From an uncultured Flavobacteriaceae bacterium (GTDB taxonomy: Bacteria > Bacteroidota > Bacteroidia > Flavobacteriales > Flavobacteriaceae), in the NCBI GenBank assembly GCA_947500385.1, contig CANMSA010000007.1, positions 180,929 to 239,550 of the forward strand: a stretch of 58,622 nt of DNA. The letters run 5' to 3'. Within the stretch, counting starts at the first letter, position 1. Every line of letters starts with the position of its first letter. Made by a program: the position numbers and the translations under genes. Positions 1 to 58,622 of this stretch are shown here, in pieces. The notes under the pieces are model-generated. The model did no database searches and was not told the origin of the DNA. It worked only from the letters and a program-made list of their open reading frames with translations.

Positions 1-729
1 ACCTATGGCTTTGCCATAGGGGATTTTAATAAGGCCGAAGAAGATTTCAAAGGAGTGCAACTAGCGTATCTTGGTCACGATTATTCTTCAGATCAGCTTA
101 AAGTCATTTTTAGGGAAACCCCTGCTATCCTATCATTTTTTGAAGAAAAGTCCGGGATCGATTATTACCAGTCTGTGTATACACAGTTGCTGGTAGGGGA
201 CTATTACCAAGAAATGTCTGGATATTCGATTTTAAAGGCGGAGTACGGGAACTTGGTTTTAAAAGATCCTACCGAGACCAATTTAATTTCACATGAGCTC
301 GCACATCAATGGTGGGGCAATAGGATTTCATGTAAGAATTGGAATCACTTCTGGCTAAACGAAGCAATGGCAACGTTTATGTCTGCCGCCTACAACGAAC
401 ATCGCTTTGGAAGGGACAAATACCACTCGGATATCGAATCGTATCACAAGGTTTATAAAGCGATCAAAAAGCGGGGAAATGATAAACCGCTGGTTTTTCC
501 CAATTGGTCAAACCCTAGTAGAGATGACCGAAATTTGGTTTATTTCAAAGGCGCTTATGTCTTACATTTGTTACGACAAGAAATGGGGAATCAAGCATTT
601 TGGAAAGCCATTCGGTTTTATAGCACCAAGTATTTCGGAAAATCGGTAAAAACCATTGATTTTCAAAGGGCTTTGGAGACTTCTTCGGGGAGGTCCCTCG
701 ATGCGTTTTTTGATAAATGGATATACTGA
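1..729 (+). CDS. M1 family metallopeptidase, C-terminal part (5' end outside window)
   Basis: The reading frame is open from the first base, so this is the 3' part (about 242 residues) of a larger gene. It has the M1 zinc site HELAHQWW (HEXXH at 292-306), followed 18 residues later by the third zinc ligand in NEAMATF. M1 enzymes remove N-terminal amino acids from peptides, and flavobacterial members are often exported; the signal region cannot be seen here. The protein ends in DAFFDKWIY, similar to other M1 peptidases that stop soon after the catalytic domain. An internal GTG at 55 is not the real start, because the sequence before it continues the M1 fold. Confidence 0.9.
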   Translation, partial: TYGFAIGDFNKAEEDFKGVQLAYLGHDYSSDQLKVIFRETPAILSFFEEKSGIDYYQSVYTQLLVGDYYQEMSGYSILKAEYGNLVLKDPTETNLISHELAHQWWGNRISCKNWNHFWLNEAMATFMSAAYNEHRFGRDKYHSDIESYHKVYKAIKKRGNDKPLVFPNWSNPSRDDRNLVYFKGAYVLHLLRQEMGNQAFWKAIRFYSTKYFGKSVKTIDFQRALETSSGRSLDAFFDKWIY

Positions 730-869
730 TGGCAATCACCGTGCAATGAAACTTTCATCGTGTTTTTTAGTAACAGACCTTTCTAAGCAAAGAATTGTGT
801 AGGCATCGATGACCATGATAACTGAACTGTTTTGAAAAAAAGGGCGCCTTATAAAATTTAAAATAAAGT

Positions 870-1055
870 ATGGTATTTAGAATAGTACTTATTGCAATGG
901 TGGTAGGCATCTGCTTTTATCTATACAAACAACTGTATGGAAATTCGACCTACAAAAAGTGTGAAAAATGTGATGGGAAGGGCTATTGGAGGGCCATGCG
1001 CGGAGAGCGTGATAAATGCGATATATGCCAGGGTGCCGGAAAAGTGATTCGGTAA
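870..1055 (+). CDS. Small membrane-anchored protein with two CxxCxGxG motifs
   Basis: A 61-residue protein with one N-terminal membrane segment (about residues 3-19) followed by two zinc-finger-like repeats, CEKCDGKG and CDICQGAG. This pattern is that of the DnaJ central cysteine-rich domain, where pairs of CxxCxGxG repeats bind zinc. There is no J domain, so it is not a DnaJ. It may be a small zinc-binding membrane protein; its partner is unknown. It sits 17 bp before the next gene on the same strand and may be co-transcribed with it. Confidence 0.65.
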   Translation: MVFRIVLIAMVVGICFYLYKQLYGNSTYKKCEKCDGKGYWRAMRGERDKCDICQGAGKVIR

Positions 1056-1072
1056 ATGTTTAACTGATCAGG

Positions 1073-1840
1073 ATGTACAGAACGGTACTTTTTTTGCTCT
1101 TTTCTATGGGAACGATCTATGCCCAAGACCTTGAAAAACCACGCACGGTTCATGTCTTTGTTGCCTTATGCGACAATGTCAATCAAGGCATAGTTCCTGT
1201 TTCAAAAACCTTGGGCGATGGTCAAAACCCACGAACAAATTTGTATTGGGGAGCACTTTATGGGGTCAAAACCCATTTGAAGCGCAGTGCCGATTGGGAG
1301 TTGATCAAAACCTGGGAAAGTGAGAATATGCCAATTTTGGAAAGGGTATTGTTCAAACATACCACTACCAATACCTACCTTTTGGCAGAGGCCTATGACG
1401 GGAAGTATATTGAACAGACGACCATTGATTTTTTAAAGGCCGCCAGTGGCGCCGATGTGCAAGAGGTGTTCTTCGAAGCGGGGGTGTATAGTTTTGGGGG
1501 AGCGGCCGACCTTGTGGCCTATGTTGGGCATGACGGCCTTATGGAGTTTGAGCTGGACATTGATTTACAGCCCCTAAATACGAAAAAACGCGACGCCATT
1601 ATGCTTGCTTGTATAAGCAAAACATATTTTACGCCCTACTTGAAAGAAACGGGGGCCAACCCGTTGGTTTGGACAACGGGATTGATGTCCCCTGAAGCAT
1701 ACACCCTTAAATGGGCATTGGATGGTTGGATTTTAAGGGAAACAGATGCTGAAATACGGGAACGTGCCGCGAAAGCCTATCATGCGTATCAGAAATGCGG
1801 TCTTAAAGGAGCCCGTAATTTATTGGTTACGGGCTATTAA
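1073..1840 (+). CDS. Exported protein of unknown function
   Basis: 255 residues with an N-terminal signal peptide (MYRTVLFLLFSMGTIYAQ, cleavage expected after the alanine of YAQ). I do not recognise the family. The mature part has a regular alpha/beta look, with segments such as VHVFVALCDN near the start and LVAYVGHDGLMEF in the middle, and a C-terminal helical region rich in alanine. It is predicted to be periplasmic or surface-associated. It converges with the aminotransferase gene on the other strand, with only 3 bp between the two stop codons. Confidence 0.7.
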   Translation: MYRTVLFLLFSMGTIYAQDLEKPRTVHVFVALCDNVNQGIVPVSKTLGDGQNPRTNLYWGALYGVKTHLKRSADWELIKTWESENMPILERVLFKHTTTNTYLLAEAYDGKYIEQTTIDFLKAASGADVQEVFFEAGVYSFGGAADLVAYVGHDGLMEFELDIDLQPLNTKKRDAIMLACISKTYFTPYLKETGANPLVWTTGLMSPEAYTLKWALDGWILRETDAEIRERAAKAYHAYQKCGLKGARNLLVTGY

Positions 1841-1843
1841 AGC

Positions 1844-3355
1844 CTAGATTTTGCTATCCCAAACTGGTTCTTTTTTCTGAACCGTGGTGGCAAACCATTC
1901 TTCCACAGCTATTTTTTCCCGCTTATCTTTTAGCATGTGCACATAGCCTTCTCCCAATTTTAGATAATCACCAGCCCAGTCAGCGCCTTTTTGGGCCACT
2001 TCTGCAATGGCGTCGCAAATAAAGCGCACCTCTTGGTCTGTCATTGTTGGGTGAAATGATACGCGTACCCAACCCGGCTTGTCGATTGTGCAACCGTCTA
2101 GGCTGTCGAACATAATTTTTTCGGATTCAGGTTGTTCAATATTCAGTAAATAATGGCCATAAGTACCTGCACAGGAGCAACCGCCGCGTGTTTGTATTCC
2201 AAAACGGTCGTTCAAAAGGCGAACGACCAAGTCGTAATTGAGTTTTTCGATGTAGAACGAAAAAATTGAGAGCCTGTCTGTATGTTCGTCGGCAAGCAAA
2301 TGCAAATTTGAAATGGCGCGTAACCGCTCAAATACGATGGTATTGATTTCGGTTTCGCGATCCGCAATCGCTTGGGTTCCCATTTCTTCCTTTAATTTTA
2401 TTGCTAAGGCGATTCGAATGGCTTGCAAAAAAGGAGGTGTGCCACCATCTTCTCGCGCTTCCGGATCTTTTTTATACTTATGGTTGCCCCATGGATCGGT
2501 AAACACGACGGTGCCTCCCCCGGGGTGATCGGGAATTTTATTTTGGTATAATTTTTTGTTCATTACCAGTACCCCACTACTTCCGGGACCACCCAGAAAC
2601 TTATGGGGCGAAAAGGTAATGGCATCCAGATAATCGGTATCATTGGGATGCATGTCGATCGCTACATAGGGAGCACTGCAGGCAAAATCAACAAAACAAT
2701 GCCCTCCGAACTTATGTGCGATACCGGCAATTTTATGATAGGGCGTTTTGATGCCCGTAACATTGGAACATGCTGTGATAGAAACAATGAACCGACTTGA
2801 TTCGAGTTGTTCCAGTTCCTTTTCCAGAGCGTAGGTATCTACCAGCCCGTTTGCCGTGTGCGGAATAATCCGAACCTTGCCCACCGTTTCTAACCATAAG
2901 GTGTGGTTCGAATGGTGCTCCATGTGGGAAATGAAAATAATTGGCCTATCTTTTTCGGGAAAATCGACATAATCGTTCAACTGCTCAGGTATTCGCAGAC
3001 CTAGCAAACGTACCAATTTGCTTTTGGCGCCCGTCATTCCAGAACCCGATAAAATAAGTAGATCGTCCTTATGGGCATTTACATGTGCTTTAATGATTTT
3101 ACGTGCTTGGGTATACGCATTTGTCATCGTTGCACCCGTGAGCGACGTTTCGGTATGGGTGTTGGCGACCCAGGGACCTACCTGGTTTAATAGGGTGTTT
3201 TCAATGGGGCCATACAATCTTCCACTGGCGGTCCAATCTGCATAGAGAATGGGGCACCGTTTTCCGTCGACCGTAGCGGTTGTAATTTCCTTCCCAATAA
3301 TCTCTTCCCGAAACGGTTCGAAATAAGATTCTAATGTGGTGACCTTCTTTTTCAT
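1844..3355 (-). CDS. Class V aminotransferase / cysteine desulfurase-like PLP enzyme
   Basis: A 503-residue PLP enzyme of fold type I. The PLP lysine is in TFSPHKFLGGPGSSGVL, and the RGGCSCAGTYGHY segment carries a cysteine pair where cysteine desulfurases have their catalytic cysteine, though the match to NifS/SufS is only general. It is longer than typical SufS (about 410). I chose the ATG at 3355; an in-frame TTG at 3376 lies only 3 bp after the arsR stop and has no better ribosome-binding site. It directly follows the ArsR-type gene (24 bp gap), so the two are probably one transcript, which suggests that its expression responds to the ArsR ligand. The substrate is unknown. Confidence 0.85.
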   Translation of the reverse strand: MKKKVTTLESYFEPFREEIIGKEITTATVDGKRCPILYADWTASGRLYGPIENTLLNQVGPWVANTHTETSLTGATMTNAYTQARKIIKAHVNAHKDDLLILSGSGMTGAKSKLVRLLGLRIPEQLNDYVDFPEKDRPIIFISHMEHHSNHTLWLETVGKVRIIPHTANGLVDTYALEKELEQLESSRFIVSITACSNVTGIKTPYHKIAGIAHKFGGHCFVDFACSAPYVAIDMHPNDTDYLDAITFSPHKFLGGPGSSGVLVMNKKLYQNKIPDHPGGGTVVFTDPWGNHKYKKDPEAREDGGTPPFLQAIRIALAIKLKEEMGTQAIADRETEINTIVFERLRAISNLHLLADEHTDRLSIFSFYIEKLNYDLVVRLLNDRFGIQTRGGCSCAGTYGHYLLNIEQPESEKIMFDSLDGCTIDKPGWVRVSFHPTMTDQEVRFICDAIAEVAQKGADWAGDYLKLGEGYVHMLKDKREKIAVEEWFATTVQKKEPVWDSKI

Positions 3356-3379
3356 AGGAGTTGGTGTTAGGTTCAACGG

Positions 3380-3721
3380 TTAGGCGTTCTGAAATTGATT
3401 CTCAAGAAGGCTTACATCTTGAGAGATAAAAAGAGATAGTACGCTACGCATTTTGAGCCAATTTTCAGAATGAACGCAATAACAAACGCTGGTACCTTGC
3501 GATTTGTACTTGACAAGACCAATGTTCTTCAGTTCTTTTAAGTGCTGTGAAATGGTGGGTTGGGCCAATCCGATTTCTTCGACCAGATCACCACAGTAGC
3601 AACCGTCCATTTTAAAAAGATGTTGTAAAATGGCAACTCTGGCAGGGTTGCTTAAAATTTTCGCAAAAAGGGCGATCTTATTCTGTTCGTCGGTAAAGAT
3701 ATCGGTGCGTGCTAGTCCCAT
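3380..3721 (-). CDS. ArsR/SmtB-family transcriptional repressor
   Basis: 113 residues with a winged-helix domain. The recognition-helix segment is LAQPTISQHLKELKNIGLV. Just before it is DGCYCGDL, which lines up with the ELCVCDLC helix of E. coli ArsR that binds As(III)/Sb(III) through cysteines. A second CYC follows in the wing (SVCYCVH). I infer a thiol-based metalloid or metal sensor that releases DNA when bound. An imperfect palindrome overlaps its own promoter region (see the operator at 3737-3752), which fits autoregulation of this gene and the aminotransferase behind it. Confidence 0.9.
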   Translation of the reverse strand: MGLARTDIFTDEQNKIALFAKILSNPARVAILQHLFKMDGCYCGDLVEEIGLAQPTISQHLKELKNIGLVKYKSQGTSVCYCVHSENWLKMRSVLSLFISQDVSLLENQFQNA

Positions 3722-3736
3722 AATATATATTTATTA

Positions 3737-3752
3737 ATCGCAATATTACAAT
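3737..3752 (-). promoter_or_regulatory. Candidate ArsR operator
   Basis: ATCGCAATATTACAAT lies 16-31 bp upstream of the arsR-like start codon. It is symmetric at 12 of 16 positions (AT.G.AATATT.C.AT). Many ArsR-family operators in Bacteroidetes have this AATATT-centred form. On the coding strand it overlaps a TAATATTG segment that could be the -7 box, the right place for repression. This is inferred from position and symmetry only. Confidence 0.5.
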
Positions 3753-3898
3753 ATAATAAAGCAAACCTGAAATTATATCGTAGAAATTTTATAAGCGCCC
3801 TCTAAAAGGTCTTGCTTAGTCCATACTCCTTAGAAACGGCCGTTTAAAAGCCATTGCAATAACTGGCGTTAAATAGGAAGAAGTGTGGGTTTTCTTGG

Positions 3899-4378
3899 TT
3901 AATTTTCGGTAAATCGATGGGATTTGAAAATTGCGCGTATGGTCTCCTCGTCTACAGGATCAAAAATATAAAGACGGTTCAAACGTTCCTTATCACCGGC
4001 ATCTAGGTATACAGACAGGCGCACGGCACCACTGTTTTCTCCTTCCTGAGTGTTTTCTTTTTCGATGATGGCGGGCACCCCGTTAATGGTCAAGCGTTCA
4101 AAAGATATAGTGCGCTCACTCTTTTCCACAAGGTCCAAACTACCGAAGCTAAGATAACCTTGATCAAAATAGATGGTTTGGTCATCATTAAAAATACGTC
4201 CGATAAACGTATCGATGCCCTGGTCTTGTTCCCATTCCCATGCTGGTGGTGTTCGAACACTAAAAGAAGCAATCACAAGTTCTTCCGAAAGAGAGGCATT
4301 TACGGGCGAAGTACTTTTAGAACAACTAAAAAGAAGTAGTAACACTAATACAGCAAAGGTAGACATCGACTTTTTCAT
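3899..4378 (-). CDS. Lipoprotein of unknown function
   Basis: 159 residues. The N-terminus is a lipoprotein signal with lipobox LLFSC (cysteine at residue 19), so the mature protein should be lipid-anchored. The rest has no motif I recognise; it looks like a small beta-rich domain (FIGRIFNDDQTIYFDQGYLSFG, RLSVYLDAGDKERLNRLYIFD). It stands alone on the minus strand between the arsR unit and the SDR gene. Confidence 0.7.
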   Translation of the reverse strand: MKKSMSTFAVLVLLLLFSCSKSTSPVNASLSEELVIASFSVRTPPAWEWEQDQGIDTFIGRIFNDDQTIYFDQGYLSFGSLDLVEKSERTISFERLTINGVPAIIEKENTQEGENSGAVRLSVYLDAGDKERLNRLYIFDPVDEETIRAIFKSHRFTEN

Positions 4379-4444
4379 ACGTACTATTTTTATAATAGAC
4401 TCTAAATTAGAAGAATGGTTGCTTGCTTTATTGAAAACCTGGTC

Positions 4445-5557
4445 TTACCACTGCTGATTCTTAAAGCCTTGCACTTTGGCGAACTGAATGGTATGCATGA
4501 GGTACTCTTCTAGATTATATTCCGGAATAGGCAAGATCTGTTGTAAAAGGGTCGTATCCCATTCGCAGGGCTTGGAGGTAAGATACGGGGTAAGATGTAC
4601 CCCTATGGTATTGTAGTAAAACTGTTCCAATTTTGATTCAAAACCCGTATTTCGGTCGATTTTGTTATGGGTGAGACTAAAATTGTGAAAGGCGACGGTA
4701 TCCAATATTTTTCGAATTCCTTTGGTGATTTGAGTGGTTTTGGAATGAACAATGTTCAATTCATCAATTGCTTTATCGAACACCGCGGCAATTACCTTTG
4801 CAGCATAGTCGGTCGGGATAATGTTCAACCCACTATCTGCGTGGGCCATAATCCGAATAGGATCTGTAGAGGGGTTGCGATAAAAGAACTTCGCGAAAAG
4901 ATAAAACACCATGTATTTGGATATAAAGAAACTTGGTGCTTCGATCATATTACCTCCTAAAACACTGGGCCGTAAGATCTGAATCGGAATCCTTCTTGCC
5001 TTCCCTTCTTTTAATAGAAATTTTTCAGTGGCATATTTAGAGGCTTCATAGTGATTACGGTGTGCCAGTGGTTCGTTTTGGGCGTAGTTGTTGTATAATA
5101 TACCACCGGAATTACCCACGGAAAATGCGGTACTTATATAGATGAACTTATCAACACAATGGGCATAGGTATCGAACAACTGCCTCGTGAATTCGAAGTT
5201 TTCCCTGAAAATTTCTTCTTTTGCTTCCGGTGCCGTAGAAAGATTTACATATCCTGCGGAATGAATAAAATGGCTTATTCTTTTGGAAGTAAGGAAAGAA
5301 GACGGGGAGAAAAGATCCGTGGCGGGCACCACGATGATTTTAGGATGTATTTTATCTAAATGTTCCTTTACAAAATGCGGGGTATACTCACTTTGCAACA
5401 TTCGAACGATCCTTTGTTCCGGAGTGCTCGACTTCTTTGCGCGCACCGGGATGTAAATTCGGTCTACCTGATCGAATTTTTGTTCTAACAACGAGAACAG
5501 TATTTGGGAACCTAAGGTACCGGTTGCACCGGTGAGCAAAATGTTCATAGACGTCAT
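4445..5557 (-). CDS. SDR-family NAD(P)-binding oxidoreductase, thioester-reductase-like
   Basis: 370 residues. The N-terminal Rossmann motif is LLTGATGTLGS, followed by an arginine-containing segment (RIYIPVRAKK) and an extended-SDR active site with YEASKYATE (YxxxK) and the upstream serine in YISTAFSVGNSGG. The order of motifs fits the NAD-binding_4/'male sterility' group that reduces acyl thioesters to aldehydes or alcohols, here as a stand-alone domain with no adenylation or carrier domain. The substrate is unknown. A second ATG at 5548 (MNILLTG) is equally likely as the start. A strong hairpin sits immediately upstream (see the terminator at 5561-5602), which leaves little room for its own promoter. 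Confidence 0.8.
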   Translation of the reverse strand: MTSMNILLTGATGTLGSQILFSLLEQKFDQVDRIYIPVRAKKSSTPEQRIVRMLQSEYTPHFVKEHLDKIHPKIIVVPATDLFSPSSFLTSKRISHFIHSAGYVNLSTAPEAKEEIFRENFEFTRQLFDTYAHCVDKFIYISTAFSVGNSGGILYNNYAQNEPLAHRNHYEASKYATEKFLLKEGKARRIPIQILRPSVLGGNMIEAPSFFISKYMVFYLFAKFFYRNPSTDPIRIMAHADSGLNIIPTDYAAKVIAAVFDKAIDELNIVHSKTTQITKGIRKILDTVAFHNFSLTHNKIDRNTGFESKLEQFYYNTIGVHLTPYLTSKPCEWDTTLLQQILPIPEYNLEEYLMHTIQFAKVQGFKNQQW

Positions 5558-5560
5558 GTA

Positions 5561-5602
5561 TAAAAATAACCCTTATCAGACATGCATACTAATAAGGGTT
5601 AT
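5561..5602 (-). terminator. Hairpin terminator after ahcY, abutting the next start codon
   Basis: A perfect 11-bp inverted repeat, ATAACCCTTAT and ATAAGGGTTAT, with a 15-nt loop. Read on the minus strand the stem is followed by TTTTTA, the form of an intrinsic terminator for ahcY (stop at 5633). The T-run ends only a few bases before the ATG of the following SDR gene. On the plus strand the stem is also followed, after five bases, by a T-run, so it could act in both directions. Confidence 0.7.
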
Positions 5603-5632
5603 GTACTTTTTTACCGATTGAACGGTACGTTA

Positions 5633-6949
5633 TTAGTACCTATAATACTCGGGTTTAAAAGGCCCTTCTACGGTTACACCAATATAATCCGCTTGGTATT
5701 TCTTTAACTCGGTAAGCTCTGCGCCCAAACGTGATAAGTGCAGTTTCGCCACTTTTTCATCCAAGTGTTTTGGAAGCATATATACCTCGTTGCCATATTT
5801 ATCACTATGGTTCCAAAGCTCAATTTGCGCCAAGGTTTGATTGGTGAACGAGTTACTCATTACAAAACTCGGGTGTCCGGTCGCGCAACCGAGATTTACC
5901 AAACGCCCTTCGGCCAAAATGATAACATCTTTCCCGTCAATGGTATACTTGTCTACCTGTGGTTTTATTTCGTCCTTGGTATTGCCATAGTTCTCGTTCA
6001 ACCAGGCCATATCAATTTCGTTGTCAAAATGCCCAATATTACAGACAATGGCTTTGTCTTTTAAGGCTTTAAAATGCTCTGCTCGTATGATATCTTTGTT
6101 ACCGGTAGTGGTAATTACGATATCGGCATTTCCGATGACGGTTTCCAACTTTTTCACTTCAAATCCTTCCATACAGGCTTGCAGGGCACAAATAGGATCT
6201 ATTTCCGTTACCGTTACAATGGCTCCGGCACCTGCAAAGGAAGCGGCAGTACCTTTCCCAACATCTCCATAACCGGCTACAACCACCCGCTTACCAGCTA
6301 ACATGGTATCGGTGGCACGCCGAATGGCATCTACGGCACTTTCACGACATCCGTACTTATTGTCGAATTTTGATTTGGTAACCGAATCGTTTACATTGAT
6401 CGCAGGCATAGGAAGCGTTCCGTTCTTTACGCGTTCGTACAAGCGGTGTACCCCGGTAGTAGTTTCTTCCGATAGTCCTTTGATTGCGTTTGTCAATTCA
6501 GGATAGCGATCCAGGACCATATTGGTCAAATCTCCGCCATCATCTAAAATCATATTTAAAGGTGTGCGCTCCTCTCCAAAAAATAAGGTCTGTTCAATAC
6601 ACCAATCAAATTCTTCCTCGTTCATTCCTTTCCAGGCATATACGGGAATACCGGCGGCGGCAATAGCGGCGGCGGCATGATCTTGTGTAGAGAAAATGTT
6701 ACAGGAACTCCACGTAACATCGGCGCCCAGGGCTACTAAGGTTTCGATTAAGACGGCTGTCTGTATGGTCATGTGCAGGCAGCCAGCGATGCGAGCCCCT
6801 TTTAAGGGCTGTTCTTTACCATACTCCTCGCGCAAGGCCATTAGGCCCGGCATTTCGGCTTCTGCAAGGTTGATTTCTTTTCTTCCCCAATCGGCCAAGC
6901 TAATATCCTTTACCTTGTAAGGTACATAAGGAACTGTTTTCGTACTCAT
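5633..6949 (-). CDS. ahcY: S-adenosylhomocysteine hydrolase
   Basis: 438 residues, the usual length for bacterial AdoHcyase. It splits S-adenosylhomocysteine into adenosine and homocysteine, clearing the inhibitor formed by methyltransferases. The NAD+ site GYGDVGKG lies in [17 protein letters not shown], the substrate region contains DDGGDLT and [13 protein letters not shown], and the C-terminus ends YYRY like the family's conserved HYRY tail. It is cytosolic. The ATG at 6949 matches family N-termini ([14 protein letters not shown] follows). It is divergent from the phosphopantetheinyl transferase gene with 85 bp between, and has its own -7 box. Confidence 0.97.
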
Positions 6950-7006
6950 ATCTTTTTTATTTTTTACTTTCGTTATTCAACCGGTGTACGCGGCTTTTAG
7001 CAGGTG

Positions 7007-7014
7007 CAAAGGTA
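7007..7014 (-). promoter_or_regulatory. Promoter -7 box for ahcY
   Basis: On the minus strand the sequence is TACCTTTG, a perfect match to the Bacteroidetes -7 consensus TAnnTTTG, about 58 bp upstream of the ahcY start. The -33 element is not clear. Confidence 0.55.
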
Positions 7015-7034
7015 CAAATTAGACTGTTAATCCT

Positions 7035-7670
7035 ATGCCTCTTTACAAGACAATACAGGTAAACCCCTCAATTAAGGTATCTATCTGGAAGATAGAAGAA
7101 ACCGAGGAGGCCTTGGCAGCGCCCATTACGCTTACCGAAAACTGCGCCAATCGTATGCTTAGAATGAAATCTTCCATTCATCGTAGGGGTTTTCTGAGTA
7201 TTCGACATTTGATGGCTTCAGAAGGATATGTCGATCAAGACCTATACTACGACGAATTTGGAAAGCCGCATTTAAAAGATGGGAAGCATATTTCAATCAC
7301 CCATTCAAACCATTTTACGGGAATCATTATCAGTGACACTGCTGAAGTAGGAATCGATATTGAAAGACAAAGGGAAAAAATACTCCGGATTGCACACAAG
7401 TTTACACCCATAGAGGAATATCGAACAATTGCCAATACCGAGGCCCTTATTAGGAAGCTAACAGTGGTATGGGGAAGCAAAGAATCGCTCTATAAAATAT
7501 ACGCCGAACCGGGCCTTAGCTTTTTGCACCATATCAATGTGCATGATTTTTCACTAAACAAGGGAACGACCACCGGTGAGATCCTATATCAAGGTAGGAA
7601 GTCCGAATATGCTATTCACTTTTTGGAATTTGAAGACTTTAGTGGCGTCTATGCGGTCAGGAGTTCCTAA
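7035..7670 (+). CDS. 4'-phosphopantetheinyl transferase superfamily protein
   Basis: 211 residues. It carries the Sfp-type motifs: the substrate segment ISITHSNHF, the magnesium-binding GIDIERQREKI, and WGSKESLYKIY (W-x-x-K-E-x-x-x-K). These enzymes move the phosphopantetheine arm from CoA to a serine on acyl or peptidyl carrier proteins. No carrier protein is encoded nearby, so the target is unknown. It is the first gene of a run of five on the plus strand; the next gene begins 42 bp later. Confidence 0.9.
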   Translation: MPLYKTIQVNPSIKVSIWKIEETEEALAAPITLTENCANRMLRMKSSIHRRGFLSIRHLMASEGYVDQDLYYDEFGKPHLKDGKHISITHSNHFTGIIISDTAEVGIDIERQREKILRIAHKFTPIEEYRTIANTEALIRKLTVVWGSKESLYKIYAEPGLSFLHHINVHDFSLNKGTTTGEILYQGRKSEYAIHFLEFEDFSGVYAVRSS

Positions 7671-7712
7671 CTTTGTCCATTCCCGCCTCTACAGGACGCT
7701 TAGGGTTTAAGG

Positions 7713-7994
7713 ATGAATATGAAATACAACACAATGAACATTTCGGTAGAACTTACTTTCTCTCCCCTACAAGACGATTTTGAACAACATATCATCGATT
7801 TTATCAAAAAGCTTCGGGCTTCTGGGCTCATTATCCTAGAGAACCCTTTAAGTACACAGGTATACGGACCCTATGAAACAGTTATGCAGGTGTTACAGAC
7901 TGAAATCAAAACGGCTTTTGAATTGATGGACAAGGGCCTTCTTTTTATGAAAATTGTCAAATCTGATCGAAGCAAGTATGAGCCCCATTTTTGA
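7713..7994 (+). CDS. Thiamine-binding-like protein (MTH1187/YkoF family)
   Basis: 93 residues. NISVELTFSPL at the start and STQVYGPYETVM in the middle fit the MTH1187/YkoF-like fold, a small ferredoxin-like domain that in YkoF binds thiamine or HMP. No signal peptide is present, so it should be cytosolic. The start could also be the ATG at 7734, giving MNISVELTF, the usual family N-terminus. It overlaps the following permease gene by 17 bp, so the two are probably translationally coupled. This position suggests that it handles the same vitamin as the permease. No TPP riboswitch is visible upstream of this gene. Confidence 0.8.
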   Translation: MNMKYNTMNISVELTFSPLQDDFEQHIIDFIKKLRASGLIILENPLSTQVYGPYETVMQVLQTEIKTAFELMDKGLLFMKIVKSDRSKYEPHF

Positions 7995-8616
7995 TGTTTT
8001 ATTTGGACAATATTCCGATTATGCAACCTATCAAGTTGTACTGGAAATTGTAGCGGTGCTGTTCGGCTTGTTGTCGGTGGTGTTTTCCAAACAGAACAAT
8101 ATTTTAGTCTACCCAACAGGGATGATCAGTACCGCTATTTTCGTATACTTATTATTCCAGTGGGGCCTACTGGGCGATATGTTGATCAATGGGTATTACT
8201 TTTTGATGAGTATTTATGGCTGGTATGTATGGACACGCAAAGTAGATGCCGATCACGTCACCCCAATTTCATATACCAGCATCAAAGAGCATAAGGTTTC
8301 GGTGGTCATTTTTATGGCAACCTTGATTTTTGTGTATCTGGTGTATCAACAATTTGATAAATGGACCAGCTGGACAGCCTATATCGATACCATTACAACG
8401 GCCGTCTTTTTTGTGGGTATGTGGTTAATGGCCAAAAGAAAGATCGAGAATTGGATCTACTGGATCATTGGGGATTTAATTTCCATACCCTTATATTTTT
8501 ACAAAGGATTTACCTTTACAAGTTTACAGTATCTTATATTTACCGTCATTGCCGTTTATGGGTACCTCGCATGGAAGAAAAGTTTAGACAACAACCTTCA
8601 GACGTCGTTAAAATAG
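7978..8616 (+). CDS. PnuC/PnuT-family vitamin permease
   Basis: 212 residues with about seven membrane helices, in the inner membrane. It belongs to the PnuC family, which facilitates entry of nicotinamide riboside (PnuC), thiamine (PnuT) or riboflavin (PnuX). Characteristic segments are VVFSKQNNILVYPTGMISTAIFVY, broken by loops, and YFLMSIYGWYVW. I chose the ATG at 7978, 17 bp inside the upstream gene; a TTG at 7954 is also in frame. The neighbours point in two directions: the upstream thiamine-binding-like gene suggests thiamine, while the downstream NadR-type kinase suggests nicotinamide riboside. Confidence 0.88.
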   Translation: MSPIFDVLFGQYSDYATYQVVLEIVAVLFGLLSVVFSKQNNILVYPTGMISTAIFVYLLFQWGLLGDMLINGYYFLMSIYGWYVWTRKVDADHVTPISYTSIKEHKVSVVIFMATLIFVYLVYQQFDKWTSWTAYIDTITTAVFFVGMWLMAKRKIENWIYWIIGDLISIPLYFYKGFTFTSLQYLIFTVIAVYGYLAWKKSLDNNLQTSLK

Positions 8617-9143
8617 TGTTGTTTGGCCCCGAATCTACGGGCAAAACAACGCTGTCAGAACAATTGGCACGTTATTACAATACCGTATGGGTACCAGAGT
8701 ATGCACGGGAGTACCTGCAGCATAAATGGAACAATGAACGCAAGACCTGTGAACCCAAAGACTTACTTCCTATTGCCGAGGGGCAAATGCGTTTGGAGAA
8801 CAACCTTTCCCAGAAAGCCACGGAAGTACTTATATGTGACACCGACCTCTTGGAGACCAAAGTATACTCCGAGGCGTACTATCTCGGTCATTGTGACCCG
8901 TTGTTAGAAAAGTATGCGCTTCAGAATACCTATGAGCTCTATTTGCTTACCTATATAGATGTTCCATGGATCGGAGATGATTTAAGGGACAAACCCAACG
9001 AGCGGGAAAGAATGTTCACTTATTTTAAAAATACACTGGAAAAATACGAACGTAATTTTGTTATTTTAAAGGGTGATAAAAAAAAACGCCTTGCAACCGC
9101 CACTGCGCAGATAGATAAAATATTAAAATCAAAAGCCACCTAA
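8571..9143 (+). CDS. NadR-like nicotinamide riboside kinase-type ATPase
   Basis: 190 residues with a P-loop FGPESTGKTTL at residues 18-28, followed by VWVPEYAREYL, the same layout as the ribosylnicotinamide kinase domain of NadR. Further on are DTDLLETKVYSE and YIDVPWIGDDLRDKP, which also fit that domain. It would phosphorylate imported nicotinamide riboside in the cytosol and so trap it, feeding NAD synthesis; a different vitamin substrate cannot be excluded. The frame is open upstream, but the ATG at 8571 is the sensible start, overlapping the permease gene by 46 bp. The NMN adenylyltransferase and regulatory domains of full NadR are absent. Confidence 0.85.
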   Translation: MEEKFRQQPSDVVKIVLFGPESTGKTTLSEQLARYYNTVWVPEYAREYLQHKWNNERKTCEPKDLLPIAEGQMRLENNLSQKATEVLICDTDLLETKVYSEAYYLGHCDPLLEKYALQNTYELYLLTYIDVPWIGDDLRDKPNERERMFTYFKNTLEKYERNFVILKGDKKKRLATATAQIDKILKSKAT

Positions 9144-9146
9144 TAC

Positions 9147-10691
9147 ATGCGATTTTCAGAAGAAGATATCAAACAACTTTCCCAAAAAGGCATTTCTAAA
9201 GAAAAGGTAGAAAACCAGTTAGCGACGTTTCGCGAGGGAATCCCCTTTGTGAACCTGTCAAAACCTGCAATCGTAGGAGATGGCATTTTACGTTTTTCGA
9301 CTTCCGAGGAAGCAGCGTTCCGTGCGCGTTTCGAACAAGCGACTACCACACATACCCTTCTTAAATTTGTTCCCGCTTCTGGTGCGGCTTCCCGTATGTT
9401 TAAAGCACTTTTTAATTTTTTGGACTCGTACGATCCAACCAAGGAATCGCTGGATCGTTATTTTGAGCATACGGATAACACCTTGGTAAAAGCGCTTTTC
9501 GAGAAGTGGCAATCGCTCCCGTTTTATGATATTATTCAGCAGCGGATCAGGGGTTCTTTTACCTCACCCGATATGGAAAAGTATCTTTTTGTTGAGGATA
9601 TGCTCTCAGAAAATAGGCTCGATTATGGGTTTTACCCGAAAGGTTTGCTTCCTTTTCATAAGTACGAGTCGTATGTGGTTACCGCTTTCGAAGAACACTT
9701 AAAGGAAGGTGCCTTGTACGCCCAATCAAAAGGGAAGGCACAATTACATTTTACCATTTCCCCCCAACACCAATTAATGTTTCAGAAAGAATTCGAAGTG
9801 GCCCGGGCCCGCGTGCTGCATCAGACCGGGATTGATTTTGAGGTGAGCTTTTCCAATCAAAAAGCAAGCACTGACACTATCGCCGCGGATATGGAGAATA
9901 AGGCATTTAGAAACGACGATGGCTCCTTGCTTTTTAGACCTGGAGGTCATGGCGCCCTGATCGAGAATTTGAACGAACAAGATGCCGATATTATTTTTAT
10001 CAAAAACGTTGACAATGTCGTCACCTCCAGAACCTTGGAGACCATCGCCGATAGTAAAAAAGTACTGGCAGGTCTTTTGCTGAAAGTACAGGAACAGGTA
10101 TTTGCGTATGCCAGGCTTTTGGAAAGCGAAACCATAAATGCCGAGTTATTGGCCGAAGTAAAGCAGTTTTTAGAAGCCGAACTCAATGTTCGTTTTACAG
10201 ACAGCTTCGATAGCTTTAACATCTCCGAGCAAATGAAGGTCTTGCAAGATAAGATGAACAGACCCATCCGCATTTGCGGCATGGTAAAAAACGAAGGGGA
10301 ACCCGGAGGCGGCCCTTTTTGGGTAAAGGAAAGCAATGGTCGTGTTTCACTTCAGATCGTTGAGTCGGCACAGGTAGATATGAACACTGAAACTCAAGCG
10401 GCTCTTTTAAAAAGCTCCACCCATTTCAACCCGGTGGATGTGGTTTGTGGGGTTAAAAATCATAAAGGAGAAAAGTACGACTTGCTGCAATTCGTAGATG
10501 CCGATCTAGGGTTCATTACTGGAAAGACACAGGGAGGGCGAGCACTTAAAGCGTTGGAATTACCAGGACTTTGGAATGGGGCCATGGCATATTGGAACAC
10601 CCTTTTCGTTGAAGTGCCTGTTAGTACTTTTAATCCGGTTAAAACCGTAAATGATCTCCTAAGACCATCACACCAGTCGAGTGCGATGTAG
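9147..10691 (+). CDS. DUF4301 family protein
   Basis: 514 residues, close to full length for DUF4301, a family largely restricted to Bacteroidetes whose function is not known to me. Segments that identify it are FVPASGAASRMFKALF near the N-terminus, FRPGGHGALIENLN in the middle, and RICGMVKNEGEPGGGPFW with CGVKNHKGE towards the C-terminus. The GxGAASRMFK and RPGGHGAL parts recall sugar-nucleotide transferase (pyrophosphorylase) loops, an inference only. There is no signal peptide. It begins 3 bp after the kinase gene stop and is the last gene of the run from 7035. Confidence 0.85.
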   Translation: MRFSEEDIKQLSQKGISKEKVENQLATFREGIPFVNLSKPAIVGDGILRFSTSEEAAFRARFEQATTTHTLLKFVPASGAASRMFKALFNFLDSYDPTKESLDRYFEHTDNTLVKALFEKWQSLPFYDIIQQRIRGSFTSPDMEKYLFVEDMLSENRLDYGFYPKGLLPFHKYESYVVTAFEEHLKEGALYAQSKGKAQLHFTISPQHQLMFQKEFEVARARVLHQTGIDFEVSFSNQKASTDTIAADMENKAFRNDDGSLLFRPGGHGALIENLNEQDADIIFIKNVDNVVTSRTLETIADSKKVLAGLLLKVQEQVFAYARLLESETINAELLAEVKQFLEAELNVRFTDSFDSFNISEQMKVLQDKMNRPIRICGMVKNEGEPGGGPFWVKESNGRVSLQIVESAQVDMNTETQAALLKSSTHFNPVDVVCGVKNHKGEKYDLLQFVDADLGFITGKTQGGRALKALELPGLWNGAMAYWNTLFVEVPVSTFNPVKTVNDLLRPSHQSSAM

Positions 10692-10738
10692 GTGTGTAAA
10701 TTTTACACACTTTCATCCTTATTACACAACCTTACACA
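10692..10738 (+). promoter_or_regulatory. Candidate enhancer: TTACACA repeats upstream of the first small exported gene
   Basis: A 9-1-9 perfect inverted repeat (GTGTGTAAA T TTTACACAC, 10692-10710) is followed by two direct copies of TTACACA at 10722 and 10732. The three TTACACA copies start at 10703, 10722 and 10732, roughly one or two helical turns apart. They lie 83-112 bp upstream of a sigma-54-like element at 10815, the usual place for an NtrC-type activator. A related cluster is found at 11518-11546. Confidence 0.45.
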
Positions 10739-10814
10739 TTGAACGGGAAAAGAGTTTTAATGGTAAAAGATTGACTGTCAATTTTTTATATTATTTTTCT
10801 CTTGATTTTCGTGT

Positions 10815-10829
10815 TGGCACTATTCTTCC
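10815..10829 (+). promoter_or_regulatory. Candidate sigma-54 promoter of the first small exported gene
   Basis: TGGCACTATTCTTCC matches the sigma-54 consensus TGGCAC-N5-TTGC except that -12 reads TTCC. The GG and the -12 dinucleotide are 10 bp apart, as required. It lies about 50 bp before the start codon. No convincing TTG-N19-TAnnTTTG housekeeping promoter is visible in the same gap. Confidence 0.45.
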
Positions 10830-10879
10830 TATATACTAAGCGAATCAAGTACAAAAAATAAATTTTAAACACACACAAG

Positions 10880-11188
10880 ATGAAAAAAGTATTTTTAGTA
10901 GCAGCCTTGTCTCTAGGAACAATGACTGCTTTCGCACAGGAAGAAGAAGCCAAAGAAGTAGCAGCAGTAGCTACGGAAATGGTAGAAGAGCAAGATGGTT
11001 TTGCCGAGGTTGCCCTTGAAGAGTTACCAGAAGCAATTACTGCTGCCTTGGAGGTAGCCCATCCTGGAGCTACTATTTCTAAAGCGTATGTAAATGAAGC
11101 GGCTCAATACAAATTGGAAGTTACCAAAGAAGATGGTTCCACTGCCGAATTGTACGCCGATGCCGAAGGCAACTGGATTGAAATGTAA
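10880..11188 (+). CDS. Small exported PepSY-like protein, paralogue 1
   Basis: 102 residues. The signal peptide is MKKVFLVAALSLGTMTAFAQ, followed by an acidic, alanine-rich linker and one compact domain. The domain pattern (ELPEAITAAL, then ISKAYVNEAAQYKLEV, EDGSTAELYADAEGNWIEM) resembles a single PepSY-like repeat: a helix, strands, a DG turn and a terminal strand. Such domains are periplasmic or outer-surface; their role is mostly unknown, and inhibitor-like or sensor roles have been suggested for the fold. It is closely similar to the gene at 11668-11970. It has its own terminator, so it is monocistronic. Confidence 0.85.
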   Translation: MKKVFLVAALSLGTMTAFAQEEEAKEVAAVATEMVEEQDGFAEVALEELPEAITAALEVAHPGATISKAYVNEAAQYKLEVTKEDGSTAELYADAEGNWIEM

Positions 11189-11250
11189 GCGAAAAACCTG
11201 TAAGAACCCCACTTCTTATTTGAGTTACAAAACTCGTTAGTTTGTATTAA

Positions 11251-11281
11251 AGCCCTGATAATCTCATCAGGGCTTTTTTTT
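11251..11281 (+). terminator. Intrinsic terminator after paralogue 1
   Basis: Stem AGCCCTGAT / ATCAGGGCT (9 bp) with a 6-nt loop, followed by eight T. It ends the transcript of the small exported gene that stops at 11188. Confidence 0.9.
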
Positions 11282-11517
11282 ATGCCAATAGTTCAAATAC
11301 CCAACGGGTCACAACATTATTTTAAAACGCTGTGTAGGAGAGTTTCAAAACTTTAATGAACGACCAACACCTCGATCAATTACATCTCTTTGGGTGTTTT
11401 ACTTCCCAATTGCTCCAACCTGGTTTTCCCAAGCAGGTATAAGTCGGTAAAGAGCTTAAAAAGCCACCGCATAAATTCGTTTAGCGGCGACACTTAAAAC
11501 GTATAGCTTTTATACGA
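11282..11517. other. Intergenic stretch between the two paralogues
   Basis: The gap between paralogue 1 and paralogue 2 is 479 bp. After the terminator at 11251-11281 I see no RNA gene or repeat up to the TTACACA cluster at 11518. The only notable item is a 37-codon minus-strand frame (11380-11493, GTG start), whose translation includes MRWLFKLFTDLYLLGKTRLE. It may be a small gene, a remnant or chance. Confidence 0.3.
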
Positions 11518-11546
11518 TTACACACCGAGGTATACATATTTACACA
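11518..11546 (+). promoter_or_regulatory. Candidate enhancer: TTACACA repeats upstream of the second small exported gene
   Basis: TTACACA occurs at 11518-11524 and 11540-11546, with a degenerate copy (GTATACA) between them, giving about 11-bp spacing. The first copy is 93 bp upstream of the GG of the proposed sigma-54 element at 11611, the same distance as between 10722 and 10815 in front of the paralogue. Confidence 0.4.
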
Positions 11547-11610
11547 GTGGAAATGAATTATATTTTATTTAAAACGCTGATTATAAAGGTGTTGGATTTT
11601 TTAATGTTTT

Positions 11611-11625
11611 TGGTATCATATTTTC
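11611..11625 (+). promoter_or_regulatory. Weak sigma-54-like element of the second small exported gene
   Basis: TGGTATCATATTTTC has the -24 GG and, 10 bp later, a dinucleotide TC instead of GC. This is a poorer match than the element of the first paralogue, but it is in an equivalent position, 43 bp before the start codon. Confidence 0.3.
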
Positions 11626-11667
11626 TATAGTGTAGAAGAGTTTAATTATTTGATAAAATTGAGAAAA

Positions 11668-11970
11668 ATGAGAAAAGTATTTTTTATTCTAGCATTGTCT
11701 TTAGGAAGCGTTTCGGCTTTCGCCCAAGATACAGAAACAGCCGTTGAAGCTGTAACAACAGAAGCCGTAGCACAAGATGATTTCGCTGAGATTGCGGCTA
11801 GTGAATTACCTGAGGCGGTAACCGCCGCTGTTGCTAAAAACTATCCTACTGCAACTATAGATAAAGCTTATGTAAACGAAGCTAAACAGTTTAAATTAGA
11901 AGTCTCTCTAGAAGACGGGACATCGGGAACTTTGTATGCCGATGAGAACGGAAACTGGATTGAAATGTAA
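11668..11970 (+). CDS. Small exported PepSY-like protein, paralogue 2
   Basis: 100 residues, aligned over its whole length with the protein at 10880-11188. Both end in the same LYAD...GNWIEM, and both have the KAYVNEA motif. The signal peptide is MRKVFFILALSLGSVSAFAQ; the ATG at 11668 was chosen over an upstream TTG at 11650 because it gives the same N-terminus as the paralogue. The linker after the signal is again rich in glutamate, valine and alanine. The pair arose by duplication, including the upstream TTACACA region. It has its own terminator and is followed by the sigma-54 activator gene. Confidence 0.85.
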   Translation: MRKVFFILALSLGSVSAFAQDTETAVEAVTTEAVAQDDFAEIAASELPEAVTAAVAKNYPTATIDKAYVNEAKQFKLEVSLEDGTSGTLYADENGNWIEM

Positions 11971-12010
11971 TAACTTGAGTTATTTGTTTTGTATCAAGTT
12001 GGTTTGGTCG

Positions 12011-12047
12011 GAAAGGGGTCGTATTCGTACGACCCCTTTCTATTTTT
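12011..12047 (+). terminator. Intrinsic terminator after paralogue 2
   Basis: A 13-bp stem (GAAAGGGGTCGTA / TACGACCCCTTTC) closed by a TTCG tetraloop and followed by TATTTTT. This is a very stable terminator. Confidence 0.9.
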
Positions 12048-12271
12048 AAAGACCTTGGCCCTATAGGTAACCGATAAAACAGTCGTCTTTTTGGGGAAAT
12101 TTTAAAACCCTGAATATTTCTTTGCTTTAAAAAAGTGGTTTTTTTCTTTCTTTCAAGCCCTTGATTTTGTTATCTCTACGCTAAAAAACGCATTCCGAGA
12201 GAAGATAGTTTTAAGTGCTTCTAGGCTATCGGGTACTTTTTTTACGTACATACCTATACAAAGTACGTACT

Positions 12272-13636
12272 ATGCCAAACATCTTGATCATTGAGGACGA
12301 TGCCGCATTCTGTCAAATGTTGCAGAAGTTCTTGACTAAACACGATTATACAGTACACACAAGTTTTACTGCACCCGATGCCAAAGCCAAGTTTTTGGAA
12401 ACCAAGTTTGACGTGGTATTGACCGATTTGCGCTTGCCTGATTCTGACGGTATTTCCTTGCTTTCGGATTTTAAAAAGATAAATCCGGCAACCCAAGTGA
12501 TTTTGATGACGGGATACGCAGAAGTAGGTACGGCCGTACATGCAATGAAAAATGGTGCGTACGATTATATTTCGAAACCGTTTACCCCAGATGCGATTGT
12601 CAAGGTTATTGAAAATGCCCTCAGGGCCAACAAGGAAGTACCGCTGAGTACCGTAGGAGAACCAAAGGCCGAAACAATACAGATTGTCTCGTCTGGTAAA
12701 AGTGATGGCAATAAACCTGTTTTCGGTACTAGCGAAGCTTCTTTAAAGCTGGCGGAATACATCAAACTAGTGGCTCCTACCGATATGTCGGTGCTAATAA
12801 CAGGAGAAAGTGGAACGGGCAAAGAAGTTACGGCCAAAGCAATACACGATCAAAGCAAGCGAAGTAGCTATAATTTTGTTGCCGTTGATTGTGGTGCCAT
12901 TCCTAAAGAGCTGGCTACCAGTGAATTTTTTGGGCATATTAAAGGCAGCTTTACCGGAGCGGTCGAAGATAAAATAGGCAATTTTGAAGCCGCCAACGGG
13001 GGAACCCTGTTTTTGGATGAAGTAGGAAACCTTTCCTATGAGAACCAAATACAATTGTTGCGGGCGTTACAGGAGCGCAAGATTAAGAGAGTGGGAAGCA
13101 ATAAAGAAATCAAAGTAGATGTTCGTATTATTACGGCGACCAACGAAGATCTCGGCGTGGCCGTTGAAAAAGGTTCATTTCGCGAGGATTTGTTTCATAG
13201 GCTAAATGAGTTTTCGGTAGAAATACCTTCGCTACAAGATCGTTTCGAAGATTTGGTACTTTTTGCAGAACATTTTTTGCGCAAAGCCAATACGAGTCTT
13301 GATAGGAATGTACACGGGTTTTCAAAAGAAGTATGGGCCGCCTTTAAACAATACAACTGGCCTGGTAACTTACGTGAACTTCAGAATGTCATCAAACGAT
13401 CGGTCTTACTCACTACCGGTGAAGAAGTATCGATAGGAGTGCTGCCCCAAGAGGTACGCACACCCATTCGAAAAAACAGTATTGCTTCAAATTTCTCGAA
13501 GGCGGAGTTTGAAAAAGATCGCATTATCAAAGCGTTGAAGCGCACGAATTTTAATAAGTCCGAAGCCGCTAAGTTGTTACAGGTAACCCGAAAGACGCTT
13601 TATAATAAAATCAGCTATTATAAGTTGGACTTGTAG
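12272..13636 (+). CDS. Sigma-54-dependent response regulator (NtrC family)
   Basis: 454 residues in three parts. A receiver domain (about 2-118) has the acidic pair EDD near the start and the phospho-acceptor aspartate in VVLTDLRLPDSDG. An AAA+ domain (about 150-385) has Walker A GESGTGKE and the sigma-54 contact loop GSFTGA. A Fis-type HTH is at the C-terminus (NKSEAAKLLQVTRKTLYNKI). It activates transcription with RpoN after phosphorylation. The ATG at 12272 gives the normal receiver start MPNILIIEDD. It converges on and overlaps the hybrid kinase gene by 26 bp, a likely cognate pair. Likely targets are the two small exported genes just upstream. Confidence 0.95.
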   Translation: MPNILIIEDDAAFCQMLQKFLTKHDYTVHTSFTAPDAKAKFLETKFDVVLTDLRLPDSDGISLLSDFKKINPATQVILMTGYAEVGTAVHAMKNGAYDYISKPFTPDAIVKVIENALRANKEVPLSTVGEPKAETIQIVSSGKSDGNKPVFGTSEASLKLAEYIKLVAPTDMSVLITGESGTGKEVTAKAIHDQSKRSSYNFVAVDCGAIPKELATSEFFGHIKGSFTGAVEDKIGNFEAANGGTLFLDEVGNLSYENQIQLLRALQERKIKRVGSNKEIKVDVRIITATNEDLGVAVEKGSFREDLFHRLNEFSVEIPSLQDRFEDLVLFAEHFLRKANTSLDRNVHGFSKEVWAAFKQYNWPGNLRELQNVIKRSVLLTTGEEVSIGVLPQEVRTPIRKNSIASNFSKAEFEKDRIIKALKRTNFNKSEAAKLLQVTRKTLYNKISYYKLDL

Positions 13637-16076
13637 CGAGCTTTGCCTGTAAGGCGGTCACCAACTTCGCCGTATACTGCTTTAGCACCACAAAGTCACT
13701 ATCTAATTGGTGCGGTGTTTTGTTTTCGGGCACCGTAAGCTCCAACTCTTCAAGAATCGGTATACAACTTGTAACACTCAATTGTCGGAACATAGGAAGC
13801 ATGCGATGGGCTACATGATTAATTTGGGCATACTCCCTCGTAGCAATTGTCTCGCTTAATAGGCGCATATTTAGTTCGGTATCTGCCACAAATGTTTCAA
13901 GTACTTCAGAAACGGCCTCCGAGTTGTCCCCTAGAAAAGAATGTATGATTTTCAGACTGTACATCTCGGTGGAAGCATTTACTTCTTTGGCCGGTATTTC
14001 ATCTACCCGTAAATTTTCCGTCTCAATCCCTAAAAGTTTGAACATCCCTAAAAGTTCCCCTTTAGAAAAAGGCTTTTGTAAGACCTGTGCAAACCCCAAG
14101 GATGTATAGGCGTCTGCCTCCAAGTCTTTTCTTCCGGTCATGGCGATTACGGGTTGGTCTTTGTAGTGTTTGTACCGCCCTCCCTGCAAACGTTTCAGCA
14201 CCTCGAAACCGGTAATTTGCGGCATCTGAATATCGGTAAGTACAAGGTCGTAGGCCAAATGGGAATCTTTTTCGACCTGAAGAAAGTTTGAAAAGATATG
14301 GGCGGTAACTCCCATGCTTTCCAAAAGTTCTTTCAGCATTCGTAGCAAGGACGAATCATCATCTATGATCAGCATGCGTACTTTGGGTACAAGATAGGGT
14401 GTGGCCTCCGAGGCGGTTTCCACAGCATTTGTGATTTCTAACGGGAGCACCAACCGAAAAGTACTTCCTTTTCCCACTTCACTTTTTAAATCAAGGGTTC
14501 CTCCCAACAATTCGGTAAGTTTTTTAGAAATCGTAAGTCCTAGCCCATACCCGCCAAATTTTTTCTCCGTACTGTCCTCTGCTTGTGTGAACTCCTTGAA
14601 AATGAGTCGTTGCTTATCTTTTGCAATACCGATACCGGTATCTATTACTTCAATTTGGGCAGAAATGATTTTTTCCTTTACAACCGCCTTTGCCCTTATT
14701 TGAATGCTTCCTTCCTCTGTGAACTTAAAGGCATTACCGATAAGATTGGTCAGTATCTGACGAATCCTGAAAGGATCACCAAGTACGGTTTCGTTCAATT
14801 GTGGATCAATTTCTATATACAGTTTAATATTCTTGGTATGGTATACCGTTTGTAGACTTTCCGTAGTTTCTTGTACCAAGTGAGAGGTGATAAAAGGTAC
14901 TTTTTCGATTTTCAGCTTGCCAGCTTCCAATTTTGAAAAATCCAAAAGGTCGTTTACCAAGTCGCCTACGTATTCGGAAGAAGACCGCACATTTTTGAGG
15001 TAGTGCCGTTGCTTTTCACTGAGGGGGGTGCTTTCCATTAACTCGGTATATCCGTTGATTGTATTTAACGGCGTGCGTAGGTCATGGCTTACCGTTGAGA
15101 TCAATTGCTCCCTACTTTTCAAAAGCGATTCGGAGAATTTTTTTTCTTTTTCAAGTTTTTGTCGATAGGTCTGCACCCGCCAAAAATCACGATTGATCAA
15201 AAAAGTAAATAAAGCCACTACCAAGAACCCAAGACCGGCGGCAACCCCCGCCAAACGAATGCTTTTTCGCAAAGCCGACTGCTTTATAATACTTTGGTTG
15301 TACGAATTTAAAATGACTTCCTGCTCAAATGCAGCGATGATAGTCTGTAATTGTTCGGAGAGTTCTAGGTCGTTTTTATTAATTTGTATTTCTTTTTGAG
15401 CAAGAAATCGTTGCGTTTTTGCATCTCTCTTTTTGGCTTGCACCAATAAACCTTTTGAAGCATTTAAAATAGAGTCGATTTTTTCCGAATCTGGAATATC
15501 GGAACTATCGGCGGGAATGTTTTTGTTGAGATAGCTGACCCAATCGTCAAGCACTTTTCGCTCATAGGAGGAAAGGCTTTCCGGATTGGGGTGAATATCG
15601 TAGGCAGTTAGTTTTCCAAAGGAGGATTCCATTTTACCAAGCTCTTTCAGCGCTTTGTCAATAGAACTGTTCGCCTCGTTTTTTACCTTTAAATTTCGCA
15701 GTTCATTACTGTTGGCCACTTTCTGTCTTAACAGCAGTTGTACGCTGTCCAAAAGACTGTGTTGGTGCTGATCGATGGCAACTTGTTTTAGCGTGTCGAT
15801 CTCCACTAATATCGTATCGATCTTGGCGGCATAGGCATTGAAGTTGGCTTGCGCCTTATTTTGCAATGCGAGTTTTGACAAGCTTTCCGCCTCATATAGT
15901 TCGGTCACCAACGAGCCGGTTTTTAGTAATTTCAGATCGGTTTCCTCGGCAACATCATTGAATAGGAAGACTCGAAACTCAGAGTAGATAAAATACCCTG
16001 CGACCAATGAGAGGATAACCAATAAAAGGTAGCTGAAGAAGATTTTAAAAGTAAATCTGTTTTTTGATTCTTTCAT
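13611..16076 (-). CDS. Hybrid sensor histidine kinase with receiver and Hpt domains
   Basis: 821 residues. TM1 is at about 13-33 and TM2 at about 263-285, flanking a helical extracytoplasmic sensor region of about 230 residues. Then come HisKA (phospho-histidine in VSHDLRTPLNTINGY), HATPase (ILTNLIGNAFKFTEEG, DTGIGIA, GGYGLGLTISKKL), a receiver domain (LIIDDDSS, aspartate in LVLTDIQMPQITG) and a C-terminal Hpt domain (NHVAHRMLPMFRQL). It is a multi-step phosphorelay kinase in the inner membrane. The ATG at 16076 is preferred over a TTG at 16097. Its Hpt could pass phosphate to the NtrC-type regulator encoded by the overlapping convergent gene. The signal is unknown. Confidence 0.93.
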   Translation of the reverse strand: MKESKNRFTFKIFFSYLLLVILSLVAGYFIYSEFRVFLFNDVAEETDLKLLKTGSLVTELYEAESLSKLALQNKAQANFNAYAAKIDTILVEIDTLKQVAIDQHQHSLLDSVQLLLRQKVANSNELRNLKVKNEANSSIDKALKELGKMESSFGKLTAYDIHPNPESLSSYERKVLDDWVSYLNKNIPADSSDIPDSEKIDSILNASKGLLVQAKKRDAKTQRFLAQKEIQINKNDLELSEQLQTIIAAFEQEVILNSYNQSIIKQSALRKSIRLAGVAAGLGFLVVALFTFLINRDFWRVQTYRQKLEKEKKFSESLLKSREQLISTVSHDLRTPLNTINGYTELMESTPLSEKQRHYLKNVRSSSEYVGDLVNDLLDFSKLEAGKLKIEKVPFITSHLVQETTESLQTVYHTKNIKLYIEIDPQLNETVLGDPFRIRQILTNLIGNAFKFTEEGSIQIRAKAVVKEKIISAQIEVIDTGIGIAKDKQRLIFKEFTQAEDSTEKKFGGYGLGLTISKKLTELLGGTLDLKSEVGKGSTFRLVLPLEITNAVETASEATPYLVPKVRMLIIDDDSSLLRMLKELLESMGVTAHIFSNFLQVEKDSHLAYDLVLTDIQMPQITGFEVLKRLQGGRYKHYKDQPVIAMTGRKDLEADAYTSLGFAQVLQKPFSKGELLGMFKLLGIETENLRVDEIPAKEVNASTEMYSLKIIHSFLGDNSEAVSEVLETFVADTELNMRLLSETIATREYAQINHVAHRMLPMFRQLSVTSCIPILEELELTVPENKTPHQLDSDFVVLKQYTAKLVTALQAKLATSPTYNS

Positions 16077-16271
16077 ACCATTGTCATCTGTGAACAAGCG
16101 CTATATATGTACGTTCAAATACTTCATACAGTTTACTCCAAAGCTATTTTGGATGTTAAAAAATATTTTTTTGGATAAAAAGTGACTTTTAAAAGAAAAA
16201 GGGGTCTTACTAAATAGAAGGGATGATAAATACCATCCATTTTGTACAACGAAACAAAACTTTTAACACAG

Positions 16272-16463
16272 ATGCAGCCAATAAATAGATCAATTGCCAT
16301 GGGAGTAATTACCGTTTCTATTTGGATGCTTGCCGCGGTTGGGTCGAAATACAAGTATCAAAAGAAGATGGAAACAGATTCGACCTATACGCAGCAGATA
16401 CAGGAAGAAGTAGACAAAAAAGAAAATGCCAAAACAGTGGTTTTGGAGATACGAGATTTATAG
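16272..16463 (+). CDS. Small single-pass membrane protein, unknown function
   Basis: 63 residues with one membrane segment (GVITVSIWMLAAVGS) and then a charged tail rich in lysine and glutamate. I see no known domain. The ATG at 16272 is preferred over a TTG at 16242. It is divergent from the hybrid kinase gene and is followed by a good terminator, which supports its being a real transcribed gene. A role as a partner of the kinase is possible but unsupported. Confidence 0.5.
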   Translation: MQPINRSIAMGVITVSIWMLAAVGSKYKYQKKMETDSTYTQQIQEEVDKKENAKTVVLEIRDL

Positions 16464-16517
16464 TTCCGTCAGCAATCTTGTTCTAGTAGACATGATTGTT
16501 TGATTAGGTTGGGTAGA

Positions 16518-16550
16518 AAAGGGCTGTGAAAACAGCTCTTTTTGTTTTTT
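16518..16550 (+). terminator. Intrinsic terminator after the small membrane protein gene
   Basis: A 10-bp stem (AAAGGGCTGT / ACAGCTCTTT, one G-T pair) with a GAAA tetraloop, followed by TTGTTTTTT. Confidence 0.85.
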
Positions 16551-16614
16551 ACAACGATTTTCCCCTGAACCGTAATAATTTCATTTTTTTTAGGAACAGA
16601 CCAATTTAGCGCAG

Positions 16615-16622
16615 TATATTTG
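16615..16622 (+). promoter_or_regulatory. Promoter -7 box of the TPP-riboswitch operon
   Basis: TATATTTG, a perfect TAnnTTTG match, just upstream of the riboswitch aptamer, so the transcript would begin at about the first base of the aptamer. The -33 element is weak. Confidence 0.6.
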
Positions 16623-16628
16623 CGCCGT

Positions 16629-16712
16629 CTCGAAGGGGTGCTTTTTTCTAACCGAAAAAGGCTGAGATTATACCCAATGAACCTGGGCGGATAATGCTGC
16701 CAAGGGAAGGCG
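16629..16712 (+). ncRNA. TPP riboswitch (THI element)
   Basis: The conserved THI-box parts are all present in order: AAGGGGTGC, then GGCTGAGA, ATACCC, TGAACCTG, GGATAATG and CCAAGGGAAGG. The aptamer binds thiamine pyrophosphate and normally shuts off thiamine uptake or synthesis genes. A later segment, ACCCCTT at 16774-16780, is complementary to AAGGGGT at 16633-16639 and could form an alternative pairing, a possible expression platform. I see no obvious intrinsic terminator between the aptamer and the receptor gene, so control may be at translation. The downstream genes at 16807-21143 (perhaps to 22186) form the regulated unit. Confidence 0.93.
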
Positions 16713-16806
16713 TAAGTCATAATTTGGTATGTCCGTATATGGACGAAAACAGCATGTTTAATATAGAATAATTACCCCTTTTATTCGTAACTGATCGTTA
16801 GTACGA

Positions 16807-19071
16807 ATGAAACTACTACCATCCATTTTTACTTTGGAGACCATCCAAAATCGTTGCGGCTCAAAACGAGCTTTTCAATCAAGTAGTGCCACATGTGGTT
16901 GGGCAACTATCAGAATGTTTTGCGCCGTATTCTTCATGGTGGTTCTCCGCATCGAGGCCCAGCAACCCGCAGATTCCCTTGAGGGTAAAAAGGTGGTACT
17001 CGACGAAGTATTCGTCTCCGCCATTCGGGTCACCAATGAAGTACCCGTAACCTATTCCAATTTAAAGAAAGAAGAATTCGCTTCCCGAAATCTCGGGCAG
17101 GACATCCCCATCCTAATGAATTTTTTACCTTCGGTAGTGACCACTTCCAATGCCGGGGCAGGGATAGGCTATACCGGCATTCGGGTACGTGGAAGTGATG
17201 CAACGCGCGTAAATGTGACCATCAATGGTATTCCGTATAACGACTCGGAATCCCAGGGTACGTTTTGGGTGAACATGCCCGATTTTGCCTCGTCTACCGA
17301 AAGTTTGCAGTTGCAGCGAGGGGTCGGGACTTCTACCAACGGTGCCGGTGCTTTCGGCGCTAGCTTAAATATTTTGACAGATGCCGTTTCAGAGGAGGCA
17401 TATGCGCAAATTTCTTCCTCGGTGGGTAGTTTCAACACCTTACGCAATAATCTCAAGTTCAGCACCGGCTTGTTAAACGATCATGTGGAGATTTCGGGGC
17501 GCTTGTCGAGAATTACTTCCGACGGTTATGTAGATCGCGCATCCTCTGAACTCGATGCCTATTTTTTAGAGGGGGCCTACAAAGACGATAATACCTTGAT
17601 CAAGGCGCTCTTGTTCGGGGGGCACGAGATTACCTATCAATCCTGGTTTGGAATCGATGCGGCTACCTTGGCCACCGATCGCACCTTTAACCCGGCGGGG
17701 CAGTACACCGATGAAAATGGAACGACCCGGTTCTATGACAAAGAAGAGGATAACTACAAACAAGATCATGCGCAACTGCTTTGGAATGAGAAAATAAGTG
17801 ATAAATGGAGTACGAACATCGCGCTTCATTATACCCATGGTAGAGGGTATTTTGAGCAGTTTCGTGAAGACGATGATTTTGCGACCTATGGTTTTACTCC
17901 GTTGAATGTGGATGGGGAAGAAGTAAATACGACGGATCTGATACGCCGCCGTTGGCTCGATAACGATTTTTATGGGACCGTATTTTCCGCGAATTACCGG
18001 GATGAAAATTTAAATCTCATTCTCGGCGGTGGTTGGAACCAATATGAAGGAGCCCATTTTGGAGAGGTAATCTGGGCACGTTTTGCCGGTAACAGCAATA
18101 TACGCGATCGTTATTACGACGATGATTCCAAAAAGACGGATTTGAATGTATATACCAAGGCCAACTACCAAGTAAACGATCAGTGGAGCCTTTTCGGAGA
18201 TGTACAGTACCGAACCATCGGCTACCAAGCAAATGGGGAAGATACCGGCTTGGTCGATGACACTTTTAACTTCTTTAATCCCAAAGCAGGGGTTACCTAT
18301 GATTTAAATAACAACAACAACTTGTATCTAAGTTATGCCATTGCCAACCGGGAACCCAATCGAAACGACTTTGAAAATGGGAATCCTAAACCCGAACGAC
18401 TCCAGGATGTTGAACTTGGGTGGCGCTATGTTTCTCCGAATCTGCAGGTAAATACCAATGCGTACTACATGCGCTACAAAGATCAGTTGGTGCTGACCGG
18501 GGAACTCAACGATGTCGGCGCACCGTTGCGGGAGAATATAGGCGACAGTTATCGCTTAGGTTTGGAAATCGATGCCAATATCAAATTTAACGACCGCTTT
18601 CAATGGCGCCCCAATGTCGCTTTGAGTAGCAATAAAAATATTGATTTCGTATTTCAGCGCGATGGTACCTTGCAACAACTGGGCAACACCAATATCGCTT
18701 TTTCTCCTAATCTTGTGGTTGGGAACTGGTTTACCTATTCCCCGATCGAAACGCTACAGATCTCCTTTCTTTCTAAATATGTAGGGAAACAATATATGGG
18801 GAATATCGATTCCGAGGGGTCGGTCTTGGAGGCCTATTCCCAGCTAGATTTTAATGTGCAGTACGTTTGGAATATCGATGCCTTTATCGATAGCATTACC
18901 TTTTCGGGAATGATCAATAATGTGGCCAACGAGGATATCGTATCCGATGGGTATTTCTTTACTTTTGACGATGACTTTAGCAATCCCGGGACCATTACAA
19001 CGGTCGAGGGTGCCGGCTTCTACCCCCAGGCCGGACGCAATTTTTTACTAGGGGCGACCCTTCGGTTCTAG
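16807..19071 (+). CDS. TonB-dependent receptor under TPP riboswitch (thiamine-related substrate inferred)
   Basis: 754 residues. The plug domain runs from about 60 to 190 (DIPILMNFLPSVVTT, GIRVRGSDATRVNVTINGIPYND, GTFWVNMPDFASS), followed by a 22-strand-type barrel ending in the terminal phenylalanine of LLGATLRF. It is an outer-membrane importer driven by TonB/ExbBD, without the CarboxypepD-like N-terminal domain of SusC types. The riboswitch directly upstream argues for uptake of thiamine, a phosphate ester or a precursor. The start is uncertain: the ATG at 16807 gives a long N-terminus before the hydrophobic segment FCAVFFMVVL, while the ATG at 16915 begins directly at it. Confidence 0.92.
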   Translation: MKLLPSIFTLETIQNRCGSKRAFQSSSATCGWATIRMFCAVFFMVVLRIEAQQPADSLEGKKVVLDEVFVSAIRVTNEVPVTYSNLKKEEFASRNLGQDIPILMNFLPSVVTTSNAGAGIGYTGIRVRGSDATRVNVTINGIPYNDSESQGTFWVNMPDFASSTESLQLQRGVGTSTNGAGAFGASLNILTDAVSEEAYAQISSSVGSFNTLRNNLKFSTGLLNDHVEISGRLSRITSDGYVDRASSELDAYFLEGAYKDDNTLIKALLFGGHEITYQSWFGIDAATLATDRTFNPAGQYTDENGTTRFYDKEEDNYKQDHAQLLWNEKISDKWSTNIALHYTHGRGYFEQFREDDDFATYGFTPLNVDGEEVNTTDLIRRRWLDNDFYGTVFSANYRDENLNLILGGGWNQYEGAHFGEVIWARFAGNSNIRDRYYDDDSKKTDLNVYTKANYQVNDQWSLFGDVQYRTIGYQANGEDTGLVDDTFNFFNPKAGVTYDLNNNNNLYLSYAIANREPNRNDFENGNPKPERLQDVELGWRYVSPNLQVNTNAYYMRYKDQLVLTGELNDVGAPLRENIGDSYRLGLEIDANIKFNDRFQWRPNVALSSNKNIDFVFQRDGTLQQLGNTNIAFSPNLVVGNWFTYSPIETLQISFLSKYVGKQYMGNIDSEGSVLEAYSQLDFNVQYVWNIDAFIDSITFSGMINNVANEDIVSDGYFFTFDDDFSNPGTITTVEGAGFYPQAGRNFLLGATLRF

Positions 19072-19102
19072 TGATGCCTTTACAACACCATAAACATCGA
19101 AG

Positions 19103-20002
19103 ATGAAAAAAGTTAGTATTGCATTAGACTGGACACCCAATACCAATCATACCGGTTTTTTTGTGGCACAAGAATTGGGTTTTTACAAAGAAATGGGCCT
19201 TGAAGTGCGAATCGATACCCCTGCTACGGATAACTATGCCGTGACCCCCGCCAAAAAAGTGGAAGTGGGACAGGTAGACCTTGCACTCTGTCCGCTAGAG
19301 AGTATTCTCAGTTACCGTACCAAGGCAAACCCGTTCGACGCCGTGGCTTTGGCGACACTTTTTCAGGAAGATTTAAGCGCCATCGTATGTTTGGAAAGTA
19401 GCGGGCTAACGTCTCCCAAACGGTTGGATGCGCATAGGTATGCCTCCTACAAGGCCCGCTATGAAGATGAGATTGTTCGGCAAATGATCAAAAATGATGG
19501 GGGTACAGGGGTATTTTCAATTTCGTACCCCGAAAAACTGGGTATCTGGGATACCCTTTTGAACAGGGCTGCGGATGCTACCTGGGTATTTATGAATTGG
19601 GAAGGGATCCATGCAGAAAATAAAGGGGTTCGTCTCAACACTTTTCGACTGGCCGACTATGGTATTCCCTATGGATATTCCCCTGTAATCATGGGAAATA
19701 AAAAAGCGGTCGAGAACCATAGTAACCTGTATGCCGATTTTTTGGAGGCGACTAAAAAAGGGTTTTTATACTGTGTGAAGGAACCGCTGAAAGCCGTGGA
19801 AATGCTACAACCCCACGTATCGGAAAAAGAGCAGGACCTAAATCTATTGCAAAGCCAGCGGTTTACATCGCCCTATTATGGTGACAGCTCGAATTGGGGA
19901 CGTATGGAAAAAGGACGGGTCACTAAATTTTTGGACTGGCTCTTCGAAAATGATCTCGAAAAAAAACACTTTCGCTATGAGGAAGTAGTGATGTACCCCT
20001 AA
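19103..20002 (+). CDS. THI5/NMT1-like (ABC substrate-binding-like) protein without signal peptide
   Basis: 299 residues. It opens SIALDWTPNTNHTGFFVAQE, the hallmark of the NMT1/THI5-like family, which includes bacterial ThiY (binds formylaminopyrimidine) and yeast Thi5 (makes HMP-P). It starts straight at the domain, with no signal peptide or lipobox, so it should stay in the cytosol. No ABC permease or ATPase is adjacent. In the place of the yeast Thi5 residues Lys62 and His66 it has Cys and Ser (VDLALCPLESILS), and the Thi5 cysteine cluster is absent, so Thi5-type self-sacrificing synthesis is unlikely. It lies 31 bp after the receptor, inside the TPP-controlled unit. Its role, perhaps binding or converting a pyrimidine precursor, is inferred. 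Confidence 0.85.
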   Translation: MKKVSIALDWTPNTNHTGFFVAQELGFYKEMGLEVRIDTPATDNYAVTPAKKVEVGQVDLALCPLESILSYRTKANPFDAVALATLFQEDLSAIVCLESSGLTSPKRLDAHRYASYKARYEDEIVRQMIKNDGGTGVFSISYPEKLGIWDTLLNRAADATWVFMNWEGIHAENKGVRLNTFRLADYGIPYGYSPVIMGNKKAVENHSNLYADFLEATKKGFLYCVKEPLKAVEMLQPHVSEKEQDLNLLQSQRFTSPYYGDSSNWGRMEKGRVTKFLDWLFENDLEKKHFRYEEVVMYP

Positions 20003-20014
20003 AAACAATTTCAA

Positions 20015-20485
20015 ATGCCAACAATTGAATTAAAAACTAAGATTTTGGCAAAGATCGATGTGGTTTTCGATTTGGCACGAAGTATTGATCTACACAAGAT
20101 TTCAACTGCGCATACCCAAGAAGAAGCCATTGCAGGGGTTACGAGCGGACTCATTAACCTGGGAGAAACGGTCACTTGGCGCGCCAAGCACTTTGGAATA
20201 TGGCAAACCCTTACCTCAAAAATCACAGGATTTGAAAGGCCTTGTTATTTTGCCGATGAAATGGTCTCGGGAACCTTTGAAAGCTTTACCCATGAACACT
20301 TTTTTGAAGAAAAGAACCATGGTATGATCATGCGCGATACTTTTGTTTACCGGTCACCCATGGGTTTTCTTGGAAAATTAGCAGATCGTTGGTTTCTCGA
20401 GAGGTATATGCGTACATTGCTTGAGAAACGGAATGAAACTATAAAAGCATTTGCCGAATCGGGTCAATGGAAACAACTGCTATAA
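20015..20485 (+). CDS. SRPBCC-family protein
   Basis: 156 residues with the START/Bet v 1-like pattern: IELKTKILAKIDVVFDLARSIDLH at the N-terminus (broken by a pocket helix), strands with TVTWRAKHFGIWQTL and ERPCYFADEMVSGTF, and a long C-terminal helix ending RNETIKAFAE. SRPBCC proteins have a deep hydrophobic pocket and bind lipids, steroids or aromatic ligands; small bacterial members are often annotated as cell-division-inhibitor-like without evidence. It is 12 bp after the THI5-like gene and 4 bp before the next, so it is in the TPP-controlled operon. Its link to thiamine is unknown. Confidence 0.8.
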   Translation: MPTIELKTKILAKIDVVFDLARSIDLHKISTAHTQEEAIAGVTSGLINLGETVTWRAKHFGIWQTLTSKITGFERPCYFADEMVSGTFESFTHEHFFEEKNHGMIMRDTFVYRSPMGFLGKLADRWFLERYMRTLLEKRNETIKAFAESGQWKQLL

Positions 20486-20489
20486 GACT

Positions 20490-21143
20490 ATGACGCTGCT
20501 ACTGTTAGGGGCAACGGGAAGAACGGGGAAATGGGTTTTAAAAGAAGCCCTTTTAAAAGGGTATGGAGTACACGCCTTGGTTCGGGACAAATCAAAAATA
20601 GAACCGCGTAACAACTTGGTCGTTTTTGAAGGTTCTCCTATCAATGAGCAGGCGCTGGCAAAAGCAAGTGAAGGGTGTAATGCGGTAGTCAGTGTTTTGA
20701 ACATATCAAGAACGTCCGATTTTCCTTGGGCCAAATTGCGAACACCTAACACTTTTTTATCGGATACGATGCGAAGCTTGCTTCGCGTAACACAAGAAAA
20801 GGGGTTAAAGCGGTTGGTGGTGTGTTCTGCTTGGGGGGTGGCCGATACCCATGCCGAAATACCTTGGTGGTTTCGTTGGATGATCCAAAACAGTAACATT
20901 GGTTTGGCATATGCCGATCATCAAAAACAGGAACAACTGATTGCCGAATCTGATCTAAAATGGACCATTGTACGCCCCGTGGGGCTTATGAATACGAAAA
21001 CTATTCAAAAAGTAAGGGTGAGTTATGGGAATACCCCTAAACCAAGAATTACAATAGGAAGAAGAAGTTTGGCCCATTTTATGGTAAATGCCTTGGAAAC
21101 TCCAGGTTTGATAGGGAAGTATCCGGTGGTATCGGCGGAGTAA
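20490..21143 (+). CDS. NAD(P)-binding protein, NmrA/atypical SDR type
   Basis: 217 residues with a Rossmann motif at the start (LLLGATGRTGKWV) and an NADP-preferring arginine after strand 2 (LVRDKSKI). The later pattern VVCSAWGVADT and WTIVRPVGL fits the NAD(P)H-binding (NmrA/BLVRB-like) group, which lacks the classical YxxxK site. These act as reductases or as redox sensors. The ATG at 20490 was chosen; it lies 4 bp after the SRPBCC stop, so translation is probably coupled. Substrate unknown. Confidence 0.82.
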   Translation: MTLLLLGATGRTGKWVLKEALLKGYGVHALVRDKSKIEPRNNLVVFEGSPINEQALAKASEGCNAVVSVLNISRTSDFPWAKLRTPNTFLSDTMRSLLRVTQEKGLKRLVVCSAWGVADTHAEIPWWFRWMIQNSNIGLAYADHQKQEQLIAESDLKWTIVRPVGLMNTKTIQKVRVSYGNTPKPRITIGRRSLAHFMVNALETPGLIGKYPVVSAE

Positions 21144-21205
21144 TTTCAAGGGATATAGCGGATTTAAGAACGGTATGAAACTCACTATTGTCTAACAAAA
21201 GTGGT

Positions 21206-22186
21206 ATGAGCAATTCAAAAAACATGCGATGGGGAATTATTGGCTGCGGGAAGGTGACCGAGGTAAAAAGCGGTCCTGCCTATCAAAAAACGGTAGGCTT
21301 TGAATTGGTGGCGGTCATGCGACGAACCAAAGAGCTGGCTGCCGACTATGCAAAAAGGCATCATGTTGCATATCATTATTCTGATGCAGATGCCTTGATC
21401 AACCACCCCGAAATTGACGCGATTTATATAGCTACCCCTCCTGACACCCATAAGTATTATGCGTTGAAGGTAGCCGAGGCGGGAAAACCCTGTTGCATTG
21501 AAAAGCCCATGGCGCCCACCTACGCCGATAGTCTCGAAATATATAGGCGATTCGCTGAAAAGCAAGTGCCTTTATTTATTGCGTATTACCGCAGATCCTT
21601 GCCCCGATTTGAACAAGTTCGCCAATGGTTAATAGCAGAGGAGATAGGCAAGGTTCGGCACGTTCGATGGCATTTGGGCAAACCTGCCTCCGAGATCGAT
21701 AAAAGTGGGGTTTATAACTGGCGTACCGATGCGGCCATTGCACCGGGAGGCTATTTCGATGATTTGGCAAGTCACGGTCTCGATTTGCTAGTACATTTGC
21801 TAGGCGAAATAAAAATGGCAAAAGGCATTGCCCAAAACCAACAAGGTCTTTATTCGGCCAAAGACGCGGTCACTGCTTGTTGGCTTCATGACAATGGTGT
21901 TACCGGGGAGGGCAGCTGGAATTTTGGTGCCAACGACCATCGGGATACCGTTGAAATAATAGGTAATCAGGGGATTATTCGCTTTGGGGTGTTTCATGAA
22001 AAACCTTTGGTGCTTGAGAATGCTTTCGGTAACAAAAACGTCGAAATACCCAACCCGAAGCACATTCAGGAATACCATGTGGAAGCCATAAAAAATCACC
22101 TAAATGGGCGATCGGTGCATCCCTCCTTAGGCAGTTCTGGATTGCATACCAGTTGGGTGATGGATCAAATTTTAGGCGGGTCATAG
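21206..22186 (+). CDS. Gfo/Idh/MocA-family oxidoreductase
   Basis: 326 residues. N-terminal Rossmann motif WGIIGCGKVTE, then the family's AIYIATPPDTHKYYALKVAEAGKPCCIEKPMA segment in broken form, with the conserved EKP lysine. The C-terminal substrate domain contains GGYFDDLASHGLDLL, with the histidine typical of the catalytic centre. Members oxidise or reduce sugars, inositols or related polyols with NAD(P). The ATG at 21206 is preferred over a TTG at 21188. It follows the SDR gene by 62 bp and may be the last gene of the riboswitch-controlled unit or separate from it. Confidence 0.88.
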   Translation: MSNSKNMRWGIIGCGKVTEVKSGPAYQKTVGFELVAVMRRTKELAADYAKRHHVAYHYSDADALINHPEIDAIYIATPPDTHKYYALKVAEAGKPCCIEKPMAPTYADSLEIYRRFAEKQVPLFIAYYRRSLPRFEQVRQWLIAEEIGKVRHVRWHLGKPASEIDKSGVYNWRTDAAIAPGGYFDDLASHGLDLLVHLLGEIKMAKGIAQNQQGLYSAKDAVTACWLHDNGVTGEGSWNFGANDHRDTVEIIGNQGIIRFGVFHEKPLVLENAFGNKNVEIPNPKHIQEYHVEAIKNHLNGRSVHPSLGSSGLHTSWVMDQILGGS

Positions 22187-22320
22187 GGCCGAAAGAGGCG
22201 AGTTGTATTAGCCATAAACTTTATCATTTCAATATCAAGGATGTAGCCGATGTGTATGCGGATTTTTAAGAATTCGTTGCAACTTTTTGGGCCTTAGACA
22301 ATACATTACAGTTCCCTAAC

Positions 22321-22348
22321 ACCCTAAAATGTAGTACTCAAATAGGGT
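22321..22348 (+). promoter_or_regulatory. Inverted repeat ACCCTA-N16-TAGGGT upstream of the ATP-grasp gene
   Basis: ACCCTA and TAGGGT are separated by 16 bp, about 100 bp before the ATP-grasp start. The inner part (AAAATGTAG, then ACTCAAA) resembles the inverted repeat upstream of alanine dehydrogenase at 50288-50304. This may be a shared operator; it is inferred from similarity alone. The rest of the 258-bp gap at 22187-22444 shows nothing else I can name. Confidence 0.35.
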
Positions 22349-22444
22349 AAGCCATCTTCTAAACCATGCTTTGTATCGATGTTTTGATCGTTTGTCATTA
22401 AATTTGCTTTTCTTTAGGCCGTCCCTCAAAATAATTCTTGACCT

Positions 22445-23575
22445 ATGTCTGCAACTTCACCAGCTTTCACAGTGTTGATCCCAGATGGAGAAAGTCCGTT
22501 TGCCCTTCCCGTAATTCAATGTTTGGCCAGAAAGCCTAATATACGGATACAGATAGTTGCAAATTGTTCTTGGCCTAGAGCCCGTTTTTCCAAATACGTT
22601 TCGAAACACCATACCTATGCAGTGGGGAAAAGTGACAAGGAACGTGTAAGGTTTTTGGAAGAATTGCTTCAGAAGGAAGAAATCGATGTGCTTTTACCTG
22701 TAGATGAACCAGGTGTTCGGTGGGTTTCTGAACATCGGTCACATTTTGAAAAGTATGTTGCCCTGCCTCCTATGCCAAGGACAGAAACTTTTGATAAAGC
22801 GGTCAACAAATGGATGTTGGCGCAATGGGCGGTCGAGGAGCGATTACCGTGCCCTACCACCCTCCTGTTTGAGGATAGTCATTCATTCTCGACGGACCTT
22901 TCAGCATTCAAGTTTCCCGTCTTGATAAAGCCGATACGCGGCAGTGGTGGTGAAGGGATTGCCTATTTTGAGAATAAGACCCGCTTAATGTTAGGTTTAG
23001 AAAACATAACGGAAGGGGACTATATTATACAGTCATATCTGAAGGGATATGATATAGATTGTAGTGTATTGGCGCAAGATGGCGTGGTTTTGGGATATAC
23101 GATCCAGAAAAAGTGCAACGATGCCAGAGAAGGGTTCACTCCTGCGGGAAACATTGATTTTGTACAACACCCGGAAGTATTCGATTTGGTATCGAAGGTG
23201 GTAAAAAAACTTGACTGGTCGGGAATCGTTCATTTTGACCTGCGTTTTGATGAGGAAGCCCAGGAAATAAAAATAATTGAAATGAACTGCCGGTTTTGGG
23301 CGAGTGTTTTGGCTTCCTTGAGCGCAGGGGTCAATTTTCCATATATCGCATGCAGAGCTGCTTTGGGCGATACCGTTTTATGCGAAGGGTTCACCGAAAG
23401 CCGATTTGTGAATACCGCGGCCGCGCTACGGATTCTGCTGAAAAAATGGACAGGACGTAACAACGTAGGCCATTTTTTCGATGCCTCTTCTTTAGAATTT
23501 ATAAGGGCGGATTTTATGCCTGTGCTATTCGATAAATTTGGACATTTTTTTAAAACCAAAAAAGCGATCAATTAG
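22445..23575 (+). CDS. ATP-grasp domain protein (carboxylate-amine ligase-like)
   Basis: 376 residues in the usual ATP-grasp order. There is an N-terminal alpha/beta domain (VLIPDGESPFALPVIQCLA), a central ATP-binding part (FPVLIKPIRGSGGEGIAYF, the glycine-rich loop) and a C-terminal metal-binding part (HFDLRFD, then IIEMNCRFWAS). Such enzymes join a carboxylate, through an acyl phosphate, to an amine or thiol. No partner gene that would reveal the substrate is nearby. The overall form is close to CarB-like single-chain ligases such as those acting on amino acids. It converges on, and overlaps by 8 bp, the next minus-strand gene. Confidence 0.85.
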   Translation: MSATSPAFTVLIPDGESPFALPVIQCLARKPNIRIQIVANCSWPRARFSKYVSKHHTYAVGKSDKERVRFLEELLQKEEIDVLLPVDEPGVRWVSEHRSHFEKYVALPPMPRTETFDKAVNKWMLAQWAVEERLPCPTTLLFEDSHSFSTDLSAFKFPVLIKPIRGSGGEGIAYFENKTRLMLGLENITEGDYIIQSYLKGYDIDCSVLAQDGVVLGYTIQKKCNDAREGFTPAGNIDFVQHPEVFDLVSKVVKKLDWSGIVHFDLRFDEEAQEIKIIEMNCRFWASVLASLSAGVNFPYIACRAALGDTVLCEGFTESRFVNTAAALRILLKKWTGRNNVGHFFDASSLEFIRADFMPVLFDKFGHFFKTKKAIN

Positions 23576-24005
23576 AGATTGTGACCACCCCGCCATTGAA
23601 TACGGCGCGGTACTCTAACATGTTATAATACCGTTGACCATCTTCGGGAGGCGATTTTTGTAGTCCGTTTATTAGAAAATATTCAAAATCGTCACATGCG
23701 CAAACCGCGATCTGCCCATCGGCAGTCATTGTAGAGCACTCGTTCGGCGGATGGTTGGGACAACTTGCCTCAAACGCCCTGAACAGATCAAAGCCCGTAT
23801 TGATTACAAAAACACCCCTATTCCCCACACCATTGGCGCCAACATATACCGAACTTCCTGGATTGGTCAGCGGAATATAGAGTGGTAAATTTAAATTAAG
23901 GTCAAATCGAAAACCAAGGTCTTGTAGGTTCGGGTTGCGAATACCACGATCGTTATCACAAGAAAGAATAAAAAAGATCAAAAGAAGGCCCCAGAAACGT
24001 CTCAT
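23568..24005 (-). CDS. Lipoprotein with a degenerate Rieske-like domain
   Basis: 145 residues. The signal is of lipoprotein type, with a cysteine in FILSCDND. The second half has the order FEASCPNHPPNECSTM, then IAVCACDDFEYFLINGLQ, which resembles a Rieske [2Fe-2S] domain. However, Rieske clusters need CxH and CxxH; here the first is CPNH and the second is CACD, with no second histidine. It therefore probably does not hold a normal Rieske cluster. Similar lipoproteins occur in flavobacteria, to my recollection, without known function. Confidence 0.72.
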   Translation of the reverse strand: MRRFWGLLLIFFILSCDNDRGIRNPNLQDLGFRFDLNLNLPLYIPLTNPGSSVYVGANGVGNRGVFVINTGFDLFRAFEASCPNHPPNECSTMTADGQIAVCACDDFEYFLINGLQKSPPEDGQRYYNMLEYRAVFNGGVVTISN

Positions 24006-24055
24006 ATAGCTTTGTGTAATAAGGTAAATGCAAACAAAATTGAGTAAAAATTATG

Positions 24056-24063
24056 TATATTTG
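24056..24063 (+). promoter_or_regulatory. Promoter -7 box for greA
   Basis: TATATTTG, a perfect TAnnTTTG, about 127 bp before greA. No clear TTG is found at the expected -33 position. Confidence 0.5.
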
Positions 24064-24083
24064 CGTTAAATCCTCTCTAAAAA

Positions 24084-24100
24084 ATGATGTGTCACATCAT
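24084..24100 (+). promoter_or_regulatory. Perfect palindrome in the greA leader
   Basis: ATGATGTGTCACATCAT is an 8-1-8 perfect inverted repeat, about 14 bp after the expected transcription start. It could be a protein-binding site or a small hairpin. Confidence 0.4.
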
Positions 24101-24189
24101 GCCTGTAGGGGATTTTCTTATTTAACCTGTTCCGAATTGCTAAAAAAAGCGCAGTACGGTACGGCTTTATTTGTTTAAACGTTAATAAC

Positions 24190-24666
24190 ATGAGTAAAGT
24201 ATCTTACTATACCGCAGAAGGACTAAAGAACCTAAAAGAAGAATTGAACCACTTACGCGATATTGAACGGCCCAAGGCATCACAAGCGATTGCCGAAGCC
24301 CGGGATAAGGGAGATTTATCGGAGAATGCGGAATACGATGCGGCCAAGGAGGCACAGGGCCTTTTAGAGCTTAAAATTTCGAAGATGGAAGAGACCCTTT
24401 CGAATGCGCGGCTTATAGATGAATCACAGCTCGATACCTCTAAGGTATTGGTGCTTTCGACCGTTAAATTGAAGAACCTGAACAATAAGATGGAGATGAG
24501 CTATACCTTGGTGGCAGAAAGCGAAGCAGATCTGAAGTCGGGAAAAATTTCGGTGAATTCCCCTATCGGAAAAGGATTGTTGGGAAAAGCGGTAGGTGAG
24601 GTAGCCGAGATTACAGTTCCGAACGGCACCCTAAAATTCGAAATTCTAGAAATCACAAGGGCCTAG
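24190..24666 (+). CDS. greA: Transcription elongation factor GreA
   Basis: 158 residues, the standard length. The N-terminal coiled coil carries the acidic tip (ARDKGDLSENAEYDAAKEAQ), and the C-terminal domain includes SPIGKGLLGKAVGEV. GreA enters the secondary channel of RNA polymerase and stimulates cleavage of backtracked RNA. It stands alone with its own -7 box, a leader of about 120 nt and a terminator. Confidence 0.97.
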   Translation: MSKVSYYTAEGLKNLKEELNHLRDIERPKASQAIAEARDKGDLSENAEYDAAKEAQGLLELKISKMEETLSNARLIDESQLDTSKVLVLSTVKLKNLNNKMEMSYTLVAESEADLKSGKISVNSPIGKGLLGKAVGEVAEITVPNGTLKFEILEITRA

Positions 24667-24688
24667 GGTCATTTTATTTTTTATATTT

Positions 24689-24716
24689 AATCCTGCCCAA
24701 ATCGGTAGGATTTTTT
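24689..24716 (+). terminator. Intrinsic terminator after greA
   Basis: AATCCT / AGGATT with an extended inner pairing of CC with GG, followed by six T. It is just upstream of the HIT gene. Confidence 0.75.
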
Positions 24717-24737
24717 AATTCCACTAAAGCGAACAAA

Positions 24738-25130
24738 ATGGCCACCATTTTTACCAAGATCATCCAAGGAGAAATTCCCTGTTATAAAATTGCGGAGGAC
24801 GAAGCATTTTTTGCTTTTCTTGATATTAATCCCAATACGGCGGGGCATACACTTTGCATTCCTAAAAGAGAGGTGGATCGGCTATTGGATCTAGATGAGC
24901 ATACGTATTCCGGGCTGATGGCTTTTTCTAGAAAAGTGGGAAAGGCAATAGAAGAGGCGATTCCATGTAAAAGGGTAGGAATGTCGGTCATTGGTCTCGA
25001 AGTGCCGCATGTACATGTACATTTAATTCCTTTAAATGACATGGCAGATGCCACCTTTCAACAAAAAAAGGCATTTTCACCGGCAGAATTTGAAACAATT
25101 GCGGAACAAATAAGGGCTAAAATTGTATGA
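24738..25130 (+). CDS. HIT-family (HINT-type) nucleotide hydrolase
   Basis: 130 residues with the histidine triad HVHVHLIP (the H-x-H-x-H pattern) at about residues 95-102, and the opening IFTKIIQGEIPCYKI typical of HINT proteins. HIT proteins hydrolyse nucleoside phosphoramidates or dinucleotides in the cytosol. Its 3' end overlaps by 14 bp the convergent zinc-ribbon membrane protein gene. Confidence 0.95.
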   Translation: MATIFTKIIQGEIPCYKIAEDEAFFAFLDINPNTAGHTLCIPKREVDRLLDLDEHTYSGLMAFSRKVGKAIEEAIPCKRVGMSVIGLEVPHVHVHLIPLNDMADATFQQKKAFSPAEFETIAEQIRAKIV

Positions 25131-25473
25131 GGCCCGCTAAGTAGGCGTACGCACCTGCAGCTACCAGTGCAAGGAATAGCAGCAAGAGCACATAGAATAG
25201 GCCGGTAAACTTGATCGATGTTTTCTCTGGCGTGATCATTTTCTGATAATAGTCAAAAATACGTTCAAGGTCATCGGTCCATTTGGCAGGGTAAATACTG
25301 GAGCCGCATTTACCGCACTTGATCTGATGGGTAATTTCACCTGTTGTTTTGTGAAAGAAACGTCCGTATCGGTGTTTTTGATAAAAGCTTAGTGTAAGCT
25401 CTTTATTGAAACATTCCGGACAATTGTTTTGTAATGCCGCTTCCTTTATTACTTCTAATTTCTCCTTAGCCAT
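25117..25473 (-). CDS. Small membrane protein with a cysteine (zinc-ribbon-like) pair
   Basis: 118 residues. The N-terminal half has CPEC (residues about 18-21) and, some 30 residues on, CGKCG, a four-cysteine arrangement that would suit a zinc ribbon. A single strong membrane segment is at the C-terminus (GLFYVLLLLFLALVAAGAYAYLA). The function is not known. It sits 28 bp upstream of the histidine kinase gene on neither a shared nor obviously separate transcript: both are on the minus strand, with the kinase first. Confidence 0.65.
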   Translation of the reverse strand: MAKEKLEVIKEAALQNNCPECFNKELTLSFYQKHRYGRFFHKTTGEITHQIKCGKCGSSIYPAKWTDDLERIFDYYQKMITPEKTSIKFTGLFYVLLLLFLALVAAGAYAYLAGLIQF

Positions 25474-25501
25474 GGTATGTGGGATATCGCTAAAAATTAA
25501 C

Positions 25502-26650
25502 CTATTCTATAATTTGCAATGCTATTTGCATGATGGTTCCCTGTTTGTTCGATGACAGCACCTTTACTTTGCCCTTGTGGTATTCCTCCACAATACGCTT
25601 CACAAGCGAAAGCCCAAGGCCCCAGCCACGTTTTTTGGAGGTGACCCCAGGGTTGAAAATAGTTTGATGGTTGCTTCTGGGGATGCCATGGCCACTATCG
25701 GAAACCAAGATATGTACGTAATTTGCTTGCTTTGCGATTTCGATGGCTATATTTCCTTTGCCCCGCATGGCGTCGATACCATTTTTAACCAGGTTTTCAA
25801 TGGTCCATTGATACAGCGATGGGTTTAGCATAACGTTGGCTTTGTCTAGTTTTGAATGAAAAGAGAACTGTACCAATTTTGAACTGCGGAGCTCTAAGTA
25901 ATCAAAGGCATTTTTGGTTTCGACCACAATATCATGAAGGGCCAAAGTCGGCAAAGACCCTATTTTCGAAAAACGTTCTGTAATGGTTTCCAGACGGGCA
26001 ATGTCTTTCTCTATTTCTTTGGTGATCTCAGGATTGATGTTTTCGGTCTTCAACAGTTCGTTCCAGCCTAAAAGCGAGGAGAGCGGGGTGCCGATCTGGT
26101 GGGCGGTTTCTTTGGCCATTCCGGCCCAAAGTTTGTTTTGCTCGGAGGCTTTCGATGTTCTAAAAAAGAAGTAGATGACCGTAGCAAAAAGGAAGATGAT
26201 CAATAATAATGCTAAGGGGTAGTACTTCAATTTATTGAGTACCTCGGAATTCCCGTAGTACAGAGTGGCAAGTTCTTCCCCAAGGTAGTCGATTACAATC
26301 GGTTGGTTTTCCTTTTTGAATTTTGCGATGGTATGCTGTATAAATACGCTATCGTTCGCTTTCTCTTTTGGGAGGTTGTGAATTTTACTAGACCCATCTC
26401 GATTCACCAAGATCATGGGAGTAGAGGTATTGTTCTGAAAAACCGCGATGGGCAAATCGCCGGGGTCTTCTTCTAGACTGGCTTGCGAAAGCTCGGAATG
26501 GGCGGTGGCCCAAATTTCCATTTTATGCCGTTCTTCTTCCTTGAATTTTTTGAAAAAACTATTGGTATTCCACAGAATGAGGCTTACGATAACAAAGGAT
26601 GCTATCAATAAAAATATATTGGAAACTTTTTTTTTAGGATTAAAATTCAT
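25502..26650 (-). CDS. Sensor histidine kinase without neighbouring response regulator
   Basis: 382 residues. TM1 is at about 10-28, an extracytoplasmic part of about 115 residues follows, and TM2 is at about 147-164. The kinase core begins with the H-box KETAHQIGTPLSSLLGW, then the N-box NLVKNGIDAMRG, and G-boxes DSGHGIP and RGWGLGLSLVKRI. It autophosphorylates in response to an envelope signal. No receiver protein is encoded in the neighbourhood; the downstream minus-strand gene is the small membrane protein. Such orphan kinases work with a regulator encoded elsewhere. Confidence 0.92.
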   Translation of the reverse strand: MNFNPKKKVSNIFLLIASFVIVSLILWNTNSFFKKFKEEERHKMEIWATAHSELSQASLEEDPGDLPIAVFQNNTSTPMILVNRDGSSKIHNLPKEKANDSVFIQHTIAKFKKENQPIVIDYLGEELATLYYGNSEVLNKLKYYPLALLLIIFLFATVIYFFFRTSKASEQNKLWAGMAKETAHQIGTPLSSLLGWNELLKTENINPEITKEIEKDIARLETITERFSKIGSLPTLALHDIVVETKNAFDYLELRSSKLVQFSFHSKLDKANVMLNPSLYQWTIENLVKNGIDAMRGKGNIAIEIAKQANYVHILVSDSGHGIPRSNHQTIFNPGVTSKKRGWGLGLSLVKRIVEEYHKGKVKVLSSNKQGTIMQIALQIIE

Positions 26651-26782
26651 CCAAAGATGGTTCTGGGTCTTCTTTTACCGTATACGTTAGGACCTGCATT
26701 CTCAAAGATAACGTAAAAAGGCCTAAAATGGTGTGGCCGTAGTTTTCGAAGTTGGAGGGTTTTATACATTCCGGTACCCGCA

Positions 26783-26888
26783 TGAGGGATAGCAGCGGTT
26801 ACCCCGCGCATTGCTGTTCGGGGTTTTTAAGAAACTATGCGGAAGCGGCGTAAGAGCGAATAGCCCGACCTGTTAAGGACATGCCCAA
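26783..26888 (+). ncRNA. Possible structured intergenic element with an internal hairpin
   Basis: The gap 26651-26949 between divergent genes is not coding. It holds GAGGGATAGCAGCGG on the left and GAGCGAATAGCCCGACC on the right, with a hairpin ACCCCG / CGGGGT plus TTTTT (26801-26828) between. From memory, Bacteroidetes genomes carry recurrent intergenic elements of the form GGGATnnnAGCGG ... AGCGnAnAGCCCG around a variable hairpin, and this looks like one. Strand and function are uncertain; the hairpin with T-run may act as a terminator. Confidence 0.4.
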
Positions 26889-26949
26889 TCCCCGAATACA
26901 GGCCTGCAAAGCTTCTCGGGAAAAGACAAATTCTGTACCTTTATAGCGC

Positions 26950-27831
26950 ATGAAAGAAATGATATCAATTGACCCAAAAGGGCTCGCCACACCAAAGTTA
27001 CACGGGTATCTTTTAGGTGCTATAGGCCCGCGCCCGATCGCCTTTGCGAGTACCGTAGACGAAGAAGGCCGCCCGAACCTTTCTCCCTTCAGTTTTTTCA
27101 ATGTTTTCAGTGCCAACCCACCCATTCTGATTTTTTCTCCGGCACGTAGGGTTCGTGACAATACTACCAAACACACCTTGGAGAACGCACTTAGTACAAA
27201 AGAGGTGGTAATCAATGTGGTCAACTATGCCATCGTACAGCAGATGTCGCTTGCCAGTACAGAATATTTGCAAGGAGAGAACGAGTTTAAAAAGGCCGGA
27301 CTCACCATGGTAGGGTCCGATTTGGTGAAACCACCGCGCGTGGGGGAATCACCAGTACAATTTGAGTGCAAGGTAACCAAGGTTGAGGTGTTGGGTACCG
27401 AAGGCGGGGCAGGCAACCTTATTTTTTCGGAGGTGGTAAAAATACATATCGACCCTGCAATGCTTCATGAAAACGGTAGTATTGATCAAGAAAAAATAGA
27501 TTTGGTGGCCCGCATGGGGGGGAATTGGTATAGTAGGGCCCGGGCAGGTCTGTTCGAGGTGCCCAAACCGCTGTCTACCTTGGGTATCGGTGTAGACGCC
27601 ATTCCGATCCATATACGTTTGAGCAAAACGCTTAGCGGCAACGATTTGGGAATGTTGGGCAACATAGCACAATTGCCGACACAGAAGGAAGTGGATGAAT
27701 TTATAGCCTCTAACCGCCCTCTACGCACCATTATTAGTGGTGGTGAACGGGAACAGTTAGAAATCTTGGCCAAAACCTACCTTGAAAAAAAGGACGTGCT
27801 CAGTGCTTGGAAGGTGCTGTTGGTAGAATGA
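26950..27831 (+). CDS. Flavin reductase family protein (FMN-binding split barrel)
   Basis: 293 residues. The flavin reductase-like domain occupies the first 200 residues: IGPRPIAFASTVDEEGRPNLSPFSFFNVFSANPPI is the typical FMN-binding stretch (broken here by nothing but given by its ends IGPRPIAF and FSANPPI). The rest is a C-terminal extension, including RMGGNWYSRA. Such proteins bind FMN and reduce flavin or other small substrates with NAD(P)H. The ATG at 26950 fits. It is 46 bp upstream of the methyltransferase gene and probably co-transcribed with it. Confidence 0.88.
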   Translation: MKEMISIDPKGLATPKLHGYLLGAIGPRPIAFASTVDEEGRPNLSPFSFFNVFSANPPILIFSPARRVRDNTTKHTLENALSTKEVVINVVNYAIVQQMSLASTEYLQGENEFKKAGLTMVGSDLVKPPRVGESPVQFECKVTKVEVLGTEGGAGNLIFSEVVKIHIDPAMLHENGSIDQEKIDLVARMGGNWYSRARAGLFEVPKPLSTLGIGVDAIPIHIRLSKTLSGNDLGMLGNIAQLPTQKEVDEFIASNRPLRTIISGGEREQLEILAKTYLEKKDVLSAWKVLLVE

Positions 27832-27877
27832 TTGGGTGATATACGTAGGGATATTAAACCTGCTTAAAATAGAACGG

Positions 27878-28687
27878 ATGAAACGTGTTCAGCTATTTGA
27901 ATTTGAAGATTTTAGCTGGTTCCCGACCTGGCTGAGAACCTGTATGACCAACTTGATCGTGGTGCTACAAAAGGCGATGGGTATCGCGGATGTGTTGACC
28001 GATCTAATTGCCCGAGTACTCCTCGAAAAAAAACTGGATCGCGTCGTTGACTTAGGGTCTGGATCAGGGGGTGCTATGCCCGAGGTGTTGGCAAAGTTAC
28101 AACAACGCGAAGGGTTAGGGGACGTGCAACTTTTAATGACGGATCTGTACCCGAATACAACGTTCATTCAAAAATTCAATCAAGACCTCTCCGATAAAAT
28201 AGCGTATCATCAGACTGCGGTAGATGCGACCAATTTTAGCAAGATACCGAAGGGGCTGAAGACGATGATCAACAGCTTTCACCATATGCGGCCCGCGGTG
28301 GCCCGTGCCATATTGAAATCTGCCGAGGAAAACAGACAGGCCATTCTTATCTACGAAATGGCCGAAAATAAGATGCCACTGTTTGTTTGGTGGCTTCTAC
28401 TACCCTTATCATTGGTCATTGTAATGCTTATGGCCCTGTTGATGACGCCCTTTGTAAGGCCGCTTACATGTCAACAGTTGGTCTTTACCTATTTGATTCC
28501 CCTAATTCCTATATGCTATGCGTGGGATGGGCAGGCATCCTTGCCCAGAATGTATGCTTTTCAAGATATAGATGAGTTATTGAAAGGATTGGGAGGCAAT
28601 GCCTATACATGGGAGAAAGGGCATGCAAAGAAAGGAAACGGCAAAAAATTGGGGACCTATCTTTTGGGCTTTCCAACAACACAATAG
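27878..28687 (+). CDS. Class I SAM-dependent methyltransferase with hydrophobic C-terminal segments
   Basis: 269 residues. The SAM motif I is VVDLGSGSGGAMPEVL, with an acidic residue after strand 2 in LLMTDLYPNT, so the N-terminal part is a class I methyltransferase. Unusually, two strongly hydrophobic segments follow (WWLLLPLSLVIVMLMALLM and LVFTYLIPLIPICYAW), which suggests membrane attachment. The substrate is unknown. The ATG at 27878 gives MKRVQLFEFEDFSWFP, a conserved-looking start; a GTG at 27836 is also in frame. Confidence 0.8.
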   Translation: MKRVQLFEFEDFSWFPTWLRTCMTNLIVVLQKAMGIADVLTDLIARVLLEKKLDRVVDLGSGSGGAMPEVLAKLQQREGLGDVQLLMTDLYPNTTFIQKFNQDLSDKIAYHQTAVDATNFSKIPKGLKTMINSFHHMRPAVARAILKSAEENRQAILIYEMAENKMPLFVWWLLLPLSLVIVMLMALLMTPFVRPLTCQQLVFTYLIPLIPICYAWDGQASLPRMYAFQDIDELLKGLGGNAYTWEKGHAKKGNGKKLGTYLLGFPTTQ

Positions 28688-28820
28688 CCTTTTTCTAGGC
28701 CTTGTCGGGATTAAATTCGCGCTTGTAAAACCTTTGATAACTTGTGCTGATTTTGTTAGGTTGCTTTTATGAATAAGGCTATTTTTAACCTTCAAAATTT
28801 TAGTCATATAATTCATAGTC

Positions 28821-29198
28821 ATGGAAGTAGAAGGAAAAGTAAAGTTGATCGGGGAAACCCAAACTTTTGGGAGCAATGGTTTCAGAAAAAGAGAAATAGT
28901 TGTTACAACGGATGAGCAATACCCGCAACACATTATGGTCGAATTTGTACAGGATAAGACCGAATTGTTGAACAATTTCAATGTGGGCCAAGCGGTAAAA
29001 ATAAGTATTAATTTGAGAGGTCGTGAATGGACGAACCCACAGGGAGAAGTGAAGTATTTTAACTCGATACAAGGATGGAGAATTGAAAGCTTGCAGGCAG
29101 CGCCTTCAGCGGAAGGAATGCCTCCGGTGCCACCAGCAGAAGCATTTGTGCCTGCCGATAATCTAAACGAGGAAGATCACGACGATTTGCCCTTCTAG
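28821..29198 (+). CDS. DUF3127 family protein
   Basis: 125 residues. An OB-fold-like domain of about 90 residues (VEGKVKLIGETQTFGSNGFRKRE shortened here to its ends VEGKVKLIG and NGFRKRE, then INLRGREWTNPQGEVKYFNSIQGW) matches DUF3127. The tail is acidic and proline-rich and ends EEDHDDLPF, similar to the acidic C-terminal tip of SSB proteins. It may bind nucleic acid or a protein partner; its function is not established. It stands alone with a strong terminator. Confidence 0.85.
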   Translation: MEVEGKVKLIGETQTFGSNGFRKREIVVTTDEQYPQHIMVEFVQDKTELLNNFNVGQAVKISINLRGREWTNPQGEVKYFNSIQGWRIESLQAAPSAEGMPPVPPAEAFVPADNLNEEDHDDLPF

Positions 29199-29221
29199 AC
29201 CGATACTGTTACCGATATTTG

Positions 29222-29259
29222 ATCCCAATAGGCCGTCCGGCCTATTGGGATTTTTTTTG
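29222..29259 (+). terminator. Intrinsic terminator after the DUF3127 gene
   Basis: A 13-bp stem (ATCCCAATAGGCC / GGCCTATTGGGAT) with a GTCC loop, followed by TTTTTTT. Confidence 0.9.
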
Positions 29260-29377
29260 AAGTTGCAGGAAACACTCCTTTGACATAGTGGTAGGTTCTA
29301 TTTTCCCTTGTACCGTTATTGCTTGTCTAAGCTATGTTTTAAAACTATTTGACTACCTTTAAATAAAAAGCGAAGTT

Positions 29378-30040
29378 TTGAAAAAGCATCAAGGACAACG
29401 CTCGTTGTTCTTCCTTAACGATCGGTTAGAATTTCCCGATGTTGAAACCGCGAATGCCGAGGGTTTGTTGGCCGTAGGTGGGGATTTGGCCCCGGAACGC
29501 TTGGTGCTTGCCTACCAAAGCGGCATCTTTCCTTGGTTTGACGAAGACTCCCTAATTTTATGGTGGTCCCCCAACCCACGAATGGTACTTTTTCCCCACA
29601 AGATCCGAGTGTCTAAAAGCATGCGCAAGGTATTGCGCGGCAACCGGTTTGTACTCAAAAAGAATACCAGCTTCGAGGAGGTTATGAACCAGTGTGCTAG
29701 CGTAAAAAGAGAAGGGCAGCAAGGAACATGGATTACCGAGGATATGAAAAAAGCGTATCTCATTTTACATGAAAAAGGGTTTGCGCAATCGTACGAGGCC
29801 TGGGAAGGGGACCAGTTGGTAGGAGGGCTCTATGGCGTGGATTTAGGATATGTCTTTTGCGGGGAAAGCATGTTCAGCAATGTGGCCAATGCTTCGAAAT
29901 TTGCCTTTATAAAAATGGTGGAAACGCTTGAAAGTAAAAACTATAGGTTCATCGATTGTCAAGTGTACACCGAACATTTGGCCAGTTTGGGCGCACAGGA
30001 AATACCTCGATCGGATTTTATTAAGATGCTACAACGATAA
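29378..30040 (+). CDS. aat: Leucyl/phenylalanyl-tRNA-protein transferase
   Basis: 220 residues. It carries the family signature YQSGIFPWFDED, then WWSPNPRMVLFP, and GGLYGVDLGYVFCGESMFS. The enzyme moves leucine or phenylalanine from tRNA to proteins with N-terminal arginine or lysine, marking them for ClpAP degradation (N-degron pathway). The start is a TTG at 29378, with no ATG nearby that would keep the conserved N-terminus. The last 12 bp overlap the convergent DUF2490 gene. Confidence 0.96.
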   Translation: MKKHQGQRSLFFLNDRLEFPDVETANAEGLLAVGGDLAPERLVLAYQSGIFPWFDEDSLILWWSPNPRMVLFPHKIRVSKSMRKVLRGNRFVLKKNTSFEEVMNQCASVKREGQQGTWITEDMKKAYLILHEKGFAQSYEAWEGDQLVGGLYGVDLGYVFCGESMFSNVANASKFAFIKMVETLESKNYRFIDCQVYTEHLASLGAQEIPRSDFIKMLQR

Positions 30041-30712
30041 GACCAAAGAACTTAGAAGAAGAAACACCTGCTCGGTATTTTGGGTATAATCTTCGGTGCG
30101 GTACTCCAATCCCAACTGAATTTTTGTTTTTTTTGATACCAGCACCCCTATATTGCCCGTAAAACGCAGGTCATACTGAGGTTTAAGGGTGTTGGCCACG
30201 CTCAATAGGCTTTCGGTCGCCAGGATCAAATAGGGTTCTCCTAAATCTACTTTTTCACCTTGTAAGGCAAAATCCATAGCGAAACGATATCGAAATCGAT
30301 GAATGGTACGTTCTGGCCCGATGCGTTGTTCGGAACGAAGACGATGCCCATATCGTATGGCGGAAGTCTTAAACGTATGGTTGTATTGTTGGGTGAGCCG
30401 CAATTCGTTGTCCTTTGTTTCTTCAAAGGCTTCCCTGAAACGATACTGGATACCAAAGGCAAGACTTTGATCGTCCCGAACTTTCCATTTTGAAAAATGA
30501 ACGATGTCCAGCTGTCTTGCCGTTAGCTCAAAAGCCTCCTCTCTGTAAATATAACTTCTTTGGGAAAGGGAAAAATTATGGGAGTACCCCGTAGCGACCA
30601 AATAGTTGATGGCGAATTGAGGTTGCAAATAAGCGGTGATCCGCTCCTGTGAATACATCGCGGAACCCACAACTAAAACAATCGGGAAAAAGAGCTTTTT
30701 AATAAAGCACAT
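30029..30712 (-). CDS. DUF2490 family outer-membrane-like protein
   Basis: 227 residues with a signal peptide (FFPIVLVVGSAMYSQ). The mature part is made of alternating beta strands with pairs of charged and aromatic residues (FSLSQRSYIYREEAF, LRSEQRIGPERTIHRFRYR as shorter pieces), typical of a DUF2490 barrel-like protein expected in the outer membrane. The function is unknown. The ATG at 30712 is the sensible start; it overlaps the end of the upstream gene by 14 bp, so the two are probably coupled. Confidence 0.82.
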   Translation of the reverse strand: MCFIKKLFFPIVLVVGSAMYSQERITAYLQPQFAINYLVATGYSHNFSLSQRSYIYREEAFELTARQLDIVHFSKWKVRDDQSLAFGIQYRFREAFEETKDNELRLTQQYNHTFKTSAIRYGHRLRSEQRIGPERTIHRFRYRFAMDFALQGEKVDLGEPYLILATESLLSVANTLKPQYDLRFTGNIGVLVSKKTKIQLGLEYRTEDYTQNTEQVFLLLSSLVLSL

Positions 30713-31301
30713 GATCGTAGTTTGGCGGCAGGGAACGGCGCAGCTTTTCGAAATTACCGTCAGCATCAAAAAGCACTTCATATTGCAGAAATTCGGTATC
30801 TTTTTTTCCTGCCACGATCAATTCGTACTTGATACTGGGGAGCAATAGATTCTGGAATGCATTCCTAAGTGTTTTCTCGGCATCGCCATCGATCATAGGA
30901 TATTGCTGTTGCATTTTGCGAATACGATATTTCGTAAAGTAGGTGCCAAGGTAATTTTCAATATTTGCAAAGGCCGCTTCGGGGATGTCAACAGGCTTGA
31001 TCAAAAGCTCTACATCTTCCAGTACCCCGGCTTCACTGAACTCTATACTATACCGTAGGCGATCTTTTTTAAATTTGGCCTCATAGCTTACTTTGGCACT
31101 ATCGATCTCTTTGTAAAAACGTACTTTTCGGGCATCTATAAGCTTTTCCTTGATGTACTGCAAGGCGTTTTCTGGGAACTGGGATTTTTTGATCCGATGT
31201 TCCCGCTCGTATTTGTTTTGACCGTAGGTGGCACCGCAAGTAACCAATAAGCAGAGTACAAGCAGTTTTGATAGTGGTTTTTTTTGTTCGTGTTTGACCA
31301 T
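30699..31301 (-). CDS. Exported protein of unknown function
   Basis: 200 residues with a signal peptide (LLVLCLLVTCGATYGQ). The rest is rich in lysine, glutamate and tyrosine, with predicted helices (FPENALQYIKEKLIDARKV) and strands. I do not recognise the family; the layout resembles PepSY-like repeats only vaguely. It overlaps the DUF2490 gene by 14 bp, so the pair probably acts together at the envelope. Confidence 0.7.
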   Translation of the reverse strand: MVKHEQKKPLSKLLVLCLLVTCGATYGQNKYEREHRIKKSQFPENALQYIKEKLIDARKVRFYKEIDSAKVSYEAKFKKDRLRYSIEFSEAGVLEDVELLIKPVDIPEAAFANIENYLGTYFTKYRIRKMQQQYPMIDGDAEKTLRNAFQNLLLPSIKYELIVAGKKDTEFLQYEVLFDADGNFEKLRRSLPPNYDHVLY

Positions 31302-31320
31302 TGCTGTGAAAGGTTTGGTG

Positions 31321-31884
31321 TTATACCTCGTGATATCGAAAGCAATTTACCTCATGATCATTGACCATACCGGTAGCTTGCATCTGTGCGTATATGACGG
31401 TGCTTCCAACAAATTTAAAGCCTCTTTTTTTAAGGTCTTTGCTGAGGGCATCGGAAATGGTGGAGGTAGCCGGAGCATCCTTATAATTTTCAAAGGTGTT
31501 TTTGATGGTTTTTCCATCAACAAAGGCCCAAAAGTAAGCGCTAAAAGAGCCGAATTCTTTCTGAATCTTCATAAATTGTTGGGCGTTGGTCACGGTGGCA
31601 TTTACCTTTAACTTGTTTCGAACGATTCCTGCATCTTGCAATAATGAATCAATTTTGGGTTGATCATAGCGCGCTATCTTTTTGTAATCAAAAGAATCGA
31701 ACGCCTTGCGAAAGTTTTCCCGTTTTCGAAGAATGGTAATCCAACTAAGGCCTGCTTGGAAGGTTTCGAGCACCAGAAATTCGAATAAGGTCACGTCATC
31801 TTTGACCGGGACTCCCCATTCAAAATCATGATAGGCTTCATATAGTGCGTCACCCTCGCACCAACCACATCTGTGTTTGTTCAT
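31321..31884 (-). CDS. tag: DNA-3-methyladenine glycosylase I
   Basis: 187 residues. The N-terminus RCGWCEGDALYEAYHDFEWG carries the first zinc cysteine and histidine, and the C-terminus VNDHEVNCFRYHEV the second pair, as in E. coli Tag. The body includes FQAGLSWITILRKRENFRKAF, cut here at FQAGLSWITIL. It removes 3-methyladenine from alkylated DNA (base excision repair). On the minus strand it is 19 bp upstream of the unknown exported-protein gene and may share a transcript with it. Confidence 0.96.
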   Translation of the reverse strand: MNKHRCGWCEGDALYEAYHDFEWGVPVKDDVTLFEFLVLETFQAGLSWITILRKRENFRKAFDSFDYKKIARYDQPKIDSLLQDAGIVRNKLKVNATVTNAQQFMKIQKEFGSFSAYFWAFVDGKTIKNTFENYKDAPATSTISDALSKDLKKRGFKFVGSTVIYAQMQATGMVNDHEVNCFRYHEV

Positions 31885-32184
31885 CTACTCTAATTATAAA
31901 CTAAAGATAGTTTAAAAAGCTTGCACCACATATAGAAAGTGTGGCATTCCTAAAGTTGCATAAGAGGTAAGGAATAGCGCCATGGGCGGCTACAAGCTTT
32001 TATTCCCTTTGGGTGAGGTACTATGGGCAGCGAGGGGGACTAGATGAACTATGCGCTTGCTGGAGGAATAGCAAACAAGAATCGATTCGTTGAAGGATAG
32101 CTGCCTAGGCGTGTTGAACAGAATCGACGTATTGCATGTTGAAAGTTGGCTTCCAATTCGCAAAAATCAGAAGCCCAACTGTTT
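31885..32184. other. 300-bp gap without recognisable gene
   Basis: The gap lies between the tag start and the end of the next minus-strand gene. Close to tag is TATCTTTA on the minus strand (31902-31909), one base off the -7 consensus. A short inverted repeat CCACA-N9-TGTGG is at 31926-31944. Beyond this I see no coding potential, RNA gene or repeat. Confidence 0.4.
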
Positions 32185-32493
32185 TTATTCGGCTATACTA
32201 ATCTCAAGAATTCCGTTTATTTTTATTTTTGCGCCCGTTTTTCTGGCGGTTGCAAGAAAGGTTTGTGCGATTTGTTTTTCCTGCGCAAGTTCAGCAATTC
32301 GTCCGTCTGGATATAGGGTATCGGCAGTCGCAAGACCTTCGCACATAGAGAGGCGCTGCAGTTTGTGAAAGTTGATTTTTTCATTGATCAGGGCATTGAT
32401 TACATCAACGGCCTCCGAAACGGTAAAACAGCCGTCTACTAATTGTATTTTTTGATCAACTTCGGGCGCTTTGATTGTTGTGGTATTTTTCAT
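32185..32493 (-). CDS. Small protein of unknown function, divergent from LysR gene
   Basis: 102 residues, all helical in appearance, without a signal peptide. The sequence FTVSEAVDVINALINEKINFHKLQRL and the ending KTGAKIKINGILEISIAE are distinctive but I cannot assign a family. The ATG at 32493 is preferred; the frame is open to another ATG at 32541. It is divergent from the LysR-type regulator, the classic arrangement for a target of that regulator, so the regulator may control it. Confidence 0.6.
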   Translation of the reverse strand: MKNTTTIKAPEVDQKIQLVDGCFTVSEAVDVINALINEKINFHKLQRLSMCEGLATADTLYPDGRIAELAQEKQIAQTFLATARKTGAKIKINGILEISIAE

Positions 32494-32507
32494 TTTTTTT
32501 ATCTTTG
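32478..32507 (+). promoter_or_regulatory. Promoter of the LysR-type gene
   Basis: TTG at 32478-32480, 19 bp, then TATCTTTG at 32500-32507: a full match to the Bacteroidetes TTG-N19-TAnnTTTG promoter. The transcript would start near 32514, about 70 bp before the gene. It overlaps the start region of the divergent small gene. Confidence 0.6.
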
Positions 32508-32584
32508 CTACACGAGTACAAAGCTGCATTGTTTTTTTCATAAGTTTTTATTTATATTAGTAATCCTTATTATAAATAATTTTT

Positions 32585-33520
32585 ATGAATTATACGTTGC
32601 ATCAACTTCAAGTATTCTTGAAAGTCGCTGAAAAACAAAGTGTTACAAAGGCTTCAGAGGAGTTGTTTTTAACCCAGCCGGCGGTGTCTATTCAGTTAAA
32701 AAACTTTCAAGAACAATTTTCAATACCCCTGACCGAGGTGGTGGGAAGACGCCTTTTTGTGACCGAATTTGGCAGTGAGATCGCCATGGCCGCTCAGAAA
32801 ATTCTTGATGAAGTAGCGGCTATCAATTATAAAACACTTGCGTACCAGGGGATGCTTTTTGGCAGGTTAAAAATTTCAGTGGTATCTACCGGCAAATATG
32901 TAATGCCCTTTTTTTTATCGGGATTTATAAGAGACCACGACGGCGTGGAACTACAGATGGATGTTACGAATAAGACCAAGGTGGTGGACAGTTTAAGGGA
33001 GAATAAAGTAGATTTTGCGCTCGTCTCGGTATTACCTGCGGATTTGGACATTGATCGAATCGAATTAATGGAAAACAAACTCTATTTTGTTGGAGGAACC
33101 GGCTTGCAGACCGGGAAGAAGATGTCCAAAAGAAAAATGTTCGAAACCTACCCTTTGATCTACCGTGAAGAAGGTTCCGCTACCCGCAATGCCATGGAAA
33201 ACTTCATAATTGATAATAAGTTCCCGGTTCGAAAAAAGATCGAATTGACTTCTAACGAAGCGGTAAAACAAGCGGTGATTGCAGGATTGGGGTATTCTAT
33301 CATGCCCTTGATCGGTATCAAGAACGCCCTGCGTAATAAGGAACTCGAAATTATAGATGTTGCCGGCCTGCCTTTGCGAACGACCTGGAATTTAATTTGG
33401 CTAAAATCAAAGAAACACGGCCCTGCGGCCAGAGCGTTTAAAGAATACATCAACGCGGAAAAGGAAACGATCATTGCCGCGCATTTTAACTGGTTTTTGG
33501 AAGACGGTGCACGAGTATGA
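32585..33520 (+). CDS. LysR-family transcriptional regulator
   Basis: 311 residues. The N-terminal winged HTH is LHQLQVFLKVAEKQSVTKASEELFLTQPAVSIQL, shown here only by its ends LHQLQVFLKV and TQPAVSIQL; the rest is a periplasmic-binding-like effector domain with GLGYSIMPLIGIKNAL. It acts as a dimer or tetramer that responds to a small metabolite. Its target is not evident; the divergent small gene is the first candidate. It has a good promoter of its own. Confidence 0.93.
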   Translation: MNYTLHQLQVFLKVAEKQSVTKASEELFLTQPAVSIQLKNFQEQFSIPLTEVVGRRLFVTEFGSEIAMAAQKILDEVAAINYKTLAYQGMLFGRLKISVVSTGKYVMPFFLSGFIRDHDGVELQMDVTNKTKVVDSLRENKVDFALVSVLPADLDIDRIELMENKLYFVGGTGLQTGKKMSKRKMFETYPLIYREEGSATRNAMENFIIDNKFPVRKKIELTSNEAVKQAVIAGLGYSIMPLIGIKNALRNKELEIIDVAGLPLRTTWNLIWLKSKKHGPAARAFKEYINAEKETIIAAHFNWFLEDGARV

Positions 33521-33679
33521 TGCCGTGTACAATCAAAGATAAGCCCGTAATCTCATAAAAACACCGGACGTAGCTCCCTTAAATCAACTACGGAAGAACG
33601 ATTTAAGTACGGCCGGTGCATGTAGCTTGTAATTGTTCGATTCGGGACAGGCCACTGTTCCGGACTAGCTAACTTTATG

Positions 33680-34048
33680 TTAGGATGGTCCGTCAGGTTT
33701 AGCCAATAAATAATGGGGTATCACTTGCGCTTCCAAGCGGGGAAAAAGGTCAAAAAAGAGCAAACCATCTTCGCGCCTCAAGGTGACTTTTGTTATACCA
33801 TCCAAGCCAATTTCACTTCGTTCGATGATCAATCGGCTGCCAAATACATGAATTGAATTCTGCAATCCATCCCATTGATCCAAACCACTTTCTATGGGAA
33901 AGGCCATTTTCGTAGCCAACTTTATTAGGTTGTTACTTGCAGTGATCGAGCGTTCTGTTTTTTGATAGGGTTCTATGACCAGTACCTGTTGTCCGGCACA
34001 ATAGAAAGAACTTAATACGCTCATAATAAGCAGATAAGCCATTTTCAT
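33680..34048 (-). CDS. Exported protein of unknown function
   Basis: 122 residues with a signal peptide (AYLLIMSVLSSFYCAGQ). The mature part has no motif I know: it has a basic-serine helix (TERSITASNNLIKLATKM) and then beta-like stretches. It is divergent from the TetR gene, separated by 143 bp that contain the TetR operator, so it could be under the same control. Function unknown. Confidence 0.6.
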   Translation of the reverse strand: MKMAYLLIMSVLSSFYCAGQQVLVIEPYQKTERSITASNNLIKLATKMAFPIESGLDQWDGLQNSIHVFGSRLIIERSEIGLDGITKVTLRREDGLLFFDLFPRLEAQVIPHYLLAKPDGPS

Positions 34049-34130
34049 AATCCTACTTTTTAATATTCGATAATCAAATATAGTTACACACTCAGTAAGA
34101 ATAGTAAAACTTTGGTTAAATATAAGTTAA

Positions 34131-34149
34131 ACTATCAAGTAATGATAGT
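34131..34149 (+). promoter_or_regulatory. Candidate TetR operator
   Basis: ACTATCAAGTAATGATAGT is a perfect 7-5-7 inverted repeat (ACTATCA / TGATAGT). It lies 8 bp upstream of the -7 box at 34158-34165, inside the promoter of the tetR-like gene, the position expected for an autorepressor of this transporter operon. Confidence 0.6.
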
Positions 34150-34157
34150 AATACTAT

Positions 34158-34165
34158 TATATTTG
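34158..34165 (+). promoter_or_regulatory. Promoter -7 box of the TetR/type I export operon
   Basis: TATATTTG, a perfect match to TAnnTTTG, followed by GCG and 27 bp before the start codon. The adjacent inverted repeat suggests repression by the encoded TetR protein. Confidence 0.6.
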
Positions 34166-34191
34166 CGTTCATTATTTCTAAATCCTTTTGT

Positions 34192-34866
34192 ATGGAGCGC
34201 TTGTTAAAATCGATTAAGATAGCTATTAACGAAAAAATCTACGTGAAAGACCCCGAGTCGTCGACCCTTGGAAAGAGAATTGTAGAAGAAAGTATTTTGA
34301 TGATCAACGAAATGGGATTCGAAAGTTTCACCTTTAAAAAATTGGGTGCGGAAATAGGAAGTAATGAGAGTTCTATTTATCGCTATTTTGAGAACAAGCA
34401 TAAGTTATTGGTATATCTTACTTCATGGTATTGGGGTTGGTTGGAATATCAGCTGGTCTTTGCTACGAATAGTATTGCAGACCCCTCTGACAGGTTGGAA
34501 AAGGCGATCGAAATTGTAACAAGGACTACCGCAAAGGATTCGGCTTTTTCCCATATCAACGAAGTGCTATTGAACAAGATTGTGATCAACGAAAATTCCA
34601 AGTCTTTTTTGACCAAAGAGGTCGATAGCGAAAATAAAGAAGGATACTTTGTCTTGTATAAAAGAATGGTCAGCAGAATTGGTCAGATGATCAAGGATGT
34701 AAGACCCGATTACCCCTTTGCTGTCAGCTTGGCAAGTACTATTTTGGAAGGTTCGCTGCATCAACACTTTTTAAAAGACCATTTTGGCACCTTGACCGAT
34801 TGCCGTAAAAATGAAGATGCTACCAGTTATTTTCTGCATTTGGTAACCACTACCCTAAACGCCTAA
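34192..34866 (+). CDS. TetR-family transcriptional regulator
   Basis: 224 residues. The HTH is in GFESFTFKKLGAEIGSNESSIYRYFENKHKLL (the end SSIYRYFENKHKLL is typical of TetR), preceded by RIVEESILMINEMG. The C-terminal part is a helical ligand-binding domain. It is the first gene of an export operon, 5 bp before the ABC gene, and an inverted repeat overlaps its own promoter. I infer that it represses the operon until a substrate of the pump appears. Confidence 0.9.
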   Translation: MERLLKSIKIAINEKIYVKDPESSTLGKRIVEESILMINEMGFESFTFKKLGAEIGSNESSIYRYFENKHKLLVYLTSWYWGWLEYQLVFATNSIADPSDRLEKAIEIVTRTTAKDSAFSHINEVLLNKIVINENSKSFLTKEVDSENKEGYFVLYKRMVSRIGQMIKDVRPDYPFAVSLASTILEGSLHQHFLKDHFGTLTDCRKNEDATSYFLHLVTTTLNA

Positions 34867-34871
34867 AAATT

Positions 34872-36539
34872 ATGCCCAAAAATATCTTAACCGCTTGGCA
34901 ACGTTTGCTAGGCCTGCTTCGCTTGGATAAGCGAGATATTCTTCAAGTCTTTTACTACGCTATTTTTGCCGGGATTGTCAACCTTTCGTTGCCATTGGGC
35001 ATACAAGCGATCATCAATTTGATTCAAGGCGCCCAACTAAGCACTTCTTGGGTCGTGTTGGTCGTGTTGGTAACCTTGGGAGTGGCTTTCGCCGGGGTAC
35101 TTCAGCTGATGCAGATACGGATCATTGAAAATGTACAGCAAAAAATATTTACCCGTTCCTCCTTTGAATTCGCCTATCGATTTCCTAAAATTCGAATGAG
35201 TGAGCTTCGCAATTATTATCCCCCCGAACTGGCGAATCGCTTTTTTGATACTTTGAACGTGCAAAAAGGGCTTTCAAAGATTATGATCGATTTTCCGGCC
35301 GCCCTGTTACAAATTATTTTCGGATTGCTGCTGTTGTCTTTCTATCATCCCTTTTTTATCATTTATGGTTTATTGCTTTTGCTGCTGATCTATGTGGTCT
35401 TCAAATACACTGCCCAAAAAGGGTTGGATACCAGTCTTTCGGAATCACAAAGTAAATACAAGGTGGCCCACTGGTTGCAGGAAGTGGCCCGCTCTATCAT
35501 TAGTTTTAAGCTTTCCGGGAAAACGTCCCATGCCCTGGATAAAAACGATCTGTTGGTCAGTGAATACCTAGAAGCACGTGAAGGGCATTTTAGAATTTTG
35601 GTCCTTCAGTTTATACAGATGATCGGCTTTAAGGTCTTGGTGACGGCAGGGCTCCTCTTAATAGGCGGTCTGTTGGTTTTGAATCAGGAAATGAATATTG
35701 GTCAGTTTGTTGCGGCAGAAATCATTATTCTTTTGGTCATCAACTCGGTTGAAAAGCTTATTCTGGGCCTTGAGACATTTTACGATCTGCTTACCTCCTT
35801 GGAAAAATTGGGGCAGGTAGTCGATAAAAAATTGGAACTACAGGAAGGCGAACGGCCTTTTCATGAAAACGAGGGCTTTCATATTGAATTGAACGAAGTG
35901 TCGTATCATGTGCCAGACAGGGATAAAAAGATTATTGATAAAGTAAGTTTGAATATTACGCCCACTTGTACCATTCTTTTGACGGGAGACAGTGGTGCCG
36001 GGAAGTCTACCTTACTGAGGCTTATAGCCGGGATTCTAGAACCGGATCATGGGGGTATTTTCGTAAACAATGCCTCTTTGAAGGGGATGAACCTAAACTA
36101 TTACCGTGCGCATATTGGCCAATCCCTCCCAGAAGAATCACCCTTTGAAGGGACTATTGTTAACAATATCACTTTTGCAGATCCGACCATTCCCATGGAT
36201 CAGGTGTATTGGGCTTTGGAGGTAGTAGGGCTTACCGAATTTGTAAAAGAACAACCCCAAGGATTGCAAACGGTATTGTACCCGGAAGGAAAACAGATAC
36301 CCTATACGATTTCCAAAAAGATAGTATTGGCAAGGAGTATCGTTACCAAGCCAAAGTTACTGATTCTGAAAGATCCATTAGATCAATTCGAAGAGGAAGA
36401 GGCGAAGCGGTTGATTCACTTTTTGAGCGATAAATCGAACGGATGGGCATTACTGGTGGTAAGTAAGAATATGCGCTGGGCAGATAGCTGTTCCCGAGTG
36501 GTTACCATGAAAGAAGGTAAAATTATTAATGAAAAGTAA
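34872..36539 (+). CDS. ABC transporter (HlyB-type) with degenerate ATPase motifs
   Basis: 555 residues. The first 320 form a six-helix ABC exporter membrane domain; the NBD follows from about 337. Walker A is intact (TGDSGAGKST, about 370-379), and a Q-loop glutamine is present (HIGQSLPEE). The signature LSGGQ is replaced by IPYTISKK, the Walker B site reads LLILKDPLD (no aspartate followed by catalytic glutamate), and the H-loop histidine is a lysine in VVSKNM. The gene is full length with no frameshift, so this looks like a family feature rather than decay. It could bind but hydrolyse ATP poorly, or need a partner. It belongs to the tetR-ABC-hlyD-tolC operon. Confidence 0.88.
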   Translation: MPKNILTAWQRLLGLLRLDKRDILQVFYYAIFAGIVNLSLPLGIQAIINLIQGAQLSTSWVVLVVLVTLGVAFAGVLQLMQIRIIENVQQKIFTRSSFEFAYRFPKIRMSELRNYYPPELANRFFDTLNVQKGLSKIMIDFPAALLQIIFGLLLLSFYHPFFIIYGLLLLLLIYVVFKYTAQKGLDTSLSESQSKYKVAHWLQEVARSIISFKLSGKTSHALDKNDLLVSEYLEAREGHFRILVLQFIQMIGFKVLVTAGLLLIGGLLVLNQEMNIGQFVAAEIIILLVINSVEKLILGLETFYDLLTSLEKLGQVVDKKLELQEGERPFHENEGFHIELNEVSYHVPDRDKKIIDKVSLNITPTCTILLTGDSGAGKSTLLRLIAGILEPDHGGIFVNNASLKGMNLNYYRAHIGQSLPEESPFEGTIVNNITFADPTIPMDQVYWALEVVGLTEFVKEQPQGLQTVLYPEGKQIPYTISKKIVLARSIVTKPKLLILKDPLDQFEEEEAKRLIHFLSDKSNGWALLVVSKNMRWADSCSRVVTMKEGKIINEK

Positions 36540-36545
36540 GGACCG

Positions 36546-37901
36546 ATGCTGAATATTTCTCATAACAAATTGAACCAAAAGGTATCCTTGAGTAAATTTA
36601 AATCCGCTCAAAAGGTTTTCCATAGGCGACATTACAAGCACTTTAATCGTTTTCTGTTGGCTTTTGCCGGAGTAGCGTTTGTAGTCTTGTTTCTTCCATG
36701 GACACAGAATGTCTCCGGTAAAGGTTTCTTAACAACGCTCACGCCCGATCAAAGACCCCAGACCATTCAATCTCCCATTCCCGGTAGAATTGAAAAATGG
36801 TATGTAAAAGAAGGCGATTATGTGAAGAAGGGGGATACTATCTTATTCATTTCGGAAATCAAGAATGAATATTTTGACCCCAACCTTGTGGCTCGGACCG
36901 GGCAGCAGATCAAGGCAAAATCCTCGGCAGTAACTTCATATGAAGGAAAAGTAAAAGCCTTGGAAACCCAAATAGGTGCTTTAGGGAATGAACGAAGGCT
37001 TAAACTAGAGCAGGCCAAAAATAAATTGGTGCAGTCCAGATTAAAGGTCACCAGTGATAGTATTGATTTGGAAGCTGCCAAAACGAACATCAAAATTGCC
37101 CAAAGACAGTATGATCGTACTGCCCAATTACAGGAGGAGGGACTTAAGGCGGTGACCGATGTAGAAGAGAAGCGCCTAAAGCTTCAAGAAACCCAGGCGA
37201 AGTTAATATCACAGGAAAACAAATTGTTGACGGCCAAAAATGAAGTAATCAATGCCCAGGTTGAAATAGGGCGTGTGCAAGCGGCCTACGCCGATAAGAT
37301 TGCAAAGGCGCAAAGCGATCGGTATACCGCCCAATCGAACCAATTTGATTCTGAAGCGCAGGTAACCAAACTGGAAAACGAGTTTACCAACTATGAAATG
37401 AGGAATAGTCTGTATTACATCAAAGCACCTCAAAATGGGTATATCAACAAAGCGATCCAAGGGGGGCTTGGAGAAACGTTCAAGGAAGGGGATGCCTTGG
37501 TAGGGATCATGCCCTCAGACTATGATATGGCCGTTGAAATGTACGTTGAACCATTGGATCTTCCCTTGGTGCATAAGGGGGAGAAGGTCCGTATTCAGTT
37601 CGATGGCTGGCCGGCAATTGTTTTTAGTGGCTGGCCCAATGTATCGTATGGTACCTACGGGGGGGAGGTAGTAGCTGTTGAGACCTTTATAAGCGATAAT
37701 GGAAAGTATAGGGTGTTATTGGCGCCAGACAAAGAAGACCACCCTTGGCCCAAAGATATAAGGGTAGGGTCTGGTGCGAATACTATAGCACTTTTAGAAA
37801 ATGTTCCTATTTGGTATGAACTCTGGCGGCAGTTGAATGGTTTCCCGCCTAATTATTATCAACCCGAAGAGACGAAAATGGCAAAAGCCGGTAAGAAATG
37901 A
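36546..37901 (+). CDS. HlyD-family periplasmic adaptor
   Basis: 451 residues. One membrane helix (FLLAFAGVAFVVLFLP) near the N-terminus, then a lipoyl half-motif (SPIPGRIEKWYVKEGDYVKKGDTI, broken here to SPIPGRIEKW and EGDYVKKGDTI), a long coiled coil (residues about 115-290) and the second half-motif (KAPQNGYINKA), ending in a beta-barrel part. It bridges the inner-membrane ABC pump and outer-membrane TolC. It begins 6 bp after the ABC gene and overlaps tolC by 4 bp, so the three are translationally coupled. Confidence 0.93.
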   Translation: MLNISHNKLNQKVSLSKFKSAQKVFHRRHYKHFNRFLLAFAGVAFVVLFLPWTQNVSGKGFLTTLTPDQRPQTIQSPIPGRIEKWYVKEGDYVKKGDTILFISEIKNEYFDPNLVARTGQQIKAKSSAVTSYEGKVKALETQIGALGNERRLKLEQAKNKLVQSRLKVTSDSIDLEAAKTNIKIAQRQYDRTAQLQEEGLKAVTDVEEKRLKLQETQAKLISQENKLLTAKNEVINAQVEIGRVQAAYADKIAKAQSDRYTAQSNQFDSEAQVTKLENEFTNYEMRNSLYYIKAPQNGYINKAIQGGLGETFKEGDALVGIMPSDYDMAVEMYVEPLDLPLVHKGEKVRIQFDGWPAIVFSGWPNVSYGTYGGEVVAVETFISDNGKYRVLLAPDKEDHPWPKDIRVGSGANTIALLENVPIWYELWRQLNGFPPNYYQPEETKMAKAGKK

Positions 37902-39298
37902 AACATGCCTTCTACCTATTTGTTTTCTTTGGGCTGTTGACCGCTTATGGTCAGCAAGATCCAATGGTGCTCGATTTCAATGAGTATATGGGGTATGTAA
38001 AGAAATTTCATCCGGTGGCAAAACAGGCAGCTTTGACCATCGATATGGGGCAAGCCAGCCTGATGAAGGCCCGTGGCGGATTCGACCCTAAAATAGCTGC
38101 CGACTATGACCGTAAGGTATTCAAGAACACCGAATACTACGATCGCCTAAACGCTACCTTTAAAATTCCTACCTGGTTCGGAATTGAACTTAAAGGAACC
38201 TTCGAACAGAATGACGGGGATTTTCTTAATCCGGCAGATACGGTCCCTGCCGATGGGCTTTATAGTGCCGGGGTGTCAGTGCCTATCGGTCAGGGATTGT
38301 GGATCAATGATCGGATGGCTACCTTAAAACAAGCCAAGTTGTTTAGAGAGCAGACCCAGGCAGATCGGGATCTTTTGGTGAACCAGTTGTTATACGAGGC
38401 CGCTATTACGTATTTCGATTGGTTGCAGGCCTACCAAGACACCCAAGTATTTGGAGATTTTTTAGAGAATGCGAAAATGCGCCTGGCAGGAGTTAAGAAG
38501 AATGCCGAGGTAGGCGAGGTGGCGGCCATTGATACCGTTGAAGCAAAAATTGCCGTGGGCAATCGACAATTGAGCCTGGAACAGGCGAAAGTAAGACTGA
38601 CAAATAAAAGTCTGGCTCTCTCAAATTTTTTATGGTTGGGAAACAATATTCCGGTAGAAGTGCAAGACAATGTGGTACCCGGAGTGAGTGTTGATGATGA
38701 AATAGACGTCACCTTAGAGATATTGGGAAAGCCGTTGGATAGCTTTTCTATAGAAAAACACCCAAAACTTCGTTCTCTAGGATACAAGATAGATGGTTTA
38801 CGGGTCGAAAAGAGGCTAAAAGGCAACAAGCTCCTTCCTAAAATAGACTTGGAGTATAACTTCCTTACCGAAACACCCGAACTTATTAATTCCTTTCAAA
38901 CAGAGGAATACAAAGGGGGTATCAATTTTCAATTTCCGCTATTTCTAAGAAAAGAAAGAGGGGATCTAAAATTGGCAAAAATAAAGCTTCGTGATGCCGA
39001 ACTCGATTTGGACTATACCGAGGTGCAAATACGAAACAAGATACTGGCTATTTATAATGAATTGGAATCGTTTCAATCCCAAAACCAATTGATTTTCGAT
39101 ATCGTAAAAGACTATAATACCCTGTTGGCCGCAGAGGAGCGGAAGTTTAGTTTTGGTGAAAGCTCTTTGTTCTTGATCAATTCAAGGGAAACCAAATTAA
39201 TAGAAGCACGTTTAAAACAGAATGCCGTGCAGAACAAATATTTTAATACAAAAGCCAAATTGTTCAATAGCTTGGCCCTGAATCCTGAGAATTTGTAA
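37898..39298 (+). CDS. TolC-family outer-membrane efflux protein
   Basis: 466 residues with a signal peptide (YLFVFFGLLTAYGQ). The body has the two-repeat helical layout of OEP/TolC, with long helices such as LLVNQLLYEAAITYFDWLQAY and LKLAKIKLRDAELDLDYTEV separated by beta strands. Three copies make an outer-membrane and periplasmic channel. It completes the pump encoded by the two upstream genes. The cargo of this exporter is unknown; no obvious repeat-toxin or peptide gene is nearby. Confidence 0.92.
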   Translation: MKHAFYLFVFFGLLTAYGQQDPMVLDFNEYMGYVKKFHPVAKQAALTIDMGQASLMKARGGFDPKIAADYDRKVFKNTEYYDRLNATFKIPTWFGIELKGTFEQNDGDFLNPADTVPADGLYSAGVSVPIGQGLWINDRMATLKQAKLFREQTQADRDLLVNQLLYEAAITYFDWLQAYQDTQVFGDFLENAKMRLAGVKKNAEVGEVAAIDTVEAKIAVGNRQLSLEQAKVRLTNKSLALSNFLWLGNNIPVEVQDNVVPGVSVDDEIDVTLEILGKPLDSFSIEKHPKLRSLGYKIDGLRVEKRLKGNKLLPKIDLEYNFLTETPELINSFQTEEYKGGINFQFPLFLRKERGDLKLAKIKLRDAELDLDYTEVQIRNKILAIYNELESFQSQNQLIFDIVKDYNTLLAAEERKFSFGESSLFLINSRETKLIEARLKQNAVQNKYFNTKAKLFNSLALNPENL

Positions 39299-39377
39299 GT
39301 TTCCGTACCTTACGGCTACCAATAAGGCTCAAAAGGAATTGCTCATGTATACGAGACTTTCAACAGATTTGATTACC

Positions 39378-39983
39378 ATGAAAACAACCAAAGAACTCAT
39401 AGCGGCGGGTTTGGCCAAAGGACAAAGTTATTCAGAATACCGCACGCTTGTCGCGACTTTGGCATCGGAAGGGAAAACCACGGGGCCAGAGCAAAAAGAG
39501 GCTTTGATCAACTATACCCAATTGAATGATAGGCGTATGAAACGTTGGGACAAAACCTTTAAAATAGATGAAGAAACCATCCATTTAATCGAGAACTACC
39601 GCAAAAAAACTACCTGGTTGGTACTCACGGAAAGTTGGTGTGGAGATGCTTCGCCGTCGATGCCCGTTATGCACAAAATAGCAGCGTTGAACCCTAATAT
39701 TACCTTAAAGGTGGTTTTGAGAGATGAGCATCCCGATTTGATGAACCGGTTTTTGACCAATGGGGCGATGTCCATACCGAAGCTAATCGCCGTTAACGAT
39801 GAGAATCATGAGGTATTAGGTACTTGGGGCCCACGCTCCCAAGCTGCGACCTTATTAGTGAACGACTACAAAGAGAAGCATGGGAACTTGACTGCCGAAT
39901 TTAAGCAAGATCTACAGCTTTGGTATAACAAGGATAAAGGACGAAGTGTGCTAAAAGAATTAGCGGGCCTTCTGTTGGAATAA
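39378..39983 (+). CDS. Thioredoxin-family protein with a single active-site cysteine
   Basis: 201 residues. The thioredoxin-like part includes TESWCGDASPSMPVM, where the usual CxxC is CGDA, so only one cysteine is left, and the cis-proline loop is MSIPKLI. No signal peptide, so it is cytosolic. The ATG at 39378 was chosen, with an upstream ATG at 39339 also in frame. The 3' end overlaps the convergent TonB-like gene by 24 bp. The gap of 79 bp to tolC suggests a separate unit. A role in thiol chemistry or bacillithiol-type exchange is possible but unproven. Confidence 0.78.
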   Translation: MKTTKELIAAGLAKGQSYSEYRTLVATLASEGKTTGPEQKEALINYTQLNDRRMKRWDKTFKIDEETIHLIENYRKKTTWLVLTESWCGDASPSMPVMHKIAALNPNITLKVVLRDEHPDLMNRFLTNGAMSIPKLIAVNDENHEVLGTWGPRSQAATLLVNDYKEKHGNLTAEFKQDLQLWYNKDKGRSVLKELAGLLLE

Positions 39984-40694
39984 ATAGGTGATAGTTCCTT
40001 TTTGACTGGGTCTGGTAGAGGCACTGAATTTGGCCTTGAGCGCATAGGCAATGGCATTGTCTACCAAACAACCATTCGAAGTGGCTGAACTTTTGCCGTT
40101 AAAATCGGCTTCTATAACGTTTCCAAGTTCGTCGACTTTAATATTGATAACGACCTTCCCACCTTCGATACAAGTGTAAATAGGCGGGGGTAATTTGTAG
40201 TTGTTTCGTTCAACCAACGAATAGGATACAGAGGTGCGGCGTGCGGCCAAATTGTTCGTAAATTCTTCTTTTTGGGCTTCTTTTTCACCCAGTAGTTGTT
40301 TTTTCTCTTTTCGTTTTTTGGCAATCTCCTTCACCCTTTCAGCATATTCCGAATCTGCCATAAGGCTATTTGGATCGGTTTCGGCTTCGGTGGCGGCCTT
40401 TTCCTCCATTAGTTCCTCTAGGGTCTTCAGTGGTTCCGGATTTCCATAGCTGGGTTTGGCAGTTTCATTAAAGGCCATATGGCTCTTAATAGGGTCGGCT
40501 TCGGCCATTTCTTCCAATAAACGCTCTTTTTCTTCAAGCAGTTCTTCAATATCTTCTTCGGCCATTACCAGTTCCACCACATATTCGTCCACCTCTTTCT
40601 CTTGCCCCATGCTTATGTTGTACAACAACAAAACAATGATCGACAAGGAGAAGAGCGTAATCAAAAACGATAAATGTTTACGATTCAGACGCAT
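39960..40694 (-). CDS. TonB-like protein with coiled-coil linker
   Basis: 244 residues. One N-terminal membrane segment (LITLFSLSIIVLLLY), then a long highly charged linker (about residues 32-145) rich in glutamate, alanine and lysine, and a C-terminal domain with IEGGKVVINIKVDELGNVIEADFNG (broken at GKVVINIKVDELG and VIEADFNG), the TonB C-terminal pattern. It could serve as the energy transducer for a TonB-dependent receptor. It differs from standard TonB by an acidic rather than proline-rich linker. Its exact receptor is not known. Confidence 0.78.
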   Translation of the reverse strand: MRLNRKHLSFLITLFSLSIIVLLLYNISMGQEKEVDEYVVELVMAEEDIEELLEEKERLLEEMAEADPIKSHMAFNETAKPSYGNPEPLKTLEELMEEKAATEAETDPNSLMADSEYAERVKEIAKKRKEKKQLLGEKEAQKEEFTNNLAARRTSVSYSLVERNNYKLPPPIYTCIEGGKVVINIKVDELGNVIEADFNGKSSATSNGCLVDNAIAYALKAKFSASTRPSQKGTITYLFQQKAR

Positions 40695-40771
40695 AGTGCT
40701 ATAACCACGTTTTTATAAAAATATTTTAAATTTTCGTTGAACGGATAACTTCCCGGTCGATTTCACAAAAA

Positions 40772-41467
40772 TTATGCCTTTCCCAACATTTTTTCCTCGA
40801 AATCCAAAGGGTCAAGGGCATTATCTACGTTGTAATCACCTATTTTGGTTCTTCGCAATTGCGATAAATGCGCCCCACTGTTAAGGGCTTCCCCAAAATC
40901 ATGGGCAATAGATCGTATATAGGTGCCCTTACTACAAACAATTCTTACATACACATTGGGCAGTTCGATTTTAACGATTTCGAATTCAGAGACGGTTACC
41001 ACACGTGTTTTGATGGTAACTTCCTTGCCTTCCCGGGCATACTCGTATAGGCGTTTTCCATCTTTCTTGAGTGCAGAGAAAACAGGAGGGCGCTGGGTGA
41101 TCTCGCCCAAGAAGTTTTTAGCGGTTTCCACGATGAGGGAAGGTGTGATATGTTCGGTAGGGTATGTTTGGTCTATAGCGGTCTCCAAGTCGTATGAAGG
41201 TGTGGTCGCGCCAAGTGTTATGGTACCCGTATATTCCTTTATTTGACCTTGTAACCCACTGATCGTTTTGGTAAATTTTCCCGTACAGATCAATAGGAGT
41301 CCGGTTGCTAGCGGATCAAGGGTGCCGGCGTGGCCAATTTTTATTTTTTTGAGGTCAAACTTTTTGCGGATCACCCATTTGAGTTTATTCACAGCCTGAA
41401 AAGAGGACCAACCGAGGGGTTTGTCCACCAAAAGCAATTGGCCTTCCAAAAAATCTTCCTTCGTCAT
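40772..41467 (-). CDS. truB: tRNA pseudouridine(55) synthase
   Basis: 231 residues. The catalytic aspartate is in GHAGTLDPLATGLL, and the family's opening GQLLLVDKPLGWSSF and later RIVCSKGTYIRSIAHDFG are present. It makes pseudouridine 55 in the T-loop of tRNAs. Its start overlaps the end of uppP by 1 bp, so it belongs to the ftsX-DUF3098-uppP-truB unit. Confidence 0.96.
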   Translation of the reverse strand: MTKEDFLEGQLLLVDKPLGWSSFQAVNKLKWVIRKKFDLKKIKIGHAGTLDPLATGLLLICTGKFTKTISGLQGQIKEYTGTITLGATTPSYDLETAIDQTYPTEHITPSLIVETAKNFLGEITQRPPVFSALKKDGKRLYEYAREGKEVTIKTRVVTVSEFEIVKIELPNVYVRIVCSKGTYIRSIAHDFGEALNSGAHLSQLRRTKIGDYNVDNALDPLDFEEKMLGKA

Positions 41468-42252
41468 TAGATCACCGTTAAGGGGCGCACAAAGTAATGG
41501 ATCAACAATAAGGCAACCCCAACAATAACACGGTAGTAGCCAAAGAGTTTAAAACCATGTTTGCTTAGGTACCCGATAAAGGTCTTTATCGCTAGCAGTG
41601 CGACCAAAAAGCCGACTACGTTCCCAATAATCAATAAGTTTACCTGTTCCGAGGTAAGTGTAAACCCGGCACTGTAGTAGTCGTAACTTTTTTTAAGCGT
41701 CGCTCCCAGCATAGTGGGTACCGCCAAGAAAAACGAAAATTCGGCCGCTACCGTACGCGAGAGTTTCTGACTCATACCGCCCACGATACTTGCCCCACTT
41801 CGAGACACCCCCGGTATCATGGCAAGGCACTGGAAAAGGCCTATTTTAAAGGCAGTGGCATACGATATCTCAGTCTCTTCAGAATCGCCGAACCAATCAT
41901 CTACCTTTAAGAGAATAAGTCCACCGATGACCAAAGAAATCGCCACGGTAATCGGGTTTTCCAATAATGAATCGATTACATCGCTGAGCAATAAACCCAA
42001 TACTACGGCCGGGATGAAAGCGACCAATAGTTTAAAATAGAAATCTACGCTTTGAAAGAAACGTTTAAAATAGAGGACTACCACCGATAGGATGGTGCCC
42101 AATTGTATTACGATCGTAAACAGCTTGGTAAACTCTTCTTGCGCAATTCCAAAGAAAGAGGAGGCAATGATCATATGCCCGGTAGAGGATACCGGTAAAT
42201 ATTCCGTAATCCCTTCTATGATGGCCAAAATAATGGCTTGCAATATATCCAA
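41467..42252 (-). CDS. uppP: Undecaprenyl-diphosphate phosphatase
   Basis: 261 residues with about eight membrane helices. It has the two conserved motifs of the BacA/UppP family, [15 protein letters not shown] and [10 protein letters not shown]. It removes a phosphate from undecaprenyl diphosphate, recycling the lipid carrier used for peptidoglycan and other envelope polymers, in the inner membrane. It is 6 bp downstream of DUF3098. Confidence 0.97.
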
Positions 42253-42258
42253 AATCGT

Positions 42259-42522
42259 TTACTTCTTGTGAGGATTCAACAATATGGCGTAGACTTCGAT
42301 TCCCAGACCGATCAGTACCAAAGTAGGTGCAAGCCGTATCCTTCTGAAATTGTAGATTTCCGGATTGAAAACATTCGGATCATCACTGCCTCCCCCACTC
42401 ATCAATATAAATCCAAGGGCGATGCACGCAAGCCCGATACCCATAAAAAGATAGTTTTTGCGCTGGAAGATGAACTCCTGTTGTGTTCGATGTTCCGGTC
42501 GATTGTTCTTATTTTTTGCCAT
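42259..42522 (-). CDS. DUF3098 family membrane protein
   Basis: 87 residues with two membrane segments (FMGIGLACIALGFILMSG and LAPTLVLIGLGIEVYAILL). The loop between contains DPNVFNPEIYNFRRIRLAP, typical of DUF3098, a family always seen beside ftsX and uppP in Bacteroidetes, to my knowledge. The function is unknown; the position suggests a link to cell division or envelope growth. Confidence 0.88.
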   Translation of the reverse strand: MAKNKNNRPEHRTQQEFIFQRKNYLFMGIGLACIALGFILMSGGGSDDPNVFNPEIYNFRRIRLAPTLVLIGLGIEVYAILLNPHKK

Positions 42523-42615
42523 GATGCAAATGTAGAAAAAGTTGTGGTTTAATAGGTATGTGTTAAAGGCGTTTTGCGATTTTGCCTAACGAACAGGTAT
42601 AAGTGGGTATATAAA

Positions 42616-43494
42616 CTAGTAATAAAGCTCGTCGGTCTGCAGGTTTAAAAAGCGTTGGGTGGCAAAAAAAGTACTGACCCAAGAAATGAGGATCCCCAAA
42701 ATAAAAACGCTGCCAAAAACAATACCCATGGTAACGGGGTCGCCCATCAAGTCTAGCTCCGGAAATGTGTGGTCCAAATAATACAAAAGTCCTGCCAGTG
42801 CCAGTATTGCCAATAACGAACCAAGCATCCCCAATTGAATATTCGTCCATATGAACGGCCTGCGGATAAATGTTTTGGTGGCTCCTACCATTTGCATGGT
42901 TTTTATGATAAAACGTTTGGCGTAGATGCTCAGACGTATCGAGCTATTGATCAGGAGTACTGCGATAAAGGTGAAAATACCACTTGCGATCAAGATCCAA
43001 AACCCCATTTTTTGTACATTATCGGTAAGGAGGCCTACCAGCGGTTTGTCATAGCTGACTTCTTCGACATAGCCTTTTGCACTTATTTCAGCGGCTATCT
43101 CTTCTAGTTGAACGGGGGAGACAAAGTCGGCGTTCAATTTTATATCGATGGAATTTTTTAAAGGGTTGTACCCGAGAAAGTCCATGAAATTTTCTCCTAT
43201 TTCCTCACTGTGCTGTTTTGCGGCCTCCTCTTTTGAAACATAGGTGGCCGATTTGATGTAGTCGGCCATAGCCAAACTTTTTTGCAGCTGATTTATTTCT
43301 ACTTCCTTGGCGCTTTCCTTTAGAAAAACAGAAACCGTAATCTGTTCTTTAAAATGATCGGCCATTTTTTTGGTGTTCAACAGTAATAAGCCCAGCACTC
43401 CCAATAAAAAAAGCACGAGACCAATACTCAACACTACCGAGAAGTACGATGAAATCAGCTTTCGCTTTTGATAGCTTTCGAATGATTTTCCCAT
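42616..43494 (-). CDS. ftsX: FtsX-like cell division permease
   Basis: 292 residues with four membrane helices in the FtsX arrangement: an N-terminal helix (FSVVLSIGLVLFLLGVLGLLLL), a periplasmic domain (QITVSVFLKESAKEVEINQL) and three helices at the C-terminus. FtsX pairs with FtsE, an ATPase, to control peptidoglycan hydrolases at division; no ftsE is in this window. The gene is the first of the ftsX-DUF3098-uppP-truB group. Confidence 0.94.
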   Translation of the reverse strand: MGKSFESYQKRKLISSYFSVVLSIGLVLFLLGVLGLLLLNTKKMADHFKEQITVSVFLKESAKEVEINQLQKSLAMADYIKSATYVSKEEAAKQHSEEIGENFMDFLGYNPLKNSIDIKLNADFVSPVQLEEIAAEISAKGYVEEVSYDKPLVGLLTDNVQKMGFWILIASGIFTFIAVLLINSSIRLSIYAKRFIIKTMQMVGATKTFIRRPFIWTNIQLGMLGSLLAILALAGLLYYLDHTFPELDLMGDPVTMGIVFGSVFILGILISWVSTFFATQRFLNLQTDELYY

Positions 43495-43549
43495 ATAGTG
43501 CTTTGAAAGTTAAAGTTAGTAAAGATTACACAATCGGAATATGTTGCGC

Positions 43550-44683
43550 TTAATCCTTTATCTTATCTTTAACATCAATTGGCTTTGGAGCGGACGGAAT
43601 CCTTTTGCTAATAAGCAGCATTTGGCCTAAATGGCTTGACTGGTGCTCCATTACATGAAACCATGCATAATGATGGCTAATTCCAGCTCCTGGAACATCT
43701 TTGGCCAACCATTCATCGTCTTTCTTTTTCATCTCTTCCTTGGTTTTTGCTCTTACTTTTTTCCAGATATCGAAATAATAGGAAGCTTTATGGCCTTTAA
43801 TATTTTCCCTTCCCTTGTTTCCAAGTTGCATAGCAAATTGCCATGCAGCTTTCTCCTCATCGCTATAGGAGATATCTTCGAAAGTGTATTCTTGATAGAC
43901 AACTTCGGTAGCGATCAAGTGCATGATCAGTGCGCCGATTGAATTGGCTTTGTCATCCATCAAATAATCCAACTCCCTTTCATCAAGCTGCCCTACGGTT
44001 CGTTCAACACGAACACTCAGATTATCCAACATACTTATAAGGGTTCCGATTTGAGGTGTGAAACCTTCCTTTGGACCAATATTATCCGAAGTATCCTCGA
44101 CAATTCCGCTCCCTGTTATCATTAAAGAGTACGCCCCGTCAAAGGTATCTTTGCTCGAAGTAACACTAAATTCCTTTACGCTGACCGGTTGTGTATTAAT
44201 GATACCTTGACGCCATGAGGGTATGGTGCCTCCTTTTACTTCTTTTTCGAAACTAGGATTTTTAATCTCAAGTTTTTCAAAACTGCCATCGGCCTTTTCG
44301 GTAAACACTTCAAACTTATCAAAGTAAAAAGTCCCATTTCCAAGACAGAGTCCTCCGAAACTAATTCTTTCGGCATTCTTCCCCATTTCACCTTCAACGG
44401 TATAGGAATTCCATTCGTTTGAAACAATGGGCCTATCCCCCATATTATCAAAAAAGCCCTGTTCGTCATCCTTATTGTCCACTCTTGCCCAAATTCCGGA
44501 CCAACTATTGTCAGTGTCGCCAATGGTCTTGGCAGCACCTACCACGCGAAATTTTATGGCTTTGTCGGTAGAAACTTCAATGGTTTGAACAAAAGAAGTC
44601 CAATCACGGGAAACAACATCTTGAGAAATTCCAATAAATCCTATTGCGAATACTAAAACGGTACATGCCTTCTTAAAAGTCAT
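43550..44683 (-). CDS. Exported protein with carbohydrate-binding-like N-terminus fused to a DinB domain
   Basis: 377 residues. A signal peptide (ACTVLVFAIGFIGISQ) leads to a beta-sandwich-like part (about 25-200) with WAR, GTFYFDKFEVF and a second strand set around YSLMITGSG. The C-terminal part (about 205-365) is DinB-like: a four-helix bundle with metal-binding histidines, NSIGALIMHLIATEVVYQ and HHYAWFHVMEHQSSHLGQM. DinB domains are usually cytosolic and metal-dependent; an exported version joined to a beta-sandwich is unusual. The substrate is unknown. Confidence 0.75.
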   Translation of the reverse strand: MTFKKACTVLVFAIGFIGISQDVVSRDWTSFVQTIEVSTDKAIKFRVVGAAKTIGDTDNSWSGIWARVDNKDDEQGFFDNMGDRPIVSNEWNSYTVEGEMGKNAERISFGGLCLGNGTFYFDKFEVFTEKADGSFEKLEIKNPSFEKEVKGGTIPSWRQGIINTQPVSVKEFSVTSSKDTFDGAYSLMITGSGIVEDTSDNIGPKEGFTPQIGTLISMLDNLSVRVERTVGQLDERELDYLMDDKANSIGALIMHLIATEVVYQEYTFEDISYSDEEKAAWQFAMQLGNKGRENIKGHKASYYFDIWKKVRAKTKEEMKKKDDEWLAKDVPGAGISHHYAWFHVMEHQSSHLGQMLLISKRIPSAPKPIDVKDKIKD

Positions 44684-44748
44684 TTTTTTTCTAATTTTTT
44701 TATGGGGGCGAAGGTATTACTTTTACAAGAATTAATGAATCGGCCGCC

Positions 44749-46626
44749 CTATCGTTTCAGGCTAAAATGCCCCCTGTAGGTTTCATCATCTACGCGAATA
44801 AGGTACCAGTAATCACTTTCGGGCAACGCCTTGTTATTGAAGGTGCCGTTCCAGGAGATTTGTGCATTCGAAATTTGCTTCAACAGTTTTCCAAAACGAT
44901 CAAAAATCGAGACCTCGGAAGAATTGAAAAACTCGATTCCTTCCGCATTAAAAACATCATTGATACCATCTCCGTTTGGGGTAAAAAAGTTCGGAATCAC
45001 AAAATGAATGAAGTCTTGGGTGACTTCCCCACAACCATTATTTTCACGCACACGAATAAGATAGCTCCCACCGGCGATGGCTTCCAAGACATTCGAGCCC
45101 TGATAGTCAATGCCGTCCAAGGAGTATTCGTACGCACCATTTTCTTTGGTACTTATTACAATATCATAGCCTTCTGAGCGAATATTGGTTATTTGGGGAA
45201 CATCGATTTGTTCAAGTGTGATCACCTTGGTGGCCGAACAGCCATTCACATCGGTCACAACAACCGAGTAGATTCCTGCCCGATCTACCTCGATATCTTT
45301 GGCGACTTCACCCGTATTCCATAGGTAGGTTGCCAAATCTAGATCGGCAGATAGGACGATCGAGCTATTTTCGCAAAAACTGAGCTCCTGATCTGTGAGC
45401 TGGGGAAGGGGAAATATAGCTAGCTGTACTGCAGTTCGATTATCGGATCTGCAATCGGCAAAGATAGAGATGGCCTCTGCATAGTAAGTTCCCGCAGTAG
45501 TGGGCTGAAAAGTGGCGCTACTGCCTTGAAGCAAGGTGCCGCCAACGGCCGCATCATACCAATTTACGGTCACCGCATCGGGCACGCTTACCGATAATGT
45601 GGGTGTTTCATTTTCACAACTGCCCACATTTCCATTTGATAGGGGTGCCACAGGTTTTGAAATGATCAAAACATCAAAGACCTCCGAGAGTGCACTACAA
45701 AGAGGATTTGCCAAGTTAACGGCATCTTCCGCTATTTTAACGCGGTAAAAGATATCATTGAATATATCGGGAGTCGTGTAAGTTTCATTGGTCTCACCTG
45801 GTATGTCCGCCCAATTGGCACCATCAAAACTCTCTTGCCATTGGTAGGCATGCGTACTATAAATCGAAAAATCGGGATTGGCGGTGAGCGTAGTACGTAC
45901 GGGAACGGTGTCGTCACACACCGCAATGTTCGAACGGTTCTCGGTATCGGTAATCGATATAAAATCACCGCAGGTCCTAAATACAATGTCATCGATGGCC
46001 AGGTCATTGCCACAACCACCATTCCCATTATTGGTCATCTTAAGAATTACAGAGGTTTGCCCGGGTACGGTTCTAAAGACCAATCCGTAGGGTCGCCAGA
46101 TCGGTGATGAGGTATTGGGAATATTTCCCGTGTCGCCCGATGCCAATAAATTGGTATCGGTATTGTCCCAAATTTCGAATTTTACGTTCACAGGGATACC
46201 GGCCCCTCCGCAACCTCTACTGGTTTGAAGATTGATCAGCCAAGAAGAGAACTCATAGGAGGTATTTTCACAAAGTCCGTTTACGGTGCGCCTAAAAAAC
46301 TCCCCTGCCGTAAAATCGGCATTGACGATGAACGATTTTCCATCTGTATCGTTCTCCGTATGATCGGGCGTATCATGCCAGTCGAAATAATCGGTGGTGC
46401 TCGATACGGTATAATCCCCGTCGCTGGGAGTGCCTGCGGTAAAACGATAATTGGTAGTGCCGGCGGGTAATGGAGGGCCATCGGTGGTACCCGTTCCAAA
46501 AGTTTCGGTGAAAATGGGATCCCCCGAGTTTCCCCCGCAAAAACCAAGTTGTGCTTGCACTTCGGATACAAACAAAAGAAATAGTGCGAAGAAGAGGAAA
46601 CTAGCTTGTGTAATTGTTTGTGGCAC
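44749..46626 (-). CDS. Secreted T9SS type B sorting-domain protein
   Basis: 625 residues. The signal peptide is SFLFFALFLLFVSEVQAQ. A beta-sandwich at about 30-220 contains YEFSSWLINLQTSRGCGGAG and NDLAIDDIVFRTCG. Ig-like repeats with paired cysteines follow (SCENETPTLSVSVPDAVTV, FCENSSIVLSADLDLATYLW). The C-terminal domain is PNFFTPNGDGINDVFNAEGI through YWYLIRVDDETYRGHFSLKR, the type B T9SS sorting signal. It is delivered to the cell surface or medium, as in gliding bacteria, and probably serves as an adhesin or carbohydrate-binding protein. It is divergent from leuS, with 95 bp between. Confidence 0.93.
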   Translation of the reverse strand: MPQTITQASFLFFALFLLFVSEVQAQLGFCGGNSGDPIFTETFGTGTTDGPPLPAGTTNYRFTAGTPSDGDYTVSSTTDYFDWHDTPDHTENDTDGKSFIVNADFTAGEFFRRTVNGLCENTSYEFSSWLINLQTSRGCGGAGIPVNVKFEIWDNTDTNLLASGDTGNIPNTSSPIWRPYGLVFRTVPGQTSVILKMTNNGNGGCGNDLAIDDIVFRTCGDFISITDTENRSNIAVCDDTVPVRTTLTANPDFSIYSTHAYQWQESFDGANWADIPGETNETYTTPDIFNDIFYRVKIAEDAVNLANPLCSALSEVFDVLIISKPVAPLSNGNVGSCENETPTLSVSVPDAVTVNWYDAAVGGTLLQGSSATFQPTTAGTYYAEAISIFADCRSDNRTAVQLAIFPLPQLTDQELSFCENSSIVLSADLDLATYLWNTGEVAKDIEVDRAGIYSVVVTDVNGCSATKVITLEQIDVPQITNIRSEGYDIVISTKENGAYEYSLDGIDYQGSNVLEAIAGGSYLIRVRENNGCGEVTQDFIHFVIPNFFTPNGDGINDVFNAEGIEFFNSSEVSIFDRFGKLLKQISNAQISWNGTFNNKALPESDYWYLIRVDDETYRGHFSLKR

Positions 46627-46686
46627 CTTGAATTTAGTATAGTCGGGTAAGATAAGAATATCTTTTCCCCTTTCCCATATTAAACT

Positions 46687-46694
46687 TATTTTTG
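46687..46694 (+). promoter_or_regulatory. Promoter -7 box of leuS
   Basis: TATTTTTG, matching TAnnTTTG, 28 bp before the ATG at 46722. Its position rules out the in-frame TTG at 46692 as the start codon, because transcription would begin at about 46701. Confidence 0.6.
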
Positions 46695-46721
46695 CCCGAT
46701 ATAGATACGAAAAAGCCAGAA

Positions 46722-49700
46722 ATGCAGTACGATTTTAATTCCATAGAGGCCAAGTGGCAAAAATATTGGGCCGAAAACCAAACTTTCAAGGCGGAAGATA
46801 CTTCTGAAAAAGAAAAGTTTTACGTGTTGGATATGTTTCCCTATCCCTCGGGTGCGGGGCTGCATGTGGGGCATCCGTTGGGGTATATTGCCAGTGATAT
46901 TTATGCGCGTTACAAGCGGCACAAAGGCTTTAATGTGCTGCATCCCCAAGGATACGATTCCTTTGGTTTGCCAGCAGAGCAGTATGCCATTCAAACAGGA
47001 CAGCATCCCGCAATCACCACAGAAACCAATATTAAAAGATATCGTGAACAACTAGATAAAATTGGGTTTTCGTTTGATTGGAGCCGGGAAGTGCGTACCT
47101 CGGATCCAAACTATTATAAATGGACGCAGTGGATCTTTATACAGTTGTTCAATTCCTGGTACAATAAAAAAAGCGACAAAGCGGAGGACATTGAAACCTT
47201 GGTGACGGCCTTCGAACAGGATGGAAATTCTCAGATCGATGCTATTTGTGATGATGCCATTCCTCCTTTTACGGCCGCGGAATGGACGGCATTTTCCAAG
47301 GTAGAAAAGCAAGAGGTATTGCTAAAGTACCGCCTGACCTATCTGGCCGAAACCGAAGTAAATTGGTGTCCGGCCCTAGGTACCGTATTGGCCAATGATG
47401 AAATCGTAAACGGCGTTTCTGAACGAGGCGGGCATCCCGTAATTCGAAAGAAAATGACCCAATGGAGCATGCGCATCTCGGCCTACGCACAGCGTTTGTT
47501 AGATGGGTTGAATGGTATTGACTGGCCGCAACCCTTGAAAGATTCGCAAACCAATTGGATCGGCCGAAGCGTAGGGGCAAGTGTTACCTTTAAAATCCTC
47601 CCCCCGACCCCCTCCAAAGGAGAGGGAGTTCCTGGTTATATGACTGGCGGGAACAATTCACATTTATTGCTTGAAAAGGCAAAAGAAATGAGAAAAAACC
47701 CTACAAAGGCCGAAGCTGCACTCTGGGAAAGACTTCGGGCAAAAAAGCGTGGGTATAAATTTAGGCAACAACATTTAATAGATGATTTCATTGTTGATTT
47801 TGTCTGTCTGAGAAAAAACCTTGTTATTGAAGTAGATGGTGGTATACACAATTCTCAAATAGCGGAAGACGAAGCAAGGACCAAAAGACTGAATGATTTG
47901 GGATTTCAGGTAATTCGCTTTAAAAACGAGGAGGTTCTTAGTGATTCGGACGCTGTCGTTTCAGCAATTCTCGAAAACCTTGAAAAAGTACAAATACCCC
48001 CTTCGGGGGCTGGGGGAATCGATGTATTCACCACCCGTCCCGATACCATTTTTGGAGTGAGCTTTATGACCTTGGCCCCCGAGCACGAATTGGTGGCCAA
48101 CATTACGACTGCAGCCCAAAAAGAAGCGGTTGACGCCTATATTGAAAGTACGGCAAAGCGATCGGAACGAGATCGTATGGCCGATGTAAAAACGATTACA
48201 GGGGCCTTTACCGGTGCTTTTGCAGAACACCCATTTACCAAAGAACCCATTCCGATTTGGATCGGGGATTATGTGTTGGCCGGCTATGGTACCGGGGCGG
48301 TGATGTCCGTACCCTGCGGGGATCAGCGTGATTATGATTTTGCCAAGCATTTTAATATCCCCATTCCGAATGTATTTGAGGGCATTGATATTTCTGAGGA
48401 AGCCTTTGCCGATAAAGGGAATACCGTTATTGCAAATTCCGATTTCTTGAACGGTCTCCCTTATAAAAAGGCGGTGAAACGGGCTATTTTTGAATTGGAA
48501 CAACTGGGACAGGGCAAAGGAAAAGTAAACTACCGTTTGCGCGATGCGGTCTTTAGCCGTCAACGCTATTGGGGCGAACCCTTTCCCGTGTACTATGTAG
48601 ATGGAATGCCGCAGATGATCGCTGCCAAGCATTTGCCCATTGCCCTGCCCGAAGTGGAGAAGTATTTGCCAACCGAAACGGGAGAGCCGCCTTTGGGGAA
48701 TGCGACCCATTGGGCCTGGGATACCGAGACATCGCAGGTGGTCGATAATGCGTTGATCGATCATCAAACCATCTTTCCGTTGGAGTTGAATACGATGCCC
48801 GGCTGGGCCGGTAGTTCCCAGTACTTTAATCGGTATATGGACCCGCACAATGAAAACGAGATTTTCTCGCAAGCCGCCATTGATTATTGGCAAGAAGTGG
48901 ATCTGTACATTGGGGGTAGCGAACATGCTACCGGTCATTTATTGTACGCCCGTTTTTGGCAAAAATTCATGTTCGATAGAGGATGGGTGCCCAAGGACGA
49001 ATTTGCCAAAAAACTGATCAACCAGGGGATGATTACGGGGACGAGTGCTTTTGTTTATAGGGAAGATGATACGGGAAACATTATTTCAAAGGGATTATTG
49101 TCGGGAAAAAAAGTATCGCCGATACATGCAGATGTGTCCCTTGTCAATAGTTCTGATGAGTTGGATGTAGACGGTTTCAAAAAATGGCAGCCCGATTATA
49201 CGGATGCCGAATTTGTGCTGGAGGATGGGAAGTACATCGTAGGCCGTGAGGTCGAAAAAATGTCCAAATCCAAATACAACGTCGTCAACCCCGATGAGAT
49301 TTGTGAACAATACGGGGCCGATAGTCTGCGTTTGTACGAAATGTTCCTAGGGCCTTTGGAGCAATCAAAGCCATGGAATACGGCCGGGATTACGGGCGTA
49401 CACGGCTTTCTAAAGAAATTGTGGAAGTTGTATTTTGATGCAAGCGGCAGCAAGGTATCAGATGCCGGGCCTACGGCCGAAAACTTGAAAACCCTGCACA
49501 AGACCATCAAAAAAGTTGAGGACGATATCGCGAACTTTAGTTTCAATACCTCGGTCTCCACCTTTATGATCTGTGTCAACGAACTTACCGCCCAAAAATG
49601 TGCCAGTCGTGCCATATTAAGTCCGTTGGCCATTTTGGTTTCTCCCTATGCACCGCATATTGCCGAAGAACTTTGGGAACAATTGGGACATTCTGAATCG

Positions 49701-49937
49701 ATTTCGACCGCTCCGTTTCCGGTGTTTGACCCGAAACATTTGGTAGAAAGTAGCAAGGAATATCCCATATCCTTCAATGGTAAAATGCGGTTTAAGCTAT
49801 CCTTACCCGCAGATATGGAAAAAGAAGCAATCGAAGCGGCTGTGATGGCGCATGAAAAAACCCTGGAACAATTGCAGGGACGTACGCCCAAAAAGGTCAT
49901 AGTAGTGCCGGGTAAAATTGTGAATATCGTAGGCTAA
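46722..49937 (+). CDS. leuS: Leucyl-tRNA synthetase with an in-frame DUF559 nuclease insertion
   Basis: 1071 residues, about 140 longer than the enzyme without the insertion. It charges tRNA-Leu with leucine. The HIGH-type motif is HVGH (about residue 48), the KMSKS loop is EKMSKSKYN (about 846-850), and the CP1 editing domain begins at IDVFTTRPDTIFG. The extra segment, residues about 293-432 (nt 47598-48017), is a DUF559 endonuclease-fold domain lying between the catalytic core and the start of the editing domain, with no frame break. I chose the ATG at 46722 because it gives MQYDFNSIEAKWQKYW, the usual N-terminus. The downstream segments (KMSKS and C-terminal TF binding region) are intact, so the enzyme is probably active with the domain attached. 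Confidence 0.97.
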   Translation: MQYDFNSIEAKWQKYWAENQTFKAEDTSEKEKFYVLDMFPYPSGAGLHVGHPLGYIASDIYARYKRHKGFNVLHPQGYDSFGLPAEQYAIQTGQHPAITTETNIKRYREQLDKIGFSFDWSREVRTSDPNYYKWTQWIFIQLFNSWYNKKSDKAEDIETLVTAFEQDGNSQIDAICDDAIPPFTAAEWTAFSKVEKQEVLLKYRLTYLAETEVNWCPALGTVLANDEIVNGVSERGGHPVIRKKMTQWSMRISAYAQRLLDGLNGIDWPQPLKDSQTNWIGRSVGASVTFKILPPTPSKGEGVPGYMTGGNNSHLLLEKAKEMRKNPTKAEAALWERLRAKKRGYKFRQQHLIDDFIVDFVCLRKNLVIEVDGGIHNSQIAEDEARTKRLNDLGFQVIRFKNEEVLSDSDAVVSAILENLEKVQIPPSGAGGIDVFTTRPDTIFGVSFMTLAPEHELVANITTAAQKEAVDAYIESTAKRSERDRMADVKTITGAFTGAFAEHPFTKEPIPIWIGDYVLAGYGTGAVMSVPCGDQRDYDFAKHFNIPIPNVFEGIDISEEAFADKGNTVIANSDFLNGLPYKKAVKRAIFELEQLGQGKGKVNYRLRDAVFSRQRYWGEPFPVYYVDGMPQMIAAKHLPIALPEVEKYLPTETGEPPLGNATHWAWDTETSQVVDNALIDHQTIFPLELNTMPGWAGSSQYFNRYMDPHNENEIFSQAAIDYWQEVDLYIGGSEHATGHLLYARFWQKFMFDRGWVPKDEFAKKLINQGMITGTSAFVYREDDTGNIISKGLLSGKKVSPIHADVSLVNSSDELDVDGFKKWQPDYTDAEFVLEDGKYIVGREVEKMSKSKYNVVNPDEICEQYGADSLRLYEMFLGPLEQSKPWNTAGITGVHGFLKKLWKLYFDASGSKVSDAGPTAENLKTLHKTIKKVEDDIANFSFNTSVSTFMICVNELTAQKCASRAILSPLAILVSPYAPHIAEELWEQLGHSESISTAPFPVFDPKHLVESSKEYPISFNGKMRFKLSLPADMEKEAIEAAVMAHEKTLEQLQGRTPKKVIVVPGKIVNIVG
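47598..48017 (+). mobile_element. DUF559 element inserted in frame in leuS
   Basis: 420 bp (a multiple of three). It codes for a restriction-endonuclease-fold domain: KNPTKAEAALWERLRAK, then RQQHLIDDFIVDFVC and LVIEVDGGIHNSQ, the E-x-D-G type active site of DUF559. The ends are rich in C and G and resemble each other as inverted repeats: on the left CCCCCCGACCCCCTCC with a hairpin around AAAGGAG, on the right, read on the other strand, TTCCCCCAGCCCCC with AAGGGGG. Short DUF559 genes flanked by such repeats are, to my recollection, dispersed in Bacteroidetes genomes. There are no intein splicing motifs. Confidence 0.75.
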
Positions 49938-49972
49938 GAGTGTTCGCTAATTGAATCGAATAAAATAGGGCA

Positions 49973-50227
49973 ATGGATAAAATCGAAGTACTAGGGCTTG
50001 TAGCGGCAGCGTTGACCACCACCTCCTTTGTACCCCAAGTATATAAGACGTGGAAAGAGAAATCTACCAAAGATATTTCTTTGACGATGTATACGGTATT
50101 GTTTGTTGGGGTGGTACTATGGCTTGTTTATGGGTTAAATATCCAAAGCCTACCAGTGATTTTTGCCAATACCATTACCGGTATACTGCTAGTACTGATG
50201 TTGCTCATGAAGTTGCGTTATAAATAG
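49973..50227 (+). CDS. SemiSWEET-type transporter
   Basis: 84 residues with three membrane helices and the PQ-loop motif FVPQVYKTW in the first. This is the size and pattern of bacterial SemiSWEETs, which work as dimers to move sugars such as sucrose or glucose across the inner membrane. It follows leuS by 35 bp and might share its transcript. The substrate is not evident. Confidence 0.9.
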   Translation: MDKIEVLGLVAAALTTTSFVPQVYKTWKEKSTKDISLTMYTVLFVGVVLWLVYGLNIQSLPVIFANTITGILLVLMLLMKLRYK

Positions 50228-50287
50228 CACAAGGAACGGTCTTTCGAGAATGTTTTCAAGAATGAAACTCAATCTTCTATATTAATA

Positions 50288-50358
50288 CCCTATAAAATGT
50301 AGGGCTATATACTCAAAATAATTCATTTTTAGACAAGAACCCCTAGATTTATAGGGGT
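50288..50358 (+). promoter_or_regulatory. Two CCCTA/TAGGG inverted repeats upstream of alanine dehydrogenase
   Basis: Repeat 1 is CCCTA-TAAAATG-TAGGG (50288-50304). Repeat 2 is ACCCCTAGATTTATAGGGGT (50339-50358), a 7-6-7 inverted repeat. Their centres are 52 bp apart, about five helical turns. A further half site ACCCCTA lies at 50392-50398. They sit in the 244-bp gap before ald and may be tandem operators. The rest of the gap holds TATAATTTG at 50426-50434, a possible -7 region. Confidence 0.45.
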
Positions 50359-50471
50359 GTCTGTGATTAAAGTAGCGTAATTTATCTGAATACCCCTATT
50401 TTTTGTCGAAAAAGCTTTTGTATTTATATAATTTGTCACACTTTTACACCGCTAACTGAAAAACAGTAAAA

Positions 50472-51572
50472 ATGACCGTCGGTGTTCCTAAGGAAATTAA
50501 GAATAATGAAAGTCGGGTGGGAATGACTCCTGCCGGGGTGTATGAACTGGTAAAAAACGAGCATACCGTTTATCTGCAGTCTTCGGCAGGCGAGGGAAGC
50601 GGCTTTTCCGACGCGGATTATAAAAAAGCGGGAGCCATCATTTTAGACACCATCGGCCAGGTGTATGCAATGAGCGAAATGATCGTGAAAGTGAAGGAGC
50701 CTATAGAAGAAGAATATGCCCTGGTTCAAAAGGACCAAGTGGTATTCACTTATTTTCATTTTGCCTCGAGCCAGCGTTTGACCAAGGCAATGATCGATAG
50801 TAAGGCGGTATGTATTGCCTACGAAACGGTAGAAGACGAAGAAGGGACACTTCCACTGTTAACGCCCATGTCTGAAGTAGCGGGTCGTATGGCCATACAG
50901 CAGGGTGCCAAGTATCTCGAAAAACCTGTGAAGGGCAGAGGGGTTTTGTTGGGTGGTGTGCCTGGCGTTGCTCCCGGAAAGGTCTTGGTGTTGGGTGCGG
51001 GCGTCGTGGGCATCCAGGCGGCGAAAATGGCGGCAGGGCTTGGAGCCCATGTAACGATTTTGGATATCAACATGAAGCGACTCCGCTACGTCAATGATGT
51101 AATGCCACCACATGTGGTAACGGAATTTTCAAATGAATTCAACATACGAAAACACATCCAAGACCATGATTTGATTATCGGCGGGGTGCTACTCAAGGGA
51201 GCCAAAGCACCCAATTTGATTACCAAGGATATGTTGAAACTAATGAGACCGGGAACCGTTATTGTAGATGTGGCGGTCGATCAAGGTGGTTGCGTCGAGA
51301 CAACGCGCCCCACGACGCACGAAGACCCCATCTATATTATTGATGATGTGGTGCATTACTCCGTTGCCAATATGCCGGGAGCCGTCCCCTATACTTCTAC
51401 CATGGCTTTGACCAATGTGACTTTGCCCTACGTCTTAAGTTTGGCCAATTCGGGATGGGAAAAAGCGGTCGCAAACGACACGGCATTGCAAAATGGTCTC
51501 AATATTGTAAAAGGAAAAGTGGTGTATGAGGAAATAGCCCAGGCATTCGGTATGGAGGCCATGATGGCATAA
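50472..51572 (+). CDS. ald: Alanine dehydrogenase
   Basis: 366 residues. The opening VGVPKEIKNNESRVGMTPAG and the NAD+ site VLVLGAGVVGIQAAKMAAGLGAHV, with the acidic end DIN, are those of Ald; the substrate region has AYETVEDEEG and MPGAVPYTSTMAL. It interconverts alanine and pyruvate with NAD+ and ammonia, allowing alanine catabolism. Two inverted repeats upstream suggest it is regulated, possibly by an Lrp-like protein responding to alanine; no proof here. Confidence 0.97.
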   Translation: MTVGVPKEIKNNESRVGMTPAGVYELVKNEHTVYLQSSAGEGSGFSDADYKKAGAIILDTIGQVYAMSEMIVKVKEPIEEEYALVQKDQVVFTYFHFASSQRLTKAMIDSKAVCIAYETVEDEEGTLPLLTPMSEVAGRMAIQQGAKYLEKPVKGRGVLLGGVPGVAPGKVLVLGAGVVGIQAAKMAAGLGAHVTILDINMKRLRYVNDVMPPHVVTEFSNEFNIRKHIQDHDLIIGGVLLKGAKAPNLITKDMLKLMRPGTVIVDVAVDQGGCVETTRPTTHEDPIYIIDDVVHYSVANMPGAVPYTSTMALTNVTLPYVLSLANSGWEKAVANDTALQNGLNIVKGKVVYEEIAQAFGMEAMMA

Positions 51573-51748
51573 GTCGTACATTTTGTCAGTTTCAAAGGCC
51601 CTGTCGCTTCCTGTTGACTAATTCGGGAAGAATGGCGGGGTTTTTGCTTTTCGATATGTTGTAACGTGATGCTAGAGCACTTGGATAGGGCAATCTTTTA
51701 ACAAAAAGGAATCTTTAGTATCTTTAAGTAAAATTTAAAAACGAAAAT

Positions 51749-52447
51749 ATGTTTGGTATCGATATAGGTTATTTGGTCATCGCAGGGGTTTTTGGCCTCT
51801 TCAGTATGTTGGTGAGCAGCCGCCTTAAAAGTAAATTTAAACACTATTCGCAAGTACAACTCCGTAACGGCATGAGCGGTGCGGAGATTGCCGAAAAAAT
51901 GCTCGCTGATCACGGCATTCGGGATGTGAAAGTGGTTTCAACCCCCGGTATGTTGACGGATCATTACAATCCCTCCAATAAAACGGTAAACCTGAGTGAA
52001 GGGGTCTATGCCCAGCGCAATGCGTCCGCAGCGGCAGTTGCGGCACACGAAGTTGGCCATGCGGTGCAGCATGCAACCGCCTATAGCTGGTTGCAGATGC
52101 GCTCTAAACTGGTACCCGTTTTGAACATTACTTCCCGCTTTTCGATGTGGGTGATTTTTGGCGGAATGGCCTTGATGAGTACCACGGCTATCGGTGGTAC
52201 GATCGCCTGGGCCGGAGTAGCCCTTTATGGGATCGGGACCTTGTTCAGTTTTGTGACACTTCCCGTTGAATATGATGCCAGTAATAGGGCGTTGGCCTGG
52301 CTAAAGAACAAGAACATGGTGAGTCAGGAAGAATATGCCGGCGCAGAAGATGCCCTGAAATGGGCGGCAAGAACCTATGTGGTCGCTGCAATCGGTGCAT
52401 TGGCAACCCTCTTGTACTTTGCAATGCGCGTGGCGAGCAGGGACTAA
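51749..52447 (+). CDS. Zinc metallopeptidase of the YugP family
   Basis: 232 residues. The zinc site is AAHEVGHAVQHA (HEXXH) and there are three membrane helices, one at the N-terminus (DIGYLVIAGVFGLFSMLV) and others after the zinc site. It belongs to the Zn_peptidase_2/YugP family of membrane proteases, whose substrates are largely unknown. It is expected in the inner membrane. It has a clear terminator downstream. Confidence 0.93.
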   Translation: MFGIDIGYLVIAGVFGLFSMLVSSRLKSKFKHYSQVQLRNGMSGAEIAEKMLADHGIRDVKVVSTPGMLTDHYNPSNKTVNLSEGVYAQRNASAAAVAAHEVGHAVQHATAYSWLQMRSKLVPVLNITSRFSMWVIFGGMALMSTTAIGGTIAWAGVALYGIGTLFSFVTLPVEYDASNRALAWLKNKNMVSQEEYAGAEDALKWAARTYVVAAIGALATLLYFAMRVASRD

Positions 52448-52466
52448 GTCTTTTTAGAAAGTAATC

Positions 52467-52501
52467 AAAAACCTGTTCGATTTAGTGGAGCAGGTTTTTT
52501 T
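52467..52501 (+). terminator. Intrinsic terminator after the YugP-type peptidase gene
   Basis: AAAACCTG / CAGGTTTT with a loop of about 15 nt, followed by a T-run. Confidence 0.8.
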
Positions 52502-52542
52502 GTTATCCTAATTTCCCCCTTTGAATTCAAACTGTAAACAGC

Positions 52543-52974
52543 ATGGACATAGGTTTTCGACTGGCCACTATTGATGATTTGAACGCATTGGAGCGCGTGG
52601 GGAACCGCTTGTTCGACTATCCCGTTAAAAAAGCCCAAGCGGTTGTTTTTTTGAAGGATCCTCGACATCACCTTGCGTTGGCCTTCGATGGCGATGAAAT
52701 TATAGGCATGGCTTCGGCGATGCATTATGTGCATCCTGATAAAGAACCACAACTTTTCATCAATGAGGTCGGGGTATTAAGCGCCTATGAAAACAACGGA
52801 ATCGGTCGAAAATTGGTGCGGTTACTATGTAATCATGCATGGGTTTTGGGTTGTTCAGAGGCCTGGGTGCTCACTGATAAAACAAATGCCAGGGCGCAGC
52901 GAATGTATCGAGGGGCTGGAGGAAAGGAAGAAGAGGAACCTATTGTTCTAATAGCATTTAGCAAGGAAAATTAA
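52543..52974 (+). CDS. GNAT-family N-acetyltransferase
   Basis: 143 residues. The acetyl-CoA motif is NEVGVLSAYENNGIGRKLVRLLC (Q/R-x-x-G-x-G/A type: NGIGRKL), followed by AWVLTDKTNARAQRMYRGAG, the usual C-terminal half. GNAT enzymes transfer acetyl groups to an amine, often on a protein, antibiotic or small molecule. The substrate is unknown. Its stop overlaps the start of the sigma factor gene by 1 bp, so the two are translationally coupled. Confidence 0.92.
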   Translation: MDIGFRLATIDDLNALERVGNRLFDYPVKKAQAVVFLKDPRHHLALAFDGDEIIGMASAMHYVHPDKEPQLFINEVGVLSAYENNGIGRKLVRLLCNHAWVLGCSEAWVLTDKTNARAQRMYRGAGGKEEEEPIVLIAFSKEN

Positions 52975-53507
52975 TGAAAGCCGAGATCGAACATATTTGG
53001 ATTGATTTGCATGAGGAGCTGTACCGTTTTATTCGCTCGAAGGTTCATGACGAGCAGCTTTCCAAAGATCTTTTACAAGATGTTTTTCTGAAAATTCAGC
53101 TTAAAATAGACCAACTGCAACATACTTCAAAACTTACCTCTTGGGTGTATCAAATTACTCGAAACACCTTATATGATCATTATCGAAAAAACAATAAAAA
53201 CACTTCGATGAATGTTTTTGATATTGCCGAAGAAGCCCCTGCCAGTTTTGAATACCAACGATTATCAGACTGTATCAATGGTAAAATCGCCGAACTATCA
53301 CCTAACCATAAAGAGGCAATTCTCTTAACGGCCTTTAAAAACTATTCGCAAAAAGAGCTGGCCGACTATTTGGGTATTTCGTATTCAGGGACCAAATCAC
53401 GGGTGCAAAAGGCCAAAGAACTTTTAAAGGATTCTATCCTTGATTGTCCGAATGTGGAGGCCGATACAACGGGAAAATTACTGGGTTACGAAAAAAAAGA
53501 TTGCTGA
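52974..53507 (+). CDS. SigZ-like ECF sigma factor
   Basis: 177 residues. Region 2 is LYRFIRSKVHDEQLSKDLLQDVFLKI, given by its ends LYRFIRSK and LLQDVFLKI, with WVYQITRNTLYDHYRK closing it. Region 4 is AILLTAFKNYSQKELADYLGISYSGTKSRVQKAKELLK, given by its ends AILLTAFKNYSQ and GTKSRVQKAKELL. It resembles SigZ, an ECF type without an adjacent anti-sigma factor, and the C-terminus has two cysteines. It sits in a two-gene unit with GNAT, so the acetyltransferase could be a target or modulator. The signal is unknown. Confidence 0.88.
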   Translation: MKAEIEHIWIDLHEELYRFIRSKVHDEQLSKDLLQDVFLKIQLKIDQLQHTSKLTSWVYQITRNTLYDHYRKNNKNTSMNVFDIAEEAPASFEYQRLSDCINGKIAELSPNHKEAILLTAFKNYSQKELADYLGISYSGTKSRVQKAKELLKDSILDCPNVEADTTGKLLGYEKKDC

Positions 53508-53567
53508 TGTTACGTCTTTTTAAGATGCACCACGTCTACCGGGTATAATCTTTAAAAGAAGGACAGC

Positions 53568-54449
53568 ATGAAAACAAATAGAAAAGTTTCCGTACAAATT
53601 GTGAATGCCTTTGTTCGGAACGGTGAAGGCGGTAATCCCGCCGGCGTGGTACTCCATGCGGATGCGTATAGTAACCAGCAAAAACTTCAAATTGCCGCAA
53701 AGGTAGGCCTGTCGGAAACCGCCTTTGTATCCCGATCCAATTCGGCCGATTTTAAACTGGATTTTTTTACGCCCAGGCGTCAAATTGCCCATTGTGGTCA
53801 TGCGACGATCGCCACCTTTTCCTATCTGCAACAGCAGGGAATACTAAAGAGCACCCATAGTTCAAAGGAAACGATTGATGGCAATCGGAAAATTCGAATG
53901 GAAGGAGATATTGCTTATATGGAACAGCGCAAACCAACCTATGTTACCGTAGCGGCACAACAAAAGGAAATCTTGGAATCGCTCGGGATCCAAGAGGCCG
54001 ATCTATTACCGAATGCTGCTATAAAATTGGTAAATACAGGAAACGCTTTTGTGATTGTTCCGCTACGCAATGCAACCGTCTTAAAAAGACTTCGTCCTGA
54101 TCAAGACCGTATCGCCAACATAAGCGAAACGCTAGATCTTGTGGGATACTACGCCTTTGCGATGGCCCCGACCGATGCTACGATTGATGCCGAAACCCGT
54201 ATGTTCGCCCCAAGGTACGGGATAAACGAGGAGGCTGCCACGGGAATGGCCGGAGGGCCCCTTGCCACCTATCTATATGATCAATTGCACATCAAAAAGC
54301 ATGACTTTCAAATAGAACAAGGGCGCTATATGGAGCATCCTTCCCCTTCGTTGATCCAGGTGCATTTGCACGTTAAAAATAACGGGATAGCGAGCTTAAT
54401 GGCCGGGGGAAGAGGCATCTTAAAATCACAGATCCTTCTTGATTTATAG
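53568..54449 (+). CDS. PhzF-family isomerase
   Basis: 293 residues in the two-lobe PhzF/DapF-like fold. The catalytic glutamate is in GLSETAFVSR, and the later part IAHCGHATIATF is the family's hallmark. The second half contains EEAATGMAGGPLATYL. PhzF of phenazine producers isomerises DHHA; most bacterial homologues have unknown substrates, and no phenazine genes are here. It is convergent with the Lrp gene, with 5 bp between. Confidence 0.92.
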   Translation: MKTNRKVSVQIVNAFVRNGEGGNPAGVVLHADAYSNQQKLQIAAKVGLSETAFVSRSNSADFKLDFFTPRRQIAHCGHATIATFSYLQQQGILKSTHSSKETIDGNRKIRMEGDIAYMEQRKPTYVTVAAQQKEILESLGIQEADLLPNAAIKLVNTGNAFVIVPLRNATVLKRLRPDQDRIANISETLDLVGYYAFAMAPTDATIDAETRMFAPRYGINEEAATGMAGGPLATYLYDQLHIKKHDFQIEQGRYMEHPSPSLIQVHLHVKNNGIASLMAGGRGILKSQILLDL

Positions 54450-54454
54450 TGTTT

Positions 54455-54925
54455 TTAAATGGTAATCTGGCGATCAATTTGTTGTGCCAGGGAAATAAAG
54501 GTTTCGGTTCGTGATACGCCTTCGATTTGTTGAATCTCGGTGTTGAGAACCTGCATAAGGTGTTCATTGTCGCGACAAAGGATCTTTACGAGAATCGACC
54601 AATTACCGGTAGTATAATGGCATTCGAGTACCTCAGGGATTTTCTCCAACAACTTTACCGCCTTGGGGTTGCTCATCGCCTTATCGAGATAAATACCCAC
54701 ATAGGCCATGGTGGTGTAGCCCATGACCTTCGCGTTGATAATGAATTTTGATCCTACCAACAAGCCGGAGGCCTCTAGTTTTCGCAGACGTTGATGTATG
54801 GCCGCTCCTGAGATACCGATGCTCCTTGCTATTTCTAAAATGGGTTTTCGGGCATCGGCCATTAAAAATCTTAGTATTTTCTTGTCAATACCGTCGATTT
54901 TGACATTTTCATTAGTAGATTTCAT
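54455..54925 (-). CDS. Lrp/AsnC-family transcriptional regulator
   Basis: 156 residues. The HTH is in RKPILEIARSIGISGAAIHQRLRKLEASGLL, given by its ends ILEIARSIGISG and AAIHQRLRKLEASG, followed by an RAM/AsnC ligand domain (AYVGIYLDKAMSN, ECHYTTGNWSILVKILC). It responds to amino acids. The ATG at 54925 matches family N-termini; the frame is open to 55006, which would overlap the next gene. It lies just downstream of the saccharopine dehydrogenase-like gene on the same strand (gap about 70 bp), so it may control that gene. Confidence 0.93.
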   Translation of the reverse strand: MKSTNENVKIDGIDKKILRFLMADARKPILEIARSIGISGAAIHQRLRKLEASGLLVGSKFIINAKVMGYTTMAYVGIYLDKAMSNPKAVKLLEKIPEVLECHYTTGNWSILVKILCRDNEHLMQVLNTEIQQIEGVSRTETFISLAQQIDRQITI

Positions 54926-54995
54926 ATAGGAAGTTACAGATGAACGGTAAAAGTACAAATTAACGACCAAAATGAAATCAATAAAGAGGACTGTC

Positions 54996-56366
54996 TTAAT
55001 GGGCAACCGATTCAGGGTCGTACCCTAGATACGGGACGTTGAATTCTTTAAAAATAATACCATAGTCTTCGAGTTCTTTTAAAATGGGCTCGTACACCTC
55101 TTGGGTAATCGGAATCTGAACCCCGGGAGTAGTGATTTTTTTATTTAGGATCAACAAGGTAGCAATGGCAACGGGAAGCCCAACGGTTTTGGCCATCGCC
55201 GTATGACTTCGGCTTTCACCAAGAACTACCATGTTGGCATCAATTTGTAGCTTTTCGCCCTTTAACAGATATCCGAATTTATGGTACATGACGATCATGT
55301 CCTTATCATCTTCCTCTAAGCGCCAAGCCGCTTCCAAAATGGCTTGAAGTATTTGGGCCGGAGTGCCGTTCGCTACCGAAATGGTTTTTTGGTCGCTGAA
55401 AAGATCCAACTCTTCCAATTTGTACCACATACTATCGTCTTGCTCGATCTTTAGGTAATGCCGTAACTTTAATTCCACCGAATCTGTTGGGGAGTAGGGT
55501 AAAAATAGATTAACGAAGTCGCGGTACGACATGCCTTTTGAATTCTCGATGGTATAATCATCGGCGGTCATACCAAGTTCTATGAACATATTCCACGCTT
55601 TTGAGAAGCCTACCCGGCGTAAAGTGCCACGATAAAGTGTCAACACATTTTCAAGGCCATACGCTTCGCGATAGTTCAAGGAATCCCGATTGGCATACCC
55701 TTCGAACCTACCATATCCTTCAATGTCAAAAAACTCGGTACGCCGAAAAAGCTTGTGGTACGGAATGTACTTGTACGTACCCTCCTGTAAAAATTTGGCG
55801 GTACCGCCTTGTCCGGCAACGACTACATTGCGAGGGTTCCAGGTAAATTTGTAATTCCATAAGTTGTTATCGCTTTCCGGAGCTAAAATACCTCCGGTAA
55901 ATGATTCGAACAGGAGCATTTCACCGCCCTGAGCACGAATGTCATCAATAATCTGCATGGCACTCATATGATCGATTCCGGGATCTAGACCGATTTCATT
56001 CATAAATACCAGCCCTTTTTCTTTCGCCTTTTCGTTCATCGCTTTGATTTCCTCGCTCACGTAGGAAGCGGTTACCAGATGCTTCCCGAAAGAGATGCAA
56101 TCTTCCGCTACCTTGTAATGAAAACGTGCGGGGAGCATTGATACTACGATGTCGGAATCCGAAACGGCCCGTTGTCGTGCATCGTCTTGAAAAATATCGA
56201 GGGTTAAAATGGTACAGGAAGGGTGTTCCTTGATTGTATTCGGTAAGGCCCCGGGATTCAAATCCCCGATGGTAAGATGTAATTCTTCCGTGCCTGCCTT
56301 CTCTAAAAAATAATCGAGTAGATAAGAGGTAGATTTTCCCGCTCCAAGTACCAATATATTTCGCAT
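54996..56366 (-). CDS. Saccharopine dehydrogenase-family protein
   Basis: 456 residues. An N-terminal Rossmann motif (ILVLGAGKSTSYLLDYF) and the conserved region NEIGLDPGIDHMSAMQIIDD fit saccharopine dehydrogenase (L-glutamate-forming) and its relatives. The enzyme would act in lysine breakdown through saccharopine, with NAD(P). No lysine-ketoglutarate reductase gene is in the window, so the pathway context is incomplete. The Lrp-type regulator next to it supports control by an amino acid. Confidence 0.9.
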   Translation of the reverse strand: MRNILVLGAGKSTSYLLDYFLEKAGTEELHLTIGDLNPGALPNTIKEHPSCTILTLDIFQDDARQRAVSDSDIVVSMLPARFHYKVAEDCISFGKHLVTASYVSEEIKAMNEKAKEKGLVFMNEIGLDPGIDHMSAMQIIDDIRAQGGEMLLFESFTGGILAPESDNNLWNYKFTWNPRNVVVAGQGGTAKFLQEGTYKYIPYHKLFRRTEFFDIEGYGRFEGYANRDSLNYREAYGLENVLTLYRGTLRRVGFSKAWNMFIELGMTADDYTIENSKGMSYRDFVNLFLPYSPTDSVELKLRHYLKIEQDDSMWYKLEELDLFSDQKTISVANGTPAQILQAILEAAWRLEEDDKDMIVMYHKFGYLLKGEKLQIDANMVVLGESRSHTAMAKTVGLPVAIATLLILNKKITTPGVQIPITQEVYEPILKELEDYGIIFKEFNVPYLGYDPESVAH

Positions 56367-56450
56367 CCTTATCTTATTAGTTATTTTTGATATAACGAAC
56401 TACTAAGGTATCAAATTGTTATATTTTTAAAAAAATGAACTTACAAAGTT

Positions 56451-56837
56451 ATGAACAAAACAATTTTTAGTACCGGGGTGATCCTTGGTGCACTTGCAGT
56501 GGTCCTTGGTGCCTTTGCCGCCCATGGTTTAGAAACTCGTATCGATGCCGAAGCGATCGGGACCTTTGAGACCGGCGTAAAGTACCAGATGTATCACGCT
56601 TTGTTGTTGCTGATTTTGGGAAACCTGCAGCAACTGCCCGCGGCAAGCAAAAAATGGATCTTTTATACACTACTGGCCGGCGTAATTTTGTTCTCTTTTT
56701 CGCTTTATTTTTTGGCAACCAATGCGCTTACAGGCTTTGATTTTAGGCTGATTGGTTTTATTACCCCTATTGGCGGACTGTTGTTCATGATCGGTTGGGG
56801 CTTGTTGGGCTTCGGTTGTTTAAGACATTTCGACTAA
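56451..56837 (+). CDS. DUF423 family membrane protein
   Basis: 128 residues with four membrane helices. The opening FSTGVILGALAVVLGAFAAHGLETRID, given by its ends GVILGALAVVLGAFAAHGLE, and TGVKYQMYHALLLLILG are typical of DUF423 (YgdD-like). It is an inner-membrane protein of unknown function. It is divergent from the saccharopine dehydrogenase-like gene. Confidence 0.92.
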   Translation: MNKTIFSTGVILGALAVVLGAFAAHGLETRIDAEAIGTFETGVKYQMYHALLLLILGNLQQLPAASKKWIFYTLLAGVILFSFSLYFLATNALTGFDFRLIGFITPIGGLLFMIGWGLLGFGCLRHFD

Positions 56838-56876
56838 TAAATTCTCAAAAAGAGAGGGTAAAATATATATTTATGA

Positions 56877-56884
56877 TAATTTTG
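56877..56884 (+). promoter_or_regulatory. Promoter -7 box of pckA
   Basis: TAATTTTG, a match to TAnnTTTG, 22 bp before the pckA start codon. The -33 element is not clear. Confidence 0.5.
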
Positions 56885-56905
56885 CACCATAAAAAACACC
56901 TCTGA

Positions 56906-58522
56906 ATGAATAATTCGAAAAATCGCCCCACTTCTGTGTCGTTGGCGTCCTATGGAATTACCCATACAAAGATTAACTACCAACTTTCTTCCGCCGAGCT
57001 TCATAAGATAACGCTAGAGAAAGATATGGGCAAAGAAGCTTCTTCGGGAGCACTAGCGGTGAATACCGGGGAATTTACCGGACGGTCTCCGATGGACCGG
57101 TTTATCGTGAAGGATGCCATCACCGAAAAAAAGGTATGGTGGGGCGATATCAATATCCCATTTGATCCCAAAAAGTTTGATGCACTTTATGATAAGGTAA
57201 TCGCCTATCTGAATGAAAAAGAACTTTATGTACGGGATTGCTATGCCTGTGCGGATCACAATTATCGAATGGATATCAGGGTAGTGAATGAATTTCCGTG
57301 GAGCAATATGTTTGCCTACAATATGTTCATTCGCCCAACAGATGAGGAACTAAAGAATTTTGAGGCGGAATGGACCGTCATCAATGCACCCGGCTTTATG
57401 GCAGATGCCGAGGTAGACGGTACGCGGCAGCATAATTTTGCGATTTTAAATTTTACAAGGAAAATTGCGTTGATCGGTGGAACCGGCTATACAGGAGAGA
57501 TCAAAAAAGGCATTTTTTCAGCCCTGAATTTTATTTTACCTGTTGAAAAAAATACCCTTCCGATGCACTGTTCGGCCAATGTGGGCAAGGACGGGAGTAC
57601 CGCTATATTTTTTGGATTGTCTGGTACCGGAAAGACAACGCTTTCTACCGATGCTTCCCGAAAACTCATCGGGGATGACGAGCACGGGTGGAACAATGAA
57701 AACGCGGTGTTTAATTTTGAAGGTGGCTGTTATGCCAAAGTGATTAACCTCTCTCAAGAAAATGAGCCGGAAATTTACGGTGCCATTAAGAAAGGGGCCC
57801 TATTGGAAAACGTTTTAATGAACGAACAGGGTGAAGTTGATTTTGCAGACACGACCATCACTCAGAATACACGTGTAAGTTACCCTATTTACCACATTGA
57901 AAATGTACGCCGACCCTCTATCGGGAAGAACCCGAAGAATATTTTCTTCCTAACGGCCGACGCGTTCGGCGTATTGCCTCCCATATCAAAATTAACGCCC
58001 AGCCAAGCGGCCTATCACTTTATCTCAGGATATACGGCTAAAGTGGCGGGGACGGAGGCCGGTGTCGTAGAGCCCATACCTTCGTTCTCGGCTTGTTTTG
58101 GAGCCCCTTTTATGCCATTGCATCCGGCAAAGTATGCAGAGATGTTGAGTAAAAAAATGAAAGATAGTGGGGTGAATGTCTGGTTGGTCAATACAGGATG
58201 GACAGGCGGACCCTATGGAGTGGGTACGCGTATGAAGTTGAAGTATACGCGTGCGATGATCAACGCGGTTTTGAATGGGGACCTTGGTCTGTATTCGTAC
58301 GATGAGTATCATATACATTCCGTATTCGGTGTGGCGCAACCCCGCACATGTCCAGGGGTACCGACTGATGTGCTTAGCCCAAGAACCACTTGGAACGATG
58401 ATGAGGCGTATTATAAAACAGCCTTTAAGCTTACCAATGCGTTTCGGGAAAACTTTAAAAAATTCGAAGCATATGCCAGTGAGGAAATTCGGCGCGGCGG
58501 GCCACAACGATATGCCTTTTAA
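56906..58522 (+). CDS. pckA: Phosphoenolpyruvate carboxykinase (ATP)
   Basis: 538 residues, the normal length for the ATP-type enzyme. It carries the nucleotide P-loop FFGLSGTGKTTLS, the preceding HCSANVGKDG, and the substrate part ALNFILPVEKNTLPMHC. The motif TGEFTGRSPMDRFIV is close to the N-terminus. It turns oxaloacetate into PEP and CO2 using ATP, the first committed step of gluconeogenesis. It has its own -7 box and a strong terminator. It is cytosolic. Confidence 0.97.
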   Translation: MNNSKNRPTSVSLASYGITHTKINYQLSSAELHKITLEKDMGKEASSGALAVNTGEFTGRSPMDRFIVKDAITEKKVWWGDINIPFDPKKFDALYDKVIAYLNEKELYVRDCYACADHNYRMDIRVVNEFPWSNMFAYNMFIRPTDEELKNFEAEWTVINAPGFMADAEVDGTRQHNFAILNFTRKIALIGGTGYTGEIKKGIFSALNFILPVEKNTLPMHCSANVGKDGSTAIFFGLSGTGKTTLSTDASRKLIGDDEHGWNNENAVFNFEGGCYAKVINLSQENEPEIYGAIKKGALLENVLMNEQGEVDFADTTITQNTRVSYPIYHIENVRRPSIGKNPKNIFFLTADAFGVLPPISKLTPSQAAYHFISGYTAKVAGTEAGVVEPIPSFSACFGAPFMPLHPAKYAEMLSKKMKDSGVNVWLVNTGWTGGPYGVGTRMKLKYTRAMINAVLNGDLGLYSYDEYHIHSVFGVAQPRTCPGVPTDVLSPRTTWNDDEAYYKTAFKLTNAFRENFKKFEAYASEEIRRGGPQRYAF

Positions 58523-58591
58523 CGTCGGTAATCGTAATCGATTATGTGAGTCGTCCTAAAATAGGTTGACAGTTTTTAAAGAATTAAGATT

Positions 58592-58622
58592 AAACCTTAG
58601 AAGCTAGCTTCTAAGGTTTTTT
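58592..58622 (+). terminator. Intrinsic terminator after pckA
   Basis: A nearly perfect palindrome (AAACCTTAGAAGC / GCTTCTAAGGTTT) with a minimal TA loop, followed by T, running to the window edge. It can act in both directions. Confidence 0.85.

Follow-up and report, generated by a model that had tools for sequence, protein, structure and literature searches.

An in-frame element with REP-like palindromic ends and a DUF559 nuclease domain in flavobacterial leucyl-tRNA synthetase: a putative homing-like mobile element

Introduction

Inteins and self-splicing introns are the textbook routes by which a homing nuclease comes to reside in an essential gene, and inteins with homing endonucleases lie in frame at fixed spots of essential genes with a patchy, horizontal distribution. 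In the account used here, the cutting of empty alleles is the means by which homing nucleases drive copying, and the EDxHD homing endonuclease I-Bth0305I (PDB 3r3p) is presented as a "mobile intron protein" that has an extended region for DNA binding (PMC3943268). Two kinds of palindromic DNA are also relevant. Rickettsia palindromic elements (RPEs), as summarized in the review drawn on, are about 150 bp long, lie in frame in many unrelated functional genes, are read through and encode a conserved peptide (Ogata et al., as reviewed in PMC10969869). REP palindromes and their REPIN arrangements are associated with RAYT (TnpA-REP) transposases, and in the description used the CGTC-type REPs are without a dedicated transposase (Di Nocera 2013, PMC3733652).

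The element analyzed here lies in a window of 58,622 bp (the whole stretch of DNA under study) from an uncultured Flavobacteriaceae bacterium, inside the gene of leucyl-tRNA synthetase (LeuRS). Like the RPEs it is palindromic DNA in frame in a functional gene; it is about 420 bp long with a nuclease ORF, whereas an RPE is a peptide-coding unit of about 150 bp with no nuclease gene in the description used (PMC10969869), and each DUF559 element lineage mostly keeps one gene site. With the REP/REPIN and RAYT systems it shares a pair of inverted hairpins with tails, dispersed palindrome-only units (in genome G181; none in the genome of the window) and one enzyme-carrying copy. However, its enzyme is a PD-(D/E)XK, Vsr-like nuclease and not an HUH tyrosine transposase such as RAYT, no Y1_Tnp domain is found in the element, its ends are C/G runs in which a GTAG tag was not noticed, and many copies lie in frame in housekeeping genes. 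The catalytic domain is homologous to that of I-Bth0305I, but the 140-residue insert shows no intron and no such long DNA-binding region. Like an intein, the element is in frame, at a fixed spot, and patchy and horizontal in distribution, and it differs in having no Hint or splicing domain in the insert and in being predicted to remain a folded separate domain. Vsr and standalone DUF559 proteins such as Caulobacter VsrA share the nuclease fold but are free genes, whereas the in-gene copies are stop-free up to the 3' palindrome. A classical insertion sequence would encode a known transposase family, and none is found in the window insert.

Because inteins, REP/RAYT systems and RPEs each fail one defining test (the splicing domain, the Y1 enzyme, and the lack of an enzyme gene in the RPE description, respectively), the element is called a new kind here. 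It works like a homing element, with same-site occupancy and a patchy, horizontal distribution, and resembles a REPIN that encloses a nuclease; it may also be viewed as a form of homing element. No description of these elements, and no joint mention of DUF559 and "leucyl-tRNA synthetase", was found in the literature searched, which covered few subscription papers and preprints.

Results

An in-frame insertion at the start of the CP1 editing domain

The LeuRS frame extends from the ATG at 46722 to the stop codon ending at 49937, and profile searches, the queries of which started one codon past the ATG, place the leuS_bact and DUF559 matches in one open frame (Table 1). In LeuRS sequences without DUF559, 39-99 nt separate the motifs "WIGRSxGA" and "FTTRPDT", as compared with 447 nt in the window, where the protein is about 134 residues longer than it would be with a loop of the commonest length (45 nt). 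The insertion point is a variable loop, right where the CP1 editing domain begins. The common frame and the loop comparison bear out the original prediction from the window sequence, which had proposed an in-frame insertion of 420 bp that adds about 140 residues next to CP1. The genome of the window, a draft of 123 contigs with a completeness of 99.86% (tool estimate), contains a single LeuRS match, so the insert-bearing enzyme presumably works.

Table 1. Features of the element and its host gene in the window.
Feature	Position	Strand	Remarks
leuS (LeuRS host gene)	46722..49937	+	1071 aa including the insert; TIGR00396 leuS_bact E 3.3e-267
Whole element (palindrome, DUF559, inverted palindrome)	47597..48017	+	about 420 bp, open in the LeuRS frame throughout; from comparison with DUF559-free LeuRS loops
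5' REP-like palindrome, C-rich tail and hairpin CCCTCC-AAA-GGAGAGGG	47597..47628	+	codes a linker of low predicted confidence
DUF559 nuclease domain, PD-(D/E)XK / Vsr-like, ExDGxxH intact	47673..47984	+	PF04480 E 3.1e-35 (insert segment alone)
3' REP-like palindrome, inverted, hairpin CCCCC-TTC-GGGGG and G-rich tail	47997..48017	-	residues 422-429, pLDDT <50
Conserved LeuRS motif FTTRPDT, fixed landmark of the insertion site	48027..48047	+	just 3' of the insert

LeuRS frames in the family are mostly 836-993 aa long among the matches listed, and eleven of those listed exceed 1000 aa. Additionally, a DNA search of two congeners reveals no copy of the element, and related elements are present in many other genes; the segment is therefore not one that all LeuRS of the family carry vertically with no relatives elsewhere. 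A near-identical insert (98% aa) is present in a second record, the MAG L163, and LeuRS inserts are also found in cultured strains (Cellulophaga baltica, Pustulibacterium marinum and Psychroflexus are examples of cultured carriers) and single-contig genomes, which argues that the reading frame is no assembly artefact.

Several other occupants of the same loop are observed. The LeuRS of L120 (G269), with 1081 aa, contains a 444-nt segment without recognizable palindromes that is possibly a decaying element. In L121 (G225), where the motif spacing is 114 nt, the same spot is taken by a palindrome insert that lacks DUF559, and L122 (G266) contains a different short insert that codes LYGETLKQVQGDASSASQ. 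In L053 (G023) a DUF559 lineage with a repeated stretch near the 3' end of the insert is a separate invader of this loop.

The insert encodes a conserved DUF559 nuclease domain

The PF04480 profile matches the full LeuRS frame with an E-value of 1.1e-33, and the match to the insert segment alone covers profile positions 5-109 of 109 at 120.8 bits (curated cut-off 20.6). The motif EVDG is found in the window insert. In all 26 aligned LeuRS the E, D, G and H residues of ExDGxxH are invariant, and in all 23 aligned inserts the same is true of the active-site D and the E-x-D-G-x-x-H pattern. The complete DUF559 pattern with an EVDG site, as originally described, is thus present. A profile of 12 LeuRS inserts (A1) matches PDB entry 3hrl (E 1.3e-28) and the mobile-intron endonuclease I-Bth0305I (3r3p, E 3.1e-7), and the same structures are the top Foldseek matches of the predicted domain (pLDDT 87; ranks 1-3, with E 1.9e-4 for I-Bth0305I), with Vsr weaker at ranks 5 and 9 (E 0.015 and 0.021). 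In the model of LeuRS (mean pLDDT 80; residues counted from after the initial Met), the nuclease domain at residues 312-421 is folded, and the palindrome-coded residues 295-309 and 422-429 (pLDDT <50) are among four low-confidence segments. The insert is predicted to stay as a folded, separate domain of LeuRS.

Profile searches of the insert detect DUF559 and MTES_1575 only, with no intein/Hint domain, no Y1_Tnp and no known transposase family; the original prediction, which likened the element to inteins in spirit but saw no splicing motifs in it, agrees with the missing Hint domain. Among the 40 closest pairs, wherever dN/dS could be computed, its value for the insert is 0.02-0.24 (86-87 codons), which points to purifying selection on the nuclease, and a DNA-cutting enzyme is the likely product of the element. 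A defence role was also considered; a PADLOC search yields weak matches only (best E 0.011).

Palindromic ends in opposite orientation

The edges of the palindromes in the window were read from the sequence, and the behaviour of the edges was seen in a species pair (L166/L168, below). The C/G-rich inverted repeat that had been noted at the ends is found at 47599-47611 and 48005-48017 (13 nt, 85% complementary), with a short hairpin beside each arm. Most in-gene copies that were read consist of a 5' tail and hairpin and a 3' hairpin and tail in the opposite sense, and outside Flavobacteriaceae the ends are often CCTCACCCC-ACCCTCTCC-GGAGAGGG and its inverse. The stability of the two hairpins in the window is no greater than that of shuffles (z -0.04 and -0.16); among the four stretches folded, the fourth of which (L248) lay outside the palindrome, only the 5' palindrome of G181 stands out (z -3.1).

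The cleanest of the end tests is the search for C and G runs. Both at least 9 C in 16 nt within 170 bp upstream and at least 9 G in 16 nt within 170 bp downstream are present in 51 of the 62 in-gene DUF559 copies examined, as compared with 8.9% (C) and 12% (G) of 1024 control windows; eleven copies fail, including those in HisD (L045), IleRS (L058) and HemD (L071). The flanks also show an excess of the opposite base (at the same level in 21 and 30 of the 62 copies), as expected from the C arm and the G arm of each palindrome. A plain inverted-repeat alignment of the 5' and 3' flanks gives a weak signal: all 50 shuffles are beaten by 31 of 70 copies and the best far control by 20 of 70, and the window copy beats neither. 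What the two palindromes have in common is mainly their layout, their sequences being divergent, and this test is therefore too weak to carry the case. Hairpins score above the best of 20 shuffles in 36 of 62 copies at each end (26 at both ends). Against random windows, among which the flanks of the elements themselves were included, only 26 of 62 copies at each end pass the 95% level. No consistent target-site duplication is evident in a by-eye inspection of the LeuRS loops, the L166/L168 alignment and the G181 units. In the standalone DUF559 copies a stop codon lies 3-10 codons past the domain (8 of 8 examined), whereas the in-gene copies, which were chosen for long open frames, contain no stop before the 3' palindrome.

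Related copies in other host genes and genomes

PF04480 matches are present in 143 of 299 sampled genomes of the family and 222 of 395 of the phylum, and at least 18 of the 299 carry in-frame LeuRS copies. For closer inspection, 40 stretches were taken round 41 long-frame family matches listed (a few of those listed were omitted), together with 20 phylum stretches; because these were selected for long open frames, they do not measure the frequency of in-gene DUF559. The in-frame hosts in these stretches are LeuRS, MetH, RecG, IleRS, HsdR, HsdM, Eco57I-type R-M proteins, RecB-like helicases, CoA mutase, HisD and HemD, with nine profile-checked (23 host proteins overall, in addition to a reading of hosts by eye). 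The R-M proteins of other Bacteroidota (HsdR, HsdM and others; L145-L147, L149, L151, L153-L155, L161 and L162) contain the same kind of element, often at recurrent spots. Two copies in one MetH (G215) are 81% identical over 426 nt.

The A1 profile identifies 521 relatives in named genomes, from which 80 loci were kept. In all 80 the copy lies within a larger host ORF, namely LeuRS (47), RecG (8), ValRS (5), RecB-like helicase (5), IleRS (3), MetRS (3), epimerase (3) and six others with one each; the L168 locus also contains a second, standalone copy. The hosts added by the named genomes are ValRS, MetRS, acetyl-CoA synthetase, RecJ, PurL, guanylate kinase, epimerases and CoA transferase (14 representatives profile-checked). 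LeuRS copies are also present in Prevotella, in Dysgonomonas and in two MAGs under the record names Ca. Staskawiczbacteria (L207) and Ca. Nomurabacteria (L215), both of them Patescibacteria. Among plasmids 39 records match, all below 60% identity, and among phages 2, with no vehicle close to the lineage of the window. Within the genome of the window, the element is single copy in a DNA search, so the check suggested with the original prediction, for the same repeat-flanked element elsewhere in this genome, is negative. A second, weak partial DUF559 match (22 bits) is located in a 172-aa frame elsewhere in this genome (L002, G000:C2:89568-89696).

Fixed sites and conflict between element and host trees

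The copies mostly occupy one site per gene: 16 of 16 in RecG, 5 of 5 in ValRS, 6 of 6 in RecB-like proteins, 3 of 3 in Eco57I-type proteins, 11 of 12 in MetH and, by both landmarks, 4 of 5 in HsdR. In LeuRS, 63 of 65 rows (six of which repeat genomes already included) lie between WIGRSxGA-like and TTRPDT-like motifs; of the exceptions, L174 missed one landmark pattern and L233 uses a second LeuRS site, where L160, outside the 65 rows, is also located. The ValRS copies (L223, L224, L236, L239 and L240) lie directly before ATTRPET, a position apparently homologous to that of FTTRPDT in LeuRS.

In the element tree of 70 rows, the host-site label changes 17 times (minimum 16; shuffled mean 47.2), and the copies in this tree group by host-gene site, not by organism. 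The MetH copies, which come from four families, fall together in a single group (93/88), and the copies of genomes with two hosts (G125, G146, G215, G248 and G554) are found in different groups. The LeuRS inserts are mostly one lineage (17 of 18 rows, plus one RecB-like row within). The IleRS copy of G248 is a neighbour of the RecG group, and one HsdR copy stands apart on a long branch.

In the LeuRS host tree of 58 rows (18 inserted, 39 empty and 1 long degenerate), the carriers are scattered: the insert state changes 14 times against a shuffled mean of 15.5, and 111 of 500 shuffles are equally low. In AU tests of groups that were picked after the trees were seen, the inserts of L047 and L048 are rejected as sisters (p 0.00026), whereas their hosts are sisters (97, starred, in one tree and 91/89, unstarred, in the other). 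For the hosts, the tests reject both the grouping seen in the insert clade L047-L050-L051-L054 (100/98; p 0.0008) and that of the insert pair L033/L036 (p 1.6e-12); the support of this insert pair is unstable (99/85 in one tree and 58/59 in another).

Apparent recent transfer between species

In several pairs the silent divergence of the insert is far below that of its host: dS is 0.06 versus 0.80 in Dokdonia L166/L168 (uncultured assemblies), 0.08 versus 0.58 in the Psychroflexus strains L191/L196, 0.13 versus 0.63 in Lutibacter L172/L175 and 0.33 versus 2.10 in L176/L186. The 417-bp element of L166 and L168 differs at 6 positions and the adjoining 100 bp at 15 positions on each side; identity is 96-100% in bins of the insert and 78-92% in the flanks from the first 100 bp outward. 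Divergence is restored in the first 100 bp at either end, so the element was not exchanged together with long flanks, and no co-conversion tracts are visible in these flanks; other pairs are mixed. The contrast is less clean in L172/L175 and missing in L048/L033 and L044/L043, which indicates that local vertical inheritance also occurs. The horizontal mobility of the element is well supported by these sequence comparisons, and the view first put forward, of a mobile element in an essential gene, gains from the related copies in many genes, the tree conflict and the near-identical inserts in diverged genes.

Palindrome-only units and Y1 transposases

A 30-mer of the G181 palindrome has 13 hits in that genome (≤3 mismatches), as compared with 0 for the reversed-pattern control, and G181 contains one DUF559 match. 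The same 30-mer has 3 hits in G131 (one in its LeuRS element), 1 in G125 and none in 7 other genomes searched, including that of the window, where a search for a dispersed palindrome family likewise finds none (35 hits versus 29 for the reversed pattern). Several of the G181 units are arranged as palindrome, spacer and inverted palindrome, one of them in tandem. The LeuRS of G181 (L049/L185) contains three palindrome inserts, namely the DUF559 element, a short unit that follows it immediately and a further one just ahead of the KMSKS region, and the short inserts share the 30-mer with the DUF559 element. Y1_Tnp matches are present in G181, G215, G125 and G050, with two weak ones in the genome of the window (G000) and none in G131.

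Discussion

The element is probably a mobile one in which two inverted REP-like palindromes surround a Vsr/EDxHD-type DUF559 nuclease, which would spread in a homing-like manner and be translated as a surface domain with palindrome-coded linkers. The anatomy, recurrence, fixed sites, horizontal spread, low dN/dS and palindrome-only relatives, on which this reading builds, are features of the sequences. Insertion would preserve the reading frame and mostly use a single preferred spot in each host gene, which in this case is the LeuRS loop that opens CP1. Because the in-gene copies are stop-free throughout, the host enzyme would be translated straight through, with the palindromes read as flexible linkers and the nuclease as a surface domain of its own; the element would thus borrow the expression signals and the essentiality of its host, and splicing would not be needed. 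When the LeuRS-borne nuclease meets DNA with an empty allele, it may cut or nick at the site, and we infer both this cleavage and its specificity. By a copying chemistry that would follow such nuclease-driven homing, the palindrome-bounded unit would then be copied in with sharp edges, and palindrome-only copies would move in trans.

The insert could instead be an accessory domain of LeuRS that serves in tRNA binding, editing or regulation, was acquired once and passed on vertically, and has been lost in many lineages. The LeuRS inserts are indeed mostly one lineage, the close hosts L038, L042, L043 and L044 have matching inserts, and dN/dS is low; yet the same domain with similar palindromes is found in unrelated proteins, the insert state on the host tree is clustered no more than shuffled labels, and the trees conflict, with the dS of the insert far below that of the host in several pairs, which makes this explanation very unlikely. 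Ordinary homologous recombination, by transformation or conjugation, might also spread insert-bearing LeuRS alleles around an immobile nuclease that is tolerated or domesticated, for example for defence. Allele exchange would produce the same-site presence, and other roles have been proposed for DUF559 and Vsr-like enzymes such as Caulobacter VsrA (PMC12907096). However, the Dokdonia pair diverges within the first 100 bp on both sides, the same lineage is present in another gene (the RecB-like copy among the LeuRS copies) and at a second MetH site, and the PADLOC matches are weak, and this explanation appears unlikely.

It is also unlikely that a resident Y1 (RAYT-type) transposase moves the palindromes with DUF559 as a passenger caught between two REPs. 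The G181 units have the architecture of a REPIN, and several genomes contain Y1_Tnp matches, as described above; against this, G131 has a LeuRS element and three palindrome hits with no Y1_Tnp match, the nearest Y1 match in G181 is about 30 kb from any palindrome hit on the same contig, and DUF559 recurs between palindromes across families with a conserved active site. An assembly or binning artefact, which the 123-contig draft might raise, is hardly conceivable given the same structure at the same site in other assemblies, cultured strains and single-contig genomes, with intact frames and low dN/dS.

With the nuclease-bearing mobile element as the preferred reading, we lean towards an undescribed class of selfish element, a homing nuclease bounded by REP-like palindromes and permanently translated in aminoacyl-tRNA synthetases and other essential enzymes, each lineage of which keeps mainly to a single site of a single gene, apparently across phyla, and which may be the missing enzyme of "orphan" REP palindromes. 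It would be a candidate enzyme for one type of REP-like palindrome, and kinship with the CGTC REPs as described in the source used (PMC3733652) is not presumed. Beyond inteins and introns, the element suggests a third route, by which a stop-free insert in a variable loop keeps the host frame and is translated as one more domain; if true, the problem of hiding in an essential gene would be solved without splicing. The element would account for the "DUF559" domains inside synthetases, and it suggests that a complete foreign domain can be accommodated by several aminoacyl-tRNA synthetases. Occupied and empty alleles exist in related species and are suited to direct tests of homing.

Some copies are located at the end of the host protein. 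The HisD copy is C-terminal and the HemD copy N-terminal, for which the terminal in-frame homing endonuclease fusions of fungal mitochondrial rps3 would be a partial precedent. In L232, a DUF559 element is fused to the N-terminus of guanylate kinase, which is also a studied host of Rickettsia palindromes.
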